Source: Kovacikia minuta CCNUW1 (GTDB taxonomy: Bacteria > Cyanobacteriota > Cyanobacteriia > Leptolyngbyales > Leptolyngbyaceae). From it: a stretch of DNA of 64,000 nucleotides. This document shows positions 1-64,000 of this stretch, one piece after another. The first letter of the stretch is position 1. The number at the start of each line of letters is the position of its first letter. Made by a program: the position numbers and the translations under genes. The notes under the pieces were generated by a model. It was not told the DNA's origin and did not search any database. It saw only the letters and a list, made by a program, of their open reading frames with translations. Location of the stretch: the NCBI RefSeq assembly GCF_020091585.1, contig NZ_CP083583.1, positions 682,001-746,000 on the forward strand, written 5' to 3'.

Positions 1-626
1 TCAAGAGACCTCACTGTTAATGGTTTTCTTGCAACAACAAGGTTACACCGGCAGTGAGCGGACCCTGATGCGCTACCTCAAACAACTACGAGAAGCTCAG
101 GGCCTGCCACCCAAGCGAGCACTTTGGACTTCGGGGTTGGCGAAAGTGAGCGACCCACAATTGCCGCCCTTCACTGCACGTCGCGCTAGTTTTCTGATTG
201 TTAAATCCGAATCACATCGAGATACCGAAGAAGTCGATTTGTTAGCTCGATTGGTCGCAGCACATCCGGATTTGAACGAAGCGGTTGAGTTGGCTCAGGA
301 GTTTTCACAATTGCTACGCCAACGTAAAGCAGAAGGGTTTGAACCTTGGTTGATGAAGGTGTTCAAGAGCAAACTCAAAACGTTTCGAGCATTTGCAAAG
401 AGTCTTTTCGAGGATTATGCTGCGGTGCGAGCCAGCATGGTTTTAGAGGTGAGCAATGGCATGGTTGAAGGCTTCAACAATCGATTGAAGATGGTGAAAC
501 GGCAGATGTATGGACGGGCTGGTTTAGAACTGCTGAGTAAGCGTTTCATTGTCGCTTAGAAAGTGCTTCTCAAAATCATCGTCTATTTCTAATCTCGAAC
601 GCTTCACCAAAAGATCGGAAGAACCC
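1..626 (+). mobile_element. Right end of an ISL3-type insertion sequence
   Basis: Transposase 3' end followed by a terminal sequence at 602-626 (CTTCACCAAAAGATCGGAAG then AACCC), which read outward resembles ISL3 inverted repeats of the GGTTCTTCCG...TTTTGGTGAA type. It abuts an ISKra4 transposase remnant on the other strand, so it probably inserted into that gene. The left end and target duplication are outside the window. Confidence 0.6.
2..559 (+). CDS. ISL3-family transposase, C-terminal part
   Basis: The frame is open from the left edge, so the start lies outside the window; an internal ATG is at 20. The C-terminal block (SNGMVEGFNNRLKMVKRQMY, then GRAGLELL) is the usual end of ISL3-type DDE transposases, where the glutamate of VEGFNN is the last catalytic acidic residue. 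The gene ends just before an inverted-repeat-like sequence at 602-626, so this is the right end of an insertion sequence. Whether the whole element is intact cannot be seen. Confidence 0.85.
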   Translation, partial: QETSLLMVFLQQQGYTGSERTLMRYLKQLREAQGLPPKRALWTSGLAKVSDPQLPPFTARRASFLIVKSESHRDTEEVDLLARLVAAHPDLNEAVELAQEFSQLLRQRKAEGFEPWLMKVFKSKLKTFRAFAKSLFEDYAAVRASMVLEVSNGMVEGFNNRLKMVKRQMYGRAGLELLSKRFIVA

Positions 627-951
627 AATGTAATTGACGCCTCATAGTGGTTCCACCGGCACTCGTTTGGTAGACATGCCGATGCACTTCTACGGTTCCA
701 TAAGGGGTTTGATAGGTTTTGGGCAATTGTCCTTTACTCGTCCAATTCATCCCACCCATTTCAATGGCACTTCCATCGGTATCAAATTGTTTAAGAGCTT
801 CTCCACTGGCCACAGTTCCTGCTTCATTCAGTACCGATTGAATGGTTTCTTCGGTATCTAGAAATGATTGGCTCAGAGGAATAGTGATTTGAAGTGTGAT
901 TGACTCTGTTGTACTCTGGACAATGCTTACAGCCATTCCTTGCCCCTCCAC
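604..951 (-). pseudogene. ISKra4-family transposase N-terminal remnant
   Basis: The open frame encodes an ISKra4-like segment including DTDGSAIEMGG, WTSKGQLPKTYQTPYG and EVHRHVYQTSAGG, then diverges after SAGGTT, near 640, into an unrelated short tail. Family members are several hundred residues long, so only the N-terminal region remains. A likely start is the internal ATG at 936. The break lies close to the ISL3 end at 626, which probably caused the truncation. Confidence 0.75.
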
Positions 952-1283
952 AAGCCTGGAAAAATAAACCCAGTCTCCAGAGCATATCAGGCCTTGTTAT
1001 CTACATCAAGTTTTGGTCAAACCCATTACACTTCCTTGCGCCCTGGATTTTCCTTCGCTGGCAAATCCAGTCCAACCAGATGCAGCACAAGCCCCTGAGT
1101 ACCGCCGGATGATTCACTGGTTTCTCATCATTAGTTCTTTAATTGCGGGTGTTATTGCACTTCTATTTGAGATATTTGTCGATTTTGATGCAGTTTCTTT
1201 TGGGTTTGATAGCCTTTTCTGAGAAGAAATATCGTAAAAGTTTTTTTGCCCCTCTCAGGATTGCGAATTAAACAATACCAGGA

Positions 1284-1375
1284 ATTCCATTCGTAAAGGT
1301 TTAGCATTCGGCAGGGATGCTTTTGGCAATGGCAAAGGTTTCTGCCCGCATGCTAAACCCCTACAAATTACCGAT
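1284..1375. repeat. Dispersed inverted-repeat element, copy 1
   Basis: Imperfect arms GTAAAGGTTTAGCATTCGG and GCATGCTAAACCCCTAC surround a core with GGCAATGGCAAAGGTTTC. Related sequence recurs at 6806-6890 and 11398-11467, each time between genes. This looks like a small non-autonomous dispersed repeat of the host. Confidence 0.6.
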
Positions 1376-1428
1376 TTTATAATCAGTTTTACGTGATACC
1401 AACTTGAATTGAAAACGCGACAGATCGG

Positions 1429-1456
1429 GTAGGGGCGTTTGGCCAAACGCCCCTAC
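1429..1456. repeat. Perfect 28-bp palindrome, possible terminator or REP-like unit
   Basis: GTAGGGGCGTTTGG at 1429-1442 is followed directly by its exact reverse complement at 1443-1456. It lies 28 bp beyond the stop codon of the minus-strand leuS-like gene, so it could stop transcription, although no clear T-run follows. Palindromes of this GTAGGGGCG type are common between genes in cyanobacteria. Confidence 0.6.
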
Positions 1457-1483
1457 AGGATGTTGATGTGTCACAAAGACGAT

Positions 1484-3304
1484 TTAATTTGGTATGACAA
1501 AGTTGAGAACTTTACCGGGAACGTAAACAGTACGACGAACCACCTGATGAGTGAGGTGCCGTTGGATCGCTTCAGCCTGTTTGGCAGTCGCGATCGCCTC
1601 TGCTTCTGAAGCATCTGGATGGAGGGTAATTGTTGTGCGAACACGTCCATTGATCTGCACAGTGATTGTTATCTGCTCCTGCGTTAAGAATTCTGGATTA
1701 GCTTTTGGGAAAGCCTGCTGATGAACCGAGTTCGATTCACCTAATTGTTGCCAGAGTTCTTCCGTAAGATGCGGGGCAAAGGGAGTTAACAGCAACAAAT
1801 AGGATTTCAATTCCACTTCAGTCGTCATACTCACCTTTGACTGCATTGTGTTGAAATAGCTCATTAATGCAGCGATCGCAGTATTGTATTTGAGCGATTG
1901 AATATCCTGTGTAACCTTATGAATCGTTTGATGCAATTGTCGTTGTGATTCCAAATCAGGAGAAATGGATTGAAGGTTATTCTGGTGTTTTCCTACCCAT
2001 TGATACACACGATTCAAAAACCGTCGAATACCCGCAATTCCGTGATCGGAGAAATCGCCCCCCTGATCATACGGTCCCAAAAACATCAAATAGGTCCGCA
2101 ACGTATCTGCACCATAGTCCTCAATGTAGCGATCGGGATTCACGACATTTCCCTTCGATTTGCTCATCTTGGCACCCTGTTGGGTCAGCAACCCGTGGGC
2201 ACGGAATCGCCGAAACGGTTCCTCAAACGGGATGTGCCCCAAATCATGCAACACCATGGTGATGAAACGGCTGTACAAGAGGTGGAGCACAGAATGTTCC
2301 GCGCCACCAATGTACATATCGACCGGCAACCACCGGGTCGTGATGGACGGATCAAACGGAACGTCAGCGCGATCGCTGGACGGATAGCGCAAGAAATACC
2401 AGGCAGAATCCAAAAAGTTATCCGACACATCCGTTTCACGCGTTGCTACGCCTCCACAACAAGGACAGGTCGTATTCACGAATTCTGGAATATCTGCCAA
2501 AGGAGAATTTCCAGTGCCCTTCGGCAACCAGTCCTGCGTTGGCGGCAACTGTACGGGCAACCGGTCTTCAGGAACCGGGACTGTTCCACAGGTGGCGCAA
2601 TAAACAATCGGAATGGGCGGTCCCCAATAGCGTTGGCGGGAAATTAACCAATCCCGCAAGTGATATTCTACTTTGCCATTTATTTCGGAACGTCCAATCC
2701 AGTTGCGCTGTGCCGTTTTGACTCGTTCTGACCAATCCAAGTGATCTAAATTGTCTAATAGCCGTTGGGCATATTGGGTAATTTTGAAGAACCACTGTTC
2801 CAATTCCCGCTGCGTGGCGATCGCACCACACCGCTCACACTCGCCTCCGATGACCTGTTCATCGGCAAGTACGGTTTTGCAGGACGGACACCAGTTCACT
2901 GCTGCTTTTTTGCGAACGGCTAACCCAGCTTTGAACAACTGCAAGAAAATCCATTGAGTCCATTTGTAGTACGAGGGATCGGTGGTTTGAACTTCGTGAT
3001 TCCAGCAAAACCGATTGCCGATCCGTTTCAATTGGGTTTCTCGAAATCGTTCGACATTACGGGCAGTCAGGGTGCTAGGGTGCACCCCTCGTTTGATCGC
3101 AAAGTTTTCGCTGTGTATCCCAAAGGCATCAAACCCGATTGGCTCAAAAACCGTTCTACCCTGCATCGCCAAGAAGCGACCGTAGATGTCGGCTCCCGTA
3201 AAGGCGTAGACATTTCCGACGTGCAACCCTTCTGCGGAGGGGTAGGGAAACATCATCAAGTTGTAAAAGGGCTGAGTCGTCGTTGTTAAATCAGCTTCAT
3301 ACAA
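1484..3304 (-). CDS. leuS: Leucyl-tRNA synthetase-like protein lacking the CP1 editing domain
   Basis: Class Ia synthetase. The HIGH-type motif reads HVGN (residues 28-31 from the TTG at 3304) and KMSKS is intact (379-383). Zinc-type cysteines are at 139/142 and 156/159. In normal LeuRS the RNWIGRSE block is followed by an editing domain of roughly 200 residues before RLRDW.VSRQRYWG. Here RNWIGRSE (200-207) is joined almost directly to HLRDWLISRQRYWG (214 onward), so hydrolytic editing should be absent. Total length is about 610-625 residues, against about 860 for housekeeping forms. The start is uncertain: homologous sequence (FDHRAIERKWQ) extends up to 3358 and the frame is open to 3436 without an in-frame ATG or GTG. 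It is divergent from ilvD. It may be a specialised or resistance-type paralogue. Confidence 0.85.
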   Translation of the reverse strand: MYEADLTTTTQPFYNLMMFPYPSAEGLHVGNVYAFTGADIYGRFLAMQGRTVFEPIGFDAFGIHSENFAIKRGVHPSTLTARNVERFRETQLKRIGNRFCWNHEVQTTDPSYYKWTQWIFLQLFKAGLAVRKKAAVNWCPSCKTVLADEQVIGGECERCGAIATQRELEQWFFKITQYAQRLLDNLDHLDWSERVKTAQRNWIGRSEINGKVEYHLRDWLISRQRYWGPPIPIVYCATCGTVPVPEDRLPVQLPPTQDWLPKGTGNSPLADIPEFVNTTCPCCGGVATRETDVSDNFLDSAWYFLRYPSSDRADVPFDPSITTRWLPVDMYIGGAEHSVLHLLYSRFITMVLHDLGHIPFEEPFRRFRAHGLLTQQGAKMSKSKGNVVNPDRYIEDYGADTLRTYLMFLGPYDQGGDFSDHGIAGIRRFLNRVYQWVGKHQNNLQSISPDLESQRQLHQTIHKVTQDIQSLKYNTAIAALMSYFNTMQSKVSMTTEVELKSYLLLLTPFAPHLTEELWQQLGESNSVHQQAFPKANPEFLTQEQITITVQINGRVRTTITLHPDASEAEAIATAKQAEAIQRHLTHQVVRRTVYVPGKVLNFVIPN

Positions 3305-3384
3305 CTGAGTCTGCTGCCAAATCGATTGCCATTTGCGCTCGATCGCACGGTGATCGAAACTACTCGATGGGGAAATAGGATTGA

Positions 3385-3468
3385 CCGGATCACATTGATC
3401 CGGCGTTACAGGTCCCAGTGGTGCATCATAAAATCCTCAATGCTGCTTGTAGTGCAATGTAACATTGC
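3385..3468. promoter_or_regulatory. Palindromes and mini-ORF between leuS-like gene and ilvD
   Basis: Two perfect palindromes lie in the divergent intergenic region: CCGGATC-N5-GATCCGG at 3385-3403 and GCAATGT-A-ACATTGC at 3454-3468. Read on the minus strand, a GAGG-preceded mini-ORF of seven codons (MMHHWDL) ends just before the first palindrome, which could then form an RNA hairpin upstream of the synthetase. The second palindrome has the shape of an operator. Function is inferred only. Confidence 0.4.
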
Positions 3469-3621
3469 CCCCCGCTTTTCCGCTAGTCCCCGATCGGGTG
3501 ATGGGTTGTCTCCTTGTAGACATCGTTTGGTTTGAATTATGGAGCCAATAGAAGTCACCTGACCTGTTTTTGTAACACAACCGTTTAGACTGTTTAAAAG
3601 CCTTTAGACGAATAGAATGCT

Positions 3622-5466
3622 ATGCCGACCTACCGCTCCAAAACCTCCACTCAGGGACGCAATATGGCGGGTGCCCGCGCCCTCTGGCGCGCGACCGGAA
3701 TGCAAACCGAGGATTTCGAAAAGCCCATTATTGCGGTTGCTAACTCCTTTACCCAATTCGTACCCGGACACGTTCACCTGAAGGATCTGGGGCAATTGGT
3801 GTGCCGTGAAATTGAAGCCGCGGGCGGGGTTGCCAAGGAATTCAACACCATTGCAGTGGATGATGGCATCGCGATGGGACACGACGGAATGCTCTATAGT
3901 CTGCCCTCGCGGGAGATCATCGCCGATTCGGTGGAGTACATGGTCAACGCCCATTGTGCCGATGCCCTGGTCTGCATTTCTAACTGTGACAAAATTACCC
4001 CTGGCATGTTGATGGCATCACTGCGACTCAACATTCCCACCGTATTTGTCTCCGGTGGGCCAATGGAAGCGGGCAAAACTAAACTGGCGGAGCACAAATT
4101 AGACCTGGTGGATGCAATGGTGGCTGCCGCCAACGATACCATCAGCGACGAAGTGGTTGAGGAGTATGAGCGGTCTGCCTGCCCGACCTGTGGTTCCTGT
4201 TCCGGCATGTTCACCGCCAACTCCATGAATTGTCTCACCGAGGCGATCGGTCTTTCCTTACCCGGCAATGGCACTGTGCTGGCAACCCACTTCGATCGTA
4301 AGGATCTGTTCCTGAACGCGGCTCGAACTATTGTCAGCATTACCCGTCGCTACTACGAGCAGGACGATGAATCGGTTCTGCCCCGCGCGATCGCTAGCTT
4401 CAAAGCGTTCGAAAATGCGATGGCGTTGGATATTGCAATGGGCGGATCGACCAATACCATTCTGCATCTGCTGGCGGCTGTCCACGAAGCTGGGGTCGAT
4501 TTCACCCTATCCGATATCGATCGGCTCTCGCGTAAAGTGCCCCAACTTTGCAAGGTGGCACCCAACACCCAGAAGTATCACATCGAGGATGTCCACCGGG
4601 CAGGGGGCATTCCCGGTATTCTCGGCGAATTGGATCGGGCGGGTCTACTCCATACGGATGTGCCCACGGTTCACAGTCAGACGCTGAAAGAAGCCCTCGA
4701 TCGCTGGGATGTTATGCGAACCCAGGATGAGGCTGTCCATACCTTCTTCAAGGCTGGTCCGGCGGGAATTCCGACTCAGCAAGCCTTCAGCCAATCGACG
4801 CGTTGGCCCTCCCTCGACCTGGATCGGCAGGACGGCTGTATCCGCAGTATCGACCATGCCTTTAGCACCGAGGGGGGGTTGGCTGTGCTCTACGGAAACC
4901 TGGCGGAGCGCGGTTGTATTGTAAAGACGGCAGGCGTAGACGAAAGCATTCTTGTGTTTGAGGGCAGGGCACGCATTTATGAAAGCCAGGATGCTGCGGT
5001 CAAAGGAATTTTGAATGATAAGGTAAAACCGGGCGACGTGGTCATCATTCGCTATGAGGGACCGCGTGGTGGTCCTGGCATGCAGGAAATGCTTTACCCC
5101 ACCAGCTACCTTAAGTCCAAAGGTCTGGGCAAAACTTGTGCATTACTGACCGATGGTCGCTTCTCGGGGGGTACTTCCGGGCTTTCCATTGGCCATGCCT
5201 CTCCAGAGGCAGCAGCGGGGGGTAATATTGCGCTGGTTCAGGATGGCGATCGCATCCGAATTGACATTCCCAACCGCAGGATTGATGTGGATCTGTCGGT
5301 GGAGGAATTAGCCAACCGGCGGGCGGCAATGGAAGCAAAGGGCAAAGATGCCTGGAAGCCTGCGCAGCCCCGGCAACGTCGAGTCACCGCGGCACTTAAA
5401 GCGTATGCTCTGCTGGCAACTAGCGCCGATCAAGGTGCGGTTCGTAACCTGGAAATGCTGGAGTAG
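3622..5466 (+). CDS. ilvD: Dihydroxy-acid dehydratase (E. coli-type)
   Basis: Catalyses dehydration of dihydroxy acids to 2-keto acids in isoleucine, valine and leucine synthesis. The 614-residue length and the N-terminus ([20 protein letters not shown]) match the E. coli-type enzyme of about 616 residues rather than the shorter form of about 560 residues usual in cyanobacteria. Cluster-binding cysteines are visible in SNCDKITPG (Cys122) and [11 protein letters not shown] (Cys187, 190, 193). The C-terminal block [20 protein letters not shown] is complete, so the gene looks intact. It stands alone, divergent from the leuS-like gene. It may be a second, acquired copy. Confidence 0.93.
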
Positions 5467-5479
5467 CGCCATCCACCGC

Positions 5480-5884
5480 AAGTTAGCATGCTTCCTTAGG
5501 TTTGCTTTTAACGTGAGAATTGCATCGGCTCGTTCCACTCCATCTACAATTCGGATGGGCAGGTTCAGTTGTTCAATCACCTGTCCTAGAACGCCGGTAC
5601 AGAAACCGGGGTTCTGCTGTGAGATGATGCCTCCATCTGAATCACCCACCACATGCTTGGGGAAGGACAGCACTTGTCCTGTACCCAATCTGCGGGATGG
5701 AGTTGCCCGCTTCTCCAGTGGAATGTGAGGTACTTCGCGCGTAATTGCTACCAGCTTCGGGGCGGCGACCCAAATCCAGCACGACCTCAACCAAACTATC
5801 ACGCTGCGGATGATGGTTTAGTTGCTGTTGAATTGTGAGAGGCAGAATCCCCAACAACTTTTGGAGATCATCGTTGCTGTGCAT
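5480..5884 (-). pseudogene. Decayed R3H/AAA ATPase gene (ycf45-like)
   Basis: The minus strand starts with SNDDLQKLLGILPLTIQQQL and VEVVLDLGRRPEA, typical of the N-terminus of cyanobacterial ATPases with an R3H domain. It then loses frame near 5730. A second frame carries VIEQLNLPIRIVDGVERADA and ILTLKANLRKHANLR, which resembles the C-terminal part of the same family. The whole ATPase core is missing, so this is a deletion remnant. Confidence 0.5.
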
Positions 5885-6044
5885 GTCGTTAGATACTGCA
5901 ATTTTGCTCTAGAAACTACAATCTAACAATTTGTTTGAGGAGATTCTGTGCAAGAACCGATGGAATAAGTACGGTTTCTTCCTCAAACAAATTTTTGATT
6001 TTCTAGAATTCTCCCCAAGAGGAGTGGAAGTAACATCGATTACC

Positions 6045-6521
6045 CTATGGGGATGAGGATTTCCGCAGCCAAGCGGCGATCGCCGTATCGAGGGAGAAGG
6101 GGCCACCACCATTGGTCAGGAAGAAGCTAAACCACAGGGCATAAAGGGAAGCCGTTTCCAGGGGGGGAATATGCCAGCCGTCTTTCTTGAGATGAAAGAA
6201 TATGGCAATCATCATGGTAAATAGCAGGATCAGGGCATTGAGCCGAGTGAAAAATCCCACAGCCAGCAAAATCGAACTCCCAATTTCAGCATAGGCGGCG
6301 CAATAGGTCAAGAAAACTGGGTAAGGTAAGCCAATAAAACTCACAACTCCACTCGCAAACCCCTGCACATTTGCCAGTTTGCTAAATCCATTGTGGATCA
6401 TCAGTAAACCCACCACTACTCGACAAATTGTCCAGGCAACCTGAGCAGGGCGGTTCTCGATCGCGGTAGATTCCAAAGTGGAACTCAGTAACGTTGATTT
6501 CGTTTGAATTGCAGTCATCAC
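6045..6521 (-). CDS. DoxX-family membrane protein
   Basis: Four hydrophobic helices are visible, with the family blocks RVVVGLLMIHNGFSKL, YCAAYAEIGSSILLAVGF and FTRLNALILLFTMMIAIFFH. Length (158 residues) is typical of DoxX proteins, integral membrane proteins linked in some bacteria to oxidative-stress handling or quinone chemistry. The role here is not known. No operon partner is adjacent. Confidence 0.88.
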   Translation of the reverse strand: MMTAIQTKSTLLSSTLESTAIENRPAQVAWTICRVVVGLLMIHNGFSKLANVQGFASGVVSFIGLPYPVFLTYCAAYAEIGSSILLAVGFFTRLNALILLFTMMIAIFFHLKKDGWHIPPLETASLYALWFSFFLTNGGGPFSLDTAIAAWLRKSSSP

Positions 6522-6691
6522 TGGGAATGGTTTCAGTTAAGTTTAATTGATTTTCGCCGATAATTGCCTGGCTGATTCTGCTGTTCCAACGGTCTTAACG
6601 ATTGTTCACTGAATCGACAGAGAACAGGTAACAACAGATATTAACCCGGCAGCTTTTGTTCCTACATATTTTGGAATTGCGCCATGATTGC

Positions 6692-6771
6692 GTAGGGTGC
6701 TGTTAGCGACAGCGTAACGCACCGAGGCGTGGGTTAGCGGTGCGTTACGGCGATGCCTAACAGCACCCTAC
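6692..6771. repeat. Nested perfect palindrome (80 bp)
   Basis: Outer arms GTAGGGTGCTGTTAG (6692-6706) and CTAACAGCACCCTAC (6757-6771) are exact complements. Inner arms GTAACGCACCG and CGGTGCGTTAC are also exact. The element lies 170 bp upstream of the DoxX gene in the 6522-7066 intergenic stretch. It resembles the GCGTTACG-type intergenic repeats of cyanobacteria. Confidence 0.7.
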
Positions 6772-6805
6772 AGCTCATGCTAGATCAAATATTGCCAGGT
6801 TAATA

Positions 6806-6890
6806 AAGCACGCGCGAAGCATTTGGGCAGAAACCTTTGCCATCGCTGAAAGATCTCTACCAAATGCTAAGCCCTTACGCCTGAAATTAC
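6806..6890. repeat. Dispersed inverted-repeat element, copy 2
   Basis: Contains GCATTTGGGCAGAAACC and CCAAATGCTAAGCCC around TTTGCCATCG, related to the copies at 1284-1375 and 11398-11467. The rest of 6522-7066 holds no supported gene. Confidence 0.55.
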
Positions 6891-7253
6891 CAATATTATT
6901 TACTTCCCATTCCTAGGCAAAAGAAATCGATGGTTCACCCTCGCATCTACCGAAAGGTTGAATCCGAAACAATTTCTATGGGTAGAGTACCGCTCAGATT
7001 TATAGGATTAGGATGGTAAAAATGCTACCTCCCCCAAACGAACGCTATCGCTAAGGAGGAAACTTAATGCTTAAACATTTTTTTGCAGGTAGTTCCATTT
7101 TTGTTTTCCTGATCACAGGAACTCTGGCTGCTCAAGCAGAGCCGCCCCGACCTGAACCCGTAGTATTGGGGCAATCTACTTCTCTTCCACCGTTGGCACA
7201 AACCACAGCTTTAAGTAAATATGCGGCAACCGATTCTGTTCCGGTCATAGATC

Positions 7254-8582
7254 CTACCGTGTACACACAAGTGGGGCTTGAGCTAGTTTCCACCCGATGA
7301 AGATTGCCTCAAACTGCCGCAAACCATGAATTAGAGTAGGCATTCCGGGGGGACGTTGGGAGCGATAACCCGACCATCCTCCTAAGCGAGCAATTAACCA
7401 GGTTGCCCAAGCTAAAGAACTGGGAGGATGAGGATTCTGCTGTTTTTGAGTGTGTCCTTGCAACGTCGGTTCTAGCTGAGTGAGGCATTGCTGCTGTTCA
7501 TCGCTAAAGGCAACAGAGGCAGATAACTCAGGGTTATCTCGCCCTTCCACCAGTTGTAGGACTCGCACGGCAATCGACAGCGCCAGCACAGTCAAGCGTT
7601 GAATGGCATCTACCGATTCCAGTTGCGTCGCTTCGAGATTGAGTCCGGCCTGTTTGAGGGTGGCAAACAGTTGTTCAATCCGCCAGCGCCAGCAGTACCA
7701 CTGAATGACTTGGAGTGCCTGTTCTAAGCAAACGACTTCATGAGTGGTCAACAGTCGCCAATGAATCGGTTGTTGTCCAGGGGGTGGGTTGACTTCCTGT
7801 GCCTCTACGGCGTAGAGACCCACACTGGGAGGATAGTCGTGAGCGTTGAGGTTGTCGGGTCGCCGGATCTCAACCTTCGCCACACGCACAACTAGCAATG
7901 CCTCTCGTGCAGTTTGCCCTCGACGGGGATCTTCTACCACTTGCACGGTGTAACTTCCCTGAACGGGTTGAATCGTCAGGTAGTCATAGAGCGATAACGA
8001 CTGATGCCACAGACGACGATTTTGACACACCCTGATTAATAAATGGGTTTGAGCGTCTGGAACCGTCGCCCATTCTTCATACAGGTCGCTTTCACGGTCG
8101 CCGATATGAGTGATTAACCTCGCTCCTCCAGCCCTCAAACATCGGTTGCTGCCTTCAGCCGATCGCAGCCATTTGTAGGATTCCTTTTCCTCAATCGGCA
8201 GGTGTTGATAGTCGCGTTGATGTTTATCGCTATGGTCGATGTCACGACTCCACAAATGAATGGTACTTAACCCTAATGGAAAGCCAGTCTCGGCATTCAG
8301 CACCAGGGTTGGATGAATGAAAAACCCAACATCTCGGTCGTTGCCAACGACCCCAAGTCCTTGCGGCTTTAACCGCCCTGCATGGGACTGCAAGTTAACC
8401 TCACTGCTATCACTAATCGATAACACATGCAATCCTTCCACCTGCGCCTGGCACTGGTCAGCAACACTCCGCACTAACTCGGATATCGTCACGTTTTCAT
8501 TCTCCAAGAAACGATAGTAGCCAATCTGTTCAGCTCGATTTTGGCTGATTTGGCGAATGTTTACCGATTGGTGCTGAAGCAT
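7254..8582 (-). CDS. IS4-family transposase
   Basis: The 442-residue main frame has the IS4 hallmark Y-x2-R-x3-E-x6-K in YCWRWRIEQLFATLK. Earlier acidic positions are likely the D of ISDSSEV and the D of HIGDRESDLYEEW. Translation could begin at the ATG at 8582. However, a short upstream frame (MDNPILIHAAQIKGTAFGDP, then RLVKRG) carries the family N-terminus in another frame, joined across an A4G5 run. The full enzyme may therefore need a -1 frameshift. Confidence 0.93.
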   Translation of the reverse strand: MLQHQSVNIRQISQNRAEQIGYYRFLENENVTISELVRSVADQCQAQVEGLHVLSISDSSEVNLQSHAGRLKPQGLGVVGNDRDVGFFIHPTLVLNAETGFPLGLSTIHLWSRDIDHSDKHQRDYQHLPIEEKESYKWLRSAEGSNRCLRAGGARLITHIGDRESDLYEEWATVPDAQTHLLIRVCQNRRLWHQSLSLYDYLTIQPVQGSYTVQVVEDPRRGQTAREALLVVRVAKVEIRRPDNLNAHDYPPSVGLYAVEAQEVNPPPGQQPIHWRLLTTHEVVCLEQALQVIQWYCWRWRIEQLFATLKQAGLNLEATQLESVDAIQRLTVLALSIAVRVLQLVEGRDNPELSASVAFSDEQQQCLTQLEPTLQGHTQKQQNPHPPSSLAWATWLIARLGGWSGYRSQRPPGMPTLIHGLRQFEAIFIGWKLAQAPLVCTR

Positions 8583-8737
8583 TGCTTCATACAGTGCCGC
8601 CCCCTTTTGACTAAACGAGGGTCACCAAATGCAGTTCCTTTGATTTGTGCTGCATGAATGAGAATGGGGTTATCCATAATCAATGAGAGTTTTGAGGAGC
8701 TACCTTAGTCTAGGCTCGATTTGTGTGTACACGGTAG
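7254..8737 (-). mobile_element. IS4-family insertion sequence, copy A (1484 bp)
   Basis: The ends carry inverted repeats starting CTACCGTGTACACACAA. It is flanked by a perfect 10-bp duplication GTCATAGATC (7244-7253 and 8738-8747), proving insertion into the peptidoglycan-binding gene. The element has the same length as copy B (14427-15910) and encodes the same transposase, so transposition was recent. The last three bases of the element supply the transposase stop codon. Confidence 0.95.
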
Positions 8738-8983
8738 GTCATAGATCTGGGAGATAGGGGACAAGCTGTGGCAGATGTGCAACAGTATCTCAAACAAGTA
8801 GGGTTATACACTGGAGCGATCGATGGCATTTATGGAGAAGAGTCCCAAGCAGCCATTGTGCAATTTCAGGAACTGGCAGATTTACGAATGGATGGCATCG
8901 TCGGTGCCGAAACCTGGAGAGCGATGATTAACAATGATGCATCCTAATTATTAGCGTAAAAAATCAGGGTGAGAGAATGATCC

Positions 8984-9041
8984 GCAAATCTGTTTAGCCG
9001 TGATACGCAACCAAAAACGGTACTCACGGCAACAGATTTGC
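8984..9041. terminator. Long hairpin downstream of the peptidoglycan-binding gene
   Basis: Arms GCAAATCTGTTTAGCCGTGA (8984-9003) and TCACGGCAACAGATTTGC (9024-9041) pair along 18 bases with a 2-base bulge, followed by CTTTAT. It lies 37 bp after the stop codon, so it is a probable terminator. The rest of 8948-9392 shows no gene. Confidence 0.6.
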
Positions 9042-9392
9042 TTTATGCATCCTGACGAATAAGTTGAAAAACCATTCAACTAATAACCCATCTCACGATG
9101 ACCTGATTGAACCTCAACATCACCCGATCGATGGGGTGAGATCGTTACTCCTCTCCAGAGTTAATACAGTACCCGCGATCGTTTGATGAATCAGATGCAT
9201 CAACATTGCAAGTAGTAGACAGCGGAAACACGTCTACTATTCTTCCCCAGCACCCAATCCTCAGCCCTGTTGAACCAAGGGTTACCGAGCTTACCCAGCG
9301 GTCTATTACTTTCTCTCCCTTGCAACTTATGAGATTGCTAAAATGTGATTGCTCAGGTTAAATTCACTTGAGCAATCACACCTGATTTCAGG

Positions 9393-9803
9393 CTAAACGT
9401 TAGAAGTAAGCAGCGTCACAACATCCGCATGAGCCAGTACAACATCCGGATTTTGTTGAAATGCTGCATCATACTTCATCGCAAAGTCAGTTCCCACTTG
9501 GTTGGGAGTTAGCAACATTCGAATGTCCTTCAGGAAAACAACGATCGCCGCTGCTACAACGGGTTCATCCGCTTCAAGTAACTCATCAATTTGGACAATT
9601 AATTCAGAAAGCTGATGTAACCAGGCAAACTGCTGATGATTGATGACCAGTTGCAATAACTCACCCCTGGAGACTTGCCCCCACACTTGTTCGTAATTAA
9701 TGCGCTCTGTATCTAATAGCAGTTTATGCAGATTGAGCAACCTGGTACGTAAGTGAGTTAGAAACTGATGTTGATTGATGCGAATTTGAAGTGAATTAAG
9801 CAT
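9393..9803 (-). CDS. Conserved hypothetical protein next to pirin
   Basis: 136 residues from the ATG at 9803. A helix-rich protein with LRTRLLNLHKLLLDTERINY, FAWLHQLSELIVQIDELLEA and NPDVVLAHADVV. I recognise it as a conserved hypothetical family, often found beside pirin or redox genes, without known activity. It begins within a few bases of the end of the pirin reading frame, suggesting co-transcription. Confidence 0.75.
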   Translation of the reverse strand: MLNSLQIRINQHQFLTHLRTRLLNLHKLLLDTERINYEQVWGQVSRGELLQLVINHQQFAWLHQLSELIVQIDELLEADEPVVAAAIVVFLKDIRMLLTPNQVGTDFAMKYDAAFQQNPDVVLAHADVVTLLTSNV

Positions 9804-10690
9804 GAATTTGTCCCATTTTCCCATTTCGATAATCGTCGATCGCCTGGATAATTTCAGCTTCAGTGTTCATAACAAAGGGACCATAGCGTACCACTGGCTC
9901 ATTCAGGGGTACTCCGGCAATTAGGAGAAGATCGAGGGGCTTTGTCGCATCAGCCGGATTGGTCATCACCACCTCGCCTCCATTTTGAGCAAAGATTACC
10001 ATTTGCCCATCATCGCCTCGTTGCAGCTCAGTCCCAAACAAGCCAGATCCCTCCCAGTATGTAGGCAAAGGCATTGTATTCCTTGGGAACCGGTTGAACC
10101 ATTGTGGCATCCGGTTGCAGCGTGATGTGCAAATAGATAATTGGTGCACGGGTTTCAATCACCGCTTTTGCCCCTAAGGCTTCTCCAGCAATGACACGCA
10201 CGGTTACCGCCCCATCGTCTGTATGCACGACTGGAATTTGAGCCGCCTCAATTTCCTGATATCGCGGCACTATCATTTTGTCCTGCTGCGGCAGGTTAAT
10301 CCAGAGTTGAATGCCGTGTAACCGTCCTCCAGTGCGCGTAAATTCTGCCTCTGGCATTTCGGAATGGACAACCCCAGCACCCGCCGTCATCCACTGTACA
10401 TCCCCTGGATGCAACTGCCCTGTATGACCTACAGAATCCTTATGCTCCAGTCGTCCATCTAACACATAGGTGACCGTTTCAAAACCACGATGGGGGTGAT
10501 CCGGAGCACCCTTAGCCTGACCAGGTTTCAAGTCCACAGGCCCTAACTCATCCAGCAACAGAAACGGGTCGAACTGCGAAAAACTGCTTTTGGGAAAGGG
10601 ACGACGGACTAAAAACCCAGCTCCTTCCAGCGTTTCAACGCTACTAACAATTCCAGCAACCGTGCGGAGTGTTCCAGTCTGCATGGCCAT
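9796..10690 (-). pseudogene. Pirin-family protein with a frameshift
   Basis: Pirins are bicupin proteins, some with quercetin dioxygenase activity. The N-terminal frame (10690 to about 10040) has the metal-binding cupin block APDHPHRGFETVTYVLDG with HSEMP downstream. It should continue as a second cupin but reaches a stop after AFAYILGGIWLVWD. The continuation (EGSGLFGTELQRGDDGQMV to the C-terminus at 9796) is present one frame away. A 1-nt indel near CTGGGAGGG, around 10040-10050, is therefore likely, either real decay or a sequencing error. The gene is divergent from padR. Confidence 0.85.
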
Positions 10691-10735
10691 ACAATCAACT
10701 CCTTAAAACAGGACACCTCTTTTCTTAATGTCCTA

Positions 10736-10753
10736 TATATGACTAATCATATA
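10736..10753. promoter_or_regulatory. Palindromic operator between pirin and padR
   Basis: Perfect inverted repeat TATATGA-CTAA-TCATATA in the divergent promoter region, about 45 bp upstream of the pirin start and about 60 bp upstream of padR. PadR-type regulators bind such AT-rich palindromes and often repress both divergent genes. The binding is inferred from position. Confidence 0.6.
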
Positions 10754-10815
10754 GTAGCATAGAAGTATATAAACTGTTAATGAGGTCTGTTCCCTTTTTG
10801 TTCGGTAAACCGCCT

Positions 10816-11355
10816 ATGTCTCTTGCCCATACTATTCTCGGTCTCCTCCAACAACAGGAGCGGACAGGCTACGACCTAAAAACCCAATGTTTTGATAATT
10901 GCATTGCTCACCTCTGGCAAGCAGACCAGGCCCAAATTTATCGCACGTTAGACAAGCTGGAGTCGCAGGGCTGGATTACCTGCACAATTGAGATTCAGCA
11001 CGATCGTCCCAACCGTAAGGTCTACCGCATCACAGCAACAGGGGAAGCAGAGTTAATTGAGTGGCTCCAGACCCATCACCCGTTACCTGCGGTGCGGGAA
11101 CCCTTGCTGGTGCAACTTCACTTTGCAGCTCAGTTACCCAATGGGGCGATCGTTGGGTTACTGGAACAAGAACTTGCAACACGCCGTAAGAAGTTAGCCG
11201 AGTGTGAGGAGATTGCTGCCCAAACTCCAAACACCCCTGTCATACCTCGTGAACAAAAAATGCACCAGTTAGTTCTAGAGTTAGCAATGCGACGAGAACA
11301 AACCTATCTGGATTGGTTGCAGGATGCGATCGACAAACTCAATACTCAAGATTAA
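10816..11355 (+). CDS. PadR-family transcriptional regulator
   Basis: 179 residues from the ATG at 10816. The N-terminal winged helix (LAHTILGLLQQQERTGYDLK, LWQADQAQIYRTLDKLESQG, DRPNRKVYRITATGEAEL) is typical of PadR. The C-terminal half is helical and probably dimerises (Vir_C-like). It is divergent from the pirin gene across a perfect palindrome, so it probably controls pirin and itself. The inducer is unknown. Confidence 0.9.
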   Translation: MSLAHTILGLLQQQERTGYDLKTQCFDNCIAHLWQADQAQIYRTLDKLESQGWITCTIEIQHDRPNRKVYRITATGEAELIEWLQTHHPLPAVREPLLVQLHFAAQLPNGAIVGLLEQELATRRKKLAECEEIAAQTPNTPVIPREQKMHQLVLELAMRREQTYLDWLQDAIDKLNTQD

Positions 11356-11397
11356 GACCACTTTGATGCTGCAACTTAGGATCTCGAATTAAATCTC

Positions 11398-11467
11398 ATC
11401 GGCAATTCCAGTCGTAAGGGCTGGGCATGTGGCAGATAGGCTTGCGGCGATGGCAAAGACAGCAGGA
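11398..11467. repeat. Dispersed inverted-repeat element, copy 3
   Basis: GGCAATTCCAGTCGTAAGGG, CTGGGCATGTGG and CGGCGATGGCAAAGAC resemble the copies at 1284-1375 and 6806-6890. It lies between padR and arsR. Confidence 0.45.
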
Positions 11468-11523
11468 AAATCGTTTAGGATGTTTGCATCAACAAAACTT
11501 TGTGAACCCCCAGGTAAAACTGA

Positions 11524-11853
11524 ATGGCAAAAACTGTCTCTCTCCCCTCTGAACTCGTTGTTGCTGGCTTTCATGCCCTTTCAGAGCCACTACGGATCAA
11601 AGTTGTAGAGCTTCTTCGGGAGAACGAACTGTGTGTGTGTGATCTTTGTGACGCTTTAGATGTAGCCCAGTCTAAGCTATCGTTTCACCTGAAAGCCCTG
11701 AAGGATGCAAACCTGGTGCGCGCTCGCCAGGAGGGACGGTGGATCTACTACAGCCTGAACCTGCCCCAGTTTGTTGTTCTAGAGCAATATTTGTCAGAGT
11801 TCCGCCGCTATAGCCCAATGCTGCCCGCCCGCCCCTGCGCTGACCAGGATTGA
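11524..11853 (+). CDS. arsR: ArsR-family arsenic-responsive repressor
   Basis: 109-residue winged helix protein. The metalloid-binding motif ELCVCDLCDAL lies in the recognition region, followed by the DNA-reading helix QSKLSFHLKALKDANLV and the wing ARQEGRWIYYSLN. Arsenite binding to the cysteines would release DNA. It is upstream of the GAPDH and arsJ genes, with two ATCAA...TTGAT boxes in between. Confidence 0.93.
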   Translation: MAKTVSLPSELVVAGFHALSEPLRIKVVELLRENELCVCDLCDALDVAQSKLSFHLKALKDANLVRARQEGRWIYYSLNLPQFVVLEQYLSEFRRYSPMLPARPCADQD

Positions 11854-11905
11854 ACCACTGGTTCGCCGTGAGAAGTTAATTGATGTCTATTGTTTTACAA
11901 AACAA

Positions 11906-11946
11906 ATCAACTTTTTTTGATATGCTTCTTATCAAGTTATCTTGAT
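11906..11946 (+). promoter_or_regulatory. Tandem ArsR-like operator boxes upstream of GAPDH-arsJ
   Basis: Two inverted repeats lie just before the GAPDH gene: ATCAA-N6-TTGAT (11906-11921) and ATCAAG-TTAT-CTTGAT (11931-11946). The second ends 10 bp before the start codon and touches the GGAGG site, so a bound repressor would block transcription of the pair. Assignment to ArsR is by position and shape. Confidence 0.55.
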
Positions 11947-11956
11947 TGGAGGAACG

Positions 11957-12970
11957 ATGGCGATACGGGTTGGGATTAATGGCTTCGGTCGAATCGGGCG
12001 ATTAGATCTGAGAGCCGCCTGGGGCTGGCCGGATCTGGAGTTTGTCCACATTAATGAGGTTAAGGGTGGCGCTGTGGTTGCTGCTCACTTATTGAAGTTT
12101 GATTCTGTACATGGTCGCTGGACACCAGAAGTTACCGCTGGTGAAGACCGCATCTCTATCAATGGTAAGCCGATTACCTTCTCCGAACATGCCCAACCAG
12201 GTGATGTGCCCTGGGATGATTTGAGGGTTGATCTGGTGCTGGAATGTTCTGGCAAATTCCGCACAGCTGAAGCACTCGACTCCTATTTCAAGCGAGGTGT
12301 ACGCAAAGTCATCGTGGCGGCTCCAGTGAAAGAGGAAGCCTTAAATGTGGTGATGGGGGTGAATGACCAACGCTATGATCCTGCCCAACACCATCTGCTG
12401 ACTGCCGCTTCCTGTACGACAAACTGCCTTGCACCTGTGGTCAAAGTGATCCATGAGGGCATTGGCATTAAGCATGGGGTTGTTACCACCATTCACGACA
12501 ACACGAATACTCAAACCCTGGTTGATGCGCCCCACAAAGACCTGCGACGGGCACGGGCTTCTGCTCTGTCGTTAATTCCCACTTCAACGGGTTCTGCAAC
12601 GGCGATCGGACTCATCTATCCAGAACTCAACGGCAAACTCAATGGGCTGGCGGTACGAGTTCCCCTATTAAATGCCTCCTTGACTGATTGTGTGTTTGAA
12701 GTTGTACGTCCCACAACCGTAGCAGAGGTCAATCAGTTACTCAAATTGGCATCGGAGCAGGAGCCATTGAAGGGAATTTTAGGCTACGAGGAGCGTCCAC
12801 TGGTGTCGATCGACTATCTGAATGATCCGCGTTCTTCGATCGTGGATGCCCTGTCAACAATGGTCGTCGATGCAACCCAGGTCAAAATCTATGCCTGGTA
12901 TGACAACGAATGGGGCTACGCCAATCGCATGGTGGAGCTGGCGCGGAAAGTTGCAGCGAGTATCAGTTGA
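11957..12970 (+). CDS. ArsJ-associated glyceraldehyde-3-phosphate dehydrogenase
   Basis: 337 residues, starting at the ATG 11957 after GGAGG. It has the Rossmann start [15 protein letters not shown] and the catalytic block [18 protein letters not shown] with its active-site cysteine. In arsJ operons this enzyme uses arsenate in place of phosphate to make 1-arseno-3-phosphoglycerate, which ArsJ exports. The gene is 11 bp upstream of arsJ and downstream of arsR and its boxes, which supports this role over a glycolytic one. Confidence 0.92.
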
Positions 12971-12981
12971 GGGTTCCCGTC

Positions 12982-14247
12982 ATGACTTCTACAACAACTG
13001 CTTCTCGCGCCAACCTGAAGAACTACGCCCTCGTCACTCTGGCTTACTGGGGCTTTACCCTGACCGATGGTGCCCTGCGAATGCTGGTGTTGCTCTATTT
13101 CAACGAAATTGGTTACACCCCGATTCAAATCGCATTCCTGTTCCTGTTCTACGAAATTTTTGGCATTGTCACGAACTTTTTGGGTGGGTGGATCGGCTCT
13201 CAGTTGGGCTTAAAAGTTACGCTCTACAGTGGTATTGGATTGCAGATATTTGCGCTGCTGCTGCTGTCCCTGCTAAACCGCGACTGGGCACAGTGGGTTG
13301 CGGTGCTGTACGTGATGATTTCACAAGCATTTTCAGGGATTGCCAAAGACCTGACCAAAATGAGTTCTAAGAGCGCCATTCGATTGGTTGTGCCACAAAA
13401 CGCCCAATCCTCCTTGTTCAAGTGGGTAGCAGTGTTAACCGGATCAAAAAATGCGCTCAAGGGTGTGGGCTTCTTTTTAGGGGCAGCACTTTTAGACCTA
13501 TTTGGCTTCGTTCCTGCGCTGTGGATTATGACGGGTGGACTCATCTTGATCCTGTTTACGGGGATCATGCTGCCCCCAGGAATGGGCAAGATTAAAACGA
13601 AGGTCAGGTTTACCCAGCTATTCTCTAAGAGCCGTGAGATCAACATTCTATCGGCGGCGCGTTTCTTTCTTTTTGGTTCCAGAGATGTCTGGTTTGTAGT
13701 GGGGTTACCTGTGTTTCTCCGAAGTGTGTTGGGCTGGTCGTTCTACCAGGCTGGGGGATTTTTAGCTTGTTGGGTGATTGGCTACGGAATGATTCAGTTT
13801 TTAGCTCCCACCCTACTTAGGCGCTTTAGTAACGGGGAACCTCCCAAGTCAAAAACCATTCAGTTCTGGACAGGTGTTCTTACAGCCGTTCCGGTTGGTA
13901 TTGCCCTGGCAATGCAATTGAAAGCACGACCCGATGTGACGATCGTCGTGGGCTTGATGATCTTTGGCATCGTGTTTGCGTTTAACTCGGCAGTTCACTC
14001 CTACCTGGTGCTGGCGTTCACCGATGACGATAAGGTTGCCCTGAATGTGGGCTTCTACTACATGGCAAATTCCGGTGGGCGGCTGATTGGAACCGTGTTG
14101 TCAGGGTTAATTTATCAACTCTATGGGTTGGTCGGTTGCCTATGGGCTTCAGCAGTTTTTGTCTTAGCAGCGTGGGCAATTTCTCTCAAACTGTCCGATC
14201 CGCAACCCAGTCAGGCGATCGCCTGGAAGACAGGCGATGGTGATTAA
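12982..14247 (+). CDS. arsJ: Organoarsenical efflux permease ArsJ (MFS)
   Basis: 421 residues with about twelve hydrophobic helices. It starts at the ATG 12982, immediately after the GAPDH gene. Characteristic blocks are NYALVTLAYWGFTLTDGALR, GGWIGSQLGLK and FSGIAKDLTKMSSKSAIR. ArsJ exports 1-arseno-3-phosphoglycerate across the inner membrane, where the product breaks down to arsenate outside. With the GAPDH enzyme this gives arsenate resistance without reduction. Confidence 0.93.
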   Translation: MTSTTTASRANLKNYALVTLAYWGFTLTDGALRMLVLLYFNEIGYTPIQIAFLFLFYEIFGIVTNFLGGWIGSQLGLKVTLYSGIGLQIFALLLLSLLNRDWAQWVAVLYVMISQAFSGIAKDLTKMSSKSAIRLVVPQNAQSSLFKWVAVLTGSKNALKGVGFFLGAALLDLFGFVPALWIMTGGLILILFTGIMLPPGMGKIKTKVRFTQLFSKSREINILSAARFFLFGSRDVWFVVGLPVFLRSVLGWSFYQAGGFLACWVIGYGMIQFLAPTLLRRFSNGEPPKSKTIQFWTGVLTAVPVGIALAMQLKARPDVTIVVGLMIFGIVFAFNSAVHSYLVLAFTDDDKVALNVGFYYMANSGGRLIGTVLSGLIYQLYGLVGCLWASAVFVLAAWAISLKLSDPQPSQAIAWKTGDGD

Positions 14248-14426
14248 TGCTCAGCAACTCCTTCTTGAAGCGGTTCCTTCCTGGGCATCGCCTTTCTGTA
14301 TAGCTACCCGGAATACAGGGTTGGGCTGAGCTTACAGCGGTTCTCAGATCAGTAAGAGGATGTTTGAAAAGGTATGGACTGTAAGATGCGACACTCAGAG
14401 ATCCCCCCTACCCCCCCTTAACAAGG

Positions 14427-15910
14427 CTACCGTGTACACACAAATCGAGCCTAGACTAAGGTAGCTCCTCAAAACTCTCATTGATTATGGATAACCCCAT
14501 TCTCATTCATGCAGCACAAATCAAAGGAACTGCATTTGGTGACCCTCGTTTAGTCAAAAGGGGGCGGCACTGTATGAAGCAATGCTTCAGCACCAATCGG
14601 TAAACATTCGCCAAATCAGCCAAAATCGAGCTGAACAGATTGGCTACTATCGTTTCTTGGAGAATGAAAACGTGACGATATCCGAGTTAGTGCGGAGTGT
14701 TGCTGACCAGTGCCAGGCGCAGGTGGAAGGATTGCATGTGTTATCGATTAGTGATAGCAGTGAGGTTAACTTGCAGTCCCATGCAGGGCGGTTAAAGCCG
14801 CAAGGACTTGGGGTCGTTGGCAACGACCGAGATGTTGGGTTTTTCATTCATCCAACCCTGGTGCTGAATGCCGAGACTGGCTTTCCATTAGGGTTAAGTA
14901 CCATTCATTTGTGGAGTCGTGACATCGACCATAGCGATAAACATCAACGCGACTATCAACACCTGCCGATTGAGGAAAAGGAATCCTACAAATGGCTGCG
15001 ATCGGCTGAAGGCAGCAACCGATGTTTGAGGGCTGGAGGAGCGAGGTTAATCACTCATATCGGCGACCGTGAAAGCGACCTGTATGAAGAATGGGCGACG
15101 GTTCCAGACGCTCAAACCCATTTATTAATCAGGGTGTGTCAAAATCGTCGTCTGTGGCATCAGTCGTTATCGCTCTATGACTACCTGACGATTCAACCCG
15201 TTCAGGGAAGTTACACCGTGCAAGTGGTAGAAGATCCCCGTCGAGGGCAAACTGCACGAGAGGCATTGCTAGTTGTGCGTGTGGCGAAGGTTGAGATCCG
15301 GCGACCCGACAACCTCAACGCTCACGACTATCCTCCCAGTGTGGGTCTCTACGCCGTAGAGGCACAGGAAGTCAACCCACCCCCTGGACAACAACCGATT
15401 CATTGGCGACTGTTGACCACTCATGAAGTCGTTTGCTTAGAACAGGCACTCCAAGTCATTCAGTGGTACTGCTGGCGCTGGCGGATTGAACAACTGTTTG
15501 CCACCCTCAAACAGGCCGGACTCAATCTCGAAGCGACGCAACTGGAATCGGTAGATGCCATTCAACGCTTGACTGTGCTGGCGCTGTCGATTGCCGTGCG
15601 AGTCCTACAACTGGTGGAAGGGCGAGATAACCCTGAGTTATCTGCCTCTGTTGCCTTTAGCGATGAACAGCAGCAATGCCTCACTCAGCTAGAACCGACG
15701 TTGCAAGGACACACTCAAAAACAGCAGAATCCTCATCCTCCCAGTTCTTTAGCTTGGGCAACCTGGTTAATTGCTCGCTTAGGAGGATGGTCGGGTTATC
15801 GCTCCCAACGTCCCCCCGGAATGCCTACTCTAATTCATGGTTTGCGGCAGTTTGAGGCAATCTTCATCGGGTGGAAACTAGCTCAAGCCCCACTTGTGTG
15901 TACACGGTAG
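14427..15910 (+). mobile_element. IS4-family insertion sequence, copy B (1484 bp)
   Basis: Same length and same transposase protein as copy A, in the opposite orientation, 3' of arsJ. Ends are CTACCGTGTACACACAA and its complement. The flanks CCTTAACAAGG (14416-14426) and CCTTAAAAAGG (15911-15921) match at 10 of 11 bases. They may be a slightly changed target duplication or simply part of a local C/T-rich repeat. Confidence 0.93.
14582..15910 (+). CDS. IS4-family transposase (copy B)
   Basis: 442-residue frame with the same protein sequence as copy A, including YCWRWRIEQLFATLK. A short upstream frame begins at the ATG 14487 and carries the family N-terminus (AQIKGTAFGDPRLVKRG). The continuation (AALYEAMLQHQSVN) is in the -1 frame after an AAAAGGGGG run at about 14554-14562. 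Both copies share this arrangement, which favours a programmed frameshift or inheritance from one mutated parent. Confidence 0.93.
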   Translation: MLQHQSVNIRQISQNRAEQIGYYRFLENENVTISELVRSVADQCQAQVEGLHVLSISDSSEVNLQSHAGRLKPQGLGVVGNDRDVGFFIHPTLVLNAETGFPLGLSTIHLWSRDIDHSDKHQRDYQHLPIEEKESYKWLRSAEGSNRCLRAGGARLITHIGDRESDLYEEWATVPDAQTHLLIRVCQNRRLWHQSLSLYDYLTIQPVQGSYTVQVVEDPRRGQTAREALLVVRVAKVEIRRPDNLNAHDYPPSVGLYAVEAQEVNPPPGQQPIHWRLLTTHEVVCLEQALQVIQWYCWRWRIEQLFATLKQAGLNLEATQLESVDAIQRLTVLALSIAVRVLQLVEGRDNPELSASVAFSDEQQQCLTQLEPTLQGHTQKQQNPHPPSSLAWATWLIARLGGWSGYRSQRPPGMPTLIHGLRQFEAIFIGWKLAQAPLVCTR

Positions 15911-15954
15911 CCTTAAAAAGGGGGGAAACAGGCTTAAAGTCCCCCTTAATAAAG

Positions 15955-16142
15955 CTACCGTGTACACACAAGTCGGAAATCTGTGAACACAAGTCCTGAA
16001 ACCCTTGCTCTGCCTCAACTTTGGAAATTGGCTGAAATCTCAATAATCTCGGCTTATTGAGAACCGGCAACGAGAAATCAAGGTTGTGGAGGATCAGGTT
16101 TTCGGAAAACGAATCAGCGATCGACTTGTGTGTACACCGTAG
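15955..16142. mobile_element. 188-bp MITE related to the IS4-family element
   Basis: Terminal inverted repeats CTACCGTGTACACACAAGTCG and CGACTTGTGTGTACACCGTAG match the ends of the full insertion sequences. A perfect 10-bp target duplication CTTAATAAAG flanks it (15945-15954 and 16143-16152). The interior has no transposase, so the element would need the enzyme of the full copies to move. Confidence 0.9.
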
Positions 16143-17183
16143 CTTAATAAAGGGGACTTAGGGGGATCGCATCTTTGCTACCGACAGTAGGACTTTTCAA
16201 ACAACCTCTTAGAAACTAAGTTGTATAAACATACTCATCCGATATGGAGTGGATGCGCCTACTCCCATCCTCTGGTACTACACCCCTATGGCAGTACCCT
16301 TCACTTTGAAAGAAATGTGGCAGGTGGCGCACTCCCTCCGAAACGAAGGCATAGACTTTCGGGCTATTAAGTAGGTAGTTGCAATAAAAGTAGGATGGGT
16401 TAGCGATAGTGTAACCCATGCAGGCGTTGGGTTTCGTGCCTCAACCCAACCGACACGGGTCTTATATTTAATGGCACCCTCCCACTTACTACCTGGTTGT
16501 TGTTGGGAACCTACGATTGGAATAGCCTGGTAACTCGTGCTGATGGATTTTATGAACCAGGGGTATTTGATGTGCGATCCACGGTGCCTCGACCAACTGC
16601 GATCGCGGCAATGGTGCGCGCGTTAGCATCTGGCCAGAAGTAGACCCAATCTGTATTGGATGCACCCGGTTGGTGGCAGCGATCCCAACGGTTTCTCTAT
16701 CCACCTGTGTCCTATTCCCAGGCGGCAGGCGGTTGGGTTGATGCAGACCCCAATGCAGTTGGGCAATCGCCCCAGATGCGGCGGGTCGGAAGCCCCCGTC
16801 CTGCCTACAGCGCTTTGACAAGCGAACGAGGGATGCTCTTACCGTCTCTGGATAGGGCAATTAAACGGTATCTAAACGAGCGTATTCAGTAAGTTTTAGG
16901 ACCAAACGACCCTGCTACGATTGCTCGCAGTTGCCCAGAAGTTCATTTAAATCGGTATGACTTCGCAACCGCTCTATGGCAGTGAAACAGGTTTTATTTG
17001 AGAGAAAGCGTCTATCTTAAGAGAGATTTTTATCTGCAAGAAAATTCGCTTGAATAGATATACCCGTTTATGTATACGGTGACAACAGTAGCTACAACTC
17101 TTGTGTGGAGTGGGTTGTATTGGCTGCCCGGATTCTAAAGGCTTAGTCTAGAATAGTTTGCGCAGAAAAAGAAATGAGCTTGA
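16143..17183. other. Degenerate host-phage border region
   Basis: No intact gene is supported. Part of it (about 16380-16460) resembles host intergenic repeats of the GGGTTAGCGATAGTGTAACC type. A broken coding-like stretch follows (see 16500-16893). After about 16,950 the sequence becomes A+T-richer, and phage-like genes begin at 17184. No tRNA or clear attachment site was found at the border. Confidence 0.5.
16500..16893 (+). pseudogene. Unrecognised decayed coding sequence
   Basis: A plus-strand frame reads through TYDWNSLVTRADGFYEPGVF and TVPRPTAIAAMVRALASGQK, meets a stop near 16640, then resumes with LDAPGWWQRSQRFLYPPVSY to AIKRYLNERIQ. The composition looks protein-like and the two parts are adjacent, but I do not recognise the family. 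A start codon is missing. Confidence 0.3.
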
Positions 17184-18074
17184 TCAGAGAAACATCTTTG
17201 TTCCTACGGGGCAGTTCCCGCAGGGGTGTATTGCTTTTCGATCTGTTGTTAGCTTTTCTCTCAATCTTTTCATCTTGTCCCCGCTCCAGATTTGAGAGAT
17301 CGATTCCTGATTGGCATCACCCAAAATCAAGTGTCCTTGTGGGTCATGACAGCAAGGAGCAATTCTGCCGTCTGAGAGGAGAACAAGGGAGTGGTTAACA
17401 AAGTGACAGGGCTTCAGCCCTTCCTTGATGTCTCCTTCAGCGTCATAGCGCGAGAAGATCGAATCATCAGGAACCCAGTCAAGGGAGTCTTGAATCGGAA
17501 CATGGTCTTGAACCATTGCTAGGTTGACTCGCTTTGACCAGAAGAGGCATCCTAATGTCTGTGCTGTTCTTCTGGCTAAGTCAAGCTGATGATAGTTGTG
17601 CTGCATCGTTACAAATTGCCAGATCACTCTCAATCCATGCCGATCTGGTCTGAGCTTCATGAAGGCTTTCAAGCCTGAGAACGCCCGATTAAAATCGACT
17701 CCAACTCGATATTTGCTTAAAGTTTCCTGGTCAAGTCCGTCGAGGGAAATGATCAGGTATTTCAACCCCGATTGAGCTAGAGCTTCAAAAGACGCTTCGT
17801 TGTACAGGGCATAGCCATTTGAACTCACCCATCCTTCACATCCAAAGGAAGCTGCATAGGAAAACATATGGATAATTTGAGGATGTAAGAATGGTTCCCC
17901 AAAATTCCAAAACATAATCTTTTTAGGACGAACCTCATTAACAACCCGTTTGAATAGTCCCAGGTCAAGATGCTGTTTCGGTCGCTGAAGTGTCCCCAGA
18001 CCTGTCGGACACAGAGGGCACTGGGCGTTACAATGAGTAGTAGTTTCAATCCAAAGTTGTGACGGTAGATTCAT
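17184..18074 (-). CDS. Radical SAM/SPASM-type protein
   Basis: 296 residues. The cluster motif CNAQCPLC (Cys15, 19, 22) binds the [4Fe-4S] cluster that cleaves S-adenosylmethionine. The middle part (ISLDGLDQETLSKYRVGVDF) and the C-terminal cysteines (CHF, APCCHDPQG, HPCGNCPVG) resemble SPASM proteins, which modify peptides or sugars. It lies next to a glycosyltransferase at the edge of the phage-like element, so a role in modifying a surface or virion component is possible. Its ATG overlaps the ATG of the divergent gene at 18073. Confidence 0.88.
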   Translation of the reverse strand: MNLPSQLWIETTTHCNAQCPLCPTGLGTLQRPKQHLDLGLFKRVVNEVRPKKIMFWNFGEPFLHPQIIHMFSYAASFGCEGWVSSNGYALYNEASFEALAQSGLKYLIISLDGLDQETLSKYRVGVDFNRAFSGLKAFMKLRPDRHGLRVIWQFVTMQHNYHQLDLARRTAQTLGCLFWSKRVNLAMVQDHVPIQDSLDWVPDDSIFSRYDAEGDIKEGLKPCHFVNHSLVLLSDGRIAPCCHDPQGHLILGDANQESISQIWSGDKMKRLREKLTTDRKAIHPCGNCPVGTKMFL

Positions 18075-18303
18075 GTTGATTCAGATTCCAGATGCAGAAA
18101 AAGCATTTTTAATATCACAAGCTCACGAAATTAGCCGACAACACAAGGATAGAGAAACAGCAAGGAAAAAGATTATTGAATTAATTGATTACTCTCTTTC
18201 TTCAATTAAGAGTCAACTCTATTTTGACTGCATGAATGAGTTTGATAAAGTTCGTAGATTGGAAGATTCTCTTAGGTTCCCCAGTCCACCAGAGTCCCAT
18301 TAG
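18073..18303 (+). CDS. Small helical protein of unknown function
   Basis: 76 residues, mostly charged and helical (AEKAFLISQAHEISRQHKDR). It starts in the CATG shared with the radical SAM gene on the other strand and its end overlaps the glycosyltransferase gene by 32 bp. No strong ribosome-binding site is visible. Confidence 0.45.
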   Translation: MLIQIPDAEKAFLISQAHEISRQHKDRETARKKIIELIDYSLSSIKSQLYFDCMNEFDKVRRLEDSLRFPSPPESH

Positions 18304-19084
18304 TTATCATGCGCTCATCCTTAAGCTTGTTCAGGCTCTTTTTAACCTCAAGTAAAAAGTCTTTATAAACCTGAAGGTGGGATGGGGGAACATGCTCCTC
18401 TAACTCCTGGTAATAGGAAAGTAGAGAATCTTCTTCCCGAAATTGAGTTTGAGTAATTTGGGTTCCATTCCATCCCCACCTGTAATAGGCAGTATGGGCA
18501 GGATATAGACCAATTTCAACGCAACAACTTAAAGCTGCAATCACCAGGCGATATTCCTGGAGTCTCTTGTGATTGGGATTAAACACATTCCCGTAGATAC
18601 TTTTAATTGTCTCAAGGGCTGATCTTCTCCATAGGATACAGCCAGTCTGAAGACACCGCTTGATCAGCATGTGCCAGATGTCCTGACACAGGGGAAAGGG
18701 TTTCTCCTGGTAAACCTCTCTTTTTGAGAGGGGGTCTTTCCACAAGAAGATAGGGTGTCCAATACATGCACCCCATTCGTATTGTTCTAAATAGTTGATC
18801 TGCCCTGGAATGTGTCCAGGAACCCTGTAGTCGTCACAATCGAGGAAGACAACGTAATCTCCAGTCGATACCTCAAACAGCTTGTTTCGGGCAATCTGAG
18901 AGCCTACAGGAGACTCGTCTTCTTGGATGATCGCCGGAAAGGAAAATTGACGGACTATCTCTCTACCCCGATCGCAATCTCCATTAAGATAGATCAAAAC
19001 CTCATTAAACTCACCCTGAATTGATTGAAGGCACTGATTTAGATGGGTGGCATTGTGGCAAGGAATTAAACAGGAGGTTTTCAT
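18272..19084 (-). CDS. Glycosyltransferase family 2 protein
   Basis: 270 residues from the ATG at 19084. It has the GT-A fold start KTSCLIPCHNATHLNQCLQS, the SQIARNKLFEVSTGDYVVF block and the DCDD metal/nucleotide-sugar motif. The acceptor is unknown. Beside a radical SAM gene, it may decorate virion or host-surface molecules. The frame is open upstream to 19135, but the ATG at 19084 fits the family start and shares CATG with the divergent gene. Confidence 0.85.
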   Translation of the reverse strand: MKTSCLIPCHNATHLNQCLQSIQGEFNEVLIYLNGDCDRGREIVRQFSFPAIIQEDESPVGSQIARNKLFEVSTGDYVVFLDCDDYRVPGHIPGQINYLEQYEWGACIGHPIFLWKDPLSKREVYQEKPFPLCQDIWHMLIKRCLQTGCILWRRSALETIKSIYGNVFNPNHKRLQEYRLVIAALSCCVEIGLYPAHTAYYRWGWNGTQITQTQFREEDSLLSYYQELEEHVPPSHLQVYKDFLLEVKKSLNKLKDERMITNGTLVDWGT

Positions 19085-19283
19085 GTCCTTGAAGATTTTT
19101 GAAAAGTTGCTTAAATTAGGATTTTCAATCTCCATCTACGGAGGCAAACGAATTTACGTGACAGCTTCTCAGGTGAATAAACATGGGTTGTTAGAGATTA
19201 ACGGTGTTGGGCCAGATCTTGAACAAGCTATTAGTTCTCTAGAAAAAGAGATGAAAATCAGGGAGTCTTCATGGAAAGAGTAA
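19083..19283 (+). CDS. Small protein of unknown function
   Basis: 66 residues from the ATG at 19083, preceded by CAGGAGG. The sequence (SLKIFEKLLKLGFSISIYGG, then DLEQAISSLEKEMK) is unrecognised. The start codon shares CATG with the divergent glycosyltransferase. The end overlaps the next gene by 13 bp, indicating translational coupling. Confidence 0.6.
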   Translation: MSLKIFEKLLKLGFSISIYGGKRIYVTASQVNKHGLLEINGVGPDLEQAISSLEKEMKIRESSWKE

Positions 19284-19657
19284 AACATTATTTTGAGGTA
19301 GGAAAAACTTATGTCAATTCAGAAGGGTTAGAGCTTTATTGTTCCAAGATAGAAAAAGGAGGGGCAAGAGATATTATTACTTTGTCTGTAACTGGTAATT
19401 CTGGGCGTTTTACTTTTTTTGCAGCGGGAAGTATTTCCGCTCAAAAATGGATTCCTAAATTAGATGTCGAAGTAAATGAGTATATTTCTGAAGAAGAGAT
19501 TAAAAAGGCAAAAGCTGAACCTACTTTTCTGTTCCGAGATCAATATTTAGAACCCCTTACAGGAGTTGAGCATCCCCATACCAGTCCCCAATCCCCGGAA
19601 TATCTCCTTGATCAGGAATATCGGTCGGAACCACAAAATCATCTCCCCGATAAATAG
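19271..19657 (+). CDS. Small protein of unknown function
   Basis: 128 residues. A beta-rich N-terminal part (HYFEVGKTYVNSEGLELYCS, GNSGRFTFFAAGSI) is followed by EYISEEEIKKAKAEPTFLF. It is coupled to the gene before it. Its last 100 bp overlap the convergent minus-strand gene, so the C-terminus may be under double coding constraint. Confidence 0.55.
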   Translation: MERVKHYFEVGKTYVNSEGLELYCSKIEKGGARDIITLSVTGNSGRFTFFAAGSISAQKWIPKLDVEVNEYISEEEIKKAKAEPTFLFRDQYLEPLTGVEHPHTSPQSPEYLLDQEYRSEPQNHLPDK

Positions 19658-20165
19658 CAACAGCATAAATGTGTTTACACCAATTCGGGTAGATTCCCGC
19701 TCCTGAACCCGACCAGTCCCGATCAAACTTCCCAGTTCTGGATGTGGGGATTCGATAGTTGAAGACGTTCCCCAGTCCAGAAGTCCCCGTAAACTCAACT
19801 TCTGAGATTAATGCCTGCCCTTTTTGATAGCGGGTGTAGGAACTCAGATAATTGCTGTAGTTTTCAATCGGGAAAATCACTGGTTCCCCTCCCCTGCCCT
19901 GGCTATCGGGTTGATCAATCAATTCTGGGGTTGCTTCTTCTGCTCTTTGATAGTCTGGGCAGTCGCAGGAGTAGAAAATCTGAGGAGGGCCGTAATAGAA
20001 GGAGACTTCTTCTACAACCACATTTCTGAAATTGATAACCGTCTTGGGTGAGTCATCACCCTTTTTCTTTCTAATCAGAAAACTCCACCTTCTGTCACCT
20101 TGACCATAACGGTCGGAAACCTTTCCCGGTTGGTTATATTTCGAGGTGCGGTGACGGCTTCCCAT
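19557..20165 (-). CDS. SWIM-type zinc-finger protein
   Basis: 202 residues. CDCPDYQ (Cys67, Cys69) and WCKHIYAV (Cys163, His165) make a CxC...CxH SWIM motif with an unusually long insert between the two halves. Preceding strands VINFRNVVVEEVSFYYGPPQ suggest a beta-rich domain. The partner or function is unknown. It begins a minus-strand block whose later members look structural. Confidence 0.7.
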   Translation of the reverse strand: MGSRHRTSKYNQPGKVSDRYGQGDRRWSFLIRKKKGDDSPKTVINFRNVVVEEVSFYYGPPQIFYSCDCPDYQRAEEATPELIDQPDSQGRGGEPVIFPIENYSNYLSSYTRYQKGQALISEVEFTGTSGLGNVFNYRIPTSRTGKFDRDWSGSGAGIYPNWCKHIYAVAIYRGDDFVVPTDIPDQGDIPGIGDWYGDAQLL

Positions 20166-20196
20166 TGGTCAGGCTGAATAAAATAGGTAGATGGAA

Positions 20197-20616
20197 TTAG
20201 CGGATAAGAGTCATGCTTGTATAGTCTTTAGAATTTTGAATTTCCAGGAAAGCTTTCATGCTTCCAAAAAATTCGATTCCGTAAGGATTAATCAACCACT
20301 GCATCCCAACCCATCCGCTTTTGAAGTGAACAATCTCCGCAACAAGCTTAACTACTGCTTCTTTCCGGTGATTCAGAATATAAAGAACTGGGAAATCTTC
20401 GTCTGGTTTATCAGATTCAAAAACAATTTCTGTTGCCCCTCCATGCCCATGTGTTGCTTGGACTGCTCCAAAGGATTCATGCATAGACCCGGAAGGGTGG
20501 TTTGAATGCCAGGAAAGCAATACCTTTCCTGAACTCATCAAACATCCTTGAGCAACATTCCCAGTCCCGGAAACGCCGGAAATATCTTTGTGTCTGAGTA
20601 AGAAAAAGGGTTTCAT
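20197..20616 (-). CDS. Conserved phage protein (HGHGG family)
   Basis: 139 residues from the ATG at 20616 after AGGAG. The N-terminal part HKDISGVSGTGNVAQGCLMS, VLLSWHS and ATHGHGGATEIVF is a small phage family I recognise from many siphoviruses, of unknown function. Here it is extended by a C-terminal domain of about 75 residues. It follows the upstream gene by 4 bp. Confidence 0.6.
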   Translation of the reverse strand: MKPFFLLRHKDISGVSGTGNVAQGCLMSSGKVLLSWHSNHPSGSMHESFGAVQATHGHGGATEIVFESDKPDEDFPVLYILNHRKEAVVKLVAEIVHFKSGWVGMQWLINPYGIEFFGSMKAFLEIQNSKDYTSMTLIR

Positions 20617-20620
20617 TTTT

Positions 20621-20989
20621 TTAATCTCCTGGGAGTGCTTTAACTTCGATAACCGCTTCACTTGCAACCTCAATACTGCCTTCTGTCTCTGCATTGATCT
20701 CAAACCAATGCACATCGCCCCTGCCTGGAGGGTTTGACGGAGAGATAACCTGAATCATGTAGAGAACTCTTCCATGCTCTCTCCAATACCCTTTCCAGTG
20801 AACTCTGTGAGGAGGTTTGATTGTTTCAAGAAAGACTTGGGCATTGCGGGGAGGAGTTCTGTTTTCAAGGATTTGAATTGGCCCTGCTACTCCATACCGC
20901 AAATGAGCCAAATCTTTTGCTGTTGGAGCAGGATGATCAACTTTTTTTCTTCTTGTTAATTGACTAGATTTGCTGATAATTTCACTCAC
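20621..20989 (-). CDS. Phage protein of unknown function
   Basis: 122 residues with a GTG start at 20989, preceded by TGGAGGA. A lysine-rich N-terminus is followed by a beta-rich part (VHWKGYWREHGRVLYMIQVI). Family not recognised. It is in one operon with the HGHGG protein. Confidence 0.6.
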   Translation of the reverse strand: MSEIISKSSQLTRRKKVDHPAPTAKDLAHLRYGVAGPIQILENRTPPRNAQVFLETIKPPHRVHWKGYWREHGRVLYMIQVISPSNPPGRGDVHWFEINAETEGSIEVASEAVIEVKALPGD

Positions 20990-21014
20990 TACAATCCTCC
21001 AATCATTTCAGGAG

Positions 21015-21479
21015 TTACAAATCACCCCCGTTTGTAACAATTACCCAACCAGCAGATAGAGCCTGATCCACAGCGTAGTAAATACTATCCCCCGGTGATA
21101 CTCTGAGTCCTCTATGAGGGGTTGTCGTATTTGACGCAGGAAATAAACAGATCGGTAGTAAATCGTCAGATAAATTAACTGGACTCATGCCAGTATTATC
21201 TCCCAGACTGGGAGCAGTTGTTGAGGGGAGTTGGGCTGACCCTAAATATCTAAACCCTCCAGAATTAGCGTCTTGCGCCCACATGAAAATAACTCCTGCG
21301 GCATTCGTACCCCTTGGATGAGCTGTGATTGACTCAATAAATGAACCACTAGGGCCAGCAGTAAAAGCTTTCGCTCCAGCAACGACAGAAGTTGAACCTC
21401 TACTGCCAACACTGTCTTTGACAATAAATGCCCAAATAGACCCTCTAGGGGTTTCGATAAAAGCAGGTTGGGTTCCCAT
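21015..21479 (-). CDS. Probable phage structural protein
   Basis: 154 residues, rich in G, S, T and A with beta-strand character (GSIWAFIVKDSVGSRGSTSV, HPRGTNAAGVIFMWAQDANS). This is typical of decoration or tail proteins, but no family is recognised. The palindromic regulatory site at 21511-21530 lies 32 bp upstream of its ATG. Confidence 0.6.
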   Translation of the reverse strand: MGTQPAFIETPRGSIWAFIVKDSVGSRGSTSVVAGAKAFTAGPSGSFIESITAHPRGTNAAGVIFMWAQDANSGGFRYLGSAQLPSTTAPSLGDNTGMSPVNLSDDLLPICLFPASNTTTPHRGLRVSPGDSIYYAVDQALSAGWVIVTNGGDL

Positions 21480-21510
21480 AATTAGTTGATGAAAATTCTT
21501 GCATTCACTA

Positions 21511-21530
21511 TAATGAGTAGATATTCATAA
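21511..21530 (-). promoter_or_regulatory. Palindromic site 1 (TAATGAGT-N4-ATTCATAA)
   Basis: Member of the 12-copy palindrome family of this element. It lies between the hairpin ending the upstream gene and the ATG at 21479. This copy has a 4-bp spacer instead of 5. Confidence 0.55.
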
Positions 21531-21549
21531 GCAAATAATTGGACAATAA

Positions 21550-21575
21550 GCCTCCCAGCTTAGGGAGGCTTTTTT
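21550..21575. terminator. Hairpin terminator
   Basis: GCCTCCC-AGCTTA-GGGAGGC (21550-21569) followed by six T on the plus strand. It sits at the 3' end of the minus gene at 21574-22038 and probably works in both directions. Confidence 0.7.
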
Positions 21576-22038
21576 ATGCAAACATTTGGACAATTAACAG
21601 AGCATCTCCATTCGTTCCGGCTGTTCCTGGCAAGGACTTGACGTATTCCCCTCCTGATCTGGCGTAGCGATAATAGTCAGAGTCAGGAGTTCTAAACTCA
21701 GGACACCAAAGAGTCCTAGCAAGTTGATCGACTTCTAGAAAATAGCGCTTCCAGTAAAGCTCAACAACCTGGAAATTTTTCTGGGATCGGAGAACTGATC
21801 TGTTGATGTCGCCTGAATAGAGTTCTCCTGCAACAACTTGGACATTGCCAGCGTCAGCGATCTGATTAAAGGCAACATCGCAACGGTCTAGTTGTTTGAC
21901 GATATAGCCCAGGGCAACATCATCAGGGATTGTATTAATTGCCTCTTCAATCCGAACCTGATCCCCTGCTGGAATTCCTGCTCCAGTCCCCCATAAGGTG
22001 AAAGCGACAGCGCTTGGCATCCCTGTCAGACAGTGCAA
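21574..22038 (-). CDS. Probable phage structural protein
   Basis: 154 residues. The TTG at 22038 has AAGGAG 9 bp upstream; the ATG at 22020 (MPSAVAFTLWGTGAGIPAGD) is the alternative. The sequence LDRCDVAFNQIADAGNVQVV and ELYWKRYFLEVDQLART is unrecognised. It is next to other structural-looking genes. Confidence 0.55.
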   Translation of the reverse strand: MHCLTGMPSAVAFTLWGTGAGIPAGDQVRIEEAINTIPDDVALGYIVKQLDRCDVAFNQIADAGNVQVVAGELYSGDINRSVLRSQKNFQVVELYWKRYFLEVDQLARTLWCPEFRTPDSDYYRYARSGGEYVKSLPGTAGTNGDALLIVQMFA

Positions 22039-22071
22039 CCATTTCTTCTCCTTTTAGACTCTTCTATTGTA

Positions 22072-22092
22072 TGATGAGTCTTATTTTCACTA
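22072..22092 (+). promoter_or_regulatory. Palindromic site 2 (TGATGAGT-N5-TTTCACTA)
   Basis: Family member with a degenerate right half. It is located upstream of the leader hairpin of the HNH gene at 22161. Confidence 0.45.
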
Positions 22093-22107
22093 AAATAAAT
22101 ATATAAA

Positions 22108-22134
22108 TCCCCGAACTGTTGGCGCAGTCGGGGA
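22108..22134 (+). promoter_or_regulatory. Leader hairpin of the HNH gene
   Basis: TCCCCGA (22108-22114) and TCGGGGA (22128-22134) form a perfect 7-bp stem that can extend inward by ACTG/CAGT. It lies 26 bp before the start codon, with no T-run, so it is more likely a translational control or stability element than a terminator. Confidence 0.5.
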
Positions 22135-22160
22135 ATGGTCAACTAGAGTGAGTAGCTGAC

Positions 22161-22991
22161 ATGTCCATCTTAGAAGAATTCGATCAATCAAAATATTTTC
22201 TTGGCAATCTGTGCAACAAGAACCATGATTATAAAAAATCTGGAAAATCTTTAAGGTATACAAAAAGAGGGAGATGCGTTGAATGTCAAAGAGATTCTGC
22301 TAATAATTATTACACCAAAAATGCTGACTCTGTAAAAGCTAAACAAAAGCAACTTTATCCTAAAAATAAAGAAAAAATAGCAAAAAGAGATAAGCTCTAC
22401 AGGGAAAAGAATCTAGAAAAAATTTCGCAACGGAAAAAAGATTATTATCAAAATAATAAAGCAAGAATTAGAGTTAAAAACCGTTTTTACCATGAACAGA
22501 ATAAAGAGAAAAGATTAAGGTACGGTACAGAATGGAGACAAAAAAATCGGGAATACAAAAATCAAAAACAAGCTGAATATCGTAAAGAGAACCCTGAAAA
22601 AGTTAGACAGTCTTTACTTTCTTGGTACGAGAAAAACCGAGATCGACAAAAGCTTTACATGCAAGAAAGACAAAAATCCTTAACAGAAGAACAAAGACAA
22701 TCAGAAAGGGAAAGAAGTCGCGTAAAGTCTCGTAAGCGAAGGGCTTTAATTAAGTCTGCTCATATTCCCTACACAGAGCAGCAGGTTAAAGAAAAGTTCG
22801 CAGCAATGGGAAACGCCTGTTTTTATTGTTCATCTTTAGATCAAATAACCGTAGATCATTATATTCCCATCAATAAAGGAGGATGGGATTCTTTAGATAA
22901 TCTTGTTCCAGCTTGTAGTAGGTGTAATTTTAGTAAACGAGATATGCTGCCAGATGAATGGATTCAACGTTTACTGGAGCGTTTACAATAG
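22161..22991 (+). CDS. HNH homing-type endonuclease with N-terminal zinc module
   Basis: 276 residues. The C-terminal HNH nuclease has CFYCSS, the catalytic core VDHYIPINKGG, and LVPACSRCNFSKRD. The N-terminus carries the zinc-type module YFLGNLCNKNHDYKKSGKSL ending in CVECQRD, which also occurs three times in the HNH protein at 51613. The middle is a long, highly basic helical linker (about residues 45-195) suited to DNA binding. A free-standing gene with its own regulatory site, placed between minus-strand genes, fits a homing endonuclease. Confidence 0.88.
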   Translation: MSILEEFDQSKYFLGNLCNKNHDYKKSGKSLRYTKRGRCVECQRDSANNYYTKNADSVKAKQKQLYPKNKEKIAKRDKLYREKNLEKISQRKKDYYQNNKARIRVKNRFYHEQNKEKRLRYGTEWRQKNREYKNQKQAEYRKENPEKVRQSLLSWYEKNRDRQKLYMQERQKSLTEEQRQSERERSRVKSRKRRALIKSAHIPYTEQQVKEKFAAMGNACFYCSSLDQITVDHYIPINKGGWDSLDNLVPACSRCNFSKRDMLPDEWIQRLLERLQ

Positions 22992-23088
22992 ATTTTCCAT
23001 TAAGTGAAATCTGGCTCTTTTTTTGTCCCTATCAGATAATGCAACCATAGGTGCTTGATGAAAATTTCAATCAGCACACTCACTATTT

Positions 23089-23682
23089 CTATTCTATGGG
23101 CTTCTCTGGCTCCTGATAGTCTTTTGTTAGAAGCTCATAGTAATACTCAATTTGCCCACTCCATTCGGCTACTCTTCTTGGCCCTAACCTGGCCTCAAGA
23201 AGGGAGTCTTTAGGGAAGGGATCGTTTCTTGTCATCAGGTCGATTGAACGATGGATAATCCATTGTTCGGTTATTCGAGGCATGTAACGATCTACTAGAT
23301 TCTGCCCAATCAACCGAACAACATGGTTTGAAGCTTTTTCAGCTTCGCTTAAACCTGGAAACCGGGAATCTAATGCCTGCCGTTCAACAAGTGGCAAAGC
23401 TTGAAAATAACTTGCCGAAACTTCAAACTTGGCTTGTAGTGAAAGAATCGTTGAAACTTTGGTTAATCCTCCACTTGGAAGGAGGAATCGTTTATGTACC
23501 CAGATGTGATGGGTACTGTCCTGACAGTCCGGGAAGTGGGCTGAATTGGGAGTCCCGTAAAGGTGGTAGATTCTGAGCGTAAGTTGATGTCTGGGGAATT
23601 GAGGCAGTGTGCCACGTATCGCAAGGATTTCCCTTTTGCTATCAGGAAATCCTGAGTTCCTGGGCAGATGTTCATACCACAC
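23089..23682 (-). CDS. Phage protein of unknown function
   Basis: 197 residues with a GTG start at 23682, four bases after the stop of the gene upstream. The sequence includes RHQLTLRIYHLYGTPNSAHF, WVHKRFLLPSGGLTKVSTIL and LMTRNDPFPKDSLLEARLG. Not recognised. It is coupled to the small membrane protein before it. Confidence 0.6.
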   Translation of the reverse strand: MWYEHLPRNSGFPDSKREILAIRGTLPQFPRHQLTLRIYHLYGTPNSAHFPDCQDSTHHIWVHKRFLLPSGGLTKVSTILSLQAKFEVSASYFQALPLVERQALDSRFPGLSEAEKASNHVVRLIGQNLVDRYMPRITEQWIIHRSIDLMTRNDPFPKDSLLEARLGPRRVAEWSGQIEYYYELLTKDYQEPEKPIE

Positions 23683-23686
23683 CTTT

Positions 23687-24013
23687 TTAATTTTCTTCAC
23701 TGCTTTTGGGAGGCTCTTTTGGTTTCCTCCCAATTTTTCTCCCAACAGATTCCAGTAACTTGTTATCAGGCAGAGTTTTTCCAACTTCAGTAGGACTCGC
23801 TCTAAGCCCTACAAAAGTCCCGATTGTCCCAAGAATTCCTAGCGCAATTTCAGGGTGAATCTTTTCTGGTTGAAAAGAAAATGGGTGAACCCTGTTCTCT
23901 GGGTTCCACTCGCAACCCAATAGCAAAATTACCAAAAAACCCGCAACCAAACTGGCATGGGCATAGCCAATGCCCTGGTAATAATCTTTTTCATCTATGG
24001 GTGAGTCTTTCAT
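23687..24013 (-). CDS. Small membrane protein
   Basis: 108 residues from the ATG at 24013. A hydrophobic segment HASLVAGFLVILLLGC ends in a lipobox-like LLGC. A second stretch IALGILGTIGTFVGL and a basic tail follow. It could be a membrane-anchored or lipid-modified phage protein. Function unknown. Confidence 0.55.
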   Translation of the reverse strand: MKDSPIDEKDYYQGIGYAHASLVAGFLVILLLGCEWNPENRVHPFSFQPEKIHPEIALGILGTIGTFVGLRASPTEVGKTLPDNKLLESVGRKIGRKPKEPPKSSEEN

Positions 24014-24144
24014 GTCTATGGCCTTGCCTGCCTGTCTGGGATCTACTTGCTTACACCCTGAATTCAATTCTACCCGCTCTACTCCTGAGCTATAAAGTCT
24101 TCCTGGGGCATATCTCAGACCTATTTATCGAACCTTTATAGTTT

Positions 24145-24165
24145 TGATGAAAACATTACTCATCA
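24145..24165 (+). promoter_or_regulatory. Palindromic site 3 (TGATGAAA-N5-ACTCATCA)
   Basis: Family member in the divergent region between the minus gene starting at 24013 and the plus operon starting at 24233. Confidence 0.55.
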
Positions 24166-24232
24166 AAAAGAGTAGAGACAGGTTAGACTAAAACAGGGGT
24201 CGATCACTTAATTGAAATTTTGAGATCTTAAT

Positions 24233-24490
24233 ATGCCTTACTTTGATCGATTTGATATTTGCGAAGCTTATTTTGTCCTCGAAATGGACTGGAACTGTGG
24301 AGGGTGGTTGCAGGAACGCCCATCCAATCGCAGGAGGATGGAAGCAACTCATGTGCAACTCCATCGCATGAAATTTAAGCCTTCTCCAATGCTTGATGGA
24401 AAAGAGTCCCTTTCGGAGAATGGACAGGAAATTTACGACAACCTCTGTCAACAATATGGATTTGAGGAGCCATCTAATGAAGCGAATTGA
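24233..24490 (+). CDS. Small phage protein of unknown function
   Basis: 85 residues (PYFDRFDICEAYFVLEMDWN start). It is the first gene of a plus operon and overlaps the next start codon by 14 bp. It resembles small proteins common in phage early regions. No function is assigned. Confidence 0.6.
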   Translation: MPYFDRFDICEAYFVLEMDWNCGGWLQERPSNRRRMEATHVQLHRMKFKPSPMLDGKESLSENGQEIYDNLCQQYGFEEPSNEAN

Positions 24491-24815
24491 AATCCCTTTT
24501 CCTGATCATGAAGTCACCCAACCACATTCCTGTGGACACATGAATAAAGATTACCTATGGGGATCTGAAGATCTTGAAAACAGAATTGCAGCACTTTCGC
24601 GTTTGCCCTGTCATACCTGCATTGAATTTTCTCGTCTGATTAGCGGAAAAATTGCAAAACTTTATTCTCTTAGCTATGAGCAGATTTGTATGCACCTGGA
24701 CAAGTTTTATCCAGGCTGGAAAGAAAAGATTCTTACAAGCCAGGATCTAAACCCTTCATTTAATGTTGACTCTCAAAAGTTTATAGAAAAAATTCAGGAA
24801 CTAACAAAGTCATGA
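24477..24815 (+). CDS. Small phage protein with possible zinc residues
   Basis: 112 residues from the ATG at 24477, which follows GAGGAG. HSCGHMNKDYLWG and LPCHTCIEFSRLI provide Cys/His pairs that could bind zinc. It overlaps both neighbours, so it is translated as part of the operon. Confidence 0.6.
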   Translation: MKRIEIPFPDHEVTQPHSCGHMNKDYLWGSEDLENRIAALSRLPCHTCIEFSRLISGKIAKLYSLSYEQICMHLDKFYPGWKEKILTSQDLNPSFNVDSQKFIEKIQELTKS

Positions 24816-25480
24816 GTAAAGACCAACTAATAGATAATCATCAAAAAATTTACAAACTGTCTACGAGTAAATACCCCACCTTAATGGCATTACAGGAGGA
24901 GCTTAATGCAACTCTTATCGATGCTGCTCGTAAACTTAAGCCCAAAGGGAAACTTGGGATGAAAAAAGTCTACGAATTACTAGGTGAAGAAGCGTTTGAG
25001 ATCGCAGAACCCTTTAAGTCTCGCGCTACAGAGGCGATGAATTCGATAGAAATCCTTATCAAGTCATTACAAGAAGAAAACGTTCTATTAGCAAAAAATA
25101 TCCCCCTGGAATCGTCGGGGGACGAATGGGTTGAATACGGTTCGGTGAGTACCGACACTTACGCTTCCCAGGGATTTGGAGCAATTAAATATGCTCTGGG
25201 TGCAGCTCAACGGATGGAACTCAAAGCTAAATACAACGGACTCGAAACCCGAATCGACAAGATCGACCGGGGACGGTGTAAGCAATATGGAGTTCAATAT
25301 GCAGATTTCAAAGTCATGATTCGGGGAAGTGAAACAGATGTAACGGTACTCAAATATAAAGAGGGGGTATCTCTGAAGGAAAAAGTAAGGTGGATGTGGA
25401 AAAACGGAATCAATCCGCGTGTCTACTATCCCTTTCTTCCTCATGGTTATGAAGAATCAAACGGAATTAGTTTTCTTTAA
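24812..25480 (+). CDS. Phage protein of unknown function
   Basis: 222 residues. The start overlaps the previous stop as ATGA. A helical N-terminal half (LMALQEELNATLIDAARKLK) is followed by ADFKVMIRGSETDVTVLKYK. Not recognised. It is a member of the 24.2-27.3 kb plus operon. Confidence 0.6.
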   Translation: MSKDQLIDNHQKIYKLSTSKYPTLMALQEELNATLIDAARKLKPKGKLGMKKVYELLGEEAFEIAEPFKSRATEAMNSIEILIKSLQEENVLLAKNIPLESSGDEWVEYGSVSTDTYASQGFGAIKYALGAAQRMELKAKYNGLETRIDKIDRGRCKQYGVQYADFKVMIRGSETDVTVLKYKEGVSLKEKVRWMWKNGINPRVYYPFLPHGYEESNGISFL

Positions 25481-25528
25481 GACGACTAACACATCACTCT
25501 GTCAATATAAAATTCAAATTTCAACGAC

Positions 25529-25762
25529 ATGGATTTGTACAGGAAAAAAATGAATCTTGAAGAAGCTAAACAGTATTGGATGCACAAAAAAGTAGCTCTT
25601 ATTGGGGCTAAATACTTTGGATTGATTACTGAAGTAGAAGATTATGGAAACGACAATCAACGCCTCACGATTGAGTTTAAGTCCACTATCGAATGTTCAA
25701 TAAAGGTTCCAGGCTGGACACTACAAGCACTAAAAGAAGCAGGGTATAAAGTCATCGATTAG
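25529..25762 (+). CDS. Small phage protein of unknown function
   Basis: 77 residues. After the helix MNLEEAKQYWMHKKVALIGA it is beta-rich (KYFGLITEVEDYGNDNQRLT). The second ATG (25550) has a possible AGGAAAAAA site. No family recognised. Confidence 0.55.
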   Translation: MDLYRKKMNLEEAKQYWMHKKVALIGAKYFGLITEVEDYGNDNQRLTIEFKSTIECSIKVPGWTLQALKEAGYKVID

Positions 25763-25799
25763 TGCCTACTTATTCACTATTTAGTTTAAGGAATGTCTT

Positions 25800-26996
25800 A
25801 TGAGCAGAGTTTCACGCGCAATTGGATCGGTTGCTGTTGAGGTTATCAGTTTTGATCCAGAATTGATCTCGATCAGGCTGGAAGACGGCACCTATATCGG
25901 CCCTAAGATTGGCAAGTTTGACGATGGGAAGCTCCATCTACTACCAGGAGAAGTCCCCCTCGAATACACTCCAGAAATTCTGTCCCTGATTGAGAGCAAG
26001 GGCTGGAATGTTCGTCAAACCTATGATGTAGATGCTCTTAAGGATCTTGAACAGGGAATTCTTTCTTTTGGTGGAACCGGGGGATGGAATCCAAATCAGC
26101 CTCTTCAACTCGTCTTCTCTGGAGATCGCTTGTTTCTGGTTGATGGACATAGAAGGCATTTAGTGAATTGGATTCTAGGGCAGAAAGGTATAGTGTTTCG
26201 TCCTATGTACGGAACAGTCGTCAGCTTAGGACAGGCCCAAGGAGGAAGACCCGTCTCAATCCGGGATCTGGAATATCGGCTAATGACTCAGGATGAACTT
26301 CATCAGCCTCATAGTGCCCTGGAGAGAGCTAGAAAAATCCAGCGAATGATGGAAGCCGATCTGAAAATTGGAATCAGTGCAGAGGAGTTTAAGGAGGCTT
26401 TTATCAAAAATACTGGATGGACAGCCAAGAAATACGAGGCAACTCTAGCTCTGATGTCCTATCCACCCGATATTCTTCAGGCAGTTTCAGAAAAGAAATT
26501 GCCTGAGACAAAAGCTCTTAACTTACTGGTTGATCCTAAGCTCACAATGGATGATGCTGTAGACGTTTTGAGGCAGTCTATTCAGGGGTCTGAGACAGTT
26601 GGTAAGTCAAGGGTGACTGGGCAGTTTATTGATGAGGTTGCAAAAAAGAAAAAGGAGGAGAAAAAACCTCTTGCCCTTCCTCCAGCACAATCAGAAACAG
26701 GATTGAGTGAAGGTTTCAGTCTTCCCCTTCCAGGCAATTTGAAACTTGAGTCGGGTCAGACCGGATCGGGTCAAACTGAATCCAGTCAGGCTCAGGCAGA
26801 AAACGGTTCCCGTCCTGCCTTAACAGTTGTGCCAAAACCCATTGTTCCAAAGGCAACAGCAAAAGAGAAGGCGGCAGTCTTAGACAGACTGGTCAAAGAA
26901 GCTACAGCGAGATCGATGGGAGTAACAACCCATTTGAAGATCGACTCCCAACTGTGGGAGGAATGTCTGGAAATTCATTATCGAGGGGTCAAGTAA
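25800..26996 (+). CDS. ParB/Srx-fold DNA-binding-like protein
   Basis: 398 residues. The block LVFSGDRLFLVDGHRRHLVN, preceded by VDALKDLEQGILSFGG, is the ParB N-terminal nuclease/CTPase-like fold with its GHRR motif. A helical region with an HTH-like part (LERARKIQRMMEADLKIGIS, AEEFKEAFIKNTGWTAKKYE) follows. The C-terminal third is low complexity with GSGQTESSQ-like repeats, then ends in a short conserved helix. Phage ParB-like proteins act in regulation or segregation. No ParA is visible. Confidence 0.75.
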   Translation: MSRVSRAIGSVAVEVISFDPELISIRLEDGTYIGPKIGKFDDGKLHLLPGEVPLEYTPEILSLIESKGWNVRQTYDVDALKDLEQGILSFGGTGGWNPNQPLQLVFSGDRLFLVDGHRRHLVNWILGQKGIVFRPMYGTVVSLGQAQGGRPVSIRDLEYRLMTQDELHQPHSALERARKIQRMMEADLKIGISAEEFKEAFIKNTGWTAKKYEATLALMSYPPDILQAVSEKKLPETKALNLLVDPKLTMDDAVDVLRQSIQGSETVGKSRVTGQFIDEVAKKKKEEKKPLALPPAQSETGLSEGFSLPLPGNLKLESGQTGSGQTESSQAQAENGSRPALTVVPKPIVPKATAKEKAAVLDRLVKEATARSMGVTTHLKIDSQLWEECLEIHYRGVK

Positions 26997-27010
26997 TTTA
27001 GGGGAGAATT

Positions 27011-27268
27011 ATGGCATTTACCAGAAAAGAACAAATCCTTCTTTACCTTTACCAGCGGGGACAGCTTTCTGAAAGCGAACTTCTGTTCCGGTTCGGCTTC
27101 TGGTCACACATTTTTATCAAGCTGTTCCAGGAAATCGAATACCTGGAACGCCTGGGGAGTATTCGGAGGAATGGTTCAAATCTTGCCCTAACTAGACAGG
27201 GTGTTAAAACCACTGAAGACATTATCAGAAAACATGCAAATATCTACCTTACGCAGCTTAATGAGTGA
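27011..27268 (+). CDS. Winged-helix protein
   Basis: 85 residues. FTRKEQILLYLYQRGQLSES, FQEIEYLERLGSIRRNGSN and LALTRQGVKTTEDIIRK form a compact winged helix, probably a regulator. It follows the ParB-like gene by 14 bp. The palindromic site 27259-27279 overlaps its stop codon. Confidence 0.65.
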   Translation: MAFTRKEQILLYLYQRGQLSESELLFRFGFWSHIFIKLFQEIEYLERLGSIRRNGSNLALTRQGVKTTEDIIRKHANIYLTQLNE

Positions 27269-27279
27269 TATACTCATCA
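27259..27279. promoter_or_regulatory. Palindromic site 4 (TAATGAGT-N5-ACTCATCA)
   Basis: Family member with near-perfect halves, overlapping the stop codon of the winged-helix gene, in the convergent gap before the structural genes. Confidence 0.55.
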
Positions 27280-27313
27280 TAAGAGGTAAACAAGGTAGTG
27301 AGTGATTACCAGC

Positions 27314-27336
27314 AAGGAGGGGCAACCCTCCTTTTT
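27314..27336. terminator. Bidirectional terminator between convergent operons
   Basis: AAGGAGGG-GCAA-CCCTCCTT followed by TTT on the plus strand and by A-rich DNA on the other side. It ends the plus operon and the minus late module. Confidence 0.85.
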
Positions 27337-27390
27337 GTTTAATTATAAAAGCACGAAAATATGACTAATCTCAAAACAAAGTAAAGCGAG

Positions 27391-27855
27391 CTAAACGAAA
27401 GGAGCCGATCCGGGAACTCCAAAATCGATATGGCTTCCGATTTCCAAGGGTTTCATTGAAACCACCAGGATTAGATTTGCAAGGTTAGTTAGGGTTCCCG
27501 AATCAACTGCTCCAAGGGCATCTCCAGTATTGAGGACGGTTGCCCCTGCAACAGAGCTTAAAACCCCGTTTAAGGTTGTATCGGCTGATCCTGTTAAATC
27601 GATTGGAGCGCTTAGAACAGCCGTCCCTGAATCGGTTGCTGTTCCGGTTGCTGCTTTGTTGACGGTTACAGCAGCAGCAGAACCCCCAGCAGCAGAGAAT
27701 CTTGCTTGAACAGACACAACCCTAAGAGGCATTGGAGCAATAAAAAAGTTCCCGTAGTTTGCGGCTGTAGCGGCTGTAGCTCCTGACAGAATAAAATAAG
27801 CATTCTGGCGAACGGTTGAATGTAAAAGCCTGAGAATGTCCTGCTTAGTCAGCAT
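27391..27855 (-). CDS. Phage structural protein
   Basis: 154 residues, Ala/Thr/Gly-rich beta protein (MPLRVVSVQARFSAAGGSAA, TVNKAATGTATDSGTA). This composition is typical of capsid decoration or fibre proteins. It is the last gene of the late module, 10 bp overlapped with its predecessor. Confidence 0.65.
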   Translation of the reverse strand: MLTKQDILRLLHSTVRQNAYFILSGATAATAANYGNFFIAPMPLRVVSVQARFSAAGGSAAAVTVNKAATGTATDSGTAVLSAPIDLTGSADTTLNGVLSSVAGATVLNTGDALGAVDSGTLTNLANLILVVSMKPLEIGSHIDFGVPGSAPFV

Positions 27856-28288
27856 TGCTTACACCTCTTTCTAGGGTTTCAAAGGAAATCAATTCTTCAG
27901 AATCTTTTCTAATCTCCTCCCAGTTAAGAGAGAGATCATGGTTTGTTTCTGCAAGCTGATCCCATCCCCGATACCCTTCATCAGGCTTTCTAGCAATAAT
28001 GCGGGTTGCATACTGCTTCCCGATTCCGTTAACTGCTTTTGCTAGATCGGAAGGTTTACAGAAGTTGATTAAAAGCTTTGCCGGAATTTCTTTTTCCGAC
28101 GATCCTTCCTCCTCTTGGTTTTGAGAACTAGAAGGTGGAGAGAAAGCGATTACTTCTCCATCTTTAAGAGGAATCAGTTCAGCTAAACTTCCCTGAGCTA
28201 ATTTGCCTTCAATTTGATAGGCAAAAAAGCTGTCGTAAATATCGACCTGAGAGGCATCTAAATACTGATCCCGATACTTGTAACGCAT
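27845..28288 (-). CDS. Small protein with helix-hairpin-helix motif
   Basis: 147 residues from the ATG at 28288 (MRYKYRDQYLDASQVDIYDS). The C-terminal part LLINFCKPSDLAKAVNGIGK, QYATRIIARKP and GYRGWDQL matches a helix-hairpin-helix, which binds DNA without sequence specificity. In the capsid region it may be a head-completion or DNA-binding virion protein. Confidence 0.6.
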   Translation of the reverse strand: MRYKYRDQYLDASQVDIYDSFFAYQIEGKLAQGSLAELIPLKDGEVIAFSPPSSSQNQEEEGSSEKEIPAKLLINFCKPSDLAKAVNGIGKQYATRIIARKPDEGYRGWDQLAETNHDLSLNWEEIRKDSEELISFETLERGVSNAD

Positions 28289-28336
28289 AACCTCCCCTCT
28301 CAACAAATTGAACAGTAGAAAAACACGGGATCAAAC

Positions 28337-28957
28337 CTAAGCTCTTGCGGGATACTGCTGAATCTGATCAAGAGAGGGGATGCAGTTGAAAGAGTTTGGA
28401 GGCAGCCAGCGCATAACCACTGCAATCTGCTTTGTTCCCGAAGCAACCGAGACACCTGAACCCGCTCCAGTTGTTCCATTATCATTGAACAATTTGAACG
28501 TTAGATCAGCGTTCGTTGCTGCAACGGTTGCAGTGATGTACGGATCAACCTTAAAAATCCGATCTTCTGTTGTTGGAGTTGAGGCAAAAGTGTTTGAAGC
28601 TGCAACTGCGCTGGCAACATAAGCAGTTGAACCATCAGCATTGAATGCCTGCGTTCCTGTTGCACCAACAGCCGTTGCCAATTTAAGCCGATCTCCATTA
28701 GTGGCAATCAACCCGGTTGGAATCTTGAAACCCATAAAGTGAATAATCGATCCGGTTGGGATTACTAATCCAACCGAATCAGCTTTGTCCACCTGTCCTG
28801 ACCTGAACTTTACGTCAAAGACAGTTGCCGGGGTCGGGGTGATGTCACAAACTCCGATCGCTTCTGACATCACTCCAAAGCCAGGATAGTCAATCTGGCG
28901 AATCCCTGGTTGAAATCCAGTCACATTACCGGGGAAATTAGCTGAAATTGCTGACAT
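28337..28957 (-). CDS. Phage structural protein, possibly decoration protein
   Basis: 206 residues, beta-rich and hydrophobic (FPGNVTGFQPGIRQIDYPGF, GLVIPTGSIIHFMGFKIPTG, DPYITATVAATNADLTFKLF). Located just after the capsid gene in transcription order, apart from the inserted HNH gene. A perfect palindromic site lies 27 bp upstream. Function inferred from place and composition. Confidence 0.6.
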   Translation of the reverse strand: MSAISANFPGNVTGFQPGIRQIDYPGFGVMSEAIGVCDITPTPATVFDVKFRSGQVDKADSVGLVIPTGSIIHFMGFKIPTGLIATNGDRLKLATAVGATGTQAFNADGSTAYVASAVAASNTFASTPTTEDRIFKVDPYITATVAATNADLTFKLFNDNGTTGAGSGVSVASGTKQIAVVMRWLPPNSFNCIPSLDQIQQYPARA

Positions 28958-28983
28958 ACTTAAAGCCTCTTAAGCGAAGATTG

Positions 28984-29004
28984 TGATGAGTTATTTACTC
29001 ATCA
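28984..29004. promoter_or_regulatory. Palindromic site 5 (TGATGAGT-N5-ACTCATCA, perfect)
   Basis: The perfect member of the family, 8-5-8, centred between the divergent HNH gene (29051, plus) and structural gene (28957, minus), close to both start codons. Confidence 0.65.
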
Positions 29005-29050
29005 AAACGATAAAATAGAAGAGTCCCTGCGTTGCGTCAACAACCAGGGG

Positions 29051-29869
29051 ATGACCAGCGTGGATAATATGGAGAACGCCAATATGAGTATTTTAGACGA
29101 AATCAAGTCTCGCCTAATAACGGAGCAAGTTATCCAGAAATTCTGGAGCAAGGTTGAAAAACCGTCAGACCTTAGTAAATGTTGGATCTGGAAAGGGTCA
29201 CAATCTGGTGGGGCAGGAATGTTCTTTATTGGTGAGGATCGCTTGACTGGAAAAATCATCAACGTACAAGCACACCGCTTTGCATATGACCTGGAGAATC
29301 CCGGTATTCCTGGCTCTATCCAAATTCGACGAAATTGCAATAATAAGCTGTGTGTGAATCCCTCCCATTGTCGATTACACACAGATCTCGAATCACTTTT
29401 CTGGACAAAAGTTGCCAAATCCAAAGCAGAAGATGGTTGCTGGTTTTGGACTGGACAAGTAATGATTTCTGGATACGGAGATTTCAAAACGAACAAGAAA
29501 AGCTTTTTAGCCCATCGATATGCGTATGAAATCACGTATGGAAAAATCCCTAGCAGAAAAGTTCTGGTCTGCCATAAATGTGACAACAAGCTCTGCGTTC
29601 GTCCCGACCATCTCTTTCTTGGCTCCCACAAAAACAACTCACAAGATATGGTTGCCAAAGGAAGAAGCACGAAAGGGAGAAAGGGACATTCTGGGAAAAG
29701 CGGAGAAAGCAACAGCCAGAGCAAGCTGACCGCAAAAGATATTGAGATCATTCGATGGAGACTTGAGCAGGGTGAAACCCAGCAGTCTTTAGCGAATGAG
29801 TATGGTGTAACGCAAACAAACATTAGTGCAATTAAACGAGGAAAGTCTTGGTCAGATACCACTCAATGA
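29051..29869 (+). CDS. HNH homing-type endonuclease (duplicated HNH_3) with C-terminal HTH
   Basis: 272 residues. Two related halves are visible: one with KCWIWKGSQSGG, HRFAYDL and RRNCNNKLCVNPSHC, and one with GCWFWTGQVMISGYG, HRYAYEI and CHKCDNKLCVRPDHLFLGSH. The first half has lost the usual catalytic H (RNCNNK instead of HKCDNK). The C-terminus QSLANEYGVTQTNISAIKRG is a helix-turn-helix for target reading. It is inserted on the opposite strand between capsid-region genes, as expected of a free-standing homing gene. A start at 29051 or at the inner ATG 29084 is possible. Confidence 0.88.
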   Translation: MTSVDNMENANMSILDEIKSRLITEQVIQKFWSKVEKPSDLSKCWIWKGSQSGGAGMFFIGEDRLTGKIINVQAHRFAYDLENPGIPGSIQIRRNCNNKLCVNPSHCRLHTDLESLFWTKVAKSKAEDGCWFWTGQVMISGYGDFKTNKKSFLAHRYAYEITYGKIPSRKVLVCHKCDNKLCVRPDHLFLGSHKNNSQDMVAKGRSTKGRKGHSGKSGESNSQSKLTAKDIEIIRWRLEQGETQQSLANEYGVTQTNISAIKRGKSWSDTTQ

Positions 29870-29910
29870 AACTAGATTCTGTCGATTGCTAGACGAGGGC
29901 TTTAAGAGTA

Positions 29911-29931
29911 TAATGAGTAAAGAACTCGTCA
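29911..29931. promoter_or_regulatory. Palindromic site 6 (TAATGAGT-N5-ACTCGTCA)
   Basis: Family member with one changed base, between the 3' ends of the HNH gene and the capsid gene. Before the HNH insertion it may have served the gene at 28957. Confidence 0.5.
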
Positions 29932-29944
29932 ACTCTTGAAACCC

Positions 29945-31132
29945 TCAATTTTGGTAAGTTCTGGCTACAGTTACGAAGGAATCATTGAGTAAGGCATAGC
30001 CTGCATAGAGACTCCAGATAGCAATCAAAAACCTTTTATAATCTGAATTCTCGTTCAACTTCACCTCTGGCCCTGCTCCCCAGACACCTTCCCCTACAGC
30101 CTGTTGTCCAAAGAACAAACCTAAGAAGGCAGTTCTAGCGGCAGATCCGGTTGTAATCCCGGAAGGAGCAGAAGTATAGGTGAGCGTGATTGAAGCTGTA
30201 GGAAGATTCGTTGACTCAAAGAATCTGACCCCTTCAAATACAAACCCGGTTGGCATTACGTCCCCTGACATGAAGCCCACTTGTCCATATCCTTGCCCCA
30301 TAAAGAGCATCTGGTTTGGGGCATTCATATAGTTCCCCGGAGCGGGCATCATTGGAGCGCTCATTCCCATCGGCCCTGGTTGCATCAGGCTAATCGGAAC
30401 AGCACCCGGATACTTCGCAACTTCCCGGAAATCAGAGTTAGCGCGAAGATGCTTCAGGAAAACAGGTGAAGACAGATTGTGATAAACAGGCCCATAGGGA
30501 GAGGGGAATGGTGGGACATTTCGAGTCCTCATGTCTGCTGTCACCGTCAGCAGATCATTGGTGACATCAAATCGGGGTGGGCTTGCTCCATAGGTGCCAG
30601 CATTTAGTACCCCTCCAGGATTCCAATATCCTCCCTGTGTTGCAGAAGCAGAGCCAAGAGCCGTAACAGTCAATAAGCGGTTGATATAGACCCGATCCTG
30701 CCACTTACGGAAGTCACGAACAAGCGTCAAGCTTCCAATTGACTGGTGAAACGCTTGAGCGTTATTCATGTCGTAAAGGAGTCTCTGGGCAGTGATCAGG
30801 TTGTGAATTGGAATTTTCAGGTTGCCCGGATCATTTGGGTTGTCAGACCCCGCAGACGGCCCTGTAAATTCATCAAGAGTGACGATGATTTTCGTTTTAG
30901 GAATTTCCCGACTACCCGTAGATCCGATAATTTGGTTTGGATTCCGTCTCCGGTTATCTTCGGAAAAAGAGTTGTCATCCCAGTACGAATATCGATCGAG
31001 TTGAACACTTCCTCCAGGGAAAGCGTTGAAGTCATGTACAACGGATGGCTGGACAACAAACTTAGAGATGTAAGATCCATCGGGTCTTAACAACTCCGCC
31101 CCAAGCAGGGTTGGAAAATCGAGGTCAAACAT
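29945..31132 (-). CDS. Major capsid protein (N4gp56-like)
   Basis: 395 residues. A HK97-fold type pattern is suggested by IPIHNLITAQRLLYDMNNAQ early on, SSPVFLKHLRANSDFREVAKY in the middle, the MPTGFVFEGVRFFESTNLPT block, and a C-terminal part with FLGLFFGQQAVGEGVWGAGP and NENSDYKRFLIAIWSLYAGYA. These fit N4gp56-family capsid proteins. Its position after the portal and scaffold-like genes supports the call. A region rich in M, P and G (about residues 250-280) is unusual. Confidence 0.75.
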   Translation of the reverse strand: MFDLDFPTLLGAELLRPDGSYISKFVVQPSVVHDFNAFPGGSVQLDRYSYWDDNSFSEDNRRRNPNQIIGSTGSREIPKTKIIVTLDEFTGPSAGSDNPNDPGNLKIPIHNLITAQRLLYDMNNAQAFHQSIGSLTLVRDFRKWQDRVYINRLLTVTALGSASATQGGYWNPGGVLNAGTYGASPPRFDVTNDLLTVTADMRTRNVPPFPSPYGPVYHNLSSPVFLKHLRANSDFREVAKYPGAVPISLMQPGPMGMSAPMMPAPGNYMNAPNQMLFMGQGYGQVGFMSGDVMPTGFVFEGVRFFESTNLPTASITLTYTSAPSGITTGSAARTAFLGLFFGQQAVGEGVWGAGPEVKLNENSDYKRFLIAIWSLYAGYALLNDSFVTVARTYQN

Positions 31133-31171
31133 AGTAGTGATTCAGCAAGAAGGTGGTTTCTCTTTGTAAAG

Positions 31172-31192
31172 TGATGATTGTTTTTCTCATCA
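31172..31192 (-). promoter_or_regulatory. Palindromic site 7 (TGATGATT-N5-TCTCATCA)
   Basis: Family member 40 bp upstream of the capsid start codon and downstream of the terminator-like hairpin that ends the scaffold gene. Confidence 0.55.
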
Positions 31193-31228
31193 CCTTTGGG
31201 ATAGATTGGCTGAAAATCACTCACTATT

Positions 31229-31268
31229 ACCTCCTCTGTTTTTATGTATTGCCAGGGGAGGTTTTTTT
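31229..31268. terminator. Hairpin between scaffold-like and capsid genes
   Basis: ACCTCC (31229-31234) pairs with GGAGGT (31257-31262), followed by seven T on the plus strand. For the minus-strand genes the A-run comes first, so its efficiency in that direction is uncertain. Confidence 0.5.
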
Positions 31269-31272
31269 ATGC

Positions 31273-32469
31273 TTACCCTACCAAAGCGTTTAGTCGAGCA
31301 TTCTTAAATGCACCCATCGACTGCAATTGATCGATGTAATTATGTCTCTGATTGGCAGGAATAGCTTCAATCGGAGGCAACGCCTGTCCACCCGCTCCTA
31401 CCGGAATCTGGGGGAATTGCTGACGAAGTTGTTGATCAGGCATTCCCTGAACACCTCGATTCAGACTGTTGTACATCTGATTAGCGATCGTTGAATTAAC
31501 AACACCTCCAGAGGTTGCGTCGAAACCTTGCTGAGGAAAACCTTGCTGAGGAAAACCCTGTTGAGGGGCGATCTGAGGAGGGAACGCTTGCTGACTTGGA
31601 TATTGAGGCTGAACATCAATTGTTTGCCCCTGCTGGAATCCTGGCAACTCTCCATAAAGTTGTTCCAGATACAAATACCACTCAGCAGTTTTTTCAGGAA
31701 CAGTCAGCAACTCAACGTACTGCTCGTTCTTGCCCTGAAGTTCTTGAGCGTGTTGGAACAGTTGCCCAAGCTGCCTATCTCGAAGTTCCGCGTAGTCTTC
31801 CAACTGGCAGGCGTACTTGTTGAGATTATCGGCAGCAACCTCAGCCGATCCAAAATATTGCTGGAGTTCCTGAATCGTCGCAAACCCATTGTTCTGTTGT
31901 CCCTGTGACTGACTACCGAGAGCCTGACTATTGGGGACGGAGAGAGGATAGGTAGATGGAGAGTAAGCCTGGGTTGGCAAGGATGTCTGGGGGAATTGGG
32001 GGGATGCCTGGGGGTACGCCTGGAACTGATTGGGGTATCCCTGTTGCTGTGGCAAGAGGGGCTGTATTGGAGCGTACTGGGGAGGCATTGCCTGGGGTGA
32101 AAACTGAGCCACCTGGGAGGGGGATTGGACTCTGCCATTCTGCCCCAACAGTTGCAGGGCTTCCCGTACCGTTTGCCATGCCTGATCCTGGGTTGGAGGC
32201 TGGGAGGCTTGGGGCATAGATGCCAGATACGGGGGGGTATAAGCCTGCTGCATACCCGCTTGCTGTTGCTGTACCGGGAACTGGATAACGTTGGATTGGG
32301 GCATTCCCTGGATTCCCGGTTGCATTGCCAGAGGCGTTGTTCCCTGCTGATAAGCCATTGGTTGAGCCTGTGCCTGTGCTGAATACTGGGGAGATGCTGC
32401 CATTGCCATTGGCACTACGTTCCCCATCTGCGCTCCCGTCGCTGCTACTGGAATAAAATTCTGATCCAT
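31273..32469 (-). CDS. Scaffold-like proline/glutamine-rich protein
   Basis: 398 residues. A long Q/P/A/M-rich N-terminal half is followed by a helical, coiled-coil-prone part (ATIQELQQYFGSAEVAADNL, YAELRDRQLGQLFQHAQELQ, VPEKTAEWYLYLEQLYGELP) and a short repeat PQQGF. It lies between portal and capsid genes, the usual place of the scaffold. The start is supported by AAAGGA 8 bp upstream. Its first 542 bp overlap the end of the portal gene in another frame. Confidence 0.7.
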   Translation of the reverse strand: MDQNFIPVAATGAQMGNVVPMAMAASPQYSAQAQAQPMAYQQGTTPLAMQPGIQGMPQSNVIQFPVQQQQAGMQQAYTPPYLASMPQASQPPTQDQAWQTVREALQLLGQNGRVQSPSQVAQFSPQAMPPQYAPIQPLLPQQQGYPNQFQAYPQASPQFPQTSLPTQAYSPSTYPLSVPNSQALGSQSQGQQNNGFATIQELQQYFGSAEVAADNLNKYACQLEDYAELRDRQLGQLFQHAQELQGKNEQYVELLTVPEKTAEWYLYLEQLYGELPGFQQGQTIDVQPQYPSQQAFPPQIAPQQGFPQQGFPQQGFDATSGGVVNSTIANQMYNSLNRGVQGMPDQQLRQQFPQIPVGAGGQALPPIEAIPANQRHNYIDQLQSMGAFKNARLNALVG

Positions 32470-34234
32470 AACTAATTTCCTTTGAAAGGGTCACTATTTG
32501 CTGTTGGATTATTGGAGTTAGATCAATCCGAGCAGCAAGGGGAAGATTTGGATTCTGAGGATCAGGAGTCCCCATTAATTGCTGCTGCAATTGTAACAGT
32601 GTTCCAATCGAACTAGAAACACTTGAAATCAGACGGAAAGGAACTCCAGTCAGCATTTGTCGAAGTTCCTTTTCGTCTTTTTCGGGAAACAAATAGGTCA
32701 TCGCTTCTAATGACCCAACACCTAATTCCTGATAGTTTCTAACTCCAATACTTAGATCTAGCTGGTCTTTTGGACTATTCTCAAAAACTGGGCCAGTCCA
32801 TCTCCAGTTAACCTTCCTATCTCCATAGGGAGGTAATCCGCTTACTCCAGGAGGAGTGACAAATCCATTTTCTGTATAATCCTGAAAAACAATTTGGTCT
32901 GGAATTGGTTCATTATTTTTTTTGACAAGCTCCTGAAACTTCTTTGCATTTTTATGCGCTGTCAGAAGATAATTTTTGTAAGAAAGGAGAAATGTTCTCT
33001 CTTCAATCAAAATCATCTTTTCAAGCAGCTTTGCAAGCCCGAATGTCCAAAGGGACTTGCATTTATTTAGAGCCGTTGCCGCCACTTTCCCGTAGAGGCT
33101 CTTGTATTCTCCAAAGGTCATTCCTGATCGGGTAGAAAGTGGATCAACTCCTCCTAGACATTCATGAATCCCTTCTCGATATTCCTGGGCAAATCGCCAC
33201 TGATCGCCATTGATTGGATCGGGAAAAATATAGCCAAATCGCTCATCAGGTTGAACCCCTCCAATGATCCGGGCGATTCGGGTTCTTTTTCCGAGGGAAT
33301 CGGTTATTCCAGAGCCGTAGCGATTTCCCCTAACCCAAGGGTCATCTCTTCTCGTTGATGGATGGGCAGTGGAGTAATATCCTTGCTGGCTACTCCAGGA
33401 CGGCCTAGAAGAGGAATCACTTAAAGAGGCATCCTCTAATACCTGCCCCTTTGCTCTGGTCGTTACGAGCGTAGGGCTGCTAAATAGGAAAACATTGTCA
33501 ACCATCCCCGATCTCATTGAGTCCTCTGCTTCAATGGGATCTTTTAACCAGTCAAATTCCCCATTCCCCGGATCACCAGGCTTTAGAGGATAGTTCGGAG
33601 AGACTTCACAAGGAATAAAACCCAAGCTATTGATTTGAATATTTCTTGAAATGGGACCAGCATTGGCCCAATTCAGGGAGTTGAAGGCGTAAGGACTCCC
33701 ATCGGGAAAAAGGGATGGAATATGGTTATAAGTTTCTTCAACAATATACTGAGCGCTGATAATCAGCCTTGTCCATTTTTTTTGATCAGTCGTAGTGTAT
33801 CCAAGAAAATAGTTCTCAGAGTAATCCTCATGGGGATACCTGACAATAATTTGTTGAAGTTCTCTTCCCCCTGACTTGTAATAGGCTTTGTATTCAGTTT
33901 CAGGATCGTTGGGGTCTCCTCCTACAAACCAGTGGATCTCATAATCCTCTGAGCCTGTTGGACGCAAATACCAAAGGATTGATCCTTTTGCGAGGAAAAG
34001 AGTGACGATGCCGGGATAATACAGCTCAAGTCGGTTATATTCAAGAACCTGCTCTATCTTTTTTTTGCGATTTTGATTTGCGTCATCTTGAAGTGGAGTA
34101 AACCTCAATCCCTGTCGTACCATCCACTGAACCATTTGGCTCAAATGAGATGGGACAATCAAAGTTTCGCCAGATGGATATTTCCCATCCCGCTTAACTG
34201 AAGCTTTGATAATGCTTTCTAAAGGTGTTGCCAC
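31928..34234 (-). CDS. Portal protein
   Basis: 768 residues. The N-terminal about 590 residues (VPSHLSQMVQWMVRQGLRFT, FAQEYREGIHECLGGVDPLS, TRSGMTFGEYKSLYG) look like a portal of the podovirus type that forms the ring at the packaging vertex. The last about 180 residues are G/S/P/N-rich and disordered, and they overlap the scaffold-like gene in a different frame. Position between terminase and scaffold supports the call. Confidence 0.7.
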   Translation of the reverse strand: MATPLESIIKASVKRDGKYPSGETLIVPSHLSQMVQWMVRQGLRFTPLQDDANQNRKKKIEQVLEYNRLELYYPGIVTLFLAKGSILWYLRPTGSEDYEIHWFVGGDPNDPETEYKAYYKSGGRELQQIIVRYPHEDYSENYFLGYTTTDQKKWTRLIISAQYIVEETYNHIPSLFPDGSPYAFNSLNWANAGPISRNIQINSLGFIPCEVSPNYPLKPGDPGNGEFDWLKDPIEAEDSMRSGMVDNVFLFSSPTLVTTRAKGQVLEDASLSDSSSRPSWSSQQGYYSTAHPSTRRDDPWVRGNRYGSGITDSLGKRTRIARIIGGVQPDERFGYIFPDPINGDQWRFAQEYREGIHECLGGVDPLSTRSGMTFGEYKSLYGKVAATALNKCKSLWTFGLAKLLEKMILIEERTFLLSYKNYLLTAHKNAKKFQELVKKNNEPIPDQIVFQDYTENGFVTPPGVSGLPPYGDRKVNWRWTGPVFENSPKDQLDLSIGVRNYQELGVGSLEAMTYLFPEKDEKELRQMLTGVPFRLISSVSSSIGTLLQLQQQLMGTPDPQNPNLPLAARIDLTPIIQQQIVTLSKEISYGSEFYSSSSDGSADGERSANGNGSISPVFSTGTGSTNGLSAGNNASGNATGNPGNAPIQRYPVPGTATASGYAAGLYPPVSGIYAPSLPASNPGSGMANGTGSPATVGAEWQSPIPLPGGSVFTPGNASPVRSNTAPLATATGIPQSVPGVPPGIPPIPPDILANPGLLSIYLSSLRPQ

Positions 34235-34249
34235 TTACGATCCTATTCC

Positions 34250-34717
34250 TTACAACTCCTCAATAGAAACCTTCTGCCTTCCTGGAAATCGTCTTTTCAA
34301 ATGTCTCTGCGCCCCTACGATTGCCTGCCGTGTTCGAGGAGTGATCCCTACATGAATTCCCAAAAGCAGAATTCTGGGCTGCATTTGAGTTAGCACCTTC
34401 TCTGCGACGGCCAAATACTTTAAGTCCCAGCAGTCGAGGAAAAGCTTTCTTGGATGAGGTTCCTTTGCAAGAGAATTAATTGTATTTGTTAGCTTTTCTT
34501 CAATCCCACTTCCACTAATGTCCTGGCGATTATCAAGCAGGACAACCAACTCTCCCTGGACTGGAAGACAGGACTGGTGCATCTTGATTTCCTTGTCAGG
34601 ATCATGTCCTTTATCGAAAAGGAATTCCATATCCCGCTTTGTGCTTTTAGGCAAGCGATCTACAGGCTTGCCGTCTTTTTCGACCACAATTTCAATATTG
34701 TCAGGATATATATCCAT
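34250..34717 (-). CDS. Phage protein of unknown function
   Basis: 155 residues. It contains CLPVQGELVVLLDNRQDIS, KLFLDCWDLKYLAVAEKVLT and PRILLLGIHVGITPRTRQAI. No family recognised. The place upstream of the portal gene suggests a head-assembly or packaging role. Confidence 0.55.
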   Translation of the reverse strand: MDIYPDNIEIVVEKDGKPVDRLPKSTKRDMEFLFDKGHDPDKEIKMHQSCLPVQGELVVLLDNRQDISGSGIEEKLTNTINSLAKEPHPRKLFLDCWDLKYLAVAEKVLTQMQPRILLLGIHVGITPRTRQAIVGAQRHLKRRFPGRQKVSIEEL

Positions 34718-34898
34718 ACTGACTTGAATGGGGTGTAGGGTGTTTTTTATGAAGCGCGAAAACCAGAATTAAACGGCTCACAGAGGAATCCCCACCTCTC
34801 ATTTAATTCCGATGGTTAAAACACTCACTACACGAATCAATTATAGGATATTCAGGATAAAATGAGATGTAACCAAGTCCACTTGAACACATCAACAG

Positions 34899-34925
34899 AG
34901 CATCATCTTAGTGTGATGCTTTTTC
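34899..34925 (+). terminator. Terminator-like hairpin in the leader of the holin-like gene
   Basis: AGCATCA-N8-TGATGCT (perfect 7-bp stem) is followed by TTTTCTTT, then directly by the GGAGAG site and start codon of the next gene. It could act as an attenuator. Confidence 0.55.
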
Positions 34926-34943
34926 TTTGGAGAGAAAATGAAA

Positions 34944-35143
34944 TGAGTACAAATACAATTACAACAATTGCAGGTTTAGTCGGAGGTAGCGGAATCTCTA
35001 TACCAGCAATCATCCATCTATCACAGGTCATCGGACAAAGCGGTGTCCTGGGGGAGAAAGCCTCTCTGGGTCTTCAAGCTGCTTCAGGAGTAGGGATTGC
35101 TTTGCTTGGTATTTTTGCTAAGGGTATTGAGAAAAAGCCTTAG
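34944..35143 (+). CDS. Small holin-like membrane protein
   Basis: 66 residues from the ATG at 34944. Two hydrophobic segments (IAGLVGGSGISIPAIIHLSQ and SGVGIALLGIFAKGI) with a short charged tail (EKKP) fit a small phage holin or other membrane protein. It is isolated on the plus strand between terminase and portal modules, with an attenuator-like hairpin before it and a tRNA-like element after it. Confidence 0.5.
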
Positions 35144-35171
35144 TTCCACCATTAATCCGAAATAAAGACAT

Positions 35172-35270
35172 GGGGATGTAGTGTAAACGAACACGCTCCT
35201 TATCATATGGCGCTACGACTGATCACCGTAGTGAGGAGAGCCGCCGGTTAAAACCCGGTCATCCCCACCC
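35172..35270 (+). ncRNA. tRNA-like element
   Basis: An acceptor stem GGGGATG/CATCCCC (35172-35178 and 35260-35266) is followed by A and CCC. A T-arm GCCGG-TTAAAAC-CCGGT (35243-35259) is joined to it exactly as in tRNA. A D-like arm GTGT-N6-ACAC follows bases T8 and A9 but its loop lacks GG. The middle can fold as CTACG-N9-CGTAG inside CTCCT/AGGAG, longer than a normal anticodon arm. The anticodon is therefore unclear (GAT or CAT are candidates). It is either an aberrant phage tRNA or a tRNA mimic. Confidence 0.5.
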
Positions 35271-35297
35271 AAGTAATGAACAGGTTTTACATGGACT

Positions 35298-36884
35298 TCA
35301 ACCAAAACTGAGGTTAGGACGAACGCCAAAACCAATAAGTCCTAAAGTGTAGCAATCGCGACAATCGTCTTTACCCATTTCACTCAGCAATTCCTGCTTA
35401 AGTCGTTTCATTTTTCGGTATTTGTTGACTTTCACTTGTTTGCGTTGCATCACCCCTGTAACGCCTCTTAAGCGCTGAATCTTGTCTCCTTTAAGAGTCA
35501 GAGGCACACAAGTTACAGACCAGATACCAAGGGCATTCTGAACGTAATTAATCCAATCTGAACGAAAGCTCACCTGGTAGGATTGAGCCTCGGTAAAGAA
35601 GTTGAGATAGAAATTTGTCTGCTTAATAATGGGCACTTCAGAAGGGTCATCCAAGAACCAGGTAACCTTCCCGGTTCGGTAATTAATCTCGTATTCATTT
35701 TCAGTCTCAAGCATTCCCCAGTCCAGGAGCATGGCGATTAGAACATTGCACTTATCAATGTTGCCTGACCATCTCCCCCGACGCATATCGAGAACCCAAT
35801 ATTCATCTTGCCCATTATTTCTTCTCTTTCCCCACAGGATGAATACGGTATAGTCTGCTTTCTCTTTTAGCGATGCACTGAAGTCGCTACTAATTGCTAA
35901 TGAATCAAAATCTTCAAGGTTAGGGGGATTATCTTCAATCCACCAATCGGAATGGATAATTCCCTGACCTTCTTGGGGGACTTTGTTTTGATACTGAAGA
36001 GAAAAGGCGTTAGGGTCATCTTCTCTAAGAAATTGGAGGTACTGGAGTGAGTGGATCTCAGGACAGTAAGAAGCCTCCTCTCCTGTTTCTTCATCTTCTA
36101 AAATCGCAGACTCTTCAATTACTTCCCAATCTCTTTCTGCGGTGAAAGTTGTTTCATAAATATCATCTGCTCTCATCCGGGTTCCGAGGCAAACAACTCT
36201 TGCACCCTCATAGAGAACAGGTCGAATCACATTTGACCAGTTGTTTGCCATCCGTTCTCGGATAGCCGGATTTTCAATTTGTTCAGGACTCTTAATCAAA
36301 TCATCGAAAACACAGAGATGGGCACGTTTAGAAGCTACAGCCCCTTTCATTCCGGCTGTTGCAAATGTGTACGTCTCACCAAGCCTTGCAAGGTTTGCAT
36401 GGGCTTTATCAATATCCCAGGTTTTGCTTCCCCACTTCTTCCCAGGAAGAATCCAGGGAAAAACTTCTCGGTAACGAGGAGAGATTAAAATATCCTGGAT
36501 CTGCTCAGACTTGAGCATTGCAACTTCAATCGAATAACTGACGTAGAGAGTCTTAAAAGCTAATCGATGGTCTGGTGCAGTCTGAATTCCAATTTGATAA
36601 GCTGTCCACTCTACCTGAAACGTTGACTTAGCAGAACCTCTGGGCGCAAGGATTAAAACATGCTTCCCTCCAATCTCTTTAAGACATTTAGAATCTTCAC
36701 CCGTATTCAAAATTTCAGACCAACGAATATGGTGGGGATAAGATTTATGCCCACAAACATATTCCCGAAACTTTAGAAAATCTACTCTAGCCTCTAAAGC
36801 TTCCGGACTTGCAATAATTTGAGATCGTTTCTCTTTCTCGAACCTGGCTTGAACTTTAGGGAACGAGTAGACATGGATAGGCAC
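35298..36884 (-). CDS. terL: Terminase large subunit
   Basis: 528 residues. Walker A is in LILAPRGSAKST, Walker B in LCVFDDLI, and a motif III-like VVCLGTRMR. The C-terminal nuclease begins with LAISSDFSASLKEKADYT, whose aspartate is the first metal ligand; more acidic residues follow (WVLDMRRGRW, LDDPSE, GKDDCRDC). It packages DNA into the procapsid by ATP hydrolysis and cuts it. It follows the small-subunit candidate by 6 bp. Confidence 0.9.
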   Translation of the reverse strand: MPIHVYSFPKVQARFEKEKRSQIIASPEALEARVDFLKFREYVCGHKSYPHHIRWSEILNTGEDSKCLKEIGGKHVLILAPRGSAKSTFQVEWTAYQIGIQTAPDHRLAFKTLYVSYSIEVAMLKSEQIQDILISPRYREVFPWILPGKKWGSKTWDIDKAHANLARLGETYTFATAGMKGAVASKRAHLCVFDDLIKSPEQIENPAIRERMANNWSNVIRPVLYEGARVVCLGTRMRADDIYETTFTAERDWEVIEESAILEDEETGEEASYCPEIHSLQYLQFLREDDPNAFSLQYQNKVPQEGQGIIHSDWWIEDNPPNLEDFDSLAISSDFSASLKEKADYTVFILWGKRRNNGQDEYWVLDMRRGRWSGNIDKCNVLIAMLLDWGMLETENEYEINYRTGKVTWFLDDPSEVPIIKQTNFYLNFFTEAQSYQVSFRSDWINYVQNALGIWSVTCVPLTLKGDKIQRLRGVTGVMQRKQVKVNKYRKMKRLKQELLSEMGKDDCRDCYTLGLIGFGVRPNLSFG

Positions 36885-36890
36885 AGCAGG

Positions 36891-37487
36891 CTAAGAAACA
36901 ACTTTCGTTCGGCTAATCTCTTCGTGCAATTGAAGCATTGCAGCTTCAATCGTTTTCCGAATAAAGGATTCATCCGGGGTGTCTTTAACTCCGTTCATCC
37001 CCATTACAATTTCCGCAACCCTGGAGGCTCCACCCATGACCAATCCATTTATGTTCTCAGTCTGCTGGATTTGATTGATTTGGCTTGCTACCGCGCGCAT
37101 CTCTCTTGCGTATTGAGGCAGAAGTTCAGCACATTTCTCTGGGCTAATTCTTTCCATCGCCTCGCCAATTAGACGATTGTTGAACTCTCCAGTAATCCGG
37201 TTCAAAGAAGCAAGTAGTTTTTCTAATAATGGGCGGATTTCCAGTCCAACATAAGCAGAGGCTTCGTGATTAATCAGGATTGCCTGTTCACCCGGAAGGA
37301 TATTATTTGGAACCCAAGAATAAACAGTGGTTAAGCCAACTTCACAGCCATTGGAGATGAGATAAGCGTGAATTGCACTTTTATTATGAAAATTATCCCG
37401 ACAATATCGCCTGAATTGATCCTGCTCATCTGCTGTCAAAGACTCTAGCCAGGAATCTATCTTCCCCGTTCCTTTAGGTCTAGGCAT
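36891..37487 (-). CDS. Probable terminase small subunit
   Basis: 198 residues from the ATG at 37487. The N-terminal MPRPKGTGKIDSWLESLTAD, FHNKSAIHAYLISNG and VGLTTVYSWV resemble an HTH domain that reads the packaging site, followed by helical oligomerisation parts. The position just upstream of terL supports the role. No direct sequence hallmark is visible. Confidence 0.65.
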   Translation of the reverse strand: MPRPKGTGKIDSWLESLTADEQDQFRRYCRDNFHNKSAIHAYLISNGCEVGLTTVYSWVPNNILPGEQAILINHEASAYVGLEIRPLLEKLLASLNRITGEFNNRLIGEAMERISPEKCAELLPQYAREMRAVASQINQIQQTENINGLVMGGASRVAEIVMGMNGVKDTPDESFIRKTIEAAMLQLHEEISRTKVVS

Positions 37488-37543
37488 GATTAGAACTTTA
37501 ATCTTTAATTGATAGGCTGAGATTAAATCCAATCACTCACTAA

Positions 37544-37783
37544 TTAACTATAACGGAGAACTTGTTTAAGTGGCTGTGGACGTGTGCTTAAAAGGGAACC
37601 GGACAAGCGTTGTTGGGCTTTCTCTGCTGCCTGTCTGCGAGTGCTGGTGGCATAATCTAAATCTCTTATGCCTCTTGAGCCAGGAGCAGACCCATCAAAC
37701 TGATCTCCCTGAACTCTAGCGATAGGCTGATTTGATTTTCCGTATAAATCCAAGTCAACATTGGGACGGTCGTAGTTAATCAT
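37544..37783 (-). CDS. Small phage protein of unknown function
   Basis: 79 residues (YDRPNVDLDLYGKSNQPIAR, AAEKAQQRLSGSLLSTRPQP). Basic and Q-rich like its neighbours. It belongs to a run of small minus-strand genes between terminase and tail genes. Confidence 0.55.
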   Translation of the reverse strand: MINYDRPNVDLDLYGKSNQPIARVQGDQFDGSAPGSRGIRDLDYATSTRRQAAEKAQQRLSGSLLSTRPQPLKQVLRYS

Positions 37784-37792
37784 AGCTTAGAC

Positions 37793-38161
37793 TTACTTTA
37801 ATGCACTCGACCAGGCAGATCGAGCTAAAGCAACATTAGTTGCCCGTTGACGATTCTGCTGTGCTTCCATTCTGTCCTGACGGAATTGGAACTCATTGTT
37901 TCTCCAACTGGCATTCTGATTACCTTCTCGCTTAAACCTGTCAAAAGATATATCATTTGCTGTCCTGGCATCACTAGCCCAATCAGAAGGAGCAGATTGA
38001 GAGCCTGAACCGGAATTCGATGTAGCCCAAGATCCAGGATTTTGGATCGAAGCAAGCTGAGAGCGCATTGTAGCCATCGTTAACTGATGCTGCATGTCTG
38101 TTTCAGCCTGTCCCTGCAATCCCTGATAACGCCGATCCATACCAACTGAACTTGTGCCCAT
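37793..38161 (-). CDS. Small Q/N/R-rich virion-like protein
   Basis: 122 residues, rich in Q, N, R and S with helical stretches (EFQFRQDRMEAQQNRQRATN). This resembles internal virion or ejection proteins of short-tailed phages in composition only. Family not recognised. Confidence 0.5.
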   Translation of the reverse strand: MGTSSVGMDRRYQGLQGQAETDMQHQLTMATMRSQLASIQNPGSWATSNSGSGSQSAPSDWASDARTANDISFDRFKREGNQNASWRNNEFQFRQDRMEAQQNRQRATNVALARSAWSSALK

Positions 38162-38175
38162 ATACTCTCCTTAAA

Positions 38176-38799
38176 TTAACCCCAGAATCTAGTCGAGGAA
38201 GGATTTGTAGCTGCTCCAAACTTGGCTAACCATCTCTGATTTCCCAGTTGATCGCCAAGCAGGTTTCTCTGCTCCTGTGCCTCCCACATATCCCGCTGTG
38301 AGGGGATTGTTTTTCCGATGGCATCTAAGCCGTATCCACCAGAACCAGACCCATAACCTCCTCCTCCAGCACCTCCACCCCCACCTCCTCCTCTTAAGGC
38401 AAGAGCAGATGTTAACTCTGCAAAGTTCTGCCTGTCCTGGAAATCCCTTTGGTTTGCATACTGGTTATTTGCCTGTCCTGTGGCAAATCGATTAGAAACT
38501 GCCATCTGCTCCAACCCCCTTTCCTGCTCCTGCCTGGGAAGTGTTGAAGCAGAAATCATTCCCCTTCTGAACTCTCCTTCGCTCTGAGCCTGGTTTGCTC
38601 CAAACTCTCTTGTAAATTTACTGGAATCAAGCCAGTTTTGGGTTTGAGCTTGAAGTTGATACCCTCTGGCATCTCTTTGGAACTGGTCTTCTGCTAATCG
38701 GTTGGAAAATCCGGCAATAGAATTTGCATACCGATCGTTTAGCTGATTGAGAGAATCAACCAATTTTAATTGTCCATTCCCGGCAATCCGTCCAGCCAT
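38176..38799 (-). CDS. GRIAG-tagged virion-like protein (N-terminal tag)
   Basis: 207 residues from the ATG at 38799, starting MAGRIAGNGQL. Long helical part (SLNQLNDRYANSIAGFSNRL, NQYANQRDFQDRQNFAELTS), then a glycine-rich spacer of about 25 residues (residues 137-161) and a C-terminal tail. The GRIAG pentapeptide near the N-terminus recurs in seven other proteins nearby. Probably an internal or tail-associated virion protein. Confidence 0.6.
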   Translation of the reverse strand: MAGRIAGNGQLKLVDSLNQLNDRYANSIAGFSNRLAEDQFQRDARGYQLQAQTQNWLDSSKFTREFGANQAQSEGEFRRGMISASTLPRQEQERGLEQMAVSNRFATGQANNQYANQRDFQDRQNFAELTSALALRGGGGGGGAGGGGYGSGSGGYGLDAIGKTIPSQRDMWEAQEQRNLLGDQLGNQRWLAKFGAATNPSSTRFWG

Positions 38800-38838
38800 C
38801 AATTAAACCCTACAATCAAAATCAATATCAACCAAAAA

Positions 38839-39093
38839 TTAAGCCCTTGAAATCCAGTGCCAGGTTCCCGGTTTTCCCAACTCATCATAATAAACAGAAG
38901 AAACTGCCATCGTTTCTCCTAACTCGTCATTTGACTGATCTGGAAATACGGTCAACTGACAGCTTCCATTTTCCATAGGTTTCCCATTGCCATCTCTCCA
39001 GACCCTCGTAACAATTGCTGGTCTAACCTGCCCCTCTGACTTGTGATGACAAAGGACATAATGAACAATTTTTCCTTCAGTTAATCCTTCCAT
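38839..39093 (-). CDS. Small phage protein of unknown function
   Basis: 84 residues: GKIVHYVLCHHKSEGQVRPA, IVTRVWRDGNGKP and CQLTVFPDQSND. This small beta-type family is frequent in phages and I recognise it only as hypothetical. Confidence 0.6.
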   Translation of the reverse strand: MEGLTEGKIVHYVLCHHKSEGQVRPAIVTRVWRDGNGKPMENGSCQLTVFPDQSNDELGETMAVSSVYYDELGKPGTWHWISRA

Positions 39094-39101
39094 ATTTACT
39101 T

Positions 39102-39911
39102 CTATCTAAATGAACTTCTTTGCAAAACATTTACAGCTAGGTTTCTTAGCCCCTCCCTTTCACTGGCATTCCCTTGAAGGAAACTGGCTAATCGCTGAGT
39201 TGAGTCTTGCTGTATTCCAAGCTTTAGTTGTCTGCCGCTGGTCATGTCAGCAATCTGCTTCTGGGTTAAGTTCGTATCACGAATCCCGGTCAGATTTGTG
39301 TTTGCCTGATACCTGGCAACATCAGCCCCAATCTTAGCTGTGTCTACCGCTCCTCGATAGCCCATCTGAGAAGCGAATTTAGAGGCATCAGCTCCAATTC
39401 TGGCTGTTCCCATTGCTCCCTGATAACCCATCAAAGCTGAGTAATTACTTGCTCCAGCTCCTATTTCAGCCTGCCTGACTCCAGCATTTGCCCCTATCTC
39501 GGTCTGTTTAATTCCAGCGTCAGCCCCAATTCTGGCGATCGCTGTCTGTCCTGCAATTTGACGATTCAGTAAATTCTGTTGCCTGCCTAGGTCATAATCG
39601 CCAAACTGCTTAAACTGACCAAAGGTTTTCTGCTCTGCCTGGTTTTTAAGCTGTTGATCTCGACCCGAAAGGACTCGCCTAGCCTGATCTGCCTGGGCTA
39701 ATTCTTCCTGGTTTCTAGGTTGAAACTCTTGATAAGCAGCAGCAGCAGCATCATAATCACCCCGATTAAGGGACTGCTGAAGTCTATCCCCAGAACTAAC
39801 ATATCCAGGTAATCGACGCTGGATTTCATCTAATGCAAGTCCCCCATATTTAAGGGGATTGATATAATCCAACCCCTGCCAGGTAGCTTGTTTTTTAACT
39901 TCGTATGCCAT
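39102..39911 (-). CDS. Virion-like protein with 11-residue repeats
   Basis: 269 residues. Residues 128-215 contain about eight consecutive 11-residue units, for example IGADAGIKQTE, IGANAGVRQAE, IGAGASNYSAL, MGYQGAMGTAR, IGADASKFASQ, MGYRGAVDTAK and IGADVARYQAN. Hendecads give straight or right-handed amphipathic helices and bundles. The N-terminal part is Q/A-rich helical. In this context a channel-forming or ejection protein is plausible. Confidence 0.65.
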   Translation of the reverse strand: MAYEVKKQATWQGLDYINPLKYGGLALDEIQRRLPGYVSSGDRLQQSLNRGDYDAAAAAYQEFQPRNQEELAQADQARRVLSGRDQQLKNQAEQKTFGQFKQFGDYDLGRQQNLLNRQIAGQTAIARIGADAGIKQTEIGANAGVRQAEIGAGASNYSALMGYQGAMGTARIGADASKFASQMGYRGAVDTAKIGADVARYQANTNLTGIRDTNLTQKQIADMTSGRQLKLGIQQDSTQRLASFLQGNASEREGLRNLAVNVLQRSSFR

Positions 39912-39917
39912 TGTTTG

Positions 39918-40163
39918 TTACCTGAATTGCTGACCCATTAAGAGGGCATCATTCCTGGCCTGGGACTCCATCATGTACCTCTTTGTAAATTCATCCAGAT
40001 AAGGAGGAGGTACAGACTGGGAAGCTTGCATAGGAGAGGGTTGCTCTCCTCCTCCTCCCCCCATTGGCAATAACATCGGTGCCATCCACAAAACAGGAGA
40101 GTTTAGGGCACTTCCTACAATTTGCCCTCCCTTTTTCAACACCCCAGCAATCCGTCCTTTCAT
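39918..40163 (-). CDS. GRIAG-tagged small protein (N-terminal tag)
   Basis: 81 residues starting MKGRIAGVLKKGGQIV, then a hydrophobic segment (LNSPVLWMAPMLLPMGGGGG) and a polar tail. The start overlaps the stop of the upstream gene as ATGA, and that upstream protein ends in GRIAGVIR, so two tags are nearly adjacent in the DNA. Probably membrane-active or virion-internal. Confidence 0.6.
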   Translation of the reverse strand: MKGRIAGVLKKGGQIVGSALNSPVLWMAPMLLPMGGGGGEQPSPMQASQSVPPPYLDEFTKRYMMESQARNDALLMGQQFR

Positions 40164-40429
40164 CGTATGACTCCCGCAATCCTACCCGTTTTATTTGCTA
40201 GATTCATTCCCCCCAAAGCATCCCCGGCAAAAGGAACAGCACTTAGAGCATTCATTCCCGCTTCATCCCACCGTCCTCGCATAGCCGAAATTCCAGCGTT
40301 AGCTAAATCTGGAATAGCCCCTAAAACCGGAAACATTCCTCCGACTGAAAGAACACCCTGAAGTGCATCTAAAGCCCCTTCGCGTCTTCTCCTTCTAGAA
40401 AATTCATTGGCATCATCAAATCGATCCAT
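40160..40429 (-). CDS. GRIAG-tagged small protein (C-terminal tag)
   Basis: 89 residues. A basic N-terminus (RRRREGALDALQGVLSVGGM) and small-residue helices lead to NKTGRIAGVIR at the C-terminus. It is coupled to the next gene by ATGA. This is the only copy of the motif at a C-terminus. Confidence 0.6.
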   Translation of the reverse strand: MDRFDDANEFSRRRRREGALDALQGVLSVGGMFPVLGAIPDLANAGISAMRGRWDEAGMNALSAVPFAGDALGGMNLANKTGRIAGVIR

Positions 40430-40431
40430 GA

Positions 40432-40809
40432 CTACATCAGCCCCTTACGCCTTGCAAGCGCTCGCTGAATCAACTCTCCTCCAGCAGGCCCATTCACCAT
40501 CGCAGCCCCTAGTGCCCATAGATTTGGATCAATGTCAAAGGTTCCTTCAGGGGTGAGGGCATTAAACGCCTGAGTCCCCAGGTATCCACCTACAGCAGCA
40601 GCTCCAATACCTAACCCCTGCTGAACTCTAGGAGACTGCATAAATCGAGAATCAAGCAGAGAATTGAGTACCTGTGCTGCTTTTTGCTTTGCTCCCGCCT
40701 GACCAGACATTGTTGGAGGCACCTGTGGGGGAATTCGCATTCCTGCTGCCATTTCCCCTTCAGGGATAGGAAGATGGACTGCTGAATTTGGTCTGTAATT
40801 ACGCATCAT
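40432..40809 (-). CDS. Small virion-like protein
   Basis: 125 residues. A proline-rich N-terminus is followed by small-residue helices (GLGIGAAAVGGYLGTQAFNA, GALGAAMVNGPAGGEL-like region) with glycine-zipper character. No GRIAG motif. It lies between two GRIAG genes and is coupled to both by short spacing. Confidence 0.5.
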   Translation of the reverse strand: MMRNYRPNSAVHLPIPEGEMAAGMRIPPQVPPTMSGQAGAKQKAAQVLNSLLDSRFMQSPRVQQGLGIGAAAVGGYLGTQAFNALTPEGTFDIDPNLWALGAAMVNGPAGGELIQRALARRKGLM

Positions 40810-40811
40810 AT

Positions 40812-41264
40812 CTAGTAACCCCCATACCCCAAAGTACGCTGATAAATCGAGTTGATTTTATATTCGTCTTCCAACTTCTCATTTTCCTTAAGAAGCCTGA
40901 GCCGCTCTTTTCCCAAGACTTCCGGCTCTAGATACCCTTTAGGGATGTCGTTAGGCAAGCCCTGGAAGCCCGAAGAGTTGGGATAATAATTCTGGCGATC
41001 ACCCGAAGGGTAAGCAATATCTGCCTGAGACTGAGCCTGCTGCCTGGGTTTACTGGTCTGATTGAAAACCTGTTCGGTTGCTGTACCTCCATCAAAGGGA
41101 GGATTGAAAAATTTGTTATAAGCCAGGTAGCCTGCTCCAGCAATAGCTCCTATTGCCGGAACCGCAACGATTGGATTTTGACGGGAGTATCGATAAATAG
41201 CCCCCGCTCTCTCAAGCCCACCTGAGACAATTCCTGCAATCCTGCCAGTTCCCCCAGAAATCAT
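40812..41264 (-). CDS. GRIAG-tagged protein (N-terminal tag) with hydrophobic segment
   Basis: 150 residues from the ATG at 41264 (MISGGTGRIAGIVSGGLERA). It is followed by a hydrophobic stretch PIVAVPAIGAIAGAGYLAYN and a polar, helical C-terminus (RLRLLKENEKLEDEYK). The order tag, amphipathic helix, membrane-like segment is shared with the proteins at 39918 and 44755. Confidence 0.6.
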   Translation of the reverse strand: MISGGTGRIAGIVSGGLERAGAIYRYSRQNPIVAVPAIGAIAGAGYLAYNKFFNPPFDGGTATEQVFNQTSKPRQQAQSQADIAYPSGDRQNYYPNSSGFQGLPNDIPKGYLEPEVLGKERLRLLKENEKLEDEYKINSIYQRTLGYGGY

Positions 41265-41326
41265 ATTGCCCCTAAGTTGATGTTGGTCTAATCCTAACAT
41301 CAGACTTAATTTCAGAGAAACTAGTG

Positions 41327-41347
41327 TGATGATAAAAATATTCATTA
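41327..41347 (+). promoter_or_regulatory. Palindromic site 8 (TGATGATA-N5-ATTCATTA)
   Basis: Family member in the divergent gap between the GRIAG gene (41264, minus) and the HTH-like gene (41369, plus), 22 bp from the latter. Confidence 0.55.
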
Positions 41348-41368
41348 TATTCATCAAGTGAGAGATTT

Positions 41369-42328
41369 ATGCCGAAAGTAACTGCCGAATTTCTTGAAAA
41401 AGAAGAATTGCTAATTCAAGAAATCTTAAAGCTAAGACCCGATACGGACAACACAGAAATCCTAAGAATATTAAATAACAAAAGAAAAGAAGAGGGTTTT
41501 GATGAACTCAAGACGATTAAATGGTTGAGACAACGGCTCTATAACAAAGGTATTCATATCTTTGTCAAAGCCAAAGGATCGCAAGTGTATGGGCCTGAAG
41601 AAGTTGAAAAAATAAAATCCCTTGCAGCTCAACTTCCAAGAAGAAGGAAAGGTTGCTATTCACTCAGAGAGATAACAGAGAAGCTTCTTCCCCACTTCCC
41701 AGGCAGAACCTTTGACGGGCTTCAGAATAAAATCAAAGACATTGTTGACATGCCAAGGGTATTGAGTAGAGGGCCAGTTTCTCGAAGAGAAAAAGAATAT
41801 CTTGAGGAAATTTTAGGAGAACTTCCTTTTCTAAAAGCATTCAAGAAACATAATGAATGGAGAAAAGAAAACAATCTTTCTAGACTTACAGAAGAAGGGT
41901 TTAGAAGAAAACTAAAGCTGTTTGGTCTTCACTCAAAAATTGCTAGTAGCACCTACTTCTCCTTGCTGGAAGTGGCATCTGGACTGGGTTGTAGTGATAC
42001 GAAGATCAGAAGATGGTTGAAGGATGATAAATACAGGAATATATTAAAACCGTTCAGGAATGGGCATACAGATGTTAGTCCTATCTATTTTCATAGAGCA
42101 AGACTAAAAGCCTTCTTTGTCGCCTTCCCTTTAGAGATCCAGGAACATCAGCCTGACATGTTATGGTTCGTAGACATTCTCACGGATGGGGTTTACACCC
42201 TAACTGTTGGAGAAGGCTATGAAGGAGATAAAAACTTTGTGCAAGAAATAGAACAGAGAGGATTTACGTTTTTAGGTAAAGAAGAACTCAGCGAACGGAG
42301 AGACCTCTTGCAATCCGAGACTGCCTGA
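41369..42328 (+). CDS. Probable DNA-binding protein with repeated HTH-like segments
   Basis: 319 residues. Several helical units resemble HTH or Myb-like folds (EEVEKIKSLAAQLPRRRKGC then YSLREITEKLLPHF; SLLEVASGLGCSDTKIRRWL). It is free-standing on the plus strand inside the late module, with a palindromic site just upstream. It could be a regulator acting on the palindrome family, or a remnant of a homing-type gene. Its 3' end overlaps the convergent GRIAG gene by 41 bp. Confidence 0.55.
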   Translation: MPKVTAEFLEKEELLIQEILKLRPDTDNTEILRILNNKRKEEGFDELKTIKWLRQRLYNKGIHIFVKAKGSQVYGPEEVEKIKSLAAQLPRRRKGCYSLREITEKLLPHFPGRTFDGLQNKIKDIVDMPRVLSRGPVSRREKEYLEEILGELPFLKAFKKHNEWRKENNLSRLTEEGFRRKLKLFGLHSKIASSTYFSLLEVASGLGCSDTKIRRWLKDDKYRNILKPFRNGHTDVSPIYFHRARLKAFFVAFPLEIQEHQPDMLWFVDILTDGVYTLTVGEGYEGDKNFVQEIEQRGFTFLGKEELSERRDLLQSETA

Positions 42329-43325
42329 CTTGCTCTAGTTTCTTTTTCCACTCAACTGGATCTGGAATTTCTTCTTGAGCGAATGGGCTTCTTTCTGCCC
42401 TATTCCTTAAATAAGCATAGATTCCAGCCCCTACCCCTCCCGTAATTAGTGCTGCCGAAAGGGGAACTTTATAGCCCATTAATTGAGCTTCCGGCTCCCC
42501 CTGGAGATTACTTGAAGTCCCCTTGATTAGCCCCATACTTGAAACCAGTTCAGATGCTTTTGGAACAGATGCGCCAACTAATGCGCCAATTGCAGCTCTC
42601 CTTGCATAGGCTCTACCCGATTGACCTGGCTTAGTTGTGTAAACTCCTGCAACTGCTCCAGTAATTCCTGTGAAAACAGGATTAATTTGTTCGAGTCCGA
42701 ATAGCCCAGGCTTATTGAATCCCTGGTATTCCTTGTATTTTTGATATTGCTCTGGAGATACATCCGGTCTTTCCTGATGAAACTCTTCCCAGGGAAGCAG
42801 CTTTCCCTTTCTACCTACAACGTATCCTGCTAAGGGTTCAAGTAATGGAGCTTCACTTTTGGTCGCATCTTCGGGACTTGCAAAAATAGCACTGTATCCC
42901 CTTGGCCTTCCCCAATCTTGAAGATTTGTCAGATCAACATTACCAGAAGCAACATCCATTGCTGTGACGAGGCCAAGTCCAGATAAAGCCTTTGCATAGG
43001 TTGGAACTTTCCCGGTTTCATCTATGAAACGAGCAGCTTTAGGAATCTGAGAACCAAGACTTTGAGTGATTGCAAGCGGGTGATTGTATCGCCAGTAAGC
43101 TCCTCTAGTCAGGTCTTGGGATACATCGCCTGCAATCCTTCCTCCCCAGTAAGAAAGTCTTTGAGGGATATTTAATCCTTCTATATCTGGATGACCATAA
43201 TTTTTATCAGCATTTGCTGAAGACTGCCAAAACCTAAGAGCTTCCGAGCGATCTTGAGGGGTTGCCCGAAGGAAACCTTTTGTTGCCTGATTTGTAAGTG
43301 ATTTCAGGAAATCTGATTGTGACAT
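42288..43325 (-). CDS. GRIAG-containing large virion-like protein
   Basis: 345 residues. GRIAG lies inside (YWGGRIAGDVSQ, about residue 61). Further on are glycine/alanine-rich hydrophobic helices (FTGITGAVAGVYTT, AAIGALVGASVPKASELVSS, LSAALITGGVGAGIYAYL) and a charged helical C-terminus. It may be an internal virion protein that enters membranes. Function unknown. Confidence 0.6.
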   Translation of the reverse strand: MSQSDFLKSLTNQATKGFLRATPQDRSEALRFWQSSANADKNYGHPDIEGLNIPQRLSYWGGRIAGDVSQDLTRGAYWRYNHPLAITQSLGSQIPKAARFIDETGKVPTYAKALSGLGLVTAMDVASGNVDLTNLQDWGRPRGYSAIFASPEDATKSEAPLLEPLAGYVVGRKGKLLPWEEFHQERPDVSPEQYQKYKEYQGFNKPGLFGLEQINPVFTGITGAVAGVYTTKPGQSGRAYARRAAIGALVGASVPKASELVSSMGLIKGTSSNLQGEPEAQLMGYKVPLSAALITGGVGAGIYAYLRNRAERSPFAQEEIPDPVEWKKKLEQVRQSRIARGLSVR

Positions 43326-43369
43326 AGAATTAGGCAGTAGGTCTTTTGTTCATTATCTCCTAATTCCTT

Positions 43370-44125
43370 ATGCCATTTGCAGACGAATACAGTTACGCAG
43401 ATGGGGGCATAGACCCCAGAACATTGCCCAACGACATGACCGTAGATGGACAAGGGCATTTCCAATTAATTCAACAACAGGAACAGCAAATTCGAGAATT
43501 GCAAGCTTTGTTGAATAGTCAGATCGGCAATCAGCAAAACGGAAATCCCTATCAAGGTGCTTTTCAACTACCTCTTGTAACGCCCCATCAACAGATGCAA
43601 CCAATGGCGTACAGTCCTGTGGTTTCGCAACCCTCCCAACCCCAGGCCAATATTTTCCAACCACAGACGGAAGCCCCTAAAAATCAAGGGATAAACTTTT
43701 GGGAGGAAGAGTTGAAGATTCTTTCAGAAGTAGCTTCTTTGGAATTGACAGGACTGTGTTTGTACACATTTCTCGAAGCTTCAATCTCTGGGATCTCGTC
43801 TCCTCCTATATCAGCCCAGTTTGGTATGAATAGCACTGAAGCCCAGGTAAGTTATCAACGTGTCCTGGGACTGATTCAACGACTTGGACGTGAATTAGAA
43901 GGAGGAATAGCCTGTCCAGTCAATGAAATGCTAAGTCAGGTTCAATCAGGTAAACCAGAAGCCTGCATCGGGCAGGTTCTTGAATACGAAACAAGGATTA
44001 CAGCAGTTTACAGTGATTTACTCAGCCTGGTAAAAGAGAAGGATTACATTGTTGAGTATTTCTGCATAAACAGGCTAACGATTAAATCTCAACAGATTAC
44101 CGAACTAAAAAAACTAACAAAATGA
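43370..44125 (+). CDS. Degenerate ferritin-like protein with Q-rich N-terminus
   Basis: 251 residues. A disordered Q/P-rich N-terminal part (about 1-100) precedes a four-helix domain (LKILSEVASLELTGLCLYTF, SISGISSPPISAQFGMNSTE, VSYQRVLGLIQRLG) that aligns with the next gene. The ExxxH pair expected in helix B is missing, so it is probably not catalytic. It overlaps the next gene, suggesting a paired complex. Function inferred. Confidence 0.55.
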   Translation: MPFADEYSYADGGIDPRTLPNDMTVDGQGHFQLIQQQEQQIRELQALLNSQIGNQQNGNPYQGAFQLPLVTPHQQMQPMAYSPVVSQPSQPQANIFQPQTEAPKNQGINFWEEELKILSEVASLELTGLCLYTFLEASISGISSPPISAQFGMNSTEAQVSYQRVLGLIQRLGRELEGGIACPVNEMLSQVQSGKPEACIGQVLEYETRITAVYSDLLSLVKEKDYIVEYFCINRLTIKSQQITELKKLTK

Positions 44126-44616
44126 TGCAAACCTATTCTTTTGAACAGCAATTTCAACCTCCAACCCAGATGGCACCAGACAGCTATTTAGGCAAAATAA
44201 TCTCACTCCTTCAAGGAATTGCAAGACATGAGATGACAGGGGTTTGTATGTATACCTATTTTCAACTTCTCATAAGTGGAATAAACAAACCTCAAATAAG
44301 TGAAGTGTTTGAGAAGAGTGCAGCAGAGTCTCTAGCCCATTACTCTCAAGCTGTTCAGTTTATGCTCCTCTACGGAGGACGCAGCTATATCCCCTGTAGT
44401 TGTGATCCAATTGTTTATTTGAACGATCCTCAAACCTCAATTTCAGAAGCAATTAGAGCGGCAATCAACCACGAAAAGACTGCTGTTGAAAGTTACAGAA
44501 AGCTGTTCTCTGTTACCAGCGGGAAAGAAACGGAATTAACCAATTGGGCACAAACCCAGGCTCAGGCAGAACTGGAAGACTTGTTAGAATTCCAGCAAAT
44601 TTTAGGGGTTGTCTAG
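44122..44616 (+). CDS. Ferritin-like diiron-domain protein
   Basis: 164 residues. Helices GIARHEMTGVCMYTYFQLLI, KSAAESLAHYSQAVQFMLLY, GGRSYIP, AAINHEKTAVESYRKLF and TQAQAELEDLLEFQQIL follow the ferritin/Dps pattern, with Glu and His at metal-ligand-like places (HE in helix A, E...H in helix B, E in NHEKTAVE, E in QAELED). Length fits the ferritin superfamily. It would bind iron or guard against oxidants. It is encoded opposite to the surrounding late genes. Confidence 0.6.
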   Translation: MMQTYSFEQQFQPPTQMAPDSYLGKIISLLQGIARHEMTGVCMYTYFQLLISGINKPQISEVFEKSAAESLAHYSQAVQFMLLYGGRSYIPCSCDPIVYLNDPQTSISEAIRAAINHEKTAVESYRKLFSVTSGKETELTNWAQTQAQAELEDLLEFQQILGVV

Positions 44617-44618
44617 AG

Positions 44619-44771
44619 GTGAAAAAAGAAAAGCTGATTGAACTCAGGTTTAATCGGTACAACCTGACTGAAGCAATTGTAGGTTTTGAAAGTGGAGAAG
44701 ATTATTTAGCAAGATGCCTGCTCTTTTCAGTAAAAAAGAGATTGAAAGCTGAGGCTAAAAGAAGGTCTTAG
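44619..44771 (+). CDS. Small basic protein of unknown function
   Basis: 50 residues from a GTG at 44619, just after the stop of the ferritin-like gene, with AGAGG close by. The sequence (KKEKLIELRFNRYNLTEAIV) is unrecognised. It overlaps the convergent GRIAG gene by 17 bp. Confidence 0.45.
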   Translation: MKKEKLIELRFNRYNLTEAIVGFESGEDYLARCLLFSVKKRLKAEAKRRS

Positions 44772-45147
44772 CAACATTAAGCAGAGGAAGACTGAACTCA
44801 TCTGCTGCAAGTAAAAGCGGATTAACTTCACCCCCATCTCCCTCATTCCCTCTTGCTACTCGATCTACCCCTTCAGATAAACCTGTTCCCGCATATCCAC
44901 CCAAAATAGATCCGGTCAAACCTGTTAGACTGACCGGAATTTTTTTACCTCGAAAAGAAGGGTTGATCGAAAGGTTGGGGGCATACCTGTGAGCAAGAGC
45001 TTCCCCAGCATAGGCTCCTCCTACCCCTGCTACTGCATTCATTAGTGCCCTCTGATTGTCCTGCCCTGAGAGCCTGCCAATACCGTAGGTCAAACCTGTA
45101 AAGGCTAGGGGAGTGATAATAGATCCCAATCCAGCGATTCTGCCCAT
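44755..45147 (-). CDS. GRIAG-tagged protein (N-terminal tag)
   Basis: 130 residues starting MGRIAGLGSIITPLAF. Glycine-zipper-like hydrophobic helices follow (TYGIGRLSGQDNQRALMNAV, AGVGGAYAGEALAHR, LTGLTGSILGGYAGTGLSEG). This is typical of membrane-inserting virion or lysis-related proteins, but no family is recognised. Confidence 0.6.
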   Translation of the reverse strand: MGRIAGLGSIITPLAFTGLTYGIGRLSGQDNQRALMNAVAGVGGAYAGEALAHRYAPNLSINPSFRGKKIPVSLTGLTGSILGGYAGTGLSEGVDRVARGNEGDGGEVNPLLLAADEFSLPLLNVAKTFF

Positions 45148-45152
45148 AATGG

Positions 45153-47093
45153 TTACTGATAATCAAAAGAGACTGCGTACCGATTCATTAGATGATTGTA
45201 GGTCTGCCAGAAATCAGAGTTTGACAGGGTAGCACTATAGGTCACGATCGCGGCAAGATCAAGGTTGTTTGAATTATCCCCAGGAATTCGGAAGCTGTCC
45301 AAAGTAATATTTGCCAGGGTTGTTGCACCTGTTGAAAGTCTGAAAACAAGAACCTGATTAATCCAAACTTCAAAAGTGGTTGTAGATCCATCGGGAAAAA
45401 CTCTCCATGCTACAACTATCCATTGCTGAGGAATTCTTAATGCATCCAACACTCGATCTACTCCCTTCCATCGAGGAGTAAAAGTAAAATGATTTGGGAA
45501 ACCAAACCCCGTTAAAGAACGAATATATGAGGTGAAAGCTTCTCCGACAGCCGTATAATTTGCTGTTGCTGCTGCTTTTCCGGCAAATATATGCCCGAAG
45601 TTCGGAGGTGAACTATTTAGCTTAAAAACAAGGAAATGATCAAACCCAACGGCATTAACAGTAGATGGAAGAGTACAGGTCATCACATCCCCAGAAGCAA
45701 AACGAATTGCCGGAAAACCATTCAACTGATTGGCTACAAGCAAAGGCTGTGCTGCCCCTGTCGCCTGTACAAAATTATTTAGGGATGCGTCAGAAGATTG
45801 CCAGTTACTAATCAGATTTGAACTCTCAGTAACCCCTACATTCGATTGCCAGTAAGAAAGAAGATTTGTCGTAGCAATTGAACCGGGAGGCGTAAAGGGA
45901 TTCGCATTATTAATAGGTTGCTGAGACGCTATCGCGTAGTGATAATTCGTATTACCAACCGTTGAAGGTGCTGCGGTACTAGAACGAAGACACCCCCTTG
46001 AACCAGTCGTAGGGCCAGCATTTGCAACTCCAGTGCTAGTTAATGCATAGGTGAAAAGAAAAGGAATTCCTCCACTCGAATCAATCTCTAACTGATTTCC
46101 ACTAATCCTAAAACCACTCAGAGTCAAAGCTATTCTTTTCTCATCGTAGATAATAAAACCATAACTTCCTGGATCGGACACCAAAGATGTATCCAAAACC
46201 AAAGACCCGTTATCTGGAACTGAATAAGTAATTACTGTAGTATAAATTCCTGTACCCGGATTCCCGGAAGCCTGGATTGTTACTGGTTTCAATGGAGAGA
46301 AAATATTACCAGTAAGTGTTCTATACATTGCATAAGCATAGTATTCTCCCAGCCTCAACAGTGCATTGGCTGTGGAGTGAAGTCCATCGGCATGGTCAAG
46401 CATGTATTTTGAGCAAACTAGAATTACATTGCTTGGATCAGCATAATGAGCTTTTACCTGTGCATACAAAGAAAGAGGAGTAAATCCACCTCCACCCGTA
46501 CTCGAATGATTATGGGAATTGACCTGACAGAGAAATAATTTTCCTGAAGGGTTAATGTCTGCTCTTAAGTCAGAAAGCAATAACGCAGGAAATAAATCGT
46601 AAACAGATGTTTTTGTATCCGTCTCTCCATGAATTAGACAAAATGCATACTCCTGATAGATTCCAACTGGGGCTGCATTCGCACTAATGGCAGTTGTGTA
46701 AAGAAGTTGGTTCGCATAGGAACTTGATGAGCCTCCTTTTCTGATACTTGTATAAGAAGCTCCTGAAACACCAACATTTGAAAAAATAAATCGGGCAGAC
46801 TGCCCATAAAGTTGATAAAGAAGTTTTGTCGCTGACAAGGCAATGGTTTGCCTCTCTGAAACGGACGTAGCATTCAAAGGAACTAAAGGAGCAGAGACAG
46901 GGGGTTGAGCATAAGTGCCCCCTGGAAGCATGTAGCCCCCATCAATCTGCCCAGTGGTTAGCAATGCGCCCGAACTGATCCCAATCGAAAGACTCTGACC
47001 TGTTATAGCAATCCTTCTAAGTGGAGGAAACCCACCTCCCCCTCCTCCTGGGGAAAGAAAAGGAATATGAGAAAAAATACTAATTCCAGGCAT
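45153..47093 (-). CDS. Tail-spike-like protein: SGNH esterase plus lectin-like domain
   Basis: 646 residues from the ATG at 47093. The N-terminal domain has the SGNH block I IAITGQSLSIG (Ser34), an HGETD block and DGLHST as the Asp-His pair, as in sialate O-acetylesterase-like enzymes that remove acetyl groups from surface sugars. The C-terminal about 230 residues (LLSYWQSNVGVTESSNLISN to YAVSFDYQ) look like a concanavalin/LamG-type domain for sugar binding. In a tail-gene cluster this is likely the host-recognition depolymerase. It lacks an obvious beta-helix. Confidence 0.75.
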   Translation of the reverse strand: MPGISIFSHIPFLSPGGGGGGFPPLRRIAITGQSLSIGISSGALLTTGQIDGGYMLPGGTYAQPPVSAPLVPLNATSVSERQTIALSATKLLYQLYGQSARFIFSNVGVSGASYTSIRKGGSSSSYANQLLYTTAISANAAPVGIYQEYAFCLIHGETDTKTSVYDLFPALLLSDLRADINPSGKLFLCQVNSHNHSSTGGGGFTPLSLYAQVKAHYADPSNVILVCSKYMLDHADGLHSTANALLRLGEYYAYAMYRTLTGNIFSPLKPVTIQASGNPGTGIYTTVITYSVPDNGSLVLDTSLVSDPGSYGFIIYDEKRIALTLSGFRISGNQLEIDSSGGIPFLFTYALTSTGVANAGPTTGSRGCLRSSTAAPSTVGNTNYHYAIASQQPINNANPFTPPGSIATTNLLSYWQSNVGVTESSNLISNWQSSDASLNNFVQATGAAQPLLVANQLNGFPAIRFASGDVMTCTLPSTVNAVGFDHFLVFKLNSSPPNFGHIFAGKAAATANYTAVGEAFTSYIRSLTGFGFPNHFTFTPRWKGVDRVLDALRIPQQWIVVAWRVFPDGSTTTFEVWINQVLVFRLSTGATTLANITLDSFRIPGDNSNNLDLAAIVTYSATLSNSDFWQTYNHLMNRYAVSFDYQ

Positions 47094-47095
47094 AA

Positions 47096-47389
47096 CTAAA
47101 CAGACAAGTATTGATTGGGAACCCGATAAGCAACTAACGTTCCGGCTGAAAGAGTTAGCCCCGTAGAGATACACCCTATTCCAGCTTTTGAAGTTAGAGT
47201 TAAACTTGCTGCCCCAACAATCTTCCCAGTAATAGAAGAAAATGTAACATCAGTTGATCCGGCATTGTAAAGGTAATACCAGGTAAACCCTGCTGGAGGA
47301 GTTTGAGGAGATGTACCTGTTAGAACATCTACGCCAAAAAATCCTGTCGAGGCTTCTAAAACATCAAATTGACCACCAATGTAAGCCAT
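47096..47389 (-). CDS. Small phage structural protein
   Basis: 97 residues, beta-rich (GFTWYYLYNAGSTDVTFSSI, TSKAGIGCISTGLTLSAGTL). Common composition of phage tail or fibre accessory proteins. It sits between the spike gene and the GRIAG genes. Confidence 0.6.
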   Translation of the reverse strand: MAYIGGQFDVLEASTGFFGVDVLTGTSPQTPPAGFTWYYLYNAGSTDVTFSSITGKIVGAASLTLTSKAGIGCISTGLTLSAGTLVAYRVPNQYLSV

Positions 47390-47401
47390 ACTATTTACTC
47401 T

Positions 47402-47644
47402 TTATTGAGGAGGATTAATATAATTACTCGGATAATCAAAAATCTGAGCAGAAACCGGATAAGTGCTGGAAGAATAGTAATGAGGTGACTGGATCCGATT
47501 GCTTGGTGAAATTGGTTGAATGGATTTCCCAGAAACCTTTTGATCAATTCCTTGAAACATGGACAGAAAATTATCCAGGGGAACTTCTGTATCAAGATCC
47601 ACTGTCAACTTCCCCTTAACTTTTATTCCTGCAATTCTTCCCAT
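47402..47644 (-). CDS. GRIAG-tagged small protein (N-terminal tag)
   Basis: 80 residues from the ATG at 47644 (MGRIAGIKVKGKLTVDLDTE), with AGGA upstream. The C-terminal part is Y/P/S-rich and probably disordered. It is coupled to the upstream GRIAG gene. Confidence 0.6.
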   Translation of the reverse strand: MGRIAGIKVKGKLTVDLDTEVPLDNFLSMFQGIDQKVSGKSIQPISPSNRIQSPHYYSSSTYPVSAQIFDYPSNYINPPQ

Positions 47645-47646
47645 CT

Positions 47647-47979
47647 TCAATTCCTGTTCAATTCTGGAATTAAATCAAACGCTTTGTCTTGCCCTCCATT
47701 CCCTCCCATCAAAAGAGCAGCAATATATCTGGCATCCGGGCCACCATTCTCATAGGTTTTTAGTTGCTGAGGATCAGAGTCTCCGTAATATCTGGCATGA
47801 AAAGAAGAGATATTTCGCCATTGAGACTCAGATAAAGACTCTCCCTGTGCAATTAATTGTGCAGTCTCAAGCCTCCTCTTAGACTGCCCTCGCCCATACT
47901 CCTGCTGAAGCTGCAATCCCTGCCTTGCTGAGATTTGCATTTGCTTTGTCGGTGGAATTCCTGCAATGCGTCCAACCAT
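47647..47979 (-). CDS. GRIAG-tagged small protein (N-terminal tag)
   Basis: 110 residues from the ATG at 47979 (MVGRIAGIPPTKQMQISARQ). A basic Q-rich helix (GLQLQQEYGRGQSKRRLETA) and ARYIAALLMGGNGGQDKAFD follow. The start codon overlaps the stop of the fibre-like gene (TGATG). Confidence 0.6.
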   Translation of the reverse strand: MVGRIAGIPPTKQMQISARQGLQLQQEYGRGQSKRRLETAQLIAQGESLSESQWRNISSFHARYYGDSDPQQLKTYENGGPDARYIAALLMGGNGGQDKAFDLIPELNRN

Positions 47980-48842
47980 CAGAACCACCACCTTGCTCTA
48001 ATCCCTCCTTTCAAGGGGTTGGAATTTCCAAAAAAAGTAAGACTTGTAGCACTAGAACATTGCTCAAGCCAGCTATAAGTATGAAAACCGATAGAAGAAG
48101 GGTATGTTTTCAAGGTGGAAAGTACCTGAGCAAACTCATTGGTTGTTCCCGCTCCAACCGAACAATCAGCATGATAAGCCGTTGTACTATCTTCCCCTAT
48201 TCCTATTCTTCCAATTGTTGTTGTAGCCGTAGAAATACCTGCGTGAACATCAATATCCAGAATTAACTCATTAACCCCAACCAATAATTCAATCTGGTTT
48301 GAAGAAGAGGCATTAGCCTGTCTTATTGTCGTTGAATTATAATTCCAGGTTGAAGTTGATTCCAGCCTCTCAAGAAAGGTTTGCTCTAAGTTATAAGCAT
48401 TCTGAAGAAAACATTGAACTCTAGTTTTCCTGGATTGACCTGTGCCTACGGCCCTAAAACAGCCGAGAAATAGGCGGTTATCTGAATCCTTTTTCCATAA
48501 CCCATTTAATCGACTAATCGATTCAGCCCTTGTTGTATTATTAGTCCAAGCAACCGCTTCGAGCGTTAAAACACCTGCATTATCATAAACAAACACATCA
48601 TAGTTAGTAGCAGCAACCACTCCTGATAAAGAAAGAGATAATTCTTGGAAAATTCTGGGAACAAATCTGAAGCCATTCCAGAGAAAAAGAACATTACCTC
48701 TATAAGGAGTGTAGTAAAGGGTTGTTGCCGCAGAAGCATCTCCTGTAAAGACAGGAGCATTTGTTGTAAAGGTTAACCGTCCACCTGGAGGGCGAACTAA
48801 AAGGGAAGGATCAATTGACGGGGAATTAAGATTGAAGGTCAT
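47979..48842 (-). CDS. Phage tail-fibre-like protein
   Basis: 287 residues. PGGRLTFTTNAPVFTGDASA, TTLYYTPYRGNVLFLWNGF and LSGVVAATNYDVFVYDNAGV match a frequent phage fibre or receptor-binding family. Beta-rich throughout. It is overlapped by 4 bp with its upstream neighbour. Confidence 0.7.
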   Translation of the reverse strand: MTFNLNSPSIDPSLLVRPPGGRLTFTTNAPVFTGDASAATTLYYTPYRGNVLFLWNGFRFVPRIFQELSLSLSGVVAATNYDVFVYDNAGVLTLEAVAWTNNTTRAESISRLNGLWKKDSDNRLFLGCFRAVGTGQSRKTRVQCFLQNAYNLEQTFLERLESTSTWNYNSTTIRQANASSSNQIELLVGVNELILDIDVHAGISTATTTIGRIGIGEDSTTAYHADCSVGAGTTNEFAQVLSTLKTYPSSIGFHTYSWLEQCSSATSLTFFGNSNPLKGGIRARWWF

Positions 48843-49597
48843 CGCTCAAACCTCCAAAGAATATCAATCAACGCTCCAGTTCCCCCTAATTCAGAAACAA
48901 AATTAAATCTCACTTCTGCTACGGGAATTTCCCAAAAATAAGAATAATTCCCATTTGCAACAAGAGTCTCCGACTGAGGGGCATCACCACTGAATCTAGG
49001 CAATAAACTAATCCAATTTCCCGAACCAGCAACAGGTCTTCCTTCGACTCTCACAGTAACGCTAGTGTCAATTGAACTGATTGTAAAAAAACAAGAACCC
49101 CTTCGATAATTGGCAAAAGGTCTGGGGTTGGGGGTTGTTCCTGGGGCCGTTAATTGACTTTCAGTGTAGGTGATTGGGGGATAGAATGCAGAACCGTCAG
49201 GAGTCAACCTGATAGCTAAGGGTGTAGAGGCTGCTTCATGTCGTGTTGCGAGAACCGTTCTTAGGGTGTTTGTTCCAGCAGCACCAGAGTTGAAGTCTGC
49301 AAACTGAACCCCATTCGAGATCTGAAAAGCTAAAGGGGTTCCAGCGGTTTCATGCCTTGTTGAAAGAACAACCGGGAAAGAATTCCCCGAAACTGCCTGT
49401 CCCAATGTGATTGCAGAACCCCCAACAAAACGGAGCGCTATAGGAAAAGGGTTTGAATTATCAACCGGAACAGGAATTCCACCATTGTAAAGACCAATAA
49501 ACTCACCAACATAAAGATCACCTGAACCGTCTGAGGCTGCTTTCTGCTCAAAGTCCAGATCATCTCGATCTTTAAGATTGATGGTTGTATCTGCCAT
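48839..49597 (-). CDS. Phage structural protein
   Basis: 252 residues: KAASDGSGDLYVGEFIGLYN, two similar segments with VVLSTRHETAGTPLAFQISN and TVLATRHEAASTPLAIRLTP, then a beta-rich C-terminal domain. The internal duplication suggests a repeated fibre or baseplate module. The palindromic site 49606-49626 lies 9 bp upstream of the ATG. Confidence 0.65.
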   Translation of the reverse strand: MADTTINLKDRDDLDFEQKAASDGSGDLYVGEFIGLYNGGIPVPVDNSNPFPIALRFVGGSAITLGQAVSGNSFPVVLSTRHETAGTPLAFQISNGVQFADFNSGAAGTNTLRTVLATRHEAASTPLAIRLTPDGSAFYPPITYTESQLTAPGTTPNPRPFANYRRGSCFFTISSIDTSVTVRVEGRPVAGSGNWISLLPRFSGDAPQSETLVANGNYSYFWEIPVAEVRFNFVSELGGTGALIDILWRFER

Positions 49598-49605
49598 CTA
49601 AATGA

Positions 49606-49626
49606 TGATGAATAAAAAACTCATCA
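49606..49626 (-). promoter_or_regulatory. Palindromic site 9 (TGATGAAT-N5-ACTCATCA)
   Basis: Family member with one mismatch between halves, just upstream of the structural gene starting at 49597. Confidence 0.55.
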
Positions 49627-49643
49627 GTAAAGGATAGGTTAGG

Positions 49644-50459
49644 TCAAGTATAGCCTCTAACCCCAGTCGAATAATAGGGTGGTGCCCCAACTCCTCGAAG
49701 AACTAAACTGCCTTCATGGTTGATTACACCCCAAACATCACTTCCACCAAAACTACCCAGATAGGTTAACCAGGCAGCATCTCCATAAGCTTGAGATTGA
49801 AGATACCCATCAGTACCTCCAATGCTTGACCTGCCTGCAAATCGAATTGTTTGCCCTGCTTGCTGAACCAACCTCCAACCAAAAGTATTAGCAGCATAAA
49901 CACCAATCTGATCCCCGATGGAAGGAGAGACAGGCAAGGTAACTAAAATTCTTGAACCTCCATTGGCAATATATCCCTCTCCAGCAATTCCAGTCTGATC
50001 AGCCGTTATCTCAAGCCAGTTAAGCCCACCCCCTCCACTCCCACCAGAAGGAACAGCCCAGGTTCCATCTCCCCGCAAAAATGTCGTGCTATTTGCACTT
50101 CCACTTCCTAAATCAGCAGATTCAATTTCCCTGAATGCAGGAGCAGCGGGAGAGCCGGAAGAAGGGCCAGCAAAAAAGGTGTTTGCAGGTTGATCCAAAA
50201 AAGACAGAACAATTGTCCCTGAAGTTGTAATCGGAACTCCAGTCACACTAAAAACACTCACAGGTGCCGTTAAATTGACCCCTGTAACCGTCCCAGAACC
50301 ACCACCACCTCCACCACCAGCAAGGTCTTGAATTGCATCGACAATGCCTTTGAAGCTTGATTCGTAAGGTGGGCCATGCATGGGAAAGGGGATTAATCCA
50401 AACTTGTCGATTAAAGCGGCAACAATCCCCTCATAGCTGTACGGATAAGGGGGTGGCAT
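49644..50459 (-). CDS. Tail-fibre protein
   Basis: 271 residues. Two N-terminal copies of a PPY..S..GIV.A..D unit (PPYPYSYEGIVAALIDKFG and PPYESSFKGIVDAIQDLAGG) precede a glycine linker. Then come the fibre signatures FFAGPSSGSPAAPAFREIES and FLRGDGTWAVP, and a beta-rich tip. The N-terminal units are typical attachment motifs of cyanophage fibres. It is the first gene of the late module. Confidence 0.75.
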   Translation of the reverse strand: MPPPYPYSYEGIVAALIDKFGLIPFPMHGPPYESSFKGIVDAIQDLAGGGGGGGSGTVTGVNLTAPVSVFSVTGVPITTSGTIVLSFLDQPANTFFAGPSSGSPAAPAFREIESADLGSGSANSTTFLRGDGTWAVPSGGSGGGGLNWLEITADQTGIAGEGYIANGGSRILVTLPVSPSIGDQIGVYAANTFGWRLVQQAGQTIRFAGRSSIGGTDGYLQSQAYGDAAWLTYLGSFGGSDVWGVINHEGSLVLRGVGAPPYYSTGVRGYT

Positions 50460-50578
50460 ACGCTGGACTCATTAGATAGGAGACTCCTCGAATTATACAG
50501 GGATTCATCAAACACCCTCCTCCCCCCTTCACTTGCTGCAACTACCACAGAAAAAATCATCGGAAAAAGAAATTTCAT

Positions 50579-50659
50579 ATCTTCGTTCGTCTGTCAAGAC
50601 CGACCTGGATTGGACTTATCTTCGTTCGTCTTTTAGACCTTCAGAGATCTTCGTTCGTC
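50579..50659 (+). repeat. Three 13-bp direct repeats ATCTTCGTTCGTC
   Basis: Identical copies at 50579-50591, 50618-50630 and 50647-50659, spaced 39 and 29 bp apart, each followed by a short AGACC- or GGGAC-containing stretch. They resemble iterons. Confidence 0.8.
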
Positions 50660-51285
50660 CCCTGGGACTTTCCTCAAGCCCTATTAGTTTTCCTTATCGT
50701 TCGCCCTGGAGAATAGTTTAGATCGACTAACTTCTGAGTTAGTTCGACCTACTTTGATTTACCGAAAGTCCCTCCCTGGCGGAACTCTGCGTACTTTACT
50801 TACTTTTCTAGAAAGTAGGAAACTTTTTAGTAGTGATGGCGCATCTCAAAAATGAGATCAGGGGTGTTGCGATCTTATATGTCTGATCTTTTTAGCCAAA
50901 AGTAGCGAAAGTAAGTAGAGTAATGCCTGGGTAAGGGTTTCGTAGATCGAAAGTTCCCCGAAAGTACCTCGAAGTTGCTCGGAATTTACCCCTCATTACG
51001 CTTCTTAGATCGATCCAAATCGACCTGGAACATCCACCCCATCTGCATTCGACGAACTTTTTTAGCGTTCGCCCCCGGCAGACACCCCTACCACCCTCTC
51101 AAAGTAGCCCTTTATACCTGAAATCTATTTCTTGTACCTAGATCAAGGATCAGCAACCTCTTTCCATCAAGGAAAGTTGACCGAAAGTGACCGTTCGCCT
51201 GTGACAGGCAACCCGATCAACCGTTATTTTGCACTCCAAAAGTACGCAGAACCCATTCACAGGCGTAACTCCAGCGACTTAAGCT

Positions 51286-51318
51286 CAGGTGATTGAACTG
51301 GTCGGAATCAATCACCTG
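51286..51318. repeat. Perfect 11-bp inverted repeat
   Basis: CAGGTGATTGA (51286-51296) and TCAATCACCTG (51308-51318) around an 11-nt loop. No T-run follows. Possible hairpin or protein site in the control region. Confidence 0.75.
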
Positions 51319-51537
51319 GACTTATACCGATTCAGCCCAAATCCTTAGAGTCGTGCCCTGATAAGAGTTTCAGTTATATCAACTTTACTTGATTTAATGC
51401 TGAATCTAGTCCACATCTCCCTTCTGACTCATAAATTCTCTAAATAGCCTAAAAATCCCCTTTTTAGTCGAAATCAGGGAATCCGGGAATTTTTTGAAGC
51501 CAGTAAATTGACCCTACTTCTACCCCCAGCAAATGAA

Positions 51538-51580
51538 GAGAGACATCGTTCCCCCTCAGCTTGTTTTTGTTCTGGACAAA
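51538..51580 (+). repeat. Left 43-bp repeat flanking the HNH gene
   Basis: Begins GAGAGACATCGT and ends TTCTGGACAAA. The same length and same ends recur at 52617-52659, on the other side of the HNH gene, with a diverged middle. Confidence 0.65.
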
Positions 51581-51586
51581 CTGCTA

Positions 51587-51607
51587 TGATGAATAAAATA
51601 CTCATCA
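51587..51607 (+). promoter_or_regulatory. Palindromic site 10 (TGATGAAT-N5-ACTCATCA)
   Basis: Family member ending 6 bp before the ATG at 51613 of the HNH gene. It contains the alternative ATG at 51589. Confidence 0.55.
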
Positions 51608-51612
51608 AAAAT

Positions 51613-52611
51613 ATGGAATTTGAACAGGAGCTTTACAAGATTGGCAGCCTTTGTTTTAGGGGGCATGAGTGGGGTAGTACTGGGCTGAGTTTAAGAGCGA
51701 AGAAGGGTAGCTCGGACTGTGTCGAATGTAGAAAATTTAGAACCAAAAAATCGAAGTCTTTGGCTTTAGCAGAGAAACGAGTTTTAGCCCTTGAAAGGAA
51801 ACAGGCTTTAGAAAGTTTAGAAATTTCACTTGGAATAGATAGAACTCGCTATTATTTGGGTTCTATAGGAGTCTGTGGGCATGAGTGGATGAATTCTGGT
51901 TACACCCTAAGAAGGAAGGGTGACGCTCCTCGAAAAGGCGCAACTTGTATTGTCTGTGCATGTATCCAAAATTCAAGTCCCTTGCTTGAAGCAGATAGAC
52001 TCTATTGGTTTGTTAGGTCAAAAGATCAGTTGATTCAAGATACCTGCCGTGAGTTTCCTGAGTTGAACACAGATTTTGTTTTTTTGGGAAACATTTGTAG
52101 AAATGGGCATGTCTGGAATGAGACTGGTAGAAGTCTTCGTTACACCCATCGTGCAAATAGTCCATGCGTTTCCTGTTCTGAAGACTTGAATGAAAGAAAC
52201 AGGGACTCTAAAAGGGAAAGAGCTAGGGAGCGTTATTGGATGCCAGGAGGAAAAGAGTCTTATTATCGGTCTGCTTATAGAAGGTTGGCTCTTAAAAATG
52301 GCGGATCAAGTTCAGGGTTAAATAAAAGCCAGCGAGAATTACTAAAAATGATTCTTAAAGGAGCTTGCGCTTATTGTCGAAATATTCCTTTGCCAGAAGA
52401 ACTTGAATTGGATCATGTTATCCCTTTGAGCCAGGGGGGTGATGACACGCCTGAAAACCTCCTGCCCTGCTGTCTTTCATGCAATCGTTCAAAAAAGGAT
52501 AAAGATTTCCTTTCTTGGTATACAATTCAACCTTTTTATTCTAAAGCTGGAATTTCCGAAATTTTTCAAATCCTTGGAATCCCTGTACCTGAACAGTTTT
52601 GGGTCTCCTGA
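51613..52611 (+). CDS. HNH endonuclease with three zinc-type modules
   Basis: 332 residues from the ATG at 51613; upstream in-frame ATGs at 51586 and 51589 are alternatives. Three related modules of pattern G..C..GH.W..TG.SLR...C..C are visible: CFRGHEWGSTGLSLR with CVEC, VCGHEWMNSGYTLR with CIVC, and CRNGHVWNETGRSLR with CVSC. The HNH nuclease follows: CAYCRN, LDHVIPLSQGGDD and LLPCCLSCNRSKKD. The same module occurs once in the HNH protein at 22161, so it is probably the DNA-reading part. 43-bp repeats flank the gene. Confidence 0.88.
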   Translation: MEFEQELYKIGSLCFRGHEWGSTGLSLRAKKGSSDCVECRKFRTKKSKSLALAEKRVLALERKQALESLEISLGIDRTRYYLGSIGVCGHEWMNSGYTLRRKGDAPRKGATCIVCACIQNSSPLLEADRLYWFVRSKDQLIQDTCREFPELNTDFVFLGNICRNGHVWNETGRSLRYTHRANSPCVSCSEDLNERNRDSKRERARERYWMPGGKESYYRSAYRRLALKNGGSSSGLNKSQRELLKMILKGACAYCRNIPLPEELELDHVIPLSQGGDDTPENLLPCCLSCNRSKKDKDFLSWYTIQPFYSKAGISEIFQILGIPVPEQFWVS

Positions 52612-52616
52612 AATAT

Positions 52617-52659
52617 GAGAGACATCGTAAGCCCTTTACTTGAATGTTTTCTGGACAAA
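52617..52659 (+). repeat. Right 43-bp repeat flanking the HNH gene
   Basis: Matches the left copy exactly over the first 12 and last 11 bases, with about half the middle bases identical and equal length. Confidence 0.65.
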
Positions 52660-53050
52660 AAAGAAAAGGGAGGATAGCGAAGAGGGGGGAGTGGGAAGGG
52701 TGTGTGTTGCTTACGATCGCACTCAGCGGATGAGGGAGGGGTGTGTTGCCTACGATCGCCAGTGTGTTGGGTATCAATGGCTCACCTTGCTCGCCTGTGC
52801 AGAGTCCTGGGTGTGTGCAGAGTCCTCTTGTCCCCTTCAGGGTAGTCCGTTGGTCTGAGGGGCGCTCAGCCCTAACAGGGAGTACGTCCAGATCGGTGAT
52901 ATGCCCTTTTTTATCCAGAAGAGGGAGGTCATTGGGGAGTGTGCGTCACTCCCACTACGAGGGGATGGGTCTTTTGGACGATTTGAATGATTTGGATGGG
53001 GGGTGGGGAGAGATTTACGATCGCGAGTCAGTTCAGTCCCCTGAACAGAG
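52660..53050. other. Non-coding stretch with a duplicated 19-mer and hairpin
   Basis: GTGTGTTGC[T/C]TACGATCGC occurs twice (52702-52720 and 52741-52759). A perfect hairpin GGGAGTG-N5-CACTCCC is at 52935-52953. No gene here is convincing. Confidence 0.5.
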
Positions 53051-53051
53051 G

Positions 53052-53095
53052 GTAATTCTCTGACGATTGAGTTTATGTAGATTCAGAGGATTGAC
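53052..53095 (+). promoter_or_regulatory. Leader hairpin 1 (GTAATTCTCTGA family)
   Basis: GTAATTCTCTGA (53052-53063) pairs with TCAGAGGATTGAC (53083-53095), which contains the GAGG ribosome-binding site 8 bp before the ATG at 53098. Translation would need the hairpin to open. Confidence 0.6.
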
Positions 53096-53097
53096 TC

Positions 53098-53490
53098 ATG
53101 ATTACCATTACCGAAAATTCTTCCGTTCCCGCTTCTGCTGCCAGCTACCCTTACACTCCAGGAGCAGCGCTCTACTGCCCCTTCTCTCTGAGCAATGCCC
53201 TCAGAACAGTTCAGCCAGAGGAACTTGTCCAACCCTTCGGCATGTGGTTGCACAAGGTATTGACGGAGAAGTTCTACGACCCTACTACCTATGCCTGGAA
53301 CCTGGGAGACAAATACTCTCTCGGTTGCCCCTTCGAGATCAGTGAGAAGGGAGAGATCATTGCTGAATTTGAGCGGCTGGTTGAACTCCATCAGCGTGGT
53401 ATCGACATTCACCTCGTCTGCAACAGCGCGGTTGACTGCCTCACTGCAACCATGCTCAAGCGGGCAATCATCTACTATGCTCAGAAATAA
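53098..53490 (+). CDS. DUF4326-like protein (divergent copy)
   Basis: 130 residues. It resembles the protein at 55163 in layout: ALYCPFSLSNALRTVQ, an FGMWLHKVL block, LGCPFEISEKGEIIAEFERL, and a C-terminal LVCNSAVDCLTATMLKRAII in place of LVCHCKHPEKEVACHGDMYV. The CHGD residues of the family are lost. Function unknown. The gene has its own leader hairpin and terminator. Confidence 0.6.
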   Translation: MITITENSSVPASAASYPYTPGAALYCPFSLSNALRTVQPEELVQPFGMWLHKVLTEKFYDPTTYAWNLGDKYSLGCPFEISEKGEIIAEFERLVELHQRGIDIHLVCNSAVDCLTATMLKRAIIYYAQK

Positions 53491-53504
53491 TCGGTTCTCT
53501 TACA

Positions 53505-53540
53505 CCCCTTCTTCCCCATTCGGGAGGGAGGGGGTATTTC
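53505..53540 (+). terminator. Terminator 1 of the cassette region
   Basis: CCCCTTCTTCCCC pairs with GGGAGGGAGGGGG around ATTC, followed by TATTTCT, 15 bp after the stop codon. Confidence 0.6.
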
Positions 53541-53555
53541 TCTGTATGATGTTTA

Positions 53556-53576
53556 TGATGAAAGATTTATTCATTA
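53556..53576 (+). promoter_or_regulatory. Palindromic site 11 (TGATGAAA-N5-ATTCATTA)
   Basis: Family member 13 bp upstream of the ATG at 53589. Confidence 0.5.
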
Positions 53577-53588
53577 CAGTGAGAATTT

Positions 53589-53780
53589 ATGTCTCGATCA
53601 TTTTCTTCCCCAATTCCCCCAAATTCTGAGTCTGTGACTGTCAGTTTTCTTGGGGGGAATTCCTTCAACCTCTTTTACGAGTGGAGCGAAGACCTTGACC
53701 CGGATGGATTAATTGCATCTTGTGCCTGGTCTAACTCGATGTTGAAGGCTTTGGACATTGCCTTAACCTGGCTTGTTTAG
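53589..53780 (+). CDS. Small protein of unknown function
   Basis: 63 residues: SVTVSFLGGNSFNLFYEWSE, DPDGLIASCAWSNSMLKALD. Not recognised. It is a single-gene unit with a palindromic site before it and a C-rich/G-rich hairpin after it. Confidence 0.55.
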   Translation: MSRSFSSPIPPNSESVTVSFLGGNSFNLFYEWSEDLDPDGLIASCAWSNSMLKALDIALTWLV

Positions 53781-53792
53781 TCCATTCAGTCT

Positions 53793-53832
53793 CCTCCCTC
53801 CCTTCTTCCCCTTTGGGGTTGAGGGGGGATTT
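53793..53832 (+). terminator. Terminator 2 of the cassette region
   Basis: CCTCCCTCCCTTCTTCCCC pairs in part with GGGGTTGAGGGGGG, then ATTTA. Close relative of terminator 1. Confidence 0.55.
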
Positions 53833-53915
53833 ACGATCGTGGTTCGATATATTCTGATTTCTTTTTCCGACGGGTATTATCCATACCCAAGCAAGCATGA
53901 TCTTCTGAAGAGTAG

Positions 53916-53956
53916 GTAATTCTCTGATGATTGGGAGTATGTAGATTTAGGATTAC
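53916..53956 (+). promoter_or_regulatory. Leader hairpin 2 (GTAATTCT family)
   Basis: GTAATTCT (53916-53923) pairs with AGGATTAC (53949-53956) just before the ATG at 53961 and hides the AGGA site. The upstream TTCTTTTTCCGACG and GATCTTCT are shared with leader 3. Confidence 0.55.
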
Positions 53957-53960
53957 TGAC

Positions 53961-54182
53961 ATGGAATTTCTTTCTCACCTCTGGTTTACTTTTTGCTCTT
54001 ACAACTCTGCGACTGATGTTCGCGTAATGGCTATCCTGGTCACAGTGATTGGTTACGCTATCGGTTTGAAGGCTGAGAGACAGGGCAAGACATTTATGGA
54101 CTTCGTTCAGTCCAGAGAGTATCTAACCTTTATGTTCTTTATTTTTGCCTACTCGGTTCCCCGTTTCTGGTCTTTTTGGTAG
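53961..54182 (+). CDS. Small membrane protein
   Basis: 73 residues from the ATG at 53961 with two hydrophobic helices (VMAILVTVIGYAIGL and YLTFMFFIFAYSVP). Function unknown. Own leader and terminator. Confidence 0.6.
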   Translation: MEFLSHLWFTFCSYNSATDVRVMAILVTVIGYAIGLKAERQGKTFMDFVQSREYLTFMFFIFAYSVPRFWSFW

Positions 54183-54202
54183 ACCTCCTCTTATCCTCTG
54201 TC

Positions 54203-54241
54203 CCTCTCCTCTCTCTCCATCTCTGGAGGGGGAGGATTTTT
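54203..54241 (+). terminator. Terminator 3 of the cassette region
   Basis: A CCTCTCC...CTCC arm pairs with GGAGGGGGAGG, followed by ATTTTTCT, after the small membrane protein gene. Confidence 0.6.
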
Positions 54242-54304
54242 CTATTCGCGATCGCCATACGAACACCCCCCTATTCTTTTTCCGGCGATCTTCTAGTGAA
54301 TAGG

Positions 54305-54355
54305 TAATTCTCCAACCTTTGAAGGCTTGTACACAGCTTTCAGGAGTCTCAGGAT
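54305..54355 (+). promoter_or_regulatory. Leader hairpin 3 (GGTAATTCTCC family)
   Basis: TAATTCTCC (54305-54313) can pair through ATTCT with AGGAT (54351-54355) or through CTCC with GGAG (54343-54346), covering the region just before the ATG at 54356. Confidence 0.45.
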
Positions 54356-54847
54356 ATGGTTTCTTCTTTAATTGCTCGTTCCTCTTATCAAATCGATTCG
54401 TTTGCAGCAGAGTCTCAAGTACGTTCTGCCCTCAAGTCGATCAACGCGAAGCCTGTGCAGGTATCGGCAAAGCATTGGCTCTCTACTGCCCTTATGACTC
54501 ACGTAGGCAACAACCGGATTAAACAGGCTGAACCCTACCTTATGTCGGAGTACAACGGTTCCTGGTCGAATGTCCCCCCTTCTGAAGTCCTCGATCGCGT
54601 GTTTGGGATTGATGCCTTAATATCCTATCGAGGTTGGACAATTGCCATTGACATCACCCTTGATGATCGTCAGACGGTGGATAAGGCTAACAAGCAACGC
54701 CAGTTATCGAGTCTTTATTCAGAGTTGGGTATTGATTTGGCGGTTGTTCTGGTAGTCCCTGAAGACTGTTCTCCTGAATACCTTCAAACGAACATCCGGC
54801 AGGCTTTAAGTCGAGTCATTGCGGGAGAATCGGTTGTTTATCTGTAA
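54356..54847 (+). CDS. Possible PD-(D/E)XK-type nuclease-like protein
   Basis: 163 residues. VFGIDALISYRGWTIAIDIT, with LDDRQTVDKANKQRQLSSL after it, gives a D...(D)xT pattern on consecutive strands as in restriction-like folds. The N-terminal half is helical. Active-site completeness is uncertain, so the call is tentative. It follows its own leader hairpin. Confidence 0.4.
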   Translation: MVSSLIARSSYQIDSFAAESQVRSALKSINAKPVQVSAKHWLSTALMTHVGNNRIKQAEPYLMSEYNGSWSNVPPSEVLDRVFGIDALISYRGWTIAIDITLDDRQTVDKANKQRQLSSLYSELGIDLAVVLVVPEDCSPEYLQTNIRQALSRVIAGESVVYL

Positions 54848-54863
54848 TGGTCAAGTGAATTGA

Positions 54864-54891
54864 GGGTAGTCCTTTCGGATTACCCTTTTTT
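54864..54891 (+). terminator. Terminator after the nuclease-like gene
   Basis: GGGTAGTCC-TTTC-GGATTACCC (one G-T pair) followed by TTTTTT. The stem sequence resembles the leader-hairpin motif. Confidence 0.8.
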
Positions 54892-54901
54892 GTCCTTAAA
54901 T

Positions 54902-55150
54902 ATGGAGCTTCATTCGATGCCCTGGAATCTAATTAAGTGGATGGTAATTGCCATCTTGTGTTTTTTGGGTATGCAGCAACTAGCTACTCATCTTGGATTT
55001 ATTGTTAACTGCATTTGTGCAGTCCTCCTTTTTCTTGGAATCCTCCACTTGGATCGCAAAGCCAACACCGTGAAGACCTCTGCCACGATTGACAAGTCGG
55101 AGGGTAGTCTTGCAGAGCAGGATGATCAAGATGATCAATCAATTAATTAG
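54902..55150 (+). CDS. Small membrane protein
   Basis: 82 residues from the ATG at 54902. Hydrophobic segments WMVIAILCFLGMQQLATHLG and FIVNCICAVLLFLGILHL precede an acidic tail (EQDDQDDQ). Function unknown. Confidence 0.55.
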   Translation: MELHSMPWNLIKWMVIAILCFLGMQQLATHLGFIVNCICAVLLFLGILHLDRKANTVKTSATIDKSEGSLAEQDDQDDQSIN

Positions 55151-55162
55151 GAGGCATTAGTT

Positions 55163-55576
55163 ATGTCGATTACAGTTGTTAGTCCTAAGACCCTTTCAGA
55201 CTCCTTTGAAGGCAAGCGTATTTACATTGACCGCAGAGGCGTATTAGGGAACCCCTTCGAGTTAGAGGGTGAATCCAATCGTGAGGCTGTTGTTCGTGCG
55301 TTTGGGGTGTACTTGTATCAAGTCTACGAAAAGGACGCTGACCCTGCTGAAGAATCAAATCGGCTTGCCCAGAAGCATGGTCTTGCGATCTCAAAGTCCT
55401 GGAAACGTCCCACACGCGAAGCTTTTGTTACAAAGTTTACCGAACTTTTAACCTTGCATAAAGAGCAGACAAGTCTTGAATTGGTCTGTCATTGCAAACA
55501 CCCTGAGAAAGAAGTTGCCTGTCATGGTGACATGTATGTTCGGGCAATTAATTACTATGCAACAAAGGAGTTTTAG
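55163..55576 (+). CDS. DUF4326-family protein
   Basis: 137 residues. RIYIDRRGVLGNPFELEGES, REAVVRAFGVYLYQV, LELVCHCKHPE and ACHGDMYVRAINYYA are the DUF4326 pattern (GNPF plus CxC...CHGD). This phage-associated family of about 100-140 residues has no established activity. The cysteines suggest metal binding. A GGAGG site precedes the start. Confidence 0.8.
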   Translation: MSITVVSPKTLSDSFEGKRIYIDRRGVLGNPFELEGESNREAVVRAFGVYLYQVYEKDADPAEESNRLAQKHGLAISKSWKRPTREAFVTKFTELLTLHKEQTSLELVCHCKHPEKEVACHGDMYVRAINYYATKEF

Positions 55577-55588
55577 CTTTGCGGGTAG

Positions 55589-55633
55589 TCCTCCAGAGGT
55601 TCGACGGCATCCAGCTATCAACTTTCTGGAGGA
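55589..55633 (+). promoter_or_regulatory. Leader hairpin 4 (TCCTCCAGA/TCTGGAGGA)
   Basis: Perfect 9-bp stem between 55589-55597 and 55625-55633. The right arm is the GGAGGA site 7 bp before the ATG at 55641. Preceded by GGGTAGTCC like the other leaders. Confidence 0.7.
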
Positions 55634-55640
55634 TTCCATC

Positions 55641-55826
55641 ATGTTAGAAGTGATTCTTCGATTTCAAGTGGATGTTTATGGGAAGCCCTGCGTAATTTCA
55701 ACAACGTTGATCGAAGACGGTCGGGTTATGGGGCATTCCTTTGAGTACAATTTGGGTAAATGTTGGGATTTTATTAATCCCAGACCCTACGGGGATCTAT
55801 CCCCTCTTCAGGACGTAGAGTTCTAG
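55641..55826 (+). CDS. Small protein of unknown function
   Basis: 61 residues from the ATG at 55641: LEVILRFQVDVYGKPCVIST, TLIEDGRVMGHSFEYNLGKC. Beta-rich, unrecognised. The ribosome-binding site lies inside leader hairpin 4. Confidence 0.55.
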   Translation: MLEVILRFQVDVYGKPCVISTTLIEDGRVMGHSFEYNLGKCWDFINPRPYGDLSPLQDVEF

Positions 55827-55946
55827 TTCGATTCATTCAATACCATCAGGATGAGACTGGGGACTTCGCTTCATATCCCTGGTTTCATTCTTACCAACTA
55901 ACCACTCCACGAGCTTTGCTCCGTTTTTCGCTACAAGGAGTTCACC

Positions 55947-56228
55947 ATGTTTCCTATTTTTCTGTTCTGCTTTTATTTCCTGATCTTTTGCTTCCTATTC
56001 CACGATCGCAGCTTGACTTTTTCGGTTCAGACTGAGTCTCATGCTGAGTCAAAACCAGTCAAATCTATTTCTGTTTCCAAAACATCTCCTCTCCCTGTGA
56101 CAACGATTAAACTTCCTGCTTCTGCTCCTGACATTGGCTTTGACAGTCGCTTACTGGACAAAAACGGCAACCCACTTCGAGGAGCGGCCCTTGGGGCTAG
56201 GAAGCGTAAGTTGGGCATCCCGGATTAG
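55947..56228 (+). CDS. Small membrane-anchored protein
   Basis: 93 residues. The N-terminal hydrophobic anchor FPIFLFCFYFLIFCFLFH is followed by an S/T/P-rich linker and a basic C-terminal motif (RLLDKNGNPLRGAALGARKR). Function unknown. Confidence 0.5.
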   Translation: MFPIFLFCFYFLIFCFLFHDRSLTFSVQTESHAESKPVKSISVSKTSPLPVTTIKLPASAPDIGFDSRLLDKNGNPLRGAALGARKRKLGIPD

Positions 56229-56247
56229 GTAATCTTTCAGGGATGGG

Positions 56248-56276
56248 CATGATGTAGTTATCGAGACTGCATCATG
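56248..56276 (+). promoter_or_regulatory. Leader hairpin 5 covering the start codon
   Basis: CATGATGTAG (56248-56257) pairs with CTGCATCATG (56267-56276) over 10 bases with one G-T pair. The right arm contains the ATG at 56274. An AGGTAATC motif lies just upstream. Confidence 0.6.
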
Positions 56277-56459
56277 TTCAACTCTCCAACGATTCATGTC
56301 TTCACGATGCCTGCTGATTTATACATCCTCTGGCTGGACGTTTTTCAAGAAGGCATGGATATTATCAATGTTAAGTTTCAGGGTGATCAGGCTAGTGTTT
56401 TTTATCTTGATCAAGAGATTGATTATTCTCAGTATGCTTTTGACGATACATCCTGGTAA
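56274..56459 (+). CDS. Small protein of unknown function
   Basis: 61 residues (FNSPTIHVFTMPADLYILWL, FYLDQEIDYSQYAFDDTSW). Unrecognised acidic protein. The start codon lies in leader hairpin 5, and an inner ATG at 56307 is possible. Confidence 0.45.
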   Translation: MFNSPTIHVFTMPADLYILWLDVFQEGMDIINVKFQGDQASVFYLDQEIDYSQYAFDDTSW

Positions 56460-56477
56460 CTCAGTCCAGTTGAGTAG

Positions 56478-56519
56478 GTAATTCTCCAACAAATAGTAGG
56501 CGTAGCAACTTGAGGTTAC
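56478..56519 (+). promoter_or_regulatory. Leader hairpin 6 (GGTAATTCTC family)
   Basis: GTAATTCTC (56478-56486) pairs with GAGGTTAC (56512-56519) as GTAA/TTAC plus CTC/GAG, directly before the ATG at 56521. It hides GAGG. Confidence 0.5.
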
Positions 56520-56520
56520 T

Positions 56521-56745
56521 ATGCCTGCTTTTTTCACTCTTATCAGTTCTTTAATCCATTCTTTAGTTGATGAAACCTGGAATCTTTGGGTATCCCCTCC
56601 CTACCTTCCAGAACTCATCCTCCTGGTTGGTCTACTTGTTCAGTTTCATCCTTGCCTCTGCTCCTATCGCCACAACTTTCATAAAGCGATCGTCATTGTC
56701 AAAGTTGCGATGACATTTTGGACGGTAAGTAATGCAATTTTCTAG
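56521..56745 (+). CDS. Small membrane protein
   Basis: 74 residues with hydrophobic segments (FFTLISSLIHSLV, LILLVGLLVQFHPCLC, AIVIVKVAMTFWTV). Function unknown. Own leader hairpin. Confidence 0.5.
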   Translation: MPAFFTLISSLIHSLVDETWNLWVSPPYLPELILLVGLLVQFHPCLCSYRHNFHKAIVIVKVAMTFWTVSNAIF

Positions 56746-56822
56746 CCGATTGATTGATTTGATTTTGAGTTTAGGGACTGAAGGCTCCTGGTTTTCAGTC
56801 TCTATGCTTCAAATCAAAGAGG

Positions 56823-56856
56823 GTAATTCTCTGAAGATTTGAAGTCTGTCAATTAC
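56823..56856 (+). promoter_or_regulatory. Leader motif 7 upstream of ssb
   Basis: GTAATTCTCTGAAG with GTAATT (56823-56828) pairing to AATTAC (56851-56856). Here the AGGAG site (56867-56871) remains free. Confidence 0.4.
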
Positions 56857-56877
56857 ACTCACTATTAGGAGTTCACA

Positions 56878-57303
56878 ATGAATACCTTAACTGCCATTGG
56901 TCGGTTGTCTGCTGACTCTCAGACAAGGTTCTTTGAGAGCGGTTCAATCCTCTCTGAATTCAGCCTTGTGGTTAACCGAGTCCCTTATCGAAACGATCAA
57001 GGGAAGAAGATTACCCCTCCTCCGACCTATCTCACCTGCAAATACTGGCACAGGTCTGGAGAACTGCCAGAATATTTAATTAAGGGCAAACAAATCGGCA
57101 TCACTGCTCAGTTAGAGACCGAGTCCTGGAAGGATCGTCAGACAGGGGAGAATCGTTACAAGCTTGTCGCTAGAGTAAATCAGCTAGACCTTTTGGCTGA
57201 CCCTCGCGAGTCTGCTCAGCCAGAGGAATCCACCCATCAATCTGCTGAATCATCTTCTGTTCAGGGCGTAACTGAAATCGAAGTTGAGCCGATTCCTTAC
57301 TAG
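56878..57303 (+). CDS. ssb: Single-stranded DNA-binding protein
   Basis: 141 residues. OB-fold blocks MNTLTAIGRLSADSQTRFFE, ILSEFSLVVNRVP, YLTCKYWHRSGELPEYLIKG and GITAQLETESWKDRQTGENR are typical of SSB. The C-terminal tail is E/S-rich and ends in VEPIPY, similar to the acidic DDDIPF tip that docks replication partners. The gene is preceded by AGGAG and followed by a terminator. It protects ssDNA in phage replication. Confidence 0.88.
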   Translation: MNTLTAIGRLSADSQTRFFESGSILSEFSLVVNRVPYRNDQGKKITPPPTYLTCKYWHRSGELPEYLIKGKQIGITAQLETESWKDRQTGENRYKLVARVNQLDLLADPRESAQPEESTHQSAESSSVQGVTEIEVEPIPY

Positions 57304-57339
57304 GTTGCTACCCTGTAATTGAAGGTCTGAATCTACACT

Positions 57340-57371
57340 ATCCCTTGCTCCTTCTGGGGCAGGGGATATTT
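57340..57371 (+). terminator. Terminator after ssb
   Basis: ATCCC..TGCTCC pairs with GGGGCA.GGGAT around TTCT, then ATTTCTTTG. Confidence 0.65.
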
Positions 57372-57386
57372 CTTTGTCTTAAAAAT

Positions 57387-57407
57387 TGATGATAAGATTA
57401 CTCATTA
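57387..57407 (+). promoter_or_regulatory. Palindromic site 12 (TGATGATA-N5-ACTCATTA)
   Basis: Family member 19 bp upstream of the ATG at 57426. The right half continues as ACTCATTATAGGGAG. Confidence 0.55.
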
Positions 57408-57425
57408 TAGGGAGTAGATTGATTT

Positions 57426-58028
57426 ATGCATATCGCCTTCACGGGTCACAGACCCCAGAAAATTTCTAACTATGATGAACAACGACTGGTCAGGCTAGCA
57501 ACAGCCGTACTCTCGAAAGTTATAACCGATAAATGCAAGTCCCCCAATCAAATCCTTGCCTATTCAGGAATGTCATTAGGGTGGGATCAAGCTTGTACTC
57601 AGGCTTGTATCGACCTGGGAATACCTTTCGTCGCAGCAGTGCCATTTAAGCATCAGACAACGACATGGAATCGAACCCAGCGAGATCAGTACCAATACTT
57701 CCTGGAACAGGCTAAAGAGGTGGTCTACGTCGATCATCTGAATCGTTACCAGTGCAAAGAGAAGCGTCTGGGGGAATACCGAGAAATCTCCATTCCGAAA
57801 GACGTCTACCACATCTTCAAACTCAATGCCAGAAACCGTTATCTGGTTGATCAGCTAACTCCCGGCATAAGTGACTGCTTGATTAGCTTGTACTCTGGAC
57901 AGCCTTCCGGTACTGCTCAATGCGTCCGGTATGCGAAGGAGTCAGGGTTAAATAGCTCCCAAATTCTTAATGTCTGGAAGTCCTGGTTAAAGTATTCCAA
58001 GCAGGAGGTTCAAACCCATGTCTATTAA
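57426..58028 (+). CDS. SLOG-domain protein (DUF1273/YpsA-like)
   Basis: 200 residues. The Rossmann-like signature IAFTGHRPQKI, with YSGMSLGWDQACTQACIDLG and FVAAVPFKHQ, is typical of SLOG-fold YpsA-like proteins, which bind nucleotide-derived ligands. Phages and integrative elements often carry them with unclear roles. It overlaps the next gene by 11 bp. Confidence 0.8.
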   Translation: MHIAFTGHRPQKISNYDEQRLVRLATAVLSKVITDKCKSPNQILAYSGMSLGWDQACTQACIDLGIPFVAAVPFKHQTTTWNRTQRDQYQYFLEQAKEVVYVDHLNRYQCKEKRLGEYREISIPKDVYHIFKLNARNRYLVDQLTPGISDCLISLYSGQPSGTAQCVRYAKESGLNSSQILNVWKSWLKYSKQEVQTHVY

Positions 58029-58362
58029 TTTTGGTCAACTTGCAAAAGAGATTCAGGAGAAAAACGGATACTGCCTACTGTCACCTCACCACTACGCAAA
58101 AATTCGAGGTGTTCGTATCCACAACAGGACAGAAGAAAAGACAGATGTTTTAATCCCGTGGATCATTGAGGAGTGCGAAGGGAGGAAAGTCTTAAAGCTT
58201 CTTGAGGGTGTGACTGGCTGGGAAGCCTGGTATGTCGAAGACATTAAAAAATTCCCTCCTGACACAGAGACATTTGCCGCTTGTGCGGGTACTCCTGGCA
58301 GATGGGATACGCTGTTGGTTAATTCAGCCGATGTAATGGAGGTGGTCAGACTGGTTGGCTAA
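58018..58362 (+). CDS. Phage protein of unknown function
   Basis: 114 residues: FGQLAKEIQEKNGYCLLSPH, EECEGRKVLKLLEGVTGWEA. Not recognised. Translationally coupled to the SLOG gene, so they may work together. Confidence 0.6.
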   Translation: MSINFGQLAKEIQEKNGYCLLSPHHYAKIRGVRIHNRTEEKTDVLIPWIIEECEGRKVLKLLEGVTGWEAWYVEDIKKFPPDTETFAACAGTPGRWDTLLVNSADVMEVVRLVG

Positions 58363-58372
58363 TCTTCAATAT

Positions 58373-58720
58373 TCACTTGACCCTTTCCCCTACCACAGAA
58401 GGATCTGTGTTGTAGGGGATATTTTTTTGGCCCTCTTGATCCCTTGCTTGCTTAGGATCTGAAAAATCCCACTCTCTAAATATCTTCAATTTCTTCTGTC
58501 TCCTTTGCTCAATTACTTCCCGGTTAAGTCTGTGTTTCCCGATAACAAATTCAATTGCAGCCAGGACATCTCCCACCTCCTCTTCCATTCTTGAAGACAA
58601 TAATCCATTATTGTCAGGATGCACGTCCGTATAGAGATAGCTTGATTTTTTCGCTGCAACCTGGGTGAGTTCTCCCATCTCTTCCATCAATTTTGTTAAT
58701 CCCTTCTGATGCATTGGCAT
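58373..58720 (-). CDS. MazG-like nucleotide pyrophosphohydrolase
   Basis: 115 residues. KLMEEMGELTQVAAKK and SSRMEEEVGDVLAAIEFVI give the ExxE...ExxD metal-binding pattern of MazG-like all-alpha NTP pyrophosphatases. Phage MazG enzymes alter host nucleotide or alarmone pools. Its 3' end overlaps a terminator hairpin shared with the convergent plus gene. Confidence 0.75.
   Translation of the reverse strand: MPMHQKGLTKLMEEMGELTQVAAKKSSYLYTDVHPDNNGLLSSRMEEEVGDVLAAIEFVIGKHRLNREVIEQRRQKKLKIFREWDFSDPKQARDQEGQKNIPYNTDPSVVGERVK
58387..58427. terminator. Bidirectional terminator between convergent genes
   Basis: CCCCTAC (58387-58393) pairs with GTAGGGG (58412-58418) and CACAGA with TCTGTG inside, then TATTTTTTT on the plus strand. 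Confidence 0.8.
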
Positions 58721-58741
58721 TTTAATTACTCCCTTTTTAAT

Positions 58742-59185
58742 TCAATTCTTATTTGCTATTTCACTGATCTCATCGAGTGGTCTTAATGAGGGATAGATTT
58801 TTCCATTAATTTCCCAGCTTGGGGTTGTGCTAATCCGTTTCTCTCCACATTTGCGAGGCTCATCTGTACAGTTAACAACACTGATTAGAGCAAATGCCTT
58901 TTCTCCAAAAAGTTGAGCTTGCTTTTTACAGTAGACACACTTTTCTGAAGAATACATAACGGCATTGATTTCTTTTAACCTCAATGCCAGTTTCATTTCT
59001 GGAGTGTCACCCTGAATCCCTGTGCTATTCTCTGCCCCTTTCCCTGTAGTGGGACTGGAACTGATTGATTCTTTTGGGATGTTTGTTATTTGTCGAGTCT
59101 TAGCAGTTCTGCCTCGATTAATCTCATTTAGTACTAAACAAATTGCGACAAGAGTTAGAAGGATCGTAACTGTGTGTTTGGTCAT
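58742..59185 (-). CDS. Membrane-anchored thioredoxin-like protein
   Basis: 147 residues. An N-terminal hydrophobic anchor (VTILLTLVAICLVL) and S/T-rich linker precede a thioredoxin-like domain: INAVMYSSEKCVYCKKQAQL with a CVYC active site, then NCTDEPRKCGEKRISTTPSW and EINGKIYPSL. This C-terminal pattern is that of the thioredoxin domain fused to VKOR in cyanobacteria, here without VKOR. It may assist disulfide formation outside the membrane. A 4-bp ATGA overlap links it to the PadR gene. Confidence 0.75.
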   Translation of the reverse strand: MTKHTVTILLTLVAICLVLNEINRGRTAKTRQITNIPKESISSSPTTGKGAENSTGIQGDTPEMKLALRLKEINAVMYSSEKCVYCKKQAQLFGEKAFALISVVNCTDEPRKCGEKRISTTPSWEINGKIYPSLRPLDEISEIANKN

Positions 59186-59496
59186 GGGTTTAGAAGACTT
59201 TTTTGAAAATCAAGAACATTTTTAATAACAGCAAATCCTTCTTCTTTAAGACAGTAGTACCGTCTCCTTGGGTCTTCACTCTTGTTTTCATCCCCCCACC
59301 TGGACTCGACAAGATTCTTTCTTTCAAGGGAATGTAAGACCGGATAAAGCGTTCCAGACTTAACCGAATTGGTTCCCTTGCTGCATTTCAAAATCATTTC
59401 TTGAATCTCTAGCCCGTACACCTCTCGGTTGTTGATAGCAAACAGGATTAGCTGTTCTGCGGGGGTAGTTTTAATTACCTTAGTTTTCTTCGGCAT
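59182..59496 (-). CDS. PadR-family regulator (phage copy)
   Basis: 104 residues from the ATG at 59496. The winged helix TTPAEQLILFAINNREVYGL, SGTLYPVLHSLERKNLVES and PRRRYYCLKEEGFAVI is clear. The C-terminal dimerisation domain is short. It sits between two exported-protein genes and overlaps both, so it may regulate this operon. Confidence 0.8.
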   Translation of the reverse strand: MPKKTKVIKTTPAEQLILFAINNREVYGLEIQEMILKCSKGTNSVKSGTLYPVLHSLERKNLVESRWGDENKSEDPRRRYYCLKEEGFAVIKNVLDFQKSLLNP

Positions 59497-60247
59497 ATAA
59501 AGTCTTACCTGAAATAATCGTTGCATCCCAGGCAAAACCTCGATTGGTTTTATACCTGGGGTCTTGTTTGACAATCGACATAAATTGTTGATGTTGGCTC
59601 ATGGTTCTACCAACCAGACAACCAGCAGAGGCTTTGTTGATGTCATCGGTCGGATAGTTGTAGCCTCCATGCTGGTTAATTCCAAAATTCCCTGTGTCTT
59701 TGCTTTTAACCTGTCCAGGAACCTTCCCACGGTTCACTGTTACTGGAGAACATTGAACGAGAGCTTCGTGAGGGGAACTTGTTCCATGAATGCCCACCTT
59801 CCAGGCATTCTTAAACTGCCCATACACAATATTGGCAGTTCCTTTTGGATTCATTGGGTTTTTATAGTAATAGTTTCCAGGATTTATTGTTGCCTCCCAA
59901 TTTCCAATAATCTGAGGAGTCCCCCTATCGTCGAACTCAATCACGATTCGCCTATCGTTAAACACATTCGGGGTATTGTCATTGAGTGTTCCGTCTTTGT
60001 TCATCCCTTCCACATAAACAATGTTGATCTCTCCAGGCTTAGTTGAGATTCGATAGTTTTTCGATCTCATGTATTCGATAATCTTGGAAGCCAAGTTATC
60101 TATTTTCGCCTTCTCTGAAAACTTCCCAAGCCTTCCAACCCTCCCTTCTTGAACTGCGGTTACGACCTTCGGGGTTCCAGCAGCTAAGACGTTGACCAGG
60201 ACTGCTGCTAGAAGTAAAGTTCTAACTCGCTTCTTTTTCTTGGTCAT
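59480..60247 (-). CDS. Exported L,D-transpeptidase-like or endolysin candidate
   Basis: 255 residues. A basic N-terminus and hydrophobic segment (TLLLAAVLVNVLAAG) suggest a signal peptide. Near the C-terminus GNFGINQHGGYN, followed by KASAGCLVGR, gives an H...S.GC pattern like YkuD-type enzymes acting on peptidoglycan. Upstream beta-rich sequence (VIEFDDRGTPQIIGNWEATI, WKVGIHGTSSPHEALVQ) also fits that fold. A lysis or cell-wall role is inferred. Confidence 0.5.
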   Translation of the reverse strand: MTKKKKRVRTLLLAAVLVNVLAAGTPKVVTAVQEGRVGRLGKFSEKAKIDNLASKIIEYMRSKNYRISTKPGEINIVYVEGMNKDGTLNDNTPNVFNDRRIVIEFDDRGTPQIIGNWEATINPGNYYYKNPMNPKGTANIVYGQFKNAWKVGIHGTSSPHEALVQCSPVTVNRGKVPGQVKSKDTGNFGINQHGGYNYPTDDINKASAGCLVGRTMSQHQQFMSIVKQDPRYKTNRGFAWDATIISGKTLYAEEN

Positions 60248-60701
60248 ATTTCCGCTCTATCCCCCACAGTAAATAGGAGGCATGGTTTGCCTCTCCAAAG
60301 ACAATCGAGATCAGGCAGTCCGGTTTATGGAATTCCGGGTTGACTGGGAATTCATGTAACCGTTTATTCCTTGATAGGCAGAGTTTACAGTATCCCCTGG
60401 TTACACACTTTTCTAGCTTGACTTGAATCTTTTTCTCAAACTGGTAGACCCGTTCATTCCATTCCTCTAGTTCGGACTCTCTTTCCTGTGCATCTTCGAG
60501 TTCAACCTGATAGGCAAACTCCCATTCTGCCTCTTTCCTTAGCCTCCACTCCCTCCAGAGGACAAGAACAATTAGACTGGCTCCTAATGTCCAAAAAAAC
60601 CAACCTGCTCTCCAGTCAAACAGAGTAGTTATAGCTGCTCCAACCAGGGAAAGAAGAATATCGAAAAATATTATGAGATACCAACCCAATCTCCAGTTCA
60701 T
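60222..60701 (-). CDS. Membrane protein with coiled coil
   Basis: 159 residues. Two N-terminal hydrophobic helices (WYLIIFFDILLSLVGAAITT, WFFWTLGASLIVLVLW) are followed by a charged coiled coil (ELEDAQERESELEEWNERVY) and a Cys-rich end (CVTRGYCKLC). This resembles a spanin-like or other envelope protein. It overlaps the next gene by 26 bp. Confidence 0.5.
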   Translation of the reverse strand: MNWRLGWYLIIFFDILLSLVGAAITTLFDWRAGWFFWTLGASLIVLVLWREWRLRKEAEWEFAYQVELEDAQERESELEEWNERVYQFEKKIQVKLEKCVTRGYCKLCLSRNKRLHEFPVNPEFHKPDCLISIVFGEANHASYLLWGIERKYDQEKEAS

Positions 60702-60759
60702 ATTTTTTCTAAATCTCGCTCAATCACTCCTTAAACCTGCAATTCACTAAACCTATAAT

Positions 60760-61107
60760 TCACTTCTTATGTCGAAACCTGTCAACTCCATCGAGTCCAG
60801 TTGCAATCCCTCCAATTATCTGGATACCCATTGCAACCCAGGGATTGACGATTGCAAGCTGATTAACCCTTAACGCGAATTGCATAATTGTGATCATGAA
60901 AATTCCAAACACAGTCACATAAGCTGCAAACCAGATCAAAAAAGTTGCCCATTCATCGTAGTTTCTGGGAAACCTCCTGACAAATTTTCTGATCAGTTGT
61001 TTAAGCACGTTTGTCCCTCTGTTCAATTTCTTCAGATTGCCTTGTGGAATTTGAATTTCATACAGTTCCTTCCCAACTTTCAGTGAAGCCTTTCTAGTTA
61101 CTTTCAT
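60760..61107 (-). CDS. Small membrane protein, holin candidate
   Basis: 115 residues: a basic N-terminal half, then two hydrophobic helices (TFLIWFAAYVTVFGIFMITI, AMGIQIIGGIATGLDG) and a short basic tail (DRFRHKK). Its place between cell-wall-related genes suggests a lysis role. It overlaps the upstream gene by 14 bp. Confidence 0.45.
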   Translation of the reverse strand: MKVTRKASLKVGKELYEIQIPQGNLKKLNRGTNVLKQLIRKFVRRFPRNYDEWATFLIWFAAYVTVFGIFMITIMQFALRVNQLAIVNPWVAMGIQIIGGIATGLDGVDRFRHKK

Positions 61108-61852
61108 TTTTCTGCTCCTTAATTAAAACCTTAACCGTGTCTTCAATCTCTCCCATCCGTCTACCCTGATCTCTGATCAGCCCTTGCTTCCCAGTCCACG
61201 CTTGATATTTTTCTCCCCTTATTTTCTGATTCCTAAACGATTCAACCCTCGCTTTTAAGATCGCATCATTGGTGATCCCTTTTTTCATCCCTTCACTCAA
61301 GTCTTTCAGGTTTAGCAGGAATCCCTTGTTCCCTCCATTACTCCATCCCAGTGCCGCTTCAGGGGATTGAACAGCTAGATCAACAGCATTAAGAAAGGCA
61401 AGTGAGTTAAGTTCAAGTCCTGCTCTCTCTGCCTGAGTAATGAGGGATTTCATTCGAGGCTTGATTCGTTTGTTCAAATACCAGTCCGTTGCCTTTTCTG
61501 GATCGGTAATAGACTGCCCCTCCCTTGAAGGAGAGAAAGAAAATGCTCCTAAGTTATGTCGCCTATCACCCGGATCAGTGTGCCCGTAATAGCTTTTGTT
61601 TTTCCTCCCTTTGTTATCCAGATTCCCTTCTGCTGCTCCAACAACCCGAATAATTACTTCATCAGTAATCTTCAAATCGTTAAGAACCAGGTTGTCAGTT
61701 TCCGTAATTTTGAAAGACTTTAATCTATTCCCAGTTACTTTTGCCGCTTCTTCCAATGGTTTTCTCCCAAGTAGAAACACCGCAATTGCAGCGAGAGCGA
61801 GAATACGTGTTCGCTTATTCTTTGCCGATGTTTCTGTTAAGGTCGATTGCAT
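61094..61852 (-). CDS. Exported lysozyme-like candidate
   Basis: 252 residues. An N-terminal hydrophobic segment (ILALAAIAVFLLG) would target it to the membrane. The domain VIIRVVGAAEGNLDNKGRKN, SYYGHTDPGDRRHNLGAFSF and LNAVDLAVQSPEAAL belongs to a cyanobacterial hypothetical family with a GHTDPG motif and a possible catalytic Glu in AAEG. Peptidoglycan cleavage is a guess. Confidence 0.5.
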   Translation of the reverse strand: MQSTLTETSAKNKRTRILALAAIAVFLLGRKPLEEAAKVTGNRLKSFKITETDNLVLNDLKITDEVIIRVVGAAEGNLDNKGRKNKSYYGHTDPGDRRHNLGAFSFSPSREGQSITDPEKATDWYLNKRIKPRMKSLITQAERAGLELNSLAFLNAVDLAVQSPEAALGWSNGGNKGFLLNLKDLSEGMKKGITNDAILKARVESFRNQKIRGEKYQAWTGKQGLIRDQGRRMGEIEDTVKVLIKEQKNESN

Positions 61853-61861
61853 TGCAATTAT

Positions 61862-62176
61862 CTAATTTTTTTGCTTTGGGCTAAGTCGATCCATTTTCAC
61901 TTTCATTTCTTCCCAGGCTTTTCCCCAAGCTTCATCGGTTGGTTCAATAATTACTCTCAATCTATGAAAAATTTCCAACTGATAGTCCCTGGCTCCTCTA
62001 CAGAGATGGGTTGATGGTTTTCCGTAGAGGTTTGGATGATGACAGATCTGAGAAGCCTGGAAAAGTCTTGAAATCACTCTGCCTTGCAATTCCTCATCCC
62101 CATCTGGATTGAATGGGCAGGTTTTGCACCTCTTTTTCATGACTGGGAAATCTGAAATATCAGTCGTTTGCACCAT
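61862..62176 (-). CDS. Small cysteine-rich phage protein
   Basis: 104 residues from the ATG at 62176. MKKRCKTCPFNPDGDEELQG, QICHHPNLYGKPSTHLCRGA carry CxxC...CHH...C, probably binding a metal. I recognise it as a small phage-associated family without known function. Confidence 0.6.
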   Translation of the reverse strand: MVQTTDISDFPVMKKRCKTCPFNPDGDEELQGRVISRLFQASQICHHPNLYGKPSTHLCRGARDYQLEIFHRLRVIIEPTDEAWGKAWEEMKVKMDRLSPKQKN

Positions 62177-62253
62177 AAAAATACCCGAATAAAAATCCAA
62201 TTAAAATTCCGATTAGATAGGCTATCACCATTTCCGGCATTGTCATTCCCTCC

Positions 62254-63963
62254 TTACCAAAAAGATGTTTCCAACTCTGCGTCTGCCATTTGAGGTTCAA
62301 ATGTTTTGACGTTTGTTCCCTCTAAAACTTGATGTAGTTCTCTTGCTTTGGGCGAACTGTGAAGTAATTCGTAAAAGAGCTTGCTACTCGCATTTAAGCA
62401 ACGACCCCGAATAAATTCATTGTCGTAGATGATACAATCTCCATCCCCCATTAATTTAGGGACTTGTGAACACCAGTAGGAATCATCGAAAATCATCTTC
62501 GCTGCCTGTTCGGATGTTTTGAAAGCGACTTTGCTTCCAAATCCTGCCCTAATTGCAGGAGGCAAACTCATTTTCTGATCTGCATATTGGGCTGTTGCAA
62601 TCACAGGCATTCCATAACACCTCCATTGCAAAATTGCATCGTCAATATACTTGCAGACCTTTTCTCCCAATACCTCCTCTCTTCTCTGAAACTCGTCGAT
62701 AAGGATTGGATACCAGGGCATTGGAATACCTGATACCTTGTTGTAATCCTGAATTTTGTCTACATGGGCTTGCTCAAATAAATCGCTTCGACGCTTAACT
62801 AAAGGAAGCAGAACTTCCTCGAACAACTTGAGTGCCTTGTCCTTAACTGAGGCATCTTTTGAAGTCAGAATTTCTCCTTCATGGAAGACCTCTGCTTTCC
62901 CTAAGTCAACTACTCCCTTTGTCCAGGGACTTCCCTTTAACGGGGAGAGAGTTTGCCCATTCTTAAGATCGATATTTACAAAGAAACGAATATTTTTCCC
63001 GTATAGGTGGCTTAGTCCCAGGATGATTGTTCTTAGTCCGGTACTCTTCCCCTTGTTGGGCTGCCCAATCAATAGGGCACCAGAGGTCAAATCAATGTAT
63101 TTTCCATAGCCCTCTAAATCCAGCAGAAAGGGGGCTTTCAAATCATCCCAAATTTGAGGTTGGTAGTTCGGCAAACAGAAATCTACAGACACCCATTCTT
63201 CCCTTGGTTTAGGAATATGCAAAGTGAATCTGTTTCCGGGTAGCCGCTCAACTGCAACTTGCATATTCGGATCAAATCCCGAATCTGATAGAACTTCGGG
63301 GATACATCCGTCAATCATGCTGTACTGAAACCTGAGTGGCTTGAAAAAAGTCAAGCGATAATGCATTAGCCCTTTAGTACAGGCTGGAGGGATAAAATCT
63401 ATTCCCGGTAGTCTGGACTGAAAAGCCTTTGCCAATTGAAACCCTTTGACATCTAACTCGTTCTTAGAAGGAATTGGAGTCGTTTCTGTAATCGGTGTAG
63501 AAATCGGAACAGGAGCAGACTGGCTGGATTGAGTAGGTTGAATAGGAGTAACCGGAGTAACCGGAGTAACCGGAGTAACCGGAGTAACCGGAGTAACCGG
63601 AACAGCCGGAGATGGAGACAAGTATCCATACTCAATCAACTTCTGTTCAATCTGTCTAAATTCGTTCTGGACTACATCAATTTCCAATTTCAAATCTTGA
63701 CCCATAGAAAAGATTTCAGCCTGGTTCCCGTTTTCTACCAGGATTGAGAGGATTTTTTGCCTGATCACGATAATCCCAATTGCACTGGGGTTGAACCCGT
63801 TGCGTTGAGCAACAATCGGCAACTGACGTGCCATCTGAGGCAGTTCTTTTGTCCAGAGCTTGTTCGGGTCAAGTACGTTTAAGTTTTGAAGTAGAAGCTT
63901 CAGCTTCTCTACTTCGTCTTGGCTTGGCATTTCACTAAAGTTAAATAGGTAGGTATAGTCCAT
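62254..63963 (-). CDS. FtsK/SpoIIIE-like DNA translocase ATPase
   Basis: 569 residues. Walker A in LLIGQPNKGKSTGLRTIILG, Walker B in YPILIDEFQRREEVLG, and MPVIATAQYADQKMSLPPAI place it among FtsK-like P-loop ATPases. The N-terminal third includes a VTP tandem repeat coded by six 9-bp units (63545-63598). In mobile elements such proteins move DNA or support conjugation or replication. No membrane segment is visible. Confidence 0.75.
   Translation of the reverse strand: MDYTYLFNFSEMPSQDEVEKLKLLLQNLNVLDPNKLWTKELPQMARQLPIVAQRNGFNPSAIGIIVIRQKILSILVENGNQAEIFSMGQDLKLEIDVVQNEFRQIEQKLIEYGYLSPSPAVPVTPVTPVTPVTPVTPVTPIQPTQSSQSAPVPISTPITETTPIPSKNELDVKGFQLAKAFQSRLPGIDFIPPACTKGLMHYRLTFFKPLRFQYSMIDGCIPEVLSDSGFDPNMQVAVERLPGNRFTLHIPKPREEWVSVDFCLPNYQPQIWDDLKAPFLLDLEGYGKYIDLTSGALLIGQPNKGKSTGLRTIILGLSHLYGKNIRFFVNIDLKNGQTLSPLKGSPWTKGVVDLGKAEVFHEGEILTSKDASVKDKALKLFEEVLLPLVKRRSDLFEQAHVDKIQDYNKVSGIPMPWYPILIDEFQRREEVLGEKVCKYIDDAILQWRCYGMPVIATAQYADQKMSLPPAIRAGFGSKVAFKTSEQAAKMIFDDSYWCSQVPKLMGDGDCIIYDNEFIRGRCLNASSKLFYELLHSSPKARELHQVLEGTNVKTFEPQMADAELETSFW
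63545..63598 (-). repeat. Six 9-bp tandem repeats (GGAGTAACC) inside the FtsK-like gene
   Basis: In-frame units coding Val-Thr-Pro on the minus strand. The repeat number could vary by slippage without changing the frame. Confidence 0.85.
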
Positions 63964-64000
63964 TTGCAGTCCATCTCATCGCTAATCAAGTTCGCAGAAA

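Follow-up and report, generated by a model that had tools for sequence, protein, structure and literature searches.

The window analyzed here is a stretch of 64,000 nucleotides from a three-contig, 8.56 Mb cyanobacterial assembly, and it contains a phage structural module coding for a terminase (phrog_38), a probable portal (phrog_20475), and a major capsid protein (phrog_1357). On the left side of the window lie metabolic genes of host type and two transposase copies in inverted orientation, on account of which the phage region looks like a prophage or a phage-derived island. The core genes of the module are as follows (start codons, here and below, were picked by eye and ORF logic):

29945..31132, minus strand: major capsid protein with an HK97-type fold (phrog_1357 major head protein, E=1.4e-18); putative docking partner
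31273..32469, minus strand: 398-aa Q-rich protein encoded between portal and capsid, the usual position of a scaffold, assigned solely from gene order and composition (family search without a match); putative docking partner
31928..34234, minus strand: probable portal (phrog_20475, E=3.9e-133), 34% identical to that of S-EIV1 and the basis of the phage tree
35298..36884, minus strand: terminase large subunit (phrog_38, E=6.4e-64), 73% identical in the nearest relative, L010

The phage belongs to the lineage of cyanophage S-EIV1: homologous terminase, portal, and capsid genes and a protein of the type encoded at 42288-43325 are all present. Its nearest isolate is Synechococcus phage S-EIV1 itself (KJ410740), with identities of 37% for the terminase, 34% for the portal, and 46% for the capsid protein. 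In one marine survey, 3.3% of the cyanophage content belonged to the group that includes S-EIV1 (PMC5332604). A much closer relative is the IMG/VR contig L010 (record G390), which shares 73% identity in the terminase and 89% in the capsid protein. Additional scans yielded further phages with the peptide described below, namely G388 (contigs L101 and L107), G389 (L102), G639 (L110), G637 (L111, L271, and L272), and G638 (L189), and all seven carriers form a single clade in the portal tree (support 100/100).

Eight in-frame copies of GRIAG in the late genes

The pentapeptide GRIAG is encoded eight times within 9.2 kb (38779-47973), each time in frame and on the minus strand, and every gene concerned lies in the structural module together with the terminase, portal, and capsid genes. 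The carriers are:

38176..38799, minus strand: 208-aa Q-rich late protein, tag at residue 3 (MAGRIAG; motif 38779-38793); GRIAG kept in the orthologue L010:8135-8782
39918..40163, minus strand: 81-aa hydrophobic protein, N-terminal tag (MKGRIAGVLKK; motif 40143-40157); orthologues with GRIAG (L010), PRIAG (L102), GRVAG (L107), GRLAG (L110), and GRIAG (L111)
40160..40429, minus strand: 89-aa hydrophobic protein, C-terminal tag (TGRIAGVIR-stop; motif 40172-40186)
40812..41264, minus strand: 150-aa protein with a hydrophobic segment, N-terminal tag (MISGGTGRIAG; motif 41232-41246); orthologues with GRIAG (L010, L111) and GKVAG (L107)
42288..43325, minus strand: 345-aa structural-module protein found throughout the lineage, internal GRIAG in the helix of residues 53-69 (motif 43128-43142)
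44755..45147, minus strand: 130-aa Gly-rich hydrophobic protein, tag at residue 2 (MGRIAG; motif 45130-45144); orthologue L010:1670-2068 with MGRIAG
47402..47644, minus strand: 80-aa protein, tag at residue 2 (MGRIAGIKVKG; motif 47627-47641); orthologues with MAGRIAG (L010:219-491) and NERVAGL (L107:13289-13627)
47647..47979, minus strand: 110-aa protein, N-terminal tag (MVGRIAG; motif 47959-47973)

All eight proteins have a net basic charge; most large structural proteins of the window are acidic. Pfam and PHROGs searches gave no significant family match for the tagged proteins. The genes at 47402 and 47647 stand among fibre genes.

A preliminary description of this DNA had reported the motif in eight late-module proteins and had listed the codons for Arg (CGG, AGG, AGA, and CGC) and Ala (GCC, GCT, GCG, and GCA); both statements hold exactly, and the eight copies are eight distinct 15-mers. 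That a background rate might account for them was also considered there, and our shuffles argue otherwise: across the 32 phage proteins (7263 aa), 20,000 shuffles produced a mean of 0.018 copies and a maximum of 2, against the 8 observed, and chance or composition was rejected as the cause. When all pentamers shared among these 32 proteins were ranked without prior selection, GRIAG came first, with 8 proteins, followed by GGGGG with 4. At the DNA level, a degenerate GRIAG pattern, which also admits Ser codons, has 44 matches in the 8.56 Mb genome, 8 of them in the window.

A repeat in the DNA was likewise rejected, as the flanks are unrelated and all eight spellings differ. Since the copies are 78% identical over the 15 motif bases but only 28-29% identical over the 45 bases on either side, and since they form eight different 15-mers, the shared unit is five residues and not a stretch of DNA.

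Conservation, position, and central residue of the tag

In L010, all seven comparable orthologues, that of the 42288 family among them, retain the tag, with 35 of 35 tag residues identical although 14 of the 35 codons are silently changed; the ten residues next to the tag are 29% identical. On these sequence comparisons, the tag is demonstrably under purifying selection at the protein level. The unrelated flanks and the silent codon changes thus bear out the earlier proposal that selection acts on the peptide and not on a DNA repeat. Beyond these seven, one orthologue in the nearest relative, the counterpart of the 47647 protein (L108:10952), has lost the tag and reads GCIAR (TGCIARVPP). L010 also carries an extra tagged protein that was not seen in the window (MPGRIAGKYN).

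The tag may stand at either end of a protein. Six of the seven window tags (the internal copy at 42288 set apart, see below) are N-terminal, most tags lie at residues 2-8, and one lies only 3 residues from the C-terminus. In the 40160 family, the window and L010 have it at the C-terminus, whereas it stands at the N-terminus in G389 (MGRIAG, L102), G388 (MEDRVAG, L107), G639 (MDGGRLAG, L110), and G637 (KGRIAG, L111), and the G389 protein keeps, in addition, a decayed GRMAG at its C-terminus. Because it swaps termini between orthologues, the peptide is, as far as these alignments tell, a linear motif and not part of a fold.

The internal copy is probably of another kind. In an alignment of 46 homologues of the 42288 protein, R63 and the following Asp of this segment are at least 90% conserved and the rest of the motif is not, and an AlphaFold model (pLDDT 83) places GRIAG inside the helix of residues 53-69; a PDB fold search with this protein gave no match. 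The G637 homologue reads GRLAG, though the other tags of that phage read RIAG, and the G388 homologue has gained a separate C-terminal ARVAG. Given the conserved site throughout the lineage, the placement within a helix, the letter mismatch in G637, and the extra ARVAG in G388, this copy is probably an ancestral lookalike, and on the conservation among homologues and the modelled helix we rejected its being counted as a tag. The eight tags of the preliminary description are accordingly reduced to seven, the eighth being a structural lookalike from a conserved segment.

The central letter of the tag goes with the phage. Five of the seven tagged phages have I, in up to 10 proteins per phage, while one phage has V and another L; as several relatives are contig fragments, these per-phage counts are minima. 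In rankings of shared pentamers, GRIAG heads the list for the window and for the phages to which L010 and L111 belong; for L110, the leader is GRLAG. The L-phage G639, whose contig L110 stops short of its capsid gene, has GRLAG in five proteins and GRMAG in one, its 42288 homologue excluded, and the V-phage G388 has RVAG or KVAG at five places, in the same proteins. G637 has RIAG at ten places, several of them in proteins without a window counterpart. Single M variants occur in G389 and G639. In a test on seven phages, with the tag table assembled by hand, the observed agreement of letters was reached in 0 of 200,000 permutations of letter by phage over all tags and in 9 of 100,000 permutations within orthologue groups. 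In the portal tree, G639 groups with the I-phage G389 (93/95) and is nested among I-phages, which makes a change from I to L in several unrelated proteins on a single branch probable. As read from the sequences, such a joint switch would be explained most simply by one shared recognizer. I, V, and L are similar residues, and a partner specific enough to force a concerted change is itself a supposition.

Farther out in the lineage, the exact tag fades. Among about 80 S-EIV1-like portal loci, GRIAG is rare, with 6 late-strand matches in 1 Mb, and on this count a strong GRIAG tag across the whole lineage was rejected. S-EIV1, unlike the window phage, has no GR[IVL]AG; AGKY stands near the N-terminus of two of its late proteins and inside a third, and only the weaker [LIV]AG[KR][YF] recurs in its clade. 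In S-EIV1-like loci, [LIVM]AG[KR][YF] occurs in 26 protein clusters, and in 18 of these it stands no more than 12 residues from an end; 120 permutations gave means of 3.4 clusters and 0.7 near an end. When AGKY was compared with composition shuffles, the counts were 16 clusters against 13, and a per-locus k-mer ranking did not single it out. An AGKY tag as strong as GRIAG is favored by the permutation control and not by the other two, and the motif of the S-EIV1 clade may be taken as a related but weaker terminal signal that lends some support. More distant relatives (G276, G283, G640, and the L116 group) have neither the tag nor such a peptide, so the function of the partner cannot depend on the tag across the whole lineage.

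A candidate docking tag and its alternatives

The tag is real, spans exactly five residues, occurs at either terminus, and is confined to late genes. The preliminary description had offered a virion-directing tag, a docking peptide for one partner, or a protease processing site. A docking or targeting peptide for one partner is now strongly favored and a protease site has become less likely, because the letter changes in concert in each phage, the tag swaps termini, and cleavage at residues 2-8 would remove almost nothing. That GRIAG is a linear tag read by one shared recognizer we regard as very probable, and that this recognizer is encoded by the phage and related to the virion as likely. 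With somewhat more belief than doubt, we propose that GRIAG is a docking tag for a head partner by which small late proteins are collected into the particle; loading into the capsid interior, as a separate point, we consider an even call. We infer the single partner, its identity as a head protein, and the purpose of packaging.

In this proposal, the flexible end of at least seven small, net basic late proteins would bear G-R-(I/V/L)-A-G, and one phage-encoded partner in the growing head would bind it. The likeliest partner would be the HK97-type capsid protein, at its inner face, or the scaffold-like Q-rich protein whose gene adjoins it. Binding would bring the tagged proteins into the particle, where they would serve as ejection or internal proteins that are delivered together with the DNA, and from the gene context their packaging into the virion is plausible. 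A model of the capsid protein (mean pLDDT 58) matched cyanophage capsids in Foldseek (E=1.3e-05) and, weakly, the encapsulin 8wol (E=4.7e-03), and no docking pocket was identified in this low-confidence model.

The alternative that fares best, though we think it unlikely, keeps the docking tag but assigns it a partner other than the capsid interior, namely the portal or tail vertex, a factor in fibre assembly, or an assembly chaperone that is not part of the virion and brings the small proteins together. Besides the position of 47402 and 47647 among fibre genes, three further tagged proteins of G637 continue beside portal and fibre genes, as do tagged proteins of G638. Gene neighborhood, however, does not separate this arrangement from capsid loading, and several tagged proteins are hydrophobic and basic, as would be expected of ejected internal proteins.

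Processing at GRxAG by a head-maturation protease, as by gp21 in T4 and possibly combined with targeting, is improbable. In T4, the prohead protease cuts off the capsid targeting sequences, and a tag at the terminus can therefore coexist with cleavage (PMC9026906), and a ClpP gene adjoins the structural genes in G637. Against this, with most tags at residues 2-8, a cut would free hardly any of the protein, and one tag is only 3 residues away from the C-terminus. Furthermore, searches of the tagged records for an S78 prohead protease found none, although positive controls were recovered, and among the four records searched ClpP is present in G637 only and absent from G388, G390, and S-EIV1. In the S77 protease search, the control was silent.

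We find it very improbable that the small proteins mimic the GRxxxD helix of the 42288 family and either compete with it for its binding site or share that site. This family has R-[ILV]-x-x-D, whose R and D reach at least 90% conservation throughout the lineage, and the G637 and G638 tagged proteins have PRGY[SA] in common with it (GRP[RK]GYS); but the 42288 segment lies within a helix of a folded domain in the model, in G637 its letter disagrees with that of the other tags, and the 42288 homologue of G388 bears a C-terminal tag of its own as well. Least credible of all is common ancestry, in which the tagged proteins would be old paralogues, or would have gained their ends by recombination, with only the end still recognizable: G637 has two tagged proteins that are clearly paralogous (L272:1118-1309 and 1311-1502) and 44755 has weak blastp similarity to 42288 (E 0.02-0.05), but at the DNA level nothing beyond the five codons is related, the families are unlike in length and composition, the tag changes end within one family, and the letter switched in concert after the families had diverged.

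If the docking reading is extended to a lineage-wide peptide code for filling the head, any small protein that gained the current five-residue tag of its phage at either end would be taken up, a possibility we put forward tentatively and with more doubt than confidence. Under such a code, each phage would have its own dialect (GRIAG, GRVAG, or GRLAG, with [LIV]AG[KR][YF] in the wider clade) as tag and receptor drift together, and virion-interior proteins could be listed from sequence alone. The S-EIV1 lineage is widespread in waters and most of its structural proteins have no assigned function; a tag for one partner would class them from sequence, would point to the assembly partner by co-variation, and would offer a compact handle for loading chosen proteins. 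The concerted I/V/L switch would also be a clean natural case of a linear motif and its presumed receptor co-evolving across unrelated proteins.

Comparison with known targeting peptides

The closest analogy is with the capsid targeting sequences of T4, which are short N-terminal peptides common to divergent small basic head proteins and have been reported to be sufficient to load foreign proteins, a property proposed as a general route of cargo swapping for T4-like phages (PMC9026906). The GRIAG proteins share the trait of a short terminal peptide common to otherwise divergent late proteins. They differ in that the T4 sequence is a 10-19-residue propeptide cut by gp21, and GRIAG has five residues and stands at either end, and the protease searches found no match for it. 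GRIAG may work like the T4 sequences, a likeness of function for which homology is not claimed.

In encapsulins of family 1, a peptide docks cargo on the inner face of an HK97-fold shell (PMC7925596), and an HK97-fold shell protein is encoded near the GRIAG genes. In both peptides, Gly sets the hydrophobic residues apart and a basic residue is present, but encapsulin peptides are usually C-terminal, with the consensus DGSLGIGSLKG or the native PLTVGSLRRGG (PMC7925596), and GRIAG is shorter, mostly N-terminal, and from a phage structural module. Compared with the consensus GSLxIGSL[KR], the window tags contain no GSL element. Since not all of their defining features are established for GRIAG, we do not class it as a T4 capsid targeting sequence or as an encapsulin peptide. 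The ejection proteins of the P22 type (gp7, gp16, and gp20) offer a further parallel as late proteins recruited into the procapsid, and in gp7 and gp20 the N-terminal portions recruit them via the scaffolding protein (PMC8402733).

The preliminary description knew of no phage tag with this sequence, and in the open literature, the S-EIV1 paper and most subscription journals lying outside the search, we found no paper with GRIAG, GRLAG, LAGKY, or IAGKY. The sequence, its placement at either end, the number of its carriers, and the dialect of each phage appear to be new, and in kind the tag resembles known targeting peptides.

Short peptides of the late proteins

In the late module whose proteins carry the terminal pentapeptide tag GRIAG, adjacent Q-rich proteins have short conserved C-termini (...RSSF[RK], ...[RF]xW[GSR] and ...W[SA]SAL[KR]), which are possibly further terminal peptides akin to the tag. 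These proteins have homologues in phage contigs L010, L101, L102, L107 and L110, and are encoded in the window at:
39102-39911, Q-rich late protein
38176-38802, Q-rich late protein
37793-38161, Q-rich late protein

A second peptide, PRGY[SA], is common to four tagged small proteins of phages G637 and G638 (L271:3348-3635, L272:1118-1309, L272:1311-1502 and L189:5677-5955), and is also contained, in the form GRP[RK]GYS, in the family of the lineage-wide 345-aa structural-module protein (42288-43325, -).

Accessory and interrupting genes

Several other genes lie within or beside the phage module:
7254-8582 (-) and 14582-15910 (+), identical 442-aa transposases, inverted, on either side of host metabolic genes next to the phage region
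22161-22991, 29051-29869 and 51508-52611 (+), HNH homing-endonuclease-like genes interrupting the module
43370-44125 and 44122-44616 (+), ferritin-like pair between tagged genes, on the opposite strand to them

The ferritin-like pair is also present at L010:2629-3504 and L107:14900-15709, and a DNA-binding ferritin-like gene is annotated in Synechococcus phage S-EIV1. L010, from the nearest relative, has several HNH homing-endonuclease-like genes as well. The terminase reading frame spans 901 aa in L101 and 846 aa in S-EIV1, compared with only 528 aa in the window, and the best homology of the long frames begins only past residue 530-560, the pattern expected of an intein or insertion. In G637 the structural genes are immediately followed by a complete gene for the protease ClpP (L277; G637:C1:68770-69282); searched alongside, G388, G390 and S-EIV1 yielded no ClpP.

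Hydrophobic segment of the 40160-40429 family

This family, which has no significant Pfam match, harbors the hydrophobic segment PGLGAIPDLxNAxxxxxRGxxxxAxxxxxxxIPxxGD in the following members:
40160-40429, window
L102:68-418
L110:2555-2914
L111:12978-13337

We take this segment to resemble the translocation segment that precedes some polymorphic toxin domains.
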